This document shows, one piece after another, positions 1-23,019 of a DNA stretch of 23,019 bases. The number at the start of each line of letters is the position of its first letter. The first letter of the stretch is position 1. The DNA is from a virus. The notes under the pieces are model-generated. The model was not told where the DNA came from. It ran no database searches and was given only the letters and a program-made list of their open reading frames with translations. Both the position numbers and the translations under genes were made by a program. The stretch lies in the IMG/VR virus record IMGVR_UViG_3300025098_000308, positions 1 through 23,019 of that record, one strand, 5' to 3'.

Positions 1-173
1 ATAACCTTAACGGAATCGCCCATATTAGCAATCTCACCGAAGTAATCATTATTAGTGATTGCATCGACAATAGATGACTTACGGAACGCAAGTTGCACCT
101 GTTTGCTGTAAATAATAGGACTAAAATTACCGTTAGGAAGATTACCGTGACCAGCTGCTGCTGTAAATGCCAT
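1..173 (-). CDS. Major capsid protein, N-terminal fragment (runs off the window)
   Basis: The minus-strand frame opens with ATG at 173 after a good ribosome site (AAGGAG, about 7 bases upstream) and is still open at base 1, giving 57 residues. The N-terminus reads MAFTAAAGHGNLPNGNFSP and continues with a segment containing IIYSKQVQLAFRKSS and NDYFGEIANMGDSVKV. I recognise this as the start of a phage major coat protein of the type found in many podovirus-like marine phages, which forms the icosahedral shell. The position supports this: it directly follows a scaffold-like gene in the order terminase, portal, scaffold, capsid. It has its own promoter at 444-471 and a long leader, as expected for the most highly expressed late gene. 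The family call comes from memory of N-terminal sequence; the fold-defining part lies outside the window. Confidence 0.75.
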   Translation of the reverse strand, partial: MAFTAAAGHGNLPNGNFSPIIYSKQVQLAFRKSSIVDAITNNDYFGEIANMGDSVKV

Positions 174-202
174 TTTTAAATCTCCTTAAACATTTATCAT
201 AT

Positions 203-219
203 GTACACAGAACGTGTAC
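203..219 (-). repeat. Small inverted repeat just upstream of the capsid ribosome site
   Basis: GTACAC at 203-208 and GTGTAC at 214-219 form a 6-bp stem with a 5-base loop. On the minus strand it sits about 30 bases before the capsid start codon. It could be an mRNA 5' stabilising hairpin or an RNase site. It is short enough to be chance. Confidence 0.35.
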
Positions 220-443
220 TATAGTTTTAGTCATTTTACTTTATAAGGACCATTCATGCGTTGAGGTTGTACGTAGGATAGCGATTCCTGTGTAGGCTCA
301 CATAATTGGGTAATCTCTAAAGTTAATTTGAAGTATAACACAAGTAGTTTATAAGTAGCTAGTATTTATATATTTAAGCAACGACTCCAAGGGGTATATA
401 TAAACACACATATAAGGTTGTGTTACACTTCTAGTTATGTATA

Positions 444-471
444 GTTATATACATAAATTCTTGTTTGTCAA
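444..471 (-). promoter_or_regulatory. Predicted sigma70-type promoter for the capsid gene
   Basis: On the minus strand, TTGACA (466-471) is followed after 16 bases by TATAAC (444-449). The -35 is a perfect match and the -10 matches 5 of 6 bases. It lies just past the end of the scaffold gene and reads toward the capsid gene, leaving a leader of about 260 bases. This would add transcription to read-through from upstream. Start-site mapping has not been seen; the call is sequence only. Confidence 0.6.
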
Positions 472-484
472 CATTATTTTTAAT

Positions 485-1369
485 TTATCTAGCTGAGCCT
501 GATATATCATATACAAAGTTGCCTGACCTAATAGCTTCCATTATTGTGTCAGCTTGTTTCTCATACTGTGCAGAGGACATTTTTTGAACTTGTGACTCAA
601 GTATCTTTTTACCTGCTTCTGTAGTATCAACTTTAGTCTTTGTAGACTTCGTGCCAACTTCCATAGCAGCACTCTTATTACTCTTTGTCTTAGTTTCCTT
701 ACCGATTCCCTTATCGGCTTTGTATAAGTCAATAGCTCTTGCTGCTGACCTAGCATCATTGTCGTTTTCATAAAGTGCATCCTGTACCCATTTTGGCTGT
801 TCATCTGCCCAATCGTGGAACTCATCACTATCTCTAATATCATTAAAGTCAGGATGAAGTTTCATTAGTTCTGCTTCAGCTTTCTCTTTCTTAGCTTCAA
901 CAGACATTTCATCTATCTTCTGTATTCTACTTTCTAGCTCAAGTGATTGTTCTTTTGCTTTCTTCATAGCAATAGTTTCAACAATCTTAGCTACGTCTGG
1001 GTACTCTGTTGCCCATGCTTCTATGTCCTCATCAGACTTAGGCAACTTCATTTCTTTCTTAGTTGCTTTAGCTAGTTGCTCTTTCATATCATCTAGCTGT
1101 TTTTGAAACTGCTTCTCTTTCTCCTGAGTATGCCTTCTTAAATCGCCATATCTCTTTTTAAAAGTTTTCTCTTCTGCGTTAGTCGGTTCTTCTTCACTAG
1201 GAGTTTCCTCCTCGCTAGTCTCTTCTGTACCCTTTTGCTCCTCAACGAGCCTTGCAAGTTCTTCTTCATCTCGCTTTACTCTTTCTTCCTGAGAATAAGG
1301 TCTATTCATAAACATTGCTTTTTTAGGTGTAGCATCTTCCACCATTACTTTAGTAGCTTCTTCAGCCAT
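485..1369 (-). CDS. Capsid scaffold (assembly) protein
   Basis: The 294-residue product starts at 1369 after a strong ribosome site (AAGGAG, 7-8 bases upstream). It has the composition of a phage scaffold: a charged N-terminus with a run of Glu and Thr (about residues 40-70), a predicted coiled coil rich in Lys, Glu and Gln (about 75-165), and a C-terminal part with HPDFNDIRDSDEFHDWA and a basic stretch near 225-250. Scaffolds line the inside of the procapsid, guide coat assembly and leave on packaging. The location between the portal/virion genes and the capsid gene is the classic place for it. There are no enzyme motifs. I am fairly sure of the role from composition and order, less so of the exact family. 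Confidence 0.72.
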   Translation of the reverse strand: MAEEATKVMVEDATPKKAMFMNRPYSQEERVKRDEEELARLVEEQKGTEETSEEETPSEEEPTNAEEKTFKKRYGDLRRHTQEKEKQFQKQLDDMKEQLAKATKKEMKLPKSDEDIEAWATEYPDVAKIVETIAMKKAKEQSLELESRIQKIDEMSVEAKKEKAEAELMKLHPDFNDIRDSDEFHDWADEQPKWVQDALYENDNDARSAARAIDLYKADKGIGKETKTKSNKSAAMEVGTKSTKTKVDTTEAGKKILESQVQKMSSAQYEKQADTIMEAIRSGNFVYDISGSAR

Positions 1370-1380
1370 TTGTTTTCTCC

Positions 1381-1423
1381 TTGGGGGTTATCGTAGCCAA
1401 TTATTGTTGGGGGATAAGTAGCC
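1381..1423 (-). repeat. Direct repeat in the scaffold gene leader
   Basis: In minus-strand orientation the 69-base gap before the scaffold gene carries two imperfect copies of GGCTAC-TTAT/GATAA-CCCCCAA, at 1407-1423 and 1381-1398. The second copy runs straight into the AAGGAG ribosome site. The five-C block stands out in otherwise AT-rich spacer DNA. It could be a translational operator, a processing site or a promoter-like element for a phage factor. Function is unknown. Confidence 0.5.
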
Positions 1424-1438
1424 TTTTATTGTGGATTA

Positions 1439-4081
1439 TTAACGTGAAGCTAATCCACCTCGCTTCATCTTCTTAACTTTAGGTTTCTTTTTCTTTTTAC
1501 CTGCTAGTCCACCTTGATTAAATTCTGGGTCATCATCGGCATCAGGACTTTCTCCGGGGTCATCATCACTAGGAGTATCGTCACTAGGGTCATAAGAATC
1601 TATGCCTAGACCCGGAGTAGATATTCCACCTGTGCCTGTTGAAGTCACCCCTTGTCCGGGTGCTGTAGCACCAAAATCAAAGCCACCTCCATAAGACTGT
1701 TGGTCATCTTCATCCGTTATACCAAAATCTTGTGCCACAGATATTTCTGTTTGTGTTAAATCGTCTATGACATCTGCTATATCTCTACCCTTACTAACTT
1801 CGTGTGATATATTATTTTGAACGTCTTTACCTGCTTGTTCTGCTTGTTCAGTGGATAAAGTGTTTCCTAATTTGTCGGTATAAACATTAGTCACAGGATT
1901 AAAAGTATAAGGTGTATTAACTATGGAATTAAGCACCTCTAGTCTGTTTTTTAAATCTTTAGCTTCTTTACCTGTTGGATTGTTTTTTACGCTTGCATAC
2001 TCTTTAGAGGTAAGAGACACTTTGCCTTTTCCAAAAGACATACTTACAGGGTTGGTTGTTAATCCGTTTTTATTACCTATTGTATTTACATTTTTACCTT
2101 TATTTATATCATTGATTGTCATTAAACTACCAAGAACACCTTTTACACCAAAGGGATTTATATTATATGATATATTAGCAGTTATAGCATTTGACTGTAA
2201 ACCTTTTCCTGCTCCACTTTTTGTTCCACCAAAAGATAAACTAGCACCACCTTTACCATCTTCACTTGGGTCTCCCCCTTCTCCTGTATCAACAGGCTTT
2301 ACCTTAGTTGATGCTACTTGTGTCGGCTTAGCTGCTTCTTTAGGTGCTTCTTCTTTTCTAACAAATCCGTCTGGTTTAGGATATAATGAATTTCCTATAC
2401 TGCCATCTGGATTTAGTACATGAGGTATCATACGAACCTGTCCTGTTGCTTCATTAACATATCTCACATTCTGTGTCTTAGGTGCTCCACCTGCACTAGT
2501 ACCTAACAAGTCTGTAAAAGTAGCAGGAGCATAAGGTGTACCTGCATTTGGTGCAGCAGGTGGTTGATAAGCCTTGCCTACATTTGGTATGTAAGCACCT
2601 TGTTGTGCATAAACGACTCCACCTTTATTATACTCCATTTCTGCCTGATTGTCAACTTCTTCTTCAATATCTAGGTCATCTATACTAAAAGGCATATCGT
2701 CAGGTATAGTAGCTTCTTCTGAATTACCCATCTGACCCATGTCTTCCATTTTCTGTAGACCCATCTTAGCCTTTTGTCTCATCTGCATTAACTTCTCAAG
2801 ACCTATAAATCTAACTACGTCAGCAGGGAATACAAACTCTCCTTCACTTAACTGTGCAGGTATGTCATCTCTTACTTCTTCTCGTGTAGAGCCTGATGGT
2901 ACATCATTACCTGATACTTCATCAATCATACCACCTTCATCTTTGAGACCACCATCTTCAAACATTTCCATTTGTTTTTTCATTACTGTACCACCTTCGT
3001 TAAACATTCTAATTTTGCCATCTTTAGTTTTTACTTTTAATTCTTTTAATTCTGAAATCGTAGGTTTTTTTACACCTTTAGCCAAAACTAAAGGACCTAC
3101 CTGTATTACTTCATCTGCTCTAGTGACTGGCATACCAGTTGCTTTATTATAAAAATAACTGTGTTTAAAAGGATTCATTCCAACTTGTGTCCACTCTGAA
3201 CTATCTATTAATTTTTTTGCAGACTCGTATACAAGTTCAGGTTCAGCATTGTAATAATCGCCATGAATACGTGCTATAGTTGCTTTAGGTTTTCCTTTAG
3301 CAATATTTAAACCTCCTTTAGCAGAACTAATAAACTCAACATTTTTTAAAAGAGCCGTTTGCCCATATCCTATGGCATTACCTCCTTTTTTTGTTCCGTC
3401 ATGTAATGAAACAATCCATTTATCATAATTGTCGTAAGACGGTATATCTAACCTTGAACCTACTCTTGTACCATCAGATATTTTTTTATTTATTCCTACA
3501 ATTCCTGTTTTTATTTTTCTAGGGTCTGTAGCTTTTAACGCACCTACTATATCTGTTTTAGTAGGCATTTCAGGAAAATTATCTTTTGTTATTGGCTTTA
3601 TAGGTTGTTCTGCTTTTACAACATCTCTATATTTTTTTGAAGTTGTCAAGCCTTCGCTTAGTTTATCTACTTCTTTCTGTATCTTAGGATTTCTTTTTTG
3701 CCTTTGTTGCTCGGCTAGTTTATTTGAATTTTTCCATTTTTCAGCAGCCTTATCATCGTCTATTAAAATTTTAGCATCGTTAATATCTTTATCACGAAGT
3801 TTTTTTGTTATTCTTTTAAAGCCTTGTCTTGCGGCATCTCCTAGTATTGGAACTGCTCCTAGTGTTAAAGACGTTACATCTATACCTGCACCTATATAAT
3901 CACCTTTACCTACATTAGTGCCTAAACTAATTATATCTTTTGTTTCGCTAACTCCGGGAATAGAATCGGTTGCTATATCAGTAGCTGTTTTAAAATCTTC
4001 TTTTGAAACACCTGCTTTATCTTTTTCTTCTAGGCGAGACATAATGCTTTGCATTTGTTTTTGTGAATTAGATTGCACCAT
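1439..4081 (-). CDS. Large mosaic virion-associated protein (880 aa), possible ejection protein
   Basis: The start overlaps the preceding small gene by 14 bases. Visible parts in order: a Gly/Ala/Ile-rich hydrophobic segment (about 38-90) resembling the membrane-associated pre-toxin segments of large secreted proteins; a Lys/Glu linker; a compact domain (about 200-335) with RLDIPSYDNYDKW, IGYGQTALLKN and HSYFYNKATGMP; a segment with LSEGEFVFPADVVRFIGLE (about 411-429) that I recall from virion proteins of marine podoviruses; a Pro/Gly-rich region; an Asp-rich tail (about 825-855); and a basic end containing KKKKKPKVKK and RGGLASR. No single family covers it. The place between portal and scaffold fits an internal or tail-associated structural protein that leaves with the DNA. 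The domain reading is from memory and inference; a virion role is likely, the exact job unknown. Confidence 0.55.
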   Translation of the reverse strand: MVQSNSQKQMQSIMSRLEEKDKAGVSKEDFKTATDIATDSIPGVSETKDIISLGTNVGKGDYIGAGIDVTSLTLGAVPILGDAARQGFKRITKKLRDKDINDAKILIDDDKAAEKWKNSNKLAEQQRQKRNPKIQKEVDKLSEGLTTSKKYRDVVKAEQPIKPITKDNFPEMPTKTDIVGALKATDPRKIKTGIVGINKKISDGTRVGSRLDIPSYDNYDKWIVSLHDGTKKGGNAIGYGQTALLKNVEFISSAKGGLNIAKGKPKATIARIHGDYYNAEPELVYESAKKLIDSSEWTQVGMNPFKHSYFYNKATGMPVTRADEVIQVGPLVLAKGVKKPTISELKELKVKTKDGKIRMFNEGGTVMKKQMEMFEDGGLKDEGGMIDEVSGNDVPSGSTREEVRDDIPAQLSEGEFVFPADVVRFIGLEKLMQMRQKAKMGLQKMEDMGQMGNSEEATIPDDMPFSIDDLDIEEEVDNQAEMEYNKGGVVYAQQGAYIPNVGKAYQPPAAPNAGTPYAPATFTDLLGTSAGGAPKTQNVRYVNEATGQVRMIPHVLNPDGSIGNSLYPKPDGFVRKEEAPKEAAKPTQVASTKVKPVDTGEGGDPSEDGKGGASLSFGGTKSGAGKGLQSNAITANISYNINPFGVKGVLGSLMTINDINKGKNVNTIGNKNGLTTNPVSMSFGKGKVSLTSKEYASVKNNPTGKEAKDLKNRLEVLNSIVNTPYTFNPVTNVYTDKLGNTLSTEQAEQAGKDVQNNISHEVSKGRDIADVIDDLTQTEISVAQDFGITDEDDQQSYGGGFDFGATAPGQGVTSTGTGGISTPGLGIDSYDPSDDTPSDDDPGESPDADDDPEFNQGGLAGKKKKKPKVKKMKRGGLASR

Positions 4082-4226
4082 TTACTTCATCTCTTAGTAA
4101 CTTTAATTTATTCAAAGTAGCTATTGCTCCTTGAGACCTATGTAGAGTAGTTGTATCACTAGACTGTTCTAGTATCTTATGTTGTTGCTTCACTAATTCA
4201 TCAATGTAATCATTGAAGCTGTTCAT
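4068..4226 (-). CDS. Small conserved protein between portal and virion protein
   Basis: A 52-residue product (MNSFNDYIDELVKQQHKIL at its N-terminus) with a C-terminal segment containing LRDEVNGAI. It is predicted to be mostly helical. I chose the ATG at 4226, which overlaps the portal stop by 17 bases; the same frame could start as far up as 4304 (78 residues), but that overlaps the portal gene by 95 bases and neither start has a good ribosome site. The stop overlaps the start of the 880-residue gene. Small helical proteins ending in an LRD-type motif often follow portal genes in podovirus-like phages. I do not know its function. Confidence 0.5.
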   Translation of the reverse strand: MNSFNDYIDELVKQQHKILEQSSDTTTLHRSQGAIATLNKLKLLRDEVNGAI

Positions 4227-6357
4227 TAGCTTGAGGTTGTTCACTAGCGGCTTGATTTGCTGCAGCACCTGCTTGTCCATCATTTCCTGAAAATCCTTGT
4301 TCATTTGGTATAGGAGCTTGTCCTGTACCTATATTACCACCACCTGCTCCTGTGGGGTCTAATGGGTTAGCACCTACAGGTGGTTGACCTGCCTGTGGGG
4401 GTTGTTGAGGTTGTTCACCCTGCATACCTTTTAATATTTCTGCTTGTAAGGCCGCTTCATCCATATTATTAGTAACCTTTTCAGGGTCTAGTTCCATAGA
4501 CTTAGCTATTTCTCTAATAATGTATGGGAACTTAGCAAACGGAGCTAATGCAGGATTGGATGCTACTTGTAAGAAAGACATTAATCTCTGACTACGTACT
4601 TCGTTAGCCATGAGACTTTCTGTACCTCTAGCCTGTACTTCTAAGTCACCTTTAATATCTTTGTTAAAGTTAAACTGCATATTAAAACGAAACATACCCT
4701 CGCCTAGTGGCTTCAATAAGTAATCGTCTACATTCTTTATAACAGTTTTAATACTACCTGCCGCAGCGTTCATAAGCATTGATATACCTGATGCAGTTCT
4801 ACCTACACCTTGTACACCTGTCTGTCCGTGTGCGAATGATGGAAAGCCTGTGCTCTCATCTGCAAGCTGTCTAGCCTTGTCAAACAGTTGTAAGTTCTCA
4901 TTTGATACGTTAGGAAACTTAGTACCGAAGATAGCTTGACCCGGAGCACCACCTTGTCTTCTAAACACTTTGCCCGGATATACGGATAGGTCTTGCCCCG
5001 GAACTAAGTTAGTCTCGTCTACTTCTATAAGTAAGTTACCTGATAACACTGCGTTGTCTACAGACATTCTCATAAAACCATTCATAAGTGTCTGTGTATC
5101 ATCCATGTTTTCAGCTAGACCTACACCAAAGAAAGAATATGGATTAAGTTCGTAAGGAGCTGCCATGTAAGGTATAGTGGCAGGTTTGAAAGGATTAAGA
5201 ACCATTCTTATTAACTTACCATTACTAATCCATATATTTGCTTGTAGTTCGTCAAATTCCTTGAGTTCTTTAGGTATATCTACCTCATTCTCCTCAAGCA
5301 TATCAACGTCACACATTCCCCAATATTCTAGTACTTCAAATCTATCTATTCCGTGGTCTGCTGCATAGTCAGATAAATCATCTTCCCAATACTTTTTGTC
5401 GTAAGATTCCCCAGATGCAATTACTTCATCAATAACATTACCACGAAAGTAAGGTCTCTTCTTTAAACCACGCAACTGTGTTCTTGACATCTTGTGTCGT
5501 TCAATTACATACTGTGCTTCATCCATATTAGCGGCATCAGGGTCAGGAAAGAAGTTCCATACTGATACGTGTGATGTAGATGGTACAGTCTTAAATACAG
5601 GACTGTAGTTACCTTCTTCATCCCAATTAGGATATTCTTTATCTACAGCAAAAGGACCTTTCATTACTCCTGTTCCGAATAATGCCATTTCAAATGCTGT
5701 GCTTCTTAATTGTTTACTAGTGCCTGACTCTTGTAGTTGGTCCATGATTTGTTTTTCCATAGACTTAGCAGCTACCATAGCAGGACTAAATGTAACAGCA
5801 GAAGGTGTTTTACCTACCCCTTCTTCCAACCCTTCAATTTCTCCCAACTTGTCTTGTAAAGGACCCAGCCTTTCTGCCAATGTTTTTTCAGTAGCACCCT
5901 TCGGTAAATCCATGCCATCACCTTTAAACCCATAAGGCGAAGACATCTCAGTTTCTCCCTTAAGCTGTTCAGGCATCTTTGGGTCAAAGCTAACGTCAGC
6001 TGCGACACCTTCAGGTAACACTGTCGGCTCAATGCTAATAGGAAACTTGTTCCCTGCAAATAAAACATCAACAATTTGTCCATAAGCTGCGAGAGTTTTT
6101 GTTTTGGTAACTTTAATAAATACTCTTGACTTTTCTGCTTCAGTAAATTGAACATCACTTCCGTATAACCCCCTATAGTTTCTATAAGACCTTAACCACC
6201 GTTCTTCGTCATTACTACGATAGTCTTCGGCTCGTTGGTATCTATCCATAACAAACGGTATAATACCACTTACTCCTATGTCACTGACTGTTGATTCTTT
6301 AGCATCTTCTAATGCTACTGAATCATCATCTAGTGTTACTTCATCTTTTTCTGCCAT
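4210..6357 (-). CDS. Portal protein
   Basis: A 715-residue product starting at 6357 after AAGGA, with 9 bases between the large terminase stop and this region. The portal forms the dodecameric ring at one capsid vertex through which DNA enters and leaves. Features that fit: a long N-terminal acidic region, the segment RYQRAEDYRSNDEERWLRSY (about 40-60), repeated aromatic and Asp residues in the crown region, a stem-like part with GRTASGISMLMNAAAGSIKT, and a flexible C-terminal tail rich in Gln, Pro, Gly and Asn. Its size matches podovirus-type portals. The order TerL then portal, with almost no gap, is the strongest support. I see nothing truncated. Confidence 0.85.
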   Translation of the reverse strand: MAEKDEVTLDDDSVALEDAKESTVSDIGVSGIIPFVMDRYQRAEDYRSNDEERWLRSYRNYRGLYGSDVQFTEAEKSRVFIKVTKTKTLAAYGQIVDVLFAGNKFPISIEPTVLPEGVAADVSFDPKMPEQLKGETEMSSPYGFKGDGMDLPKGATEKTLAERLGPLQDKLGEIEGLEEGVGKTPSAVTFSPAMVAAKSMEKQIMDQLQESGTSKQLRSTAFEMALFGTGVMKGPFAVDKEYPNWDEEGNYSPVFKTVPSTSHVSVWNFFPDPDAANMDEAQYVIERHKMSRTQLRGLKKRPYFRGNVIDEVIASGESYDKKYWEDDLSDYAADHGIDRFEVLEYWGMCDVDMLEENEVDIPKELKEFDELQANIWISNGKLIRMVLNPFKPATIPYMAAPYELNPYSFFGVGLAENMDDTQTLMNGFMRMSVDNAVLSGNLLIEVDETNLVPGQDLSVYPGKVFRRQGGAPGQAIFGTKFPNVSNENLQLFDKARQLADESTGFPSFAHGQTGVQGVGRTASGISMLMNAAAGSIKTVIKNVDDYLLKPLGEGMFRFNMQFNFNKDIKGDLEVQARGTESLMANEVRSQRLMSFLQVASNPALAPFAKFPYIIREIAKSMELDPEKVTNNMDEAALQAEILKGMQGEQPQQPPQAGQPPVGANPLDPTGAGGGNIGTGQAPIPNEQGFSGNDGQAGAAANQAASEQPQANEQLQ

Positions 6358-6366
6358 GTTATATCC

Positions 6367-7920
6367 TTAATATCCAAATGTAGAGTCTGCCATTGGCATA
6401 CTGTTACTAGGTCTGCCCATTGGGTCATAGTCAAATATACTAAATCTTGGTCTTGACATTATACCATATCTTAATGCATCATACAAGTGGTCTTCTGCTC
6501 TTGTGTCTACATCCTCTGGATTCTTTTTATCTAATGGTAATGCAGGTAATTGCGATACCATATTTGTACAAGTATTAAAGAAAACTAATCTTGGTGCTTC
6601 AGTAAACTCATCTATCTGTAATCTTCTGTGTATCTCATTCTTTCCTGATACACGACTGCCCTTACTTCTATCTGAAGGTCTAAATCTGCAACCCTTCATA
6701 ATCATCTGTTCAGCCAGAGAAGGACCAGTATCGCCACGTTTGTGCCAAAGAGAACTATCCAGAACCCCATACTTAATATTTCCATCATCTGCTTCAGCAT
6801 CCAGTATCATATCTGCCAAATCTGTGGCAAGTACTTTGCTACAATACAACTCTCTATATATAATAATCTGCTCGTCTGGAGAAACAGCAAACCACAACAC
6901 ACCACTATAAGAGCCATAACCATAATCACATGCACGAAATTTAACCCAATTTCTTGGAATTGAAAAAGGCTCAACAACGTGAATATTCCTATCAAACTCA
7001 GTAAAAGCAGCACCTTCTTTAATATCCCAATCACCATCAAGCAACTGCTTACGTTGGTGTTCAGGTAAGGAAAGAAGCATTGCTTCATAGTCACCTTGCT
7101 CAGACAAGTATGGGTTGTCTGATAATCTTGCAGGGATAAATCTACGTTTGAATAATGCTTGTCCTGCTTTACTGTGTCCTTTTGGATAGGAAAGAACATT
7201 CCCTGATTCAATATCTGTGGCATCAAATTGTTTTCCGTATGGTGCAGGGTCAATGAACATTTTCTTGACCCACTGATGTCCCGGACCTCCGGGGTTAGTT
7301 GTTGCTCTCATATACACAGGTAAATCATGTGCAGTAGAACGCAAACGTGAACGCATATAGTTCCAAGCATACGGAGTAGACCACTGAGTTAATTCATCAA
7401 ACCCTATCCAACTAAATGCCAAACCTTGATAACGAAGTACATCATCGTCTCTGTCTAGGTATGACATCCATAACCTTGCACCTGAAGGTGCTTCCCATTG
7501 CATCTTTCTTTCTGACCACTTAATACCCTTCCATATTTGAGGATACATTTCCTTAGATTTAAATATTAGTTCTCTAAGTTCTTCTGTTGTGTGTCGCAGT
7601 AGCAACCCACTAAATGATGGATGACCCATGTAACGTAAAGGGTCGGCAAGCATGGCATATGATTTACCACCTCCTGCTGAACCACCATATAATACTTCTC
7701 TTTCACCTGCTGCAAGGAACTCTGTCTGAGGTCCTACATTAGGTTTGAAGATAACATTCTGTTCTTCTACAGGTACTGCTTCTACGTCTGATACTTCTCG
7801 TATCTTAGGCTCTTGCACCTGTTCTTGCTTCTTCAATGGCTTTCGCTTTTTGTATCGCCTTTTCGGCGTACTCAGACCACTTTCTGAGAGTTCTAGCCGT
7901 GTTCTTACGTTGTCTTTCAT
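6367..7920 (-). CDS. terL: Terminase large subunit (packaging ATPase and nuclease)
   Basis: A 517-residue packaging motor. The ATPase has Walker A GGSAGGGKS (79-87), Walker B WIGFDE (171-176, Asp175 and Glu176) and the coupling motif ATTNPGG (206-212). The RNase H-like nuclease shows Asp332 in ACDYGYGSYSG, Asp388 in YGVLDSS, and a third acidic cluster in EDHLYDALRYG (476-486). All key residues are present, so it should be active. The N-terminal 40 residues are basic (RRYKKRKPLKKQ) and overlap the preceding gene by 116 bases. I kept the ATG at 7920 because AAAGG lies 7 bases upstream and no later ATG occurs before Walker A. It works with the small subunit encoded at 8387-8749 to cut and pump the genome into the portal. 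Confidence 0.93.
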   Translation of the reverse strand: MKDNVRTRLELSESGLSTPKRRYKKRKPLKKQEQVQEPKIREVSDVEAVPVEEQNVIFKPNVGPQTEFLAAGEREVLYGGSAGGGKSYAMLADPLRYMGHPSFSGLLLRHTTEELRELIFKSKEMYPQIWKGIKWSERKMQWEAPSGARLWMSYLDRDDDVLRYQGLAFSWIGFDELTQWSTPYAWNYMRSRLRSTAHDLPVYMRATTNPGGPGHQWVKKMFIDPAPYGKQFDATDIESGNVLSYPKGHSKAGQALFKRRFIPARLSDNPYLSEQGDYEAMLLSLPEHQRKQLLDGDWDIKEGAAFTEFDRNIHVVEPFSIPRNWVKFRACDYGYGSYSGVLWFAVSPDEQIIIYRELYCSKVLATDLADMILDAEADDGNIKYGVLDSSLWHKRGDTGPSLAEQMIMKGCRFRPSDRSKGSRVSGKNEIHRRLQIDEFTEAPRLVFFNTCTNMVSQLPALPLDKKNPEDVDTRAEDHLYDALRYGIMSRPRFSIFDYDPMGRPSNSMPMADSTFGY

Positions 7921-8206
7921 GCATTAACCTTTTTCTTAAACCCACGTGAGATATAACTCTATTCGTTTTAGTAGTCATCCAATTAGCTACTTCACGATAG
8001 GAATACTGCTTTACATACTTTCTTGCCATCTCTATGGCTTCTAACTCGTATGGTATTGGGTCAAGTAAGTCAGGGTCTTGTTCGTTTATCTTATATCCAA
8101 ATGGAATAGTCCTAGCTATGCGAGGTATCTGTACCCATTCTTTTTGTTCTTCATCTTTTAAGTCTGTTGGTTGTGGTAACTTCCACTTGCCTACACTTCT
8201 ATCCAT
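7805..8206 (-). CDS. Helix-turn-helix-like protein upstream of the large terminase
   Basis: A 133-residue product. Its N-terminal part has RTIPFGYKINEQDPDLLDP, then a region (about 68-95) with SYREVANWMTT and ISHVGLRKRL that resembles the DNA-binding helix-turn-helix of recombinase/resolvase-type proteins, and a basic helical C-terminus rich in Lys, Arg and Ala. No catalytic domain is present. Genes of this kind are common just before terL in marine phages, so a packaging-associated DNA-binding role is reasonable but inferred. It starts with a TAATG overlap on the previous gene and its end overlaps terL by 116 bases. It could be a second, divergent terminase small-subunit-like protein. Confidence 0.65.
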   Translation of the reverse strand: MDRSVGKWKLPQPTDLKDEEQKEWVQIPRIARTIPFGYKINEQDPDLLDPIPYELEAIEMARKYVKQYSYREVANWMTTKTNRVISHVGLRKRLMHERQRKNTARTLRKWSEYAEKAIQKAKAIEEARTGARA

Positions 8207-8385
8207 TATTTTTTCTTTTTTGTTGTGAGACCACCTTTAGCTTTTTTTACTTTGCCAATCTCTGCAATCATTTTATTTAGAATACTAGGTGGATATGTAG
8301 TGTTTACATCCTTATATGGAACTCCTTTTTTAATCATGTCCTCTCTAGCTTTTATTACTTTTTTAATTAATTTTAAATCACTCAC
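8206..8385 (-). CDS. Small Lys-rich protein, GTG start
   Basis: I place the start at GTG (8383-8385), because AAGGAG lies 7 bases upstream and the terminase small-subunit stop is just one base before it; a longer reading from 8424 would sit inside that gene. The 59-residue product begins MSDLKLIKK when the GTG is read as Met, has a helical middle containing VPYKDVNTTYPPS, and ends in a basic tail with KKAKGGLTTKKKK. It shares the K-x-G-G motif seen in several other late proteins here. The function is unknown. It is translationally coupled to both neighbours (TAATG at its end). Confidence 0.65.
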   Translation of the reverse strand: MSDLKLIKKVIKAREDMIKKGVPYKDVNTTYPPSILNKMIAEIGKVKKAKGGLTTKKKK

Positions 8386-8386
8386 G

Positions 8387-8749
8387 TTATTCTCCTTGTT
8401 TTGGGGGAAGTAACATAACACCACCAGTGCTTTCTACTTGCATTTTCTCAGTCTTCACTAAGCCTGTCCTGTCTAATAACTCTTTAGCTGCCATCATCTT
8501 ATCTTTGAGACCTAACTCAGTAGGGTCATATAAACCACCCACCATAGCCATTGCAGCTTTAGGTGCGTTCCTACTCATAAACAACTGCGTAGCTTCTAGT
8601 ATCTCATCCTTCATGGATTTAACTATCTCTGTTGTGCTGGATGTTTCAGCATAACCTGCTAACTTCTTAGCTGATACTACATCACCACCTGCTTCATCAA
8701 ATAAAACAGCTAGAAACTTTTGTTGTCTTTCAGTTAGTTCTCTACTCAT
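8387..8749 (-). CDS. Terminase small subunit
   Basis: A 120-residue product. The N-terminus, LTERQQKFLAVLFDEAGGD, followed by AKKLAGYAETSS, matches the DNA-recognition helix-turn-helix region typical of phage small terminases. A helical middle follows (NAPKAAMAMVGGL), then KMMAAKELLDRTGL (near 85-100) and a C-terminal VMLLPPKQGE that may contact the large subunit. TerS proteins form rings, recognise the packaging site and regulate TerL. It lies two genes ahead of terL in the same operon. The start forms an ATGA overlap with the lysozyme stop. Length and pattern fit the family well. Confidence 0.75.
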   Translation of the reverse strand: MSRELTERQQKFLAVLFDEAGGDVVSAKKLAGYAETSSTTEIVKSMKDEILEATQLFMSRNAPKAAMAMVGGLYDPTELGLKDKMMAAKELLDRTGLVKTEKMQVESTGGVMLLPPKQGE

Positions 8750-9213
8750 GTTGGTACATTCTCTCTATAATATTGCCTATCAACGATTGCTATTAAACGC
8801 TTGGCTCTGTTAGGTGTTTGTTTAAACCAACGAGAGTTTTCCATTTCGTCTGCCATTCTTTCCCAATCTAAGTCTTCTACGGCAGCAATCATGTTCTTAA
8901 ACTTAGATAGTCTAGGTCTACCTAATTGAAAACACATATTAGCTAATACATGTTGTATGTCATCAGGTAGATTATCAAATTGCGAAAATAATAGTTTACA
9001 ATCTTTTATAGTTGTTTCTATGTCTTTCGCAAACCAATCGTTTACTTGTTCTTCAGGTACAGGGTATCCTATAGGTTTATCGTAGTAATCTGCATCCCAT
9101 TCTGTGATAAGATGTCCTATACCTCCTGTTAAATGCCCAAGTGAACATCTATATATTTCAAACTTTATGCCTTCATCTTCTGCTAATTCATCTTGTAGTT
9201 TTATTAAGTTCAT
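8746..9213 (-). CDS. T4-type lysozyme (glycoside hydrolase family 24 endolysin)
   Basis: A 155-residue muramidase that should cut the glycan chains of peptidoglycan at lysis. The catalytic pattern of T4 lysozyme (Glu11, Asp20, Thr26) is recognisable as Glu14, Cys23, Thr29 within EDEGIKFEIYRCSLGHLTGG. Replacement of the middle Asp by Cys is a known natural variant in this family. The C-terminal lobe has LANMCFQLG, FKNMIAAVEDLDWERMADEM and WFKQTPNRAKRLI, all typical. There is no signal peptide, so access to the wall would depend on the holin encoded at 9978-10370. The start overlaps the previous stop (TAATG). Confidence 0.9.
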   Translation of the reverse strand: MNLIKLQDELAEDEGIKFEIYRCSLGHLTGGIGHLITEWDADYYDKPIGYPVPEEQVNDWFAKDIETTIKDCKLLFSQFDNLPDDIQHVLANMCFQLGRPRLSKFKNMIAAVEDLDWERMADEMENSRWFKQTPNRAKRLIAIVDRQYYRENVPT

Positions 9214-9446
9214 TAACTATTTACTTTCTTTAACTTTATACTTTGTTCTAAGTGGCTTATTAGAATCTTTCTCATATTCTCTGCTCTAGTTCTATCTGTA
9301 AATGAATACTCTCTAATGTCTTCACTGCTTAGTCTAAGTGAAAATATATAGAACGCACCTTTCTTTATAATGCTAGAAGCACTGCCTTGTGCTACTCTTG
9401 CAGGGTTGATTAGTGTTCCAAAGTTTGTTTCAATAATGTTTGACAT
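9213..9446 (-). CDS. Hypothetical protein, 77 aa
   Basis: The product begins MSNIIETNFGTLINPARVA and has a hydrophobic strand (KGAFYIFSLRLSS) followed by a charged helix (TDRTRAENMRKILISHLEQS). The start at 9446 has GAGGA about 10 bases upstream, and the stop overlaps the lysozyme start by one base. No family is recognised. Being locked between the Arg/Pro-rich protein and the lysozyme suggests a late function, possibly linked to lysis or the virion. Confidence 0.65.
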   Translation of the reverse strand: MSNIIETNFGTLINPARVAQGSASSIIKKGAFYIFSLRLSSEDIREYSFTDRTRAENMRKILISHLEQSIKLKKVNS

Positions 9447-9450
9447 TACT

Positions 9451-9978
9451 TTATCTTCTTCCTCTAAATCTAAAGTTTCTTTTTCTAGGTGTTACTTGTG
9501 GTCCTCTTGGTGTACCTGTAGGTCTTTTTCTAGGTGTAGCTACTTTAGGTGTTTGTGTAGCCTGTGTTGGTTTTCTTCTTCTACCAAATACATTAGCTCT
9601 CATTTTTTTATTGGCTTCCTGCATTTTAATAAATCTATCTCTAGCAGCTTTTTGTTGTGCAGGTGTACTCCTACTTAAGCCACCCAAACCTTGAGGTGGT
9701 AGCTGTCTTCTTTGCTGTGCTCTTCTTCTCAATTCCATTAACCTACGTCTCATAGCAGGTGTCATCTGCTGTCCACCTCTAGGTCTATCGTCTCCTAGTC
9801 TACGTGGTTCTACTTGAAGATTAGGTGGTCTTCTTCTTGGGTTTCTTGGTAGTTGAGGTGTACCTATAGGTCTTCGTCTACCTCTTGGTACGTGAGCCAT
9901 TCCTCTATGTGCTTTAACTACTGCTGTCTTTTTAGCTGCAGGTTTCTTTGTAGTTGTTGGTTTTTTTGTTGTAGCCAT
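9451..9978 (-). CDS. Arg/Pro/Lys-rich, extremely basic protein
   Basis: The 175-residue product starts with a Lys/Thr/Pro/Ala repeat of histone-H1 style (MATTKKPTTTKKPAAKKTA), then long runs such as RGRRRPIGTPQLPRNPRRRP, and ends in KRNFRFRGRR. Only a short central stretch (about 110-130, with ARDRFIKMQEANKKM) looks helical; the rest is probably disordered. Almost no acidic residues are present. It is likely to bind DNA or RNA, or to be carried in the capsid with the genome. The start forms a TAATG overlap with the holin gene. The role is inferred from composition only; other options are an internal head protein or a host chromatin-like competitor. Confidence 0.6.
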   Translation of the reverse strand: MATTKKPTTTKKPAAKKTAVVKAHRGMAHVPRGRRRPIGTPQLPRNPRRRPPNLQVEPRRLGDDRPRGGQQMTPAMRRRLMELRRRAQQRRQLPPQGLGGLSRSTPAQQKAARDRFIKMQEANKKMRANVFGRRRKPTQATQTPKVATPRKRPTGTPRGPQVTPRKRNFRFRGRR

Positions 9979-10370
9979 TATTTCTTCCCCATTATTTTCA
10001 TTGCTTGTCCTGCACCTTTAATTCCAAATGATGCACTAATGGCTATAAATAAAAGATACTGATACCACTCAGGTAATGTATTCAATACCTCAAAGCCTGT
10101 TCTTACATACTCTGTCATACTAGGGATGAACACTAGTATAGCAGGTAAAAGTAAAACTGTCAAGGCAAATTCGTCTTTCCACGAATTATCTGTTGAGTCT
10201 GCCATAGACTTTTCCCATGCGACTTCACCTGCTGCAACTTTCTCAGCTACAACTGCCTTAGCTTTAGCTTGTGCTACTTTAGCCTGACCATCTGCTTTAA
10301 CCTTCTCAACCTTACTACTCATCCAAGAACTAGCGAGGTTTGCGATTGGTCCTATTAATGCTGTTAACAT
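9978..10370 (-). CDS. Holin-like membrane protein
   Basis: I start it at ATG 10370 because of AAGGAG 7 bases upstream, rather than 15 codons earlier. The 130-residue product begins with an amphipathic helix (MLTALIGPIANLASSW), then an Ala/Lys-rich coiled stretch (about 18-55), then DNSWKDEFALTVLLLPAILV, leading into two membrane helices at about 68-84 and 103-119 separated by NTLPEWYQY, and a short basic end. I recognise this pattern from phage holins of the three-helix, gene-transfer-release type. It would form the inner-membrane lesion that lets the lysozyme reach the wall. Its start lies inside the end of the previous membrane protein gene (41-base overlap). Confidence 0.7.
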   Translation of the reverse strand: MLTALIGPIANLASSWMSSKVEKVKADGQAKVAQAKAKAVVAEKVAAGEVAWEKSMADSTDNSWKDEFALTVLLLPAILVFIPSMTEYVRTGFEVLNTLPEWYQYLLFIAISASFGIKGAGQAMKIMGKK

Positions 10371-10575
10371 CGTTGTCTCCTTTATGTTCGTGACCCATCC
10401 AAATGCCAAAGACACCTGTCATCACACCCATAACTACTGATACAAAAGCTGACTGTGCTGCTGTTGGATTATCTAAGTCCATAAACCATTCAGCACATCT
10501 CCATGACATCATCGTACTAGCTAACATCATAAAGCGAGGAAGTATCTTCCATTTTAAAAACGTCTCTACACTCAT
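10330..10575 (-). CDS. Small membrane protein next to the holin
   Basis: The 81-residue product starts at ATG 10575, which forms an ATGA overlap with the previous microprotein stop. It has two predicted membrane helices, roughly 12-33 (ILPRFMMLASTMMSW) and 41-60 (SAFVSVVMGVMTGVFGIWMG), and a polar tail with Asn, Lys and Arg. It overlaps the holin gene by 41 bases. The arrangement suggests a lysis accessory, such as an antiholin or a second pore component, but no family motif decides this. Confidence 0.65.
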   Translation of the reverse strand: MSVETFLKWKILPRFMMLASTMMSWRCAEWFMDLDNPTAAQSAFVSVVMGVMTGVFGIWMGHEHKGDNDVNSINRTNRKPR

Positions 10576-10715
10576 CTTATACAATTACAAGTTTCTTTAT
10601 TAAACTTTGAATCTATCCAACATTTACCATAGTACAAGATAAATAACCATACTGTAAATAGAACACCTTCAACGTAACTAAGTTCATTCCATGCATCTAA
10701 TATCATGTTGTCCAT
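10572..10715 (-). CDS. Single-pass membrane microprotein, 47 aa
   Basis: ATG at 10715 follows AGGAG by 7 bases and forms a TAATG overlap with the previous microprotein; the TGA stop forms an ATGA overlap with the next gene. The product has one hydrophobic segment (VEGVLFTVWLFILYYG, 15-30) and a C-terminal part with three Cys (KCWID and TCNCIR). The exact tiling of start and stop between neighbours is the main evidence that it is real. It is probably membrane-inserted. The function is unknown; lysis control is one possibility given the neighbours. Confidence 0.65.
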   Translation of the reverse strand: MDNMILDAWNELSYVEGVLFTVWLFILYYGKCWIDSKFNKETCNCIR

Positions 10716-10840
10716 TATAATCTCCTAGTTCCTTCTTTTTCTTGTTTTTCTCTTAGAGCTTTCACGTGCTTGTTGAAGAGATAGTTTCCTAGCTTTAATA
10801 TTGGCTTCGCTAATTTTAGATACAATACGCTTTTGCTCAT
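10715..10840 (-). CDS. Basic amphipathic microprotein, 41 aa
   Basis: The ATG at 10840 overlaps the TGA of the preceding gene (ATGA) and the TAA overlaps the next ATG (TAATG). The product begins MSKSVLYLKLAKPILKLGN and ends in a charged helix with KALREKQEKEGTRRL. I prefer this frame over a longer open frame on the same strand (10725-11024), which lacks a sensible start and is buried in the neighbouring gene. One hydrophobic/amphipathic helix (5-23) suggests membrane association. The function is unknown. Confidence 0.55.
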   Translation of the reverse strand: MSKSVLYLKLAKPILKLGNYLFNKHVKALREKQEKEGTRRL

Positions 10841-11082
10841 CTAAATCTCGCCGTTTTTGTAGCAATCTTTTTGGGCTGTTTAGATACTTGTCTATTTCCT
10901 CTAGTTGCTTTTCGTTTAGCAGCCGAAGTGGCGGCGTATTCACTGGAACTAAGAGCCTTAATCGCCGCTTCAGGTAGATAACGTTCGCCTGTAGCTTTTG
11001 ACCCCTGTGTACTAGGTTTACCACTCTTAGTTGTCCATTTCTGTTTTGTCCAATTTGCTAGTGACTTTTGTGGTGCTCTCAT
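10837..11082 (-). CDS. Conserved small basic phage protein
   Basis: The 81-residue product begins MRAPQKSLANWTKQKWTTK and contains ATGERYLPEAAIKALSSSEY, then a basic tail with QPKKIATKTARF. I recall near-identical proteins in many marine phages, where they are annotated only as hypothetical or virion-associated. It is Lys/Arg-rich with no enzyme motif. The first part overlaps the DUF1289-like frame in another reading frame. Expression late and copackaging with other basic proteins are inferred from position. Confidence 0.72.
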   Translation of the reverse strand: MRAPQKSLANWTKQKWTTKSGKPSTQGSKATGERYLPEAAIKALSSSEYAATSAAKRKATRGNRQVSKQPKKIATKTARFR

Positions 11083-11170
11083 ATGCTTCTTTAATCTCTT
11101 CTATTGTTCTGTTACATCCTATGCAGACATTCTCTTGCAACGTGCAGATGCCTATACATGGAGTTATAAT
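11027..11170 (-). CDS. DUF1289-like Cys4 microprotein without a canonical start
   Basis: This frame holds TPCIGICTLQENVCIGCNRT followed by IEEIKEAY: Cys-x3-Cys-x6-Cys-x2-Cys plus the R-T-x-E-E-I signature of DUF1289, a small probable zinc-binding domain. The frame is closed upstream by TAG at 11171-11173, and the codons between that stop and the first Cys are ATT, ATA, ACT and CCA, so no ATG, GTG or TTG is available ahead of the first Cys. Initiation at ATT (11170) or ATA (11167), behind the weak ACAGG site, is the simplest reading and would overlap the preceding stop. Alternatives are a ribosomal frameshift from the upstream gene, a sequence error or a decayed gene. The motif match is clear; the start is not. 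Confidence 0.5.
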   Translation of the reverse strand: MITPCIGICTLQENVCIGCNRTIEEIKEAYESTTKVTSKLDKTEMDN

Positions 11171-11607
11171 CTACCTGTCCACTTAGCTGCAAACCAAGCC
11201 GCTAGTCCTGCAAAGAATATAATGATAATAAACCCTACACTGTAGCCTACGTATTCCATTATTTCTTCGTGACGTTTCTGTGCCATCTTCTCTTGATAAC
11301 GTCTAGTCTTTCTTGCTTCAGCTTGAAACTGTTGCCAGTCCTGCCACAATCCGGGTCTACCTAGATATATCATCATCTGCTTGAGTTCTTCTTCTTTTTC
11401 TCTTATCTGCTCAAGAGCCATGAACTCTTCTAAGTCTGCACCACCTATACCTTTAGCTTTTTTCTTTTTGAGGTTTTTCTCTATGGCTTCTTTAGAAAAA
11501 ACAAAATCTGATATTTGTTTAGCACAACCGGAAAGTTCCTTACCATTTGATATAAAACTCTTGATAACACCGAAGGCTGCATTTGCTGCTGCGAGTTCTG
11601 CTAACAT
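11164..11607 (-). CDS. Conserved phage protein with coiled coil and C-terminal membrane helix
   Basis: The 147-residue product starts at ATG 11607 (AAGGA about 8 bases upstream; TAATG overlap). It begins with an Ala-rich hydrophobic segment (MLAELAAANAAFGVIKSFI), then a Lys/Glu-rich coiled coil (about 35-115) that contains IYLGRPGLWQDWQQFQAEA, and ends in a strong membrane helix (SVGFIIIIFFAGLAAWF, about 125-142). I recall similar proteins in many marine phage late regions, of unknown function. A membrane-tethered spanin-like or virion-linked role is possible; the sequence does not decide. Confidence 0.7.
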   Translation of the reverse strand: MLAELAAANAAFGVIKSFISNGKELSGCAKQISDFVFSKEAIEKNLKKKKAKGIGGADLEEFMALEQIREKEEELKQMMIYLGRPGLWQDWQQFQAEARKTRRYQEKMAQKRHEEIMEYVGYSVGFIIIIFFAGLAAWFAAKWTGRL

Positions 11608-11789
11608 TATCGTTTCCTTCTAGGTTTACAGTATGCTGTTATCTGTAGATTTGCTCCTTCCATCTGTGGTACGGATGGTTGCTTGTGTAATCTTTCTGCA
11701 AAGTACAAGCATCTATCTATGTCTTCAAAGGTTTGTGTTTGGTCTACTACTCTTAATCCCATCATAAACACTAACACAAACTCAATCAT
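11607..11789 (-). CDS. Small exported-type protein, 60 aa
   Basis: The N-terminus (MIEFVLVFMMGLRVVDQTQT) looks like a short hydrophobic anchor or signal, followed by a domain with two Cys (DIDRCLYFAERLHKQ and ITAYCKP) that could pair outside the cytoplasm, and a basic end. It overlaps the Cys-rich microprotein by 8 bases at its start and the next gene by one base at its stop. I recall similar proteins in marine phages. The function is unknown; an envelope location is inferred. Confidence 0.65.
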   Translation of the reverse strand: MIEFVLVFMMGLRVVDQTQTFEDIDRCLYFAERLHKQPSVPQMEGANLQITAYCKPRRKR

Positions 11790-11880
11790 TACCTTTCTCT
11801 GCTACCTTATCTTCATGGCAGTCACAGTTACATTCTTCATCATTACACTCATAGCACTCACATGTATCACATTTATCCAC
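11782..11880 (-). CDS. Cys-rich microprotein, 32 aa, GTG start
   Basis: GTG at 11880 follows GGAGGA by 4-5 bases, and the previous gene ends 6 bases inside it (TAA at 11873-11875). The product, read from Val/Met, carries seven Cys within 18 residues: CDTCECYECNDEECNCDC, then HEDK. The pattern C-x2-C-x-C-x2-C-x4-C-x-C-x-C with many Asp/Glu suggests a metal-binding, metallothionein-like peptide. The longer frame to 12030 lies within the preceding gene and lacks a start near a ribosome site. The stop overlaps the next ATG region by 8 bases. Not a family I can name. Confidence 0.6.
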   Translation of the reverse strand: MDKCDTCECYECNDEECNCDCHEDKVAEKGND

Positions 11881-12166
11881 GGTATCCTCCACCTGCTGCT
11901 TTGTATGCTTTGGCAACCATCTGTGCTTTTCTAGCTGACCATTGACCGGGAGCACCTCCCTTACCACCTGCTTTGATACGGTTGAATATGTTCTTACGCA
12001 TTGTTGGCTTGGTATAGTTACCTGCAGCATTAACTGTGCTACCCCCTTTATTTAATTTAAGTTTAGATAATGACTTAGCTTGACTAGCATGTAGTTTAGA
12101 TGCTTTCTTTAATCCTTTAACTACCTTTTTTACTACTCTTTTTGCTTTTGGTTTTGCTGTTGGCAT
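11873..12166 (-). CDS. Conserved small basic protein with GG motifs
   Basis: I start it at ATG 12166 because GAGG lies 6-7 bases upstream; a start four codons earlier is possible. The 97-residue product opens MPTAKPKAKRVVKKVVKGL, followed by KLNKGGSTVNAAGNYTKPTM and GGAPGQWSARKAQMVAKAY, and ends AGGGYRG. I recall this as a recurrent protein of marine phages, likely packaged in the virion. It overlaps the preceding gene by 50 bases. It is strongly basic with K-x-G-G and GG-rich linkers. No catalytic motif is seen. Confidence 0.72.
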   Translation of the reverse strand: MPTAKPKAKRVVKKVVKGLKKASKLHASQAKSLSKLKLNKGGSTVNAAGNYTKPTMRKNIFNRIKAGGKGGAPGQWSARKAQMVAKAYKAAGGGYRG

Positions 12167-12824
12167 TGTTATCCTCATATAAGTTATTAAATGTAGTATA
12201 GGGGTCTAGGTAAGATTCATGTGACTCTGCTGAGTGTGTCCACTGTGATGGTGCAAAGTCAGGAGCACCTTCTCCTGTAACCCACAGAGCAGGACTTGTA
12301 GCTCTTACTCTGTTATTTGGAAGTGCAACAATATTGCCTGTCCATTTTCCTGCATCCAACAAGTACATCACGTGTGACTGTTTATGCTGTGCAGGGTCAT
12401 CTGCTATGTCACTGTCTGTGTAGTCAACAGTAAACATATACTTAGCTGTGTAGAACTCATTGCCTATCTTACATAACCAAGGACTAGAACTTACTCTGTC
12501 CATAACTATGATGCTATGATTTCTTGATTCACAATCCCAAGGTTGACATAAGTGGTCTTCCATCGGCTCTGCCCATTCGTCTACAGGTATGTCAGCTACG
12601 AGTGCTTGTATGGGCATCCTTGCCCACATTGCACCACCGTGTACATTATCATCTTCTGTACAACCTGTGAAGACTACCTGAAAACTTAGTGACCTATCAG
12701 GTATGGTATTAACTGCGAAAGCTAGTGCGTGTAGGTATTCACCGTGATAATTCATATGATTACAAGTGAACTCCTTACGTACCCAACATTTAAAATGTGG
12801 TACGTTACTTATAAGATACGACAT
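12117..12824 (-). CDS. Conserved phage protein, 235 aa, unknown function
   Basis: The only mid-sized, neutral to acidic protein in this stretch. It has many Trp, Cys and His residues: CWVRKEFTCNHMNYHGEYLH near the N-terminus, GGAMWARMPIQALV in the middle, LCQPWDCESRNHSI, then DDPAQHKQSHVMYLLDAGKW, and GEGAPDFAPSQWTHSAES near the end, closed by a short Lys/Ser tail. I recall close relatives in other marine phages, always as hypothetical. A beta-rich fold is likely. Cys and His placement would allow metal binding, but this is not shown. The start forms a TAATG overlap with the repeat microprotein; the end overlaps the next gene by 50 bases. Confidence 0.75.
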   Translation of the reverse strand: MSYLISNVPHFKCWVRKEFTCNHMNYHGEYLHALAFAVNTIPDRSLSFQVVFTGCTEDDNVHGGAMWARMPIQALVADIPVDEWAEPMEDHLCQPWDCESRNHSIIVMDRVSSSPWLCKIGNEFYTAKYMFTVDYTDSDIADDPAQHKQSHVMYLLDAGKWTGNIVALPNNRVRATSPALWVTGEGAPDFAPSQWTHSAESHESYLDPYTTFNNLYEDNNANSKTKSKKSSKKGS

Positions 12825-12955
12825 TATTTACGTTTAGCTGCTCCACCACGAGAGTACATCTTAGTTTTTTTCATTCCTGCACCACCTTTAGCCATGTACT
12901 TAGTCTTCTTCATTCCACCTTTTGCCATGTATTTTGTTTTCTTCTTCATAACCAT
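12824..12955 (-). CDS. Repeat microprotein, KKTKYMAKGG type, 43 aa
   Basis: ATG at 12955 overlaps the previous TAA, with GAGGA about 9 bases upstream; the TAA overlaps the next ATG at 12824. The product is three imperfect copies of K-K-T-K-Y-M-A-K-G-G (residues 5-14, 16-25 and 29-38, the third diverged to K-K-T-K-M-Y-S-R-G-G) with a basic end. Exact tiling between two genes supports it being translated. It resembles the GG-containing basic ends of the larger late proteins in this window. The function is unknown; a virion-associated or nucleic-acid-binding peptide is my guess. Confidence 0.65.
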   Translation of the reverse strand: MVMKKKTKYMAKGGMKKTKYMAKGGAGMKKTKMYSRGGAAKRK

Positions 12956-13629
12956 TATGCTAGTCCTCTTTTCTTTAATCTATCTAATTGTAACTTTGTA
13001 GGCTTTACATTTGTACCTTTATAGTTACCCTTTGAATCCAACTTAGATTCAGGCTTCTTTGTAATCTTTTTCTCTACTTTCTTTTTAACTTCTTGTTTAG
13101 GTTTATTTTGTAGAGCTTTTGTTTTAGTCACCTTTACACTTTTAAGGTTAGATTTTTTTATTTCTTTAATGTCTTTTTTCTTATCTGTCTTCTTAGGTGG
13201 CTTGGCATCTGTTTTTATGTTAGTATCTTTTTTCATAACGCTAAATGCATCTTTAGCCTGAGATTTACGTAATGCTGCTTTGCCACCGTCTTTAGGCATT
13301 AGTCTAGACCTATCTATATCTCTTACTAAATCTGATTTAGCCTTACTTCCATCATCTTTTTTAGCTGTAGATGCCATAGCCTTTTTCATACCTCTGCCCA
13401 TCTGACCCTTTTTATTTGTGCCACTGACAGCAGAACGTACTGTTGCTAACATTTTATCTGGACTAGATACGAGTCTTGAACCTGCAGCATTTTTTAAGTT
13501 TGCTAACACTAATCCTGTGGCTGCATCCTTTGCTAACTCGCCATCTTTTTTAATTCTATAATACTTACTACCTATTTTTCTATACTTAGTTTTTTTACCA
13601 AAAACTTTAACTGTATACTCTTTAGCCAT
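12955..13629 (-). CDS. Lys-rich protein, 224 aa
   Basis: It starts after a strong ribosome site (GAGGAG, about 7 bases). The N-terminus (EYTVKVFGKKTKYRKIGSKY) looks like a small beta domain up to about residue 50, with a following Ala/Gly-rich segment. From about 85 on it is mostly low-complexity Lys, with blocks such as KPPKKTDKKKDIKEIKK and KKKVEKKITKKPESKLD, ending LQLDRLKKRGLA. It is probably disordered and binds nucleic acid or acidic partners. Possible roles are an internal virion protein or DNA condensing during packaging. It matches no enzyme family that I know. Confidence 0.65.
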   Translation of the reverse strand: MAKEYTVKVFGKKTKYRKIGSKYYRIKKDGELAKDAATGLVLANLKNAAGSRLVSSPDKMLATVRSAVSGTNKKGQMGRGMKKAMASTAKKDDGSKAKSDLVRDIDRSRLMPKDGGKAALRKSQAKDAFSVMKKDTNIKTDAKPPKKTDKKKDIKEIKKSNLKSVKVTKTKALQNKPKQEVKKKVEKKITKKPESKLDSKGNYKGTNVKPTKLQLDRLKKRGLA

Positions 13630-13889
13630 TACACTCTCCTCACTAGTTTTTTAGCATTACGTGTTCTCTTAAAAGAACGATTGGCAGTTTTAGATGCTAC
13701 AGCTAAATTACTAGTTCTGTTATCTTTTGGATTGCCATTCTTATGGTGGACATCTTTACCTGCTACCTTCGCAGTTCCACCTGCTTTCATAACTATCTTA
13801 CGTGCTTTGTTTCTACCTGCTCTGTTCACCTTCTGTGCAGGTTTAGAGTGGTAGTTAGCGTATTCTTTTTTGTAATTGCGATTAGGCAT
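13629..13889 (-). CDS. HNH-like small basic protein
   Basis: The 86-residue product begins MPNRNYKKEYANYHSKPAQK. Its C-terminal half, KDVHHKNGNPKDNRTSNLAV followed by ASKTANRS, matches the core of HNH endonucleases: His48-His49, Asn57, Asn61 and a final Asn70 in place of the usual His. It is shorter than free-standing HNH enzymes and very basic. HNH proteins near terminase genes can be needed for genome cleavage at packaging. I recall this form as common in marine phages. It might instead be a degenerate HNH domain kept for DNA binding. Both ends overlap the neighbouring genes by one base. Confidence 0.75.
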   Translation of the reverse strand: MPNRNYKKEYANYHSKPAQKVNRAGRNKARKIVMKAGGTAKVAGKDVHHKNGNPKDNRTSNLAVASKTANRSFKRTRNAKKLVRRV

Positions 13890-14116
13890 TAGTTGCCTGT
13901 TATTTTATTGTAGGCTTCCATACCCTTTGGACCACTAGCTTTTAAAGCACGTAGACCTGCATTATCTGTGACTGAACCACCTGCTGTGTACATATGTTGT
14001 TTGCCACCTACACTGCCACCATAAGCCATCTTAACTTTCTTCTTAGGCTCTTTAGGTTTCTTACCTAACATAGATATAATTATGGCTATGCCACCCTTAC
14101 CTTTTTTATTTGCCAT
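13889..14116 (-). CDS. Small basic protein with YGGS/AGGS motifs
   Basis: A 75-residue product. The N-terminal half is basic, with a short hydrophobic stretch (GKGGIAIIISMLGKKPK). The middle has KMAYGGSVGGKQHMYTAGGS, two GGSV units 14 residues apart, and the end reads GPKGMEAYNKITGN. The paired GGSV motif ties it to its neighbour at 14106-14426 and to other late basic proteins. The start (AAAGG upstream) overlaps the previous gene by 11 bases. The function is unknown. Confidence 0.65.
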   Translation of the reverse strand: MANKKGKGGIAIIISMLGKKPKEPKKKVKMAYGGSVGGKQHMYTAGGSVTDNAGLRALKASGPKGMEAYNKITGN

Positions 14117-14426
14117 TTCTCTTGACCTTTCTCTTGTCTACAGTTGATAGCACGTAGCCACCACTGCGATAATCGTTAGCACCTATTCTGTTCTTTGTAA
14201 TTGAACCACCACTAGCTTTGCCTAATGCCCTAGTAGCTTTTGATTCGTATATAATGATTTGGTCTTCTGAGTCCATTAGCTTACTAAGCTCAGAGCCTTC
14301 AATCTCTCCACCACCACCTGCTATTTGATTACTCGCATCTTTGTTCACTGCTCTGAATATAGCCATGCCTTTAACTTCACCGTGCTTGTCAATAAGTTTG
14401 TCTTTTATTTTTTGTATCTCATTCAT
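14106..14426 (-). CDS. Hypothetical protein, 106 aa, with C-terminal GG motifs
   Basis: I start at ATG 14426 (GGGGAAG upstream) rather than at the GTG seven codons earlier. It is helical at first (MNEIQKIKDKLIDKHGEVKG), with a middle segment AGGGGEIEGSELSKLMDSE, and a basic end with GKASGGSITKNRIGANDYRS and GGYVLSTVDKRKVKRN. The end again shows the GG-plus-hydrophobic pattern. No family is recognised. It overlaps the next gene by 11 bases, so coupled translation is likely. Confidence 0.65.
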   Translation of the reverse strand: MNEIQKIKDKLIDKHGEVKGMAIFRAVNKDASNQIAGGGGEIEGSELSKLMDSEDQIIIYESKATRALGKASGGSITKNRIGANDYRSGGYVLSTVDKRKVKRNGK

Positions 14427-14440
14427 TATTTCTTCCCCTG

Positions 14441-14734
14441 TTACCACTTCACCTTATGTGACCAGTATTTAGCTGATAACTTTGAAGTTGGTTTGCCTTG
14501 AGCATTGTGCCTTGCATAATAACTCTTCTTACGTGCTTTATCTTTAGCACTAGTAGGATTCTTACCTGCTCCACTGACACCTTGTTGCCCAAAGCGAATG
14601 AATTTGTATGTGTCACCTTCTTTTGCCATCACGCAATGTGACTTAGTTTTATGATTAGGTGTTCTCTTAGGCTTGTTTACACCCTTGAGACCTTCCTCTT
14701 TCATTTTTGATTTGACTCTCTCTGGGATAGCCAT
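14441..14734 (-). CDS. DUF5872-like small basic protein
   Basis: The 97-residue product begins MAIPERVKSKMKEEGLKGVN and goes on with KPKRTPNHKTKSHCVMA, KFIRFGQQGVSGAG, KARKKSYYARH and a C-terminal YWSHKVKW. I recall this pattern (RFGQQG ... ARH ... YW...VKW) from a family of small proteins found in phages and some large viruses, which I believe is DUF5872; the name is from memory. The role is unknown. It is basic and one of the first genes of the leftward operon. There is no strong ribosome site. Confidence 0.68.
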   Translation of the reverse strand: MAIPERVKSKMKEEGLKGVNKPKRTPNHKTKSHCVMAKEGDTYKFIRFGQQGVSGAGKNPTSAKDKARKKSYYARHNAQGKPTSKLSAKYWSHKVKW

Positions 14735-14736
14735 AG

Positions 14737-14946
14737 TTATATTCTCACTTTATCTGATTCTTTATCTTCAAAGCACTTATACTTCAATGCTTGGAACATA
14801 GGCATATAGTCTGGGAGGTCAGCAGCCATCTCATAGGTACGTACTATACATTCCTGCTTAGTTTCGTATGGACCTTCCAAATCTTTTAGTGTGTGACATA
14901 TATTGGAATTACCAATCATGCACACAAGTACGTATGCTTCAAACAT
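14737..14946 (-). CDS. Small exported-type protein with Cys, 69 aa
   Basis: The product begins MFEAYVLVCMIGNSNICHTL, a short hydrophobic start, followed by DLEGPYETKQECIVRTYEMA and a later KYKCFEDKESD. Four Cys could form disulphides if it crosses the membrane. I recall relatives with the GPY-E-T/S-x-x-x-C pattern in other marine phages, all uncharacterised. The start overlaps the preceding TAA (TAATG), with AAGGA about 12 bases upstream. An envelope role is inferred. Confidence 0.65.
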   Translation of the reverse strand: MFEAYVLVCMIGNSNICHTLKDLEGPYETKQECIVRTYEMAADLPDYMPMFQALKYKCFEDKESDKVRI

Positions 14947-15152
14947 TAGTCTAACATTCCTTCTGCCTTCATAGCTGTTTCCACATGCTTAAGAGTGTAC
15001 CTCACTCCTGTGTCAGCTTCAATGGCAGCACGTACATAAAATACGGAACTATGTGGTATATGTAAGCTCTTAAGTGTGTTATTTAGGATAGCACTGTAAA
15101 ATGCTTCCAACATATTCTCTGGTGTATATAGTTTTACTGATTTTTTACGCAT
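14946..15152 (-). CDS. First gene of the leftward operon; possible small DNA-binding protein
   Basis: I take ATG 15152 as start; a TTG two codons up (15158) is possible. The 68-residue product starts MRKKSVKLYTPENMLEAFYS, then LHIPHSSVFYVRAAIEADTG and RYTLKHVETAMKAEGML. The last segment looks like a helix-turn-helix or winged-helix end, which together with its place right after the hub promoter would fit a small regulator, but this is weak. There is no ribosome site; the bases before the ATG read TTGACA. I recall similar proteins at this position in other marine phages, uncharacterised. Confidence 0.62.
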   Translation of the reverse strand: MRKKSVKLYTPENMLEAFYSAILNNTLKSLHIPHSSVFYVRAAIEADTGVRYTLKHVETAMKAEGMLD

Positions 15153-15199
15153 TGTCAAGAGTATTTTTATATATGTACGGATATTTATTCTAATAATAT

Positions 15200-15280
15200 C
15201 ACTTAAGTGTTCATTTAAGTGTATTTAACAAGTATATATCTTTTTATTTAAGTGTTTTATTATAGTGTTACACTTAAGTG
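15200..15280 (-). repeat. Cluster of TTAAGTG operator-like repeats in the leftward leader
   Basis: Four 10-base units lie between the leftward promoter and the first left-arm gene: CACTTAAGTG at 15200-15209 and 15271-15280 (perfect palindromes), CATTTAAGTG at 15212-15221 and TATTTAAGTG at 15245-15254. Spacings are 12, 33 and 26 bases. A looser inverted copy, AACACTTAAA, lies at 15426-15435. Being palindromic and just downstream of a strong promoter, they look like binding sites for a dimeric repressor, or replication iterons. No factor is identified. Confidence 0.55.
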
Positions 15281-15295
15281 GTTAAGTTATAGCTA

Positions 15296-15324
15296 ATTAT
15301 AACAGGTTTTATACATCTTGTCAA
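15296..15324 (-). promoter_or_regulatory. Perfect consensus sigma70-type promoter driving the left arm
   Basis: On the minus strand TTGACA (15319-15324) is followed by exactly 17 bases and TATAAT (15296-15301), a full match to both consensus boxes at ideal spacing. It reads into the leftward operon that begins at 15152, giving a leader of about 135 bases that contains the TTAAGTG repeats. This implies use of host RNA polymerase and very strong basal firing, perhaps kept in check by a repressor at those repeats. Confidence 0.8.
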
Positions 15325-15360
15325 TAGCAATTAATTTATTCATGTACGATTGTTAATTTA

Positions 15361-15380
15361 GTGTGGTATTTATGTCACAC
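15361..15380. repeat. Hairpin shared with 18383-18402
   Basis: GTGTGG and TCACAC pair (5 bp plus one G-T) around an 8-base loop TATTTATG. The 20-base unit matches 17 of 20 bases of the hairpin at 18383-18402, whose loop is TATAAATG. This is the copy in the hub. Confidence 0.55.
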
Positions 15381-15900
15381 ATTAGGTGCTAGGCAATGGG
15401 TATATTGACAGTTATACTTGTGGTTAACACTTAAAAATACCTATCTGTGTATTTCTCTGAGTACGTATACGTATACCCCCCACCTGCCACCTGCCTAGCC
15501 TATATATATAGTGTAATAGCTAACCTATTGAAATAAATAATGTTTTATATGCTATATATAGACTGAATAATTTAATTTATAGCTATATGTTGTATATAAT
15601 ATGAATAGTTTAAACTGATTTATTATGAGTTATCTTTATTATATTTAATTGATATCATGTATCATAAAAACTGATACCTATACATTAAATCTATATACAT
15701 AAATAAAAAGTAAATACACGTTTACTATATTATATATACATCATTCAACATGATATCATTTAAACACGATTTAAAGACCATACAACAATGTTTATTGTTT
15801 ATGGTATCATTAGTTATATAATTAAGTTTAAGCGTTTTTGTTGTCTATCATACGTTACAAGCCATTGATTAAATTAAATTGAAAATAATTAAAAATAAAC

Positions 15901-15929
15901 TTTACTTATACAAATAAATAAAATATAAG
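15901..15929 (+). promoter_or_regulatory. Predicted promoter for the right arm
   Basis: TTTACT (15901-15906), 17 bases, then TATAAG (15924-15929): 4 of 6 and 5 of 6 matches at ideal spacing. It ends about 40 bases before the first right-arm start codon at 15970. In DNA this AT-rich such matches arise easily, so only its position and spacing favour it. Confidence 0.5.
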
Positions 15930-15969
15930 ATTACTTAATTACATATTAACTTTTTAAGGATTAAACAAA

Positions 15970-16629
15970 ATGACTAATACAATAAACATACAAACTTTAA
16001 CTAATACTGTTAGCATCAACATAAGTAATAACTTAATTGATTTTTATACTAAAACATTAAATGAATATTTACCTTTAAATGGTATTAATAATGGTATTGA
16101 TAAAGTAAGTGAAACAATCCAAAATGAATTATATAATCTTTTATACTATCCAATTAAGATGGAATTATTTAAAAATGATTACTTAGAAATTAAACATGCT
16201 AATGATTTTGATGAAATCTTTATGTTTATAAAAAATGGTACATATTTTGATTATAACTTTAACGTGGATAGTTTAATTGGATTAATAAACAATCAATTAA
16301 ATAAACTGTTTATTAGAATTAAAAAGAATACAATGAAAAAAAGAGTATTAAGTGAGATACAAGACAACAATGATTGTTTTATTATGGATTATAATAATAT
16401 AACTAAAATTAAAGATGTTGATGATATTGTTAGTACTATTAAAGACAATGCATATACACAATTATTATCCTTTGTTTTTTATTATGATAGCAAAGCTATT
16501 AATTATAATTTTGATAGCTTACATAAAATAGTTATGGATTTAAAACATTTAGCTAATAATAAAAAGTATACAAAATTTATAAAAGAAATAGTACAATTTG
16601 AATTAAAAGAAATACATAACAGTAAATAA
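15970..16629 (+). CDS. Hypothetical AT-rich early protein, 219 aa
   Basis: First gene of the rightward arm, with AAGGA about 9 bases before the ATG. The product begins MTNTINIQTLTNTVSINISN and is unusually rich in Asn, Ile, Lys and Asp. It looks mostly helical, with hydrophobic patches such as VDSLIGLINNQLNKLFIRI and YTQLLSFVFYYDS, and no membrane helix that is clear. I recognise no family. Its place directly behind the hub promoter suggests an early function, such as host takeover or replication control, but this is inferred from position only. Confidence 0.7.
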   Translation: MTNTINIQTLTNTVSINISNNLIDFYTKTLNEYLPLNGINNGIDKVSETIQNELYNLLYYPIKMELFKNDYLEIKHANDFDEIFMFIKNGTYFDYNFNVDSLIGLINNQLNKLFIRIKKNTMKKRVLSEIQDNNDCFIMDYNNITKIKDVDDIVSTIKDNAYTQLLSFVFYYDSKAINYNFDSLHKIVMDLKHLANNKKYTKFIKEIVQFELKEIHNSK

Positions 16630-16642
16630 CTTTAATACTCTT

Positions 16643-16688
16643 ATGATACATGTTTTTATTAACGTGTATCATGGGAGCTTTAAAGCTC
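16643..16688 (+). repeat. Intergenic hairpin plus palindrome before the 85-aa gene
   Basis: ATGATACATG (16643-16652) pairs with CGTGTATCAT (16663-16672): 10 bp with one G-T pair and a 10-base loop. Directly after it lies a perfect 14-base palindrome, GAGCTTTAAAGCTC (16675-16688). The hairpin has no T-tail, so it is not a standard intrinsic terminator. It is one of the inverted repeats that fill the gaps of this arm. Confidence 0.7.
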
Positions 16689-16721
16689 AATTAAAGTAAC
16701 AATTAAAAAGGATAAAATAAA

Positions 16722-16979
16722 ATGAATGATACAATTACAAATCAAAATAAATTTGAATGTGAATATTATGAATTAGTTAATGAAATTGAATGTGCTATTG
16801 CAGATATAATAAGAGAAAAAATAATTAAATCACATAATAAAAATATAGCATATGGAATGAAATTTAATTATAAAGATAATGATTTAGATATAGCCATAAA
16901 TAATCATGTTTTTAAAAATGGTTTTAATAGCAATATTGAAAATGTTTTAAATGAAATAGATATACAAGATAAATATTAA
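16722..16979 (+). CDS. Hypothetical acidic protein, 85 aa
   Basis: AAAAAGGA lies about 10 bases before the ATG. The product begins MNDTITNQNKFECEYYELVN, followed by a helix with EIECAIADIIREKIIKSHNK, then a Asn-rich end. It looks like a small helical protein. No family is recognised. It is flanked on both sides by inverted repeats, suggesting it is a self-contained cassette. Confidence 0.65.
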   Translation: MNDTITNQNKFECEYYELVNEIECAIADIIREKIIKSHNKNIAYGMKFNYKDNDLDIAINNHVFKNGFNSNIENVLNEIDIQDKY

Positions 16980-16989
16980 TAAAAATAAA

Positions 16990-17025
16990 TTGACAAGGTT
17001 ATTATTAATTTAGTAACCTTGTTAA
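16990..17025 (+). promoter_or_regulatory. Hairpin with embedded TTGACA before the DUF7227-like gene
   Basis: TTGACAAGGTTA (16990-17001) pairs with TAACCTTGTTAA (17014-17025): 12 bp with a single G-T pair and a 12-base loop. The left arm carries a perfect -35 box, but no good -10 sits at 16-18 bases, so promoter activity is uncertain. The structure itself is very unlikely to be chance. It is followed by a looser version of the shared leader (AAATAACTAA, 17024-17033). Confidence 0.7.
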
Positions 17026-17064
17026 ATAACTAATATAAATTAAATAACATAAGGATATAAACAA

Positions 17065-18075
17065 ATGATTAAATTAGATATAAATAAATATTTAACTAGT
17101 AAAACTTTTAACTTAGATAATGTTACTTATAATAATATTAAAGTTTTAGATATGAATTTAAACCAATTAAAAAATATATGTAAAGATTATGGTTTTACTA
17201 CGTTTTTAAGTGAAAGCAAATCACAAACTAAACTAGCTAAAAACTTAAAAGAATTAAATATGTATTCAATAGGTATTGCTATTGCACCATATGAATTAAT
17301 AAAAGATTTTAATAATAATGATTATCATAAAGATATATTAGATTATTTAAATTATAATGGATTAGATAAAGTTATTACAACAGTTTGCAACAATGCGACT
17401 ATATCTTGTAAAAGTAATTGTGTTATCTTTTATAGTGGAAATCCTGCTTATATAGATGCTAAACAAAAAGCTATGTTAAAACGTAAAAAGTTATTATTAA
17501 ATAATCCTATGTTATTTTTAGCTATGTATATTAGATATATACAATTAAAAGCTAATTACTGTTTAAGAAATAATCTTTTATTATCTATACGTTTTAATAT
17601 TTCAAGTGACATTGAATATGAAAATATTAATATTGTTTATAATAATAAAGTAAATACATTTTCTAATATAGCTAATGAAATAATACAACAAACTAAAATA
17701 GATAATGATAAAGATATCATATTAAAAAATTATGATTATACTAAAAACTTTAATAGAATAGCTAATAAAGATTATAAGTTTGTTTATTCAGTAAGTGACA
17801 ACGATACTAATAAAACTAAAATAGCTATTAATAATGGTTTAAGTTTAGCTATGATATTTGATACAAAAAGAAATAAAGATTTACCTAAAACATATAAAGT
17901 TAATAATAAAATATTTAAAGTTATTGACGGTGATTTACATGATTATTTACCACAACATAAAGAACAATGTATAATTGGATTAAGATTTAAATATAAAGCT
18001 AAGGATAAAAAAGATAAAAGATTAATTGAATTAAATAAAGCTATATTAAATGGATTTGTTAAAATAGCAAGTTAA
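17065..18075 (+). CDS. DUF7227/Gp88-like conserved phage protein, highly AT-adapted
   Basis: A 336-residue product (AAGGA about 10 bases upstream). Its sequence is swamped by Asn, Lys and Ile, but the landmarks of a phage family I recall (DUF7227, related to Gene product 88) are present in order: a Cys-x6-Cys-x3-Cys cluster (CNNATISCKSNC), a basic helix, SIRFNISSDIEYENI, YDYTKNFNRI, YKFVYSVSD, LAMIFDTKR, LPKTYK, VIDGDLHDYLP and IIGLRFKYKAKDKK. The Cys spacing is identical to the one I remember. The biochemical role of the family is unknown; it is often in replication or early regions. Family naming is from memory. No residue that I know to be key is missing. Confidence 0.65.
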   Translation: MIKLDINKYLTSKTFNLDNVTYNNIKVLDMNLNQLKNICKDYGFTTFLSESKSQTKLAKNLKELNMYSIGIAIAPYELIKDFNNNDYHKDILDYLNYNGLDKVITTVCNNATISCKSNCVIFYSGNPAYIDAKQKAMLKRKKLLLNNPMLFLAMYIRYIQLKANYCLRNNLLLSIRFNISSDIEYENINIVYNNKVNTFSNIANEIIQQTKIDNDKDIILKNYDYTKNFNRIANKDYKFVYSVSDNDTNKTKIAINNGLSLAMIFDTKRNKDLPKTYKVNNKIFKVIDGDLHDYLPQHKEQCIIGLRFKYKAKDKKDKRLIELNKAILNGFVKIAS

Positions 18076-18086
18076 TAAATAGGCTA

Positions 18087-18121
18087 GTATAGTATAGTTT
18101 AATTGTTTACCTATGCTATAC
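18087..18121 (+). repeat. Intergenic 11-bp hairpin before the small membrane protein
   Basis: GTATAGTATAG (18087-18097) pairs with CTATGCTATAC (18111-18121), with one G-T pair and a 13-base loop. An outer pair GGCTA (18082-18086) / TAGCC (18132-18136) could extend it. The shared leader TATAACTAAA (18145-18154) and AAAGGA (18157-18162) follow, then the start at 18172. Confidence 0.7.
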
Positions 18122-18171
18122 AGTCTTTAAATAGCCATTAAAGGTATAACTAAAATAAAGGATAGATTAAA

Positions 18172-18369
18172 ATGTTACAATCATTAATACTAACAGTTAA
18201 AATATTAATTATGTTTTCATATTTAATAATGGGATTATATATAATTGATATAGTAGAAACACGTTTTGAATATTGGGATAGTATAGACATGTTGGCTAGT
18301 GCAATAGGTACTATATTTATAATGTTTTCATTTATGTTACTATATATATTTAGTTGTATTAAAAAGTAA
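18172..18369 (+). CDS. Small two-helix membrane protein, 65 aa
   Basis: The product begins MLQSLILTVKILIMFSYLIM, a strong membrane helix to about residue 27, then a short polar loop (VETRFEYWDSIDM), then a second helix (LASAIGTIFIMFSFMLLYIF, about 41-60) and a basic KK end. AAAGGA lies 9 bases upstream. No family is recognised. Early small membrane proteins of phages often block superinfection or disturb host membrane processes; that is a guess here. Confidence 0.65.
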   Translation: MLQSLILTVKILIMFSYLIMGLYIIDIVETRFEYWDSIDMLASAIGTIFIMFSFMLLYIFSCIKK

Positions 18370-18375
18370 AATAAA

Positions 18376-18409
18376 TATTATGGTGTGATATAAATGTCAC
18401 ACTATAATA
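18376..18409 (+). repeat. 13-bp intergenic hairpin, copy of the hub hairpin
   Basis: TATTATGGTGTGA (18376-18388) pairs with TCACACTATAATA (18397-18409), 13 bp with one G-T pair, around loop TATAAATG. The core (18383-18402) matches the hub hairpin at 15361-15380 in 17 of 20 bases. No T-tail follows. It starts only 7 bases after the stop codon at 18369. Confidence 0.7.
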
Positions 18410-18425
18410 AAACATGATAGTAGTA

Positions 18426-18482
18426 TAGTTAGTTAAAATAAATAAAAATAATTAATTGACTAACTAAAAATAATAATATACT
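18426..18482 (+). promoter_or_regulatory. Second hairpin with overlapping promoter-like boxes
   Basis: TAGTTAGTTAA (18426-18436) pairs with TTGACTAACTA (18456-18466), 11 bp with one G-T pair and a 19-base loop. The right arm contains a -35-like TTGACT (18456-18461), followed after 15 bases by TATACT (18477-18482). Both boxes match 5 of 6 bases but spacing is short. The shared leader TATAACTAAA (18490-18499) and AAAGGA (18504-18509) follow before the start at 18519. Confidence 0.55.
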
Positions 18483-18518
18483 TTAATTATATAACTAAAT
18501 AGAAAAGGAAATAATAGA

Positions 18519-18677
18519 ATGGCTAATTCAAAAAAATGTAGTATATGTGATATTCATTTTGATAATAATATTAAATCAGTAATGCATCAAGATGAAGATG
18601 AAGAAGTAAATTTTTATTGTGTATCATGTTATGAAGAAGATTATAATGAAATACATAATCCAACATATGAAGATTAA
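18519..18677 (+). CDS. Small zinc-ribbon-like protein, 52 aa
   Basis: ATG at 18519 follows AAAGGA by 9 bases. The product has two Cys pairs, KKCSICDIHF (Cys7, Cys10) and FYCVSCYEED (Cys34, Cys37), 23 residues apart: the classic C-x2-C ... C-x2-C set for one zinc ion. The rest is acidic, with QDEDEEVN in the middle and a Glu/Asp/Asn-rich end. It may bind a host protein or nucleic acid. The acid content argues for a protein partner. No named family. Confidence 0.68.
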   Translation: MANSKKCSICDIHFDNNIKSVMHQDEDEEVNFYCVSCYEEDYNEIHNPTYED

Positions 18678-18700
18678 TTTAAATAGAAAAGGAAACTAAA

Positions 18701-18892
18701 ATGAAAATACAAGTATTTATAAAAAATGTATATGGTAATAAGTTTTTTTATCCTAAATGTAAAATAGCTAAATCATTTTCAGATATTGCCAAAACTAAAA
18801 CATTGTCAATAGAAACTTTAAACACTATTACATCAATGGGATATGATGTACAATTAGAAAATGAAATAGATATAAAGGATTTATTAAAATGA
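18701..18892 (+). CDS. Hypothetical protein, 63 aa
   Basis: AAAAGGA precedes the ATG by about 8 bases. The product begins MKIQVFIKNVYGNKFFYPKC and continues KIAKSFSDIAKTKTLSIETL, ending in DVQLENEIDIKDLLK. It looks like a small alpha/beta protein. I recall short phage proteins with the same pattern (a YG.. FYP start and a T..TL end) but no function. Its TGA overlaps the next ATG (ATGA), so the two are coupled. Confidence 0.65.
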   Translation: MKIQVFIKNVYGNKFFYPKCKIAKSFSDIAKTKTLSIETLNTITSMGYDVQLENEIDIKDLLK

Positions 18893-19035
18893 AATACAAT
18901 ATAAAACTAAAACTATTAAAAGAAATTGATAGACGTAAATTAAGACAATTTGAAATAGAAACTAAGTATAGATTAATGAAAGCAGTAACAGGAGGTAATG
19001 AAAAATATAGACGTGAATATAATAAAAAAAAGTAA
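18889..19035 (+). CDS. Basic microprotein, 48 aa
   Basis: The ATG at 18889 overlaps the preceding stop (ATGA). The product begins MKYNIKLKLLKEIDRRKLRQ and ends with NEKYRREYNKKK. It is strongly basic and probably one or two helices. Coupling to the 63-residue gene is the best evidence that it is translated. No ribosome site is needed or seen beyond TAAAGGA about 12 bases before. The function is unknown; RNA or DNA binding is possible. Confidence 0.55.
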   Translation: MKYNIKLKLLKEIDRRKLRQFEIETKYRLMKAVTGGNEKYRREYNKKK

Positions 19036-19040
19036 ATAAA

Positions 19041-19073
19041 GTTATTGACATACTTTTAGTTGTATGACATAAC
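19041..19073 (+). promoter_or_regulatory. Promoter-like boxes inside an imperfect hairpin
   Basis: TTGACA (19045-19050), 17 bases, then CATAAC (19068-19073; 4 of 6). The same bases form an imperfect hairpin: GTTAT/ATAAC (19041-19045 with 19069-19073) and CATAC/GTATG (19049-19053 with 19062-19066) around an 8-base loop. The shared leader TATAACAAAA (19094-19103) and AAAGGA (19106-19111) follow. Confidence 0.55.
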
Positions 19074-19118
19074 ATAAGAATAGAAAATAATTGTATAACA
19101 AAATGAAAGGATAATACA

Positions 19119-19277
19119 ATGAAAAAAATAATCAAAAATCCAATAGGAAACAAAAACATTTTCTTTAGACGTACTACAAATAGATATGCTCAAAAAGGTA
19201 CTATCTCACATAATGTAGGTTATTTCTATGTTAGTAGAGATGCTGAAAATGGACAATTTATTAAAAGACAAAAATAA
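19119..19277 (+). CDS. Basic microprotein, 52 aa
   Basis: AAAGGA ends 7 bases before the ATG at 19119. The product begins MKKIIKNPIGNKNIFFRRTT and continues NRYAQKGTISHNVGYFYVSR, ending FIKRQK. Basic and aromatic, with a beta-strand look; it could be a small nucleic-acid-binding fold. It has its own promoter-like element upstream and another hairpin cassette directly downstream, so it may be expressed alone. No family is recognised. Confidence 0.6.
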   Translation: MKKIIKNPIGNKNIFFRRTTNRYAQKGTISHNVGYFYVSRDAENGQFIKRQK

Positions 19278-19289
19278 ATTAAATAACTC

Positions 19290-19332
19290 TTTACAAGTAA
19301 ATTATAATGATGTAGTTTACTTGTATAACTAA
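19290..19332 (+). promoter_or_regulatory. Hairpin-leader element, copy A
   Basis: ACAAGTAAA (19293-19301) and TTTACTTGT (19316-19324) pair over 9 bp around a 14-base loop beginning TTATAATG and ending TAG; TTTACA (19290-19295) lies on the left arm. The leader TATAACTAA (19324-19332) follows, then AAAGGA (19342-19347) and the start at 19357. It is a near copy of the element at 20515-20558, with a compensatory stem change. Confidence 0.72.
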
Positions 19333-19356
19333 CCAATAACAAAAGGAGAATATAAG

Positions 19357-19659
19357 ATGTTACATAAAATATATAGAAAATCTAAGTTAACAGGTAATAT
19401 AAATAGTATGGAATTGCCATTGTCAAACTTTCAAATTGATATGAGACAATGTAAAACAGATGACGATTTAAGAAATGAATTTCAATTCCTAAACTTTAGT
19501 GAAAGACAATTTTTATTAACAGGAATTACATTAAAAGAACAATTACTAAACAATCCTATATTTTATAAAAAAATAACTAAAGATGATAAAAATAAATATG
19601 ATTTTAAAATAACAAAAGCACAATACGAAAAATTAAATAAACAACAGGAGAATATATAA
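19357..19659 (+). CDS. Conserved phage protein upstream of DUF932
   Basis: The 100-residue product (AAAAGGAGA upstream) begins MLHKIYRKSKLTGNINSMEL and contains NEFQFLNFSERQFLLTGITL, a motif (F..L...ER.F..TGIT) that I recall in small phage proteins often encoded beside DUF932 genes. It has a basic N-terminus and a Lys/Asp-rich C-terminal extension longer than the versions I remember. The function is unknown. The stop TAA overlaps the next ATG (TAATG), so it is coupled to the DUF932 gene. Confidence 0.68.
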   Translation: MLHKIYRKSKLTGNINSMELPLSNFQIDMRQCKTDDDLRNEFQFLNFSERQFLLTGITLKEQLLNNPIFYKKITKDDKNKYDFKITKAQYEKLNKQQENI

Positions 19660-20507
19660 TGTTAGATACAAAAAGATTAATAAACCTAGATGAAAGTTTA
19701 CTATTTGATATAGGTTATGAAAAGACAAGATTACCTAGTAAAAAATATGTTATGAATGTTAATGAAGATATACCTATTGGAATAGTAGGCAAGAGTTTTA
19801 ATACTACATCACATAAAATATTCATAAATGGTGTAGAGAATGTGATAAAAGAAAATAGGACACCATACGAATTAGAAAATGCTAAAGTTAAGGTGTCTAC
19901 TGCTAAAGATAATGCAGTAATAATAGCTGATATAACTTTACCTAATGTTACTACTAAAATAACTACTGATAAGCATACAACTACCATTGCTGAACGTATC
20001 ATAGCATTACATGGAGTTGATGGTAGTATGTCTAATCAAGTATTTTTTGGTGCAATAGATTTCTTTTGTACTAATGGTCAGATAAGAGGTGAATATGATA
20101 AAGTTAGACGTAAAAACACATCTAATTTTAACATAGATACATTCATAGATGAATTACAAAATGCTAAACAAGATTTTTATGCACAATCTCAAAAGCTACA
20201 ATCATGGGCTAACATTAAATTAGATGGTGTAGATGTCGCAGAAATCATTAAGAACATAGTTAAATCAGATAGGAAAGCTGAAAAAATGACTAGCCTATAC
20301 TATAATGAGGTAGCCAATAGAGGTAGTAATGTATTCTCTTTATATTCAGCATTTACTAACTACTCTAGCTATGCTGATGAAAGGAATGGATTTAGCCTAA
20401 AGAATATGGGAAATGATACTGAAAGTTTATCTATGTGGAATAGAGAACAAGAGGTAAGCAAATGGATATCATCTAATGAGTTTAAGAAACTTGAATTAGT
20501 TGCATAA
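19659..20507 (+). CDS. DUF932 family protein (phage/plasmid-like)
   Basis: The 282-residue product starts at 19659, with CAGGAG 8 bases upstream. The central landmarks of DUF932 are clear: MSNQVFFGAIDFFCTNGQI (about 124-142), a Lys/Glu/Asn helical region, and NVFSLYSAFTNYSSYADE near 230-247. DUF932 proteins are widespread in phages and plasmids, have no settled function, and are thought to act early, perhaps in DNA metabolism. From this gene on, base composition rises toward 30% GC and the sequence becomes much more family-like than upstream genes. No part is missing. Confidence 0.85.
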   Translation: MLDTKRLINLDESLLFDIGYEKTRLPSKKYVMNVNEDIPIGIVGKSFNTTSHKIFINGVENVIKENRTPYELENAKVKVSTAKDNAVIIADITLPNVTTKITTDKHTTTIAERIIALHGVDGSMSNQVFFGAIDFFCTNGQIRGEYDKVRRKNTSNFNIDTFIDELQNAKQDFYAQSQKLQSWANIKLDGVDVAEIIKNIVKSDRKAEKMTSLYYNEVANRGSNVFSLYSAFTNYSSYADERNGFSLKNMGNDTESLSMWNREQEVSKWISSNEFKKLELVA

Positions 20508-20514
20508 CTAACAC

Positions 20515-20558
20515 TTGACAAGTAGATTATAATGGGATAGTCTACTTGTATAACTAAA
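20515..20558 (+). promoter_or_regulatory. Hairpin-leader element, copy B
   Basis: TTGACA (20515-20520) starts the element; ACAAGTAGA (20518-20526) pairs with TCTACTTGT (20541-20549), 9 bp, around a 14-base loop that again starts TTATAATG and ends TAG. TATAACTAAA (20549-20558) and AAAGGA (20561-20566) lead to the start at 20574. A -10 at 17 bases from TTGACA would be TAGTCT, a weak match. Confidence 0.72.
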
Positions 20559-20573
20559 TGAAAGGAAAATAAA

Positions 20574-20771
20574 ATGACAATAAAAGAATTAATTAAACAC
20601 TTATCAAGATACAATGAGAATACAAGATTAGATTTTATGTACACTAATGATGCTTTAGCTGATACACAATTTGATATTCCATTAAAGCTAATAGGAGTTA
20701 TAGGTAGTGGAGATACTACTGAAAATTGTGATATTAAATATTTAGAATTAGGATTAATTGAGGAGAAATAA
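20574..20771 (+). CDS. Small conserved phage protein, 65 aa
   Basis: AAAGGA precedes the ATG by 7 bases. The product begins MTIKELIKHLSRYNENTRLD, then DFMYTNDALADTQFDIP and ends IKYLELGLIEEK. It resembles the many small phage proteins with an N-terminal TIKELI..L...... D..V pattern, function unknown. It has a hairpin-leader element of its own and begins a tight run with the nucleotidase (one base between this stop and the next ATG). Confidence 0.65.
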   Translation: MTIKELIKHLSRYNENTRLDFMYTNDALADTQFDIPLKLIGVIGSGDTTENCDIKYLELGLIEEK

Positions 20772-20772
20772 A

Positions 20773-21276
20773 ATGACAGTTAAAAGAAAAGTTTATGTAG
20801 ACATGGATGGTGTCATAGCTGATTTCTTTAAAGCACTAGAAATAAAGTATGGTGTACAACATTGGAAAGACATAAACATAGCACAATCAATATCAGAATT
20901 AAAAGGTACTGATTTCTTTGGAACAATACCTAAGTTTGAAACAAGTGATAAGCTGATTAGTCATATAGATAAACTAACTAAAGGAGAATGGATTATACTT
21001 TCATCTCCATTAAGATATGACAATAAGAACTCAGCATTTTGGAAAAGACATTGGCTAGATAAGCATAATTATAATCCAAGTGATGCTATCTTTACAGGTA
21101 GGAAAGAAAAGTATGCCATTAATAGAGCATACACTAAAGGTAACATCTTAATTGATGACAAGCCTGACAACATTCAGAAATGGATTGATAAAGGTGGGAT
21201 AGGTATACTATACCAAGCTAATCAAGATAGCTTAGACTACTTGTATGACAGATTAGAAAAATATTACAAGGAGTAG
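20773..21276 (+). CDS. 5'(3')-deoxyribonucleotidase-like HAD phosphatase (NT5C type)
   Basis: I start it at ATG 20773, with GAGGAG about 8 bases upstream, rather than at a TTG five codons earlier. The 167-residue product has all HAD motifs: VDMDGVIAD (Asp10 nucleophile, Asp12 acid/base), IILSSPL (Ser77/Ser78), TGRKEKYA (Lys111 or Lys113) and ILIDDKPDN (Asp128, Asp129). The pattern matches the NT5C nucleotidase family, which removes phosphate from (deoxy)nucleoside monophosphates. In phages it may adjust nucleotide pools, for instance by removing a competing dNMP. The gene sits just before the cytosine methyltransferase in a coupled run. The substrate cannot be read from sequence. Confidence 0.85.
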   Translation: MTVKRKVYVDMDGVIADFFKALEIKYGVQHWKDINIAQSISELKGTDFFGTIPKFETSDKLISHIDKLTKGEWIILSSPLRYDNKNSAFWKRHWLDKHNYNPSDAIFTGRKEKYAINRAYTKGNILIDDKPDNIQKWIDKGGIGILYQANQDSLDYLYDRLEKYYKE

Positions 21277-21281
21277 TTGAC

Positions 21282-21395
21282 ATGGATGAAGAAGAGTTAT
21301 ATAACTTATTTGAAGATACGATGAAAGAGTTTGATAAACAATTTTTACCTAACGAAGAAATACCAATAGGAGATAAAGACAATGGTAATAGCTAG
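21282..21395 (+). CDS. Acidic microprotein, 37 aa
   Basis: AAGGAG ends 8 bases before the ATG at 21282; it overlaps the methyltransferase start by 14 bases. The product begins MDEEELYNLFEDTMKEFDKQ and ends EEIPIGDKDNGNS, giving a strongly acidic single helix. It could be a coupling leader for the methyltransferase or a small inhibitor peptide. The good ribosome site is the main support. Confidence 0.5.
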   Translation: MDEEELYNLFEDTMKEFDKQFLPNEEIPIGDKDNGNS

Positions 21396-22578
21396 TATTT
21401 TTAATGGATATGGTGGTGGTATGTTAGCTAGTATAAAAGCAAGTATACCTATAACTAAGTATTATTATTCAGAAATAGATAAGTATGCTAACATAGTAAT
21501 GGATGCTAACTTTCCTGATGCAATACCAATAGGAGATGTAACTAAAGTTGATGCTAGTAGTTTCAATCACGATGTTGATATCCTAATGGGAGGTAGTCCA
21601 TGTCAAGGATTTTCATTTGCAGGAAAACAATTAAACTTTAATGATGAACGTAGTAAATTATTCTTTGAGTTTATTAGATTAAGAGATGAACTAAAGCCTA
21701 AGTATATACTGTTAGAGAATGTTAGGATGTCTAAACAATCTCAAGATGTTATATCAGAATACATGGGATTTGAATGTCAAGCATTAAATTCTAGTAAACT
21801 ATCTGCACAAAATAGATATAGGTTGTATTGGTTTGGTGTACTAGTCAATGGTAAGTATGAGCAAATTCGTATTGCTGATATGATTGATAAAGGAATAGTT
21901 ATGCAAGACATATTAGAAGATGGTTATGCTACTGAAGAGATGACTAATGCTGATGGTAAATCTCATTGCCTTACTGCTAGATATAATGGTGCAGTATGGT
22001 GGAATAGTATTGAACGTAAGCAACGTACTATGGTACTGAAAGATAATCCTACAGTATCTAAAGATGGATTGATTAGAGTTGGTACTGCTGATTTAAGAGG
22101 GCATGACAGTATCAAAAGAGTTTATGCTCAAGAGGGTAAAGCACCTACCTTAACTACGATGCAAGGTGGTCATAGAGAGCCTAAAGTTGCAGTAGGTAGG
22201 ATAGTGAATAGAAGATTAGATGAGCATGGTACTAGGAAAGATGACCAACTAGATTTACCATTTACAAGACAGTTAGAAGTTAGGGAAGATGAGAAATCTA
22301 ATTGTCTAACTACTGTACAAAAAGATAATGTAGTAGTATCTAAAGATATGTGGAGAAAGCTAACACCTTTAGAATGTGAAAGATTACAAACCTTACCTGA
22401 CAACTACACTAATCATGTATCTAATAGTCAAAGATACAAGATGATTGGTAATGGATGGACAGTTGATGTGATTGCACATATACTGCAAGGTGTATTGATA
22501 ATTGAAAAGTACGATAGTGATATGACTAAGATAAAAGAATGGCACAAAATGTATAACAATAACAAGGAGTTAGTATGA
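21382..22578 (+). CDS. DNA (cytosine-5) methyltransferase
   Basis: A 398-residue enzyme transferring methyl from S-adenosylmethionine to C5 of cytosine. Motif I is IFNGYGGGMLASIKA (about 6-20), motif IV GGSPCQGFSFAG (70-81, catalytic Cys74), motif VI LLENVR (110-115), motif VIII QNRYRLYWFGV (143-153), motif IX RKLTPLECERLQTLPDNY (about 325-342) and motif X MIGNGWTVDVIAHIL (354-368). All catalytic motifs are intact. The recognition region (about 180-320) holds three related segments: KSHCLTARYNGAVW, KAPTLTTMQGGHREPK and KSNCLTTVQKDNVVV. No partner restriction gene is seen, so it is probably an orphan methylase used against host restriction or for phage regulation. The start overlaps the acidic microprotein by 14 bases, with AGGAGA upstream. 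Confidence 0.93.
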   Translation: MVIASIFNGYGGGMLASIKASIPITKYYYSEIDKYANIVMDANFPDAIPIGDVTKVDASSFNHDVDILMGGSPCQGFSFAGKQLNFNDERSKLFFEFIRLRDELKPKYILLENVRMSKQSQDVISEYMGFECQALNSSKLSAQNRYRLYWFGVLVNGKYEQIRIADMIDKGIVMQDILEDGYATEEMTNADGKSHCLTARYNGAVWWNSIERKQRTMVLKDNPTVSKDGLIRVGTADLRGHDSIKRVYAQEGKAPTLTTMQGGHREPKVAVGRIVNRRLDEHGTRKDDQLDLPFTRQLEVREDEKSNCLTTVQKDNVVVSKDMWRKLTPLECERLQTLPDNYTNHVSNSQRYKMIGNGWTVDVIAHILQGVLIIEKYDSDMTKIKEWHKMYNNNKELV

Positions 22579-22817
22579 CAAACGAAAGTAGATATATGTT
22601 GGCATTGGTTAATATATTATATTACCAAGTAATAAATATGAGTAAAGAAGAAATACAACCTACATTATTCTTTGATGAAGAAACTACAGATAAGTGGACA
22701 CTTAAACAATGTCGTATACAATATGTCAAAGACCAACTAGAATTTATTCGTGATGGTAATCTTGATGATGAGAGTAAAGAAACTTGGAACACAGTATTTA
22801 AAAAGGAGTGTGTATAA
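22575..22817 (+). CDS. Hypothetical protein, 80 aa
   Basis: The ATG overlaps the methyltransferase stop (ATGA), with AAGGAG 5-6 bases upstream. The product begins MTNESRYMLALVNILYYQVI, then IQPTLFFDEETTDKWTLKQC, and ends with YVKDQLEFIRDGNLDDES and a Trp/Lys-rich tail. It is helical and acidic. I do not recognise it. Tight coupling to the methyltransferase makes a related early or middle role likely. Confidence 0.65.
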   Translation: MTNESRYMLALVNILYYQVINMSKEEIQPTLFFDEETTDKWTLKQCRIQYVKDQLEFIRDGNLDDESKETWNTVFKKECV

Positions 22818-23017
22818 TGGGAGAATTTAAAGACAGATATTACAAGCAGTTAGAGGGATTCAAGATAAAAAAATTCTTAGGCATAGATGCAGAGGGATTC
22901 CCTGAGTTTATACTAACTAAACCTAAGTATGAAGACGTTAAGATAGCAGTAAGTTCTGACCCTGAGGGTAATAGTGGTGGGTTCTTATTTATAAATAGTG
23001 CAGAGGAGATAAACTAA
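22817..23017 (+). CDS. Small conserved phage protein, 66 aa
   Basis: I start at ATG 22817 (AAGGAG about 9 bases upstream; overlaps the previous TAA), not at the GTG three codons before. The product begins MGEFKDRYYKQLEGFKIKKF, then GIDAEGFPEFILTKPKYEDV, and ends VSSDPEGNSGGFLFINSAEE. The segment S.DPEGN.GGF.F is one I recall in small phage proteins of unknown function. Its stop overlaps a further ATG at the very end of the window. Confidence 0.68.
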   Translation: MGEFKDRYYKQLEGFKIKKFLGIDAEGFPEFILTKPKYEDVKIAVSSDPEGNSGGFLFINSAEEIN

Positions 23018-23019
23018 TG
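23017..23019 (+). CDS. Start codon of the next gene (rest outside the window)
   Basis: The last three bases are ATG, overlapping the previous TAA (TAATG), with GAGGAG about 8 bases upstream. This is the same coupling seen throughout, so a further gene very likely starts here. Nothing of its product is visible. Confidence 0.5.

Follow-up and report, generated by a model that had tools for sequence, protein, structure and literature searches.

Phage Fragment and Related Contigs

The stretch of DNA considered in this study (the window) is the full IMG/VR record, 23,019 bases in length. Its late genes, including those for terminase, an SU10-like portal, and lysozyme, lie on the minus strand and extend to about 15.2 kb, and its early genes, small and AT-rich, lie on the plus strand, beginning at 15,970. 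HMO-2011 and Roseobacter phage CRP-1 have terminases about 80% identical to that of the window, whose DUF932 gene (19659-20507) matches its counterparts in the same two phages at 51-55%. These matches identify the window as part of the genome of an HMO-2011-type podophage. A paper on the HMO-2011 group describes such phages as dominant and widespread in the ocean and makes no mention of promoters, terminators, or hairpins (PMC9038755), and a literature search for promoters or hairpins of HMO-2011 turned up nothing of use. RNA polymerase is not among the genes listed in the annotated early regions (first 30 kb) of HMO-2011, CRP-1, and CRP-345, which is consistent with use of the host enzyme.

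A divergent control region (15159-15969, about 810 bp) contains two CACTTAAGTG palindromes (15200 and 15271), additional TTTAAGTGT half sites, and, on the minus strand (15324-15296), a perfect TTGACA-17-TATAAT promoter sequence. A C5 cytosine DNA methylase gene (21382-22578) lies beside a 5'-deoxyribonucleotidase gene (20758-21276). No tRNA or Rfam element was found in the window, no score exceeding the curated Rfam threshold.

The comparison set consisted of 80 viral contigs gathered through relatives of the DUF932 gene. The AT-rich early region is common to about ten contigs (L002-L012, L032, L048), referred to below as the AT-rich clade. L002 is longer than the window and 100% identical to it. 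The two ends of L003 (G002, a contig of 59,302 bp) overlap in content, yet their sequences are only 88-98% identical, the result of either mixed strains or an unusual assembly.

Hairpins in the Gaps between Early Genes

The inverted repeats listed in a first-pass annotation of this DNA are all present at the coordinates given there, and strong stems are in excess over shuffled sequence. Between 15970 and 20575 there are nine stems at or below -9 kcal/mol, compared to 0.89 expected from 100 dinucleotide shuffles (maximum 4), six at or below -12 kcal/mol (0.13 expected), every one of them in a gap between genes, and three at or below -15 kcal/mol (0.02 expected). DNA of 19-24% GC is expected from its composition to yield many weak repeats, and one might ask whether the hairpins arose by chance, but the number of strong stems and the covariation described below make that explanation very nearly negligible. 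Strong stems of the late region occur only within genes, and that region has just two gaps of at least 40 bp.

A sense-strand U-tract is absent behind all of the window's repeats. They are therefore not ordinary intrinsic terminators, a point already made in the first-pass annotation, and any function they may have at the 3' end of a message is something other than standard termination.

The repeats had been presented as one family, fit for a single covariance model of all seven elements. They are too heterogeneous for such a model to be valid: they fall into three classes (A, B, and C) plus the hairpin at 18085, with no arm sequence in common. In what follows, R1 denotes a covariance model of the class A elements, and a strong match is one above 50 bits. 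The features are these:

16638-16677, plus strand: class B hairpin, 8 nt past the stop of 15970-16629; 15-bp stem, 10-nt loop
16988-17027, plus strand: class A hairpin, 8 nt past the stop of 16722-16979
16990-17019, plus strand: promoter-like TTGACA-18-TAACCT within the class A hairpin (from box spacing)
18085-18123, plus strand: hairpin outside classes A-C, 9 nt past the stop of 17065-18075; leader TATAACTAAAATAAAGGA at 18145
18376-18409, plus strand: class C hairpin GTGTGA..TCACAC, 6 nt past the stop of 18172-18369
18426-18466, plus strand: inverted repeat from the first-pass annotation; left arm absent in L003
18456-18495, plus strand: promoter-like TTGACT-17-TACTTT, then a TATAAC leader, without a conserved hairpin
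19041-19073, plus strand: imperfect dyad with TTGACA-17-CATAAC; leader TATAACAAAATGAAAGGA further downstream at 19094
19287-19333, plus strand: class A hairpin with putative promoter and leader, upstream of 19357; 68 bits to R1; covarying stem
19290-19318, plus strand: promoter-like TTTACA-17-TAGTTT within the hairpin (from the class A alignment and box spacing)
20512-20558, plus strand: class A hairpin with putative promoter and leader, upstream of 20574; 69.9 bits to R1; covarying stem
20515-20543, plus strand: promoter-like TTGACA-17-TAGTCT within the hairpin (from the class A alignment and box spacing)
20549-20576, plus strand: leader TATAACTAAATGAAAGGA to the start codon; predicted mRNA 5' end of 20574-20771

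Two of the listed repeats fare less well than the rest. The one at 18426-18466 was rejected as a conserved hairpin on account of its missing arm in L003, and the imperfect repeat at 19041-19073, though present, is weak (-10.5 kcal for the entire gap). The class B hairpin has no clear promoter, and none of the hairpins at 16638, 18085, and 18376 is overlapped by a convincing one. The class C hairpin resembles a GTGTTGC..GCAACAC hairpin of L007 and L010, which is followed there by a T5 tail and then a promoter and which looks like a plain terminator. The gene at 18519-18677 is missing from L003 (window 18701 versus L003 2198) and is flanked in the window by two short AAATAGAAAAGGAAA leader copies, which suggests that it was deleted or gained through recombination between them.

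The proposal that genes move with these elements as cassettes receives modest support. The class B hairpin covaries with two copies in L007 (6039-6078 and 7194-7233; four two-sided changes among the three sequences), and one of those copies, part of a hairpin-plus-leader relative of 16638-16721, precedes an unrelated gene. The segment 18076-18369, comprising hairpin, leader, and small gene, is an insert missing from L003 and L008.

The hairpins had also been considered attached to the start codons that follow them. Within the AT-rich clade they begin 4-14 nt past the upstream stop codon, whereas anything from 13 to 109 nt separates them from the next start (permutation p for stop-codon anchoring, 3.5e-5). 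The hairpins therefore belong to gene ends, not to the following starts. As a result of this tight packing, the -35 box is placed directly behind the stop codon.

Conservation and Covariation of the Stems

About ten related contigs preserve the stem at homologous gaps (18426-18466 excepted) even though both arms differ in sequence, the conservation that the first-pass annotation had looked for. The arms upstream of the DUF932 gene, for example, read ACAAGTARA, ACAAGCAGA, or ACTAACACA in different homologues, and the same gap as 16988-17027 is occupied in L008 (7538-7573) by a hairpin of different arm sequence. The class A elements, 13 sequences of which many share ancestry, align without gaps. 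Within these homologous stems, 98.8% of cells are paired, and two-sided changes occur in 6 of the 13 pairs, affecting 22 cells, compared to 5.8 in shuffles. The score for covariation, 0.48, exceeds the 0.20 of shuffles, and pairing falls to 29-47% when one arm is slid by 1-3 columns. By the evidence of these alignments, the pairing of the stem is maintained by matched mutations despite replacement of the arm sequence.

All R1 matches above 50 bits are on the sense strand, among early genes, before starts (as had been predicted of genuine elements), and in the AT-rich clade only, with no strong match in HMO-2011, CRP-1, or CRP-345. Most of the 16-30-bit matches on the opposite strand reflect these same palindromes in reverse. 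The idea of a host-derived element was rejected: genome contigs yielded no match to the ACAAG-arm pattern, which among viral contigs is confined to this clade.

A hairpin that works as RNA may be distinguished from a dyad that works as duplex DNA by the mismatches its arms tolerate. With dyads identified by Watson-Crick pairing only, interior arm mismatches on the sense strand comprise 19 G.T and 1 A.C, where base composition predicts a ratio of about 1:1. At stem position 13 a T.G pair recurs through common descent, and a rough discount for ancestry leaves about 10 independent cases, 9 G.T to 1 A.C (p about 0.01). The excess of G.T over A.C indicates selection on the hairpin as a sense transcript.

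These observations bear on the possibility that the repeats are DNA operators, sites over a sigma70 promoter to which a repressor or activator of the phage would bind as a dimer, an idea put forward for the ESAS repeats of mycobacteriophages. The dyad does cover the region from -35 to -1, a common location for operators, and ACAAGTAG arms are common to two copies per genome. However, arms also differ within a genome (ACAAGTAG versus ACAAGGTTA in the window, ACTAGCAG versus ACAAGTAG in L008) and are entirely different between homologous gaps, and the binding of duplex DNA does not predict the strand asymmetry of the mismatches. I therefore consider operators unlikely. Tyrosine-recombinase core sites and integron attC sites, which share the arm-spacer-arm shape, were set aside because of the variation of arms within a genome and mismatches that favor sense RNA.

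Register of the Putative Promoter and Leader

TTGAC(A/T) occurs at 16990, 18456, 19045, and 20515, and its presence in hairpin arms, like that of TATAAC(T/A)A followed by AAAGGA before start codons, is as the first-pass annotation described. The strict pattern TATAACTAAA-n-AAAGGA-n-ATG is found three times and never in shuffles. In class A elements, TTGAC(A/T) and TAnnnT lie 16-18 nt apart within the stem, and the invariant columns include TT.AC of the -35 box and T, A, and T (positions 1, 2, and 6) of the -10 box, the positions that carry most information in sigma70 boxes. The spacing and conserved register are those of a sigma70-type promoter, in keeping with the suggestion of a promoter role; the -10 hexamers within hairpins are weak matches (3-4 of 6 positions), perhaps the price of maintaining a stem. 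Among 16 elements hand-picked for a TTG box and leader, so that the result is descriptive rather than an unbiased test, TAnnnT peaks at a spacing of 17 (9 of 16, with 0-4 at other spacings). A generic sigma70 scan of the AT-rich window DNA was uninformative, finding no excess (60 sites, 74 expected from shuffles).

In most cases 26-29 nt separate the -35 box from TATAAC, whether a hairpin is present or not, and several gaps that lack hairpins have the same order of elements with better -10 boxes (TTGACA-16-TATTAT and TTGACA-17-TATTAC). TATAAC was itself rejected as the -10 box, given its distance from TTGAC and the in-register -10 candidates that lie between. Since the register of -35, -10, and leader is kept in both kinds of gap, TATAACTAA...AAAGGA is best read as the 5' leader of a new mRNA, transcription presumably beginning there.

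It might be argued that the hairpin too is just part of the downstream message, where it would tune translation, stability, or processing by RNase III; TTGAC would then be no promoter at all. RNase III sites precede early genes in T7-type phages, selection on sense RNA is what such a role would entail, and the Shine-Dalgarno sequence and start codon do come after the hairpin. The hairpin's position is nonetheless tied to the stop rather than the start, and the register persists in gaps that have no hairpin. I judge this explanation slightly more doubtful than that of operators.

The gap after the DUF932 gene in L010 (10042-10140) contains a U-tailed terminator and then a separate TTGACA-17-TATTAC promoter sequence, as if the end and start signals were there unfused. 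As in the window, the end signal of one gene is followed by the start signal of the next; in the window, however, the two parts use the same bases and there is no U-tract. The L010 terminator, at a homologous gap, and the closeness of the hairpins to stop codons could be taken to mean that the window's hairpins are unusual terminators, intrinsic or factor-dependent, that need no U-tract, with the resemblance to promoters a product of AT-richness. This is improbable, in view of the absent U-tract itself, the U-tails of terminator-like hairpins at such gaps in related phages, and the invariance of the -35 and -10 columns.

Comparison with Known Systems

The first-pass annotation likened the elements to the SAS/ESAS of cluster K mycobacteriophages. 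The architecture is apt: both recur in intergenic positions ahead of small non-structural genes, with a conserved leader by the start. ESAS inverted repeats contain SigA-like -35 and -10 boxes 17-18 bp apart (PMC11373665), and class A hairpins likewise contain TTGAC(A/T)-17/18-TAnnnT. Membership in that family fails. The 13-bp SAS GGGATAGGAGCCC was not found next to starts with two or fewer mismatches (one match with three mismatches, at 4307 of the window, is at chance level). ESAS arms follow one consensus per subcluster, in 17-bp repeats, whereas arms in the window differ between copies and between homologues. According to Pope et al. (PMC3203893), who preferred an explanation based on DNA binding, RNA pairing is not supported by the ESAS repeats; the stems described here, by contrast, show compensatory pairing. 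Moreover, host and phage are unrelated, and the window's hairpins are anchored to stop codons. Judged on sequence, cluster K is a parallel, not a family to which these elements belong.

T7-type phages have RNase III sites next to promoters. The similarity lies in hairpins near promoters between early genes of a polycistronic transcript. The difference is that the candidate promoter here is host sigma70-like and lies within the hairpin DNA; processing by RNase III would be putative.

A further comparison is with a hairpin of the wider HMO-2011 group (found in L018, L021, L024, L043, L059, L063, L070, L072, L078, L082, L083, and L084), which occurs in early regions and has covarying arms of 12-14 bp and a conserved loop, TTGA(T)ACTTTAGTGAAAG. 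It is often followed by a second mini-hairpin, GTCCAACATTGGAC, ahead of the Shine-Dalgarno sequence. It shares with the window's hairpins a covarying stem and TTGA and TATAAC-like boxes inside, and differs in its conserved loop, its number (one or two copies found per locus), its lack of a G.U excess, and its failure to match R1. In CRP-345 it lies 11 nt after a stop codon, and for that reason gene-end hairpins may be general in the HMO-2011 group, although in CRP-1 it overlaps the annotated end of gp02.

A Proposed Fusion of End and Start Signals

Starting from what can be read directly in the DNA (hairpins, their covariation, the sense-strand preference for G.U, anchoring to stops, and the -35/-10/leader register), I favor, by a modest margin of belief, the explanation that an RNA hairpin at the end of one gene is fused with a sigma70-type promoter of the next. 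The gaps would then act as punctuation elements between early genes. In transcripts leaving the upstream gene, the hairpin would work as RNA; its most likely role would be to mark the message's 3' end or to shield it, whether by blocking 3' exonucleases, by serving as a processing site, or by causing a pause. The same DNA in class A gaps (16988-17027, 19287-19333, and 20512-20558) would serve as a promoter for the host's sigma70-type polymerase, with its -35 box in the left arm and its -10 box, 16-18 nt away, in the right arm. The new transcript would begin with the (T)ATAACTAA leader immediately beyond the hairpin, to be followed by AAAGGA and the start codon.

A broader form of this explanation is more tentative, and I hold it as somewhat less than an even prospect: that one stretch of 36-40 bp, encoding both a hairpin of sense RNA to end the upstream message and the -35 and -10 boxes to start the next, is general in HMO-2011-type phages, making each early gene its own transcription unit. 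Such a rule of gene end and gene start would predict the early transcription units of HMO-2011-type phages from sequence alone. It would also provide, beside the cluster K mycobacteriophages, a second and unrelated case of a promoter within an inverted repeat, here with sequence evidence for a role at the level of RNA.
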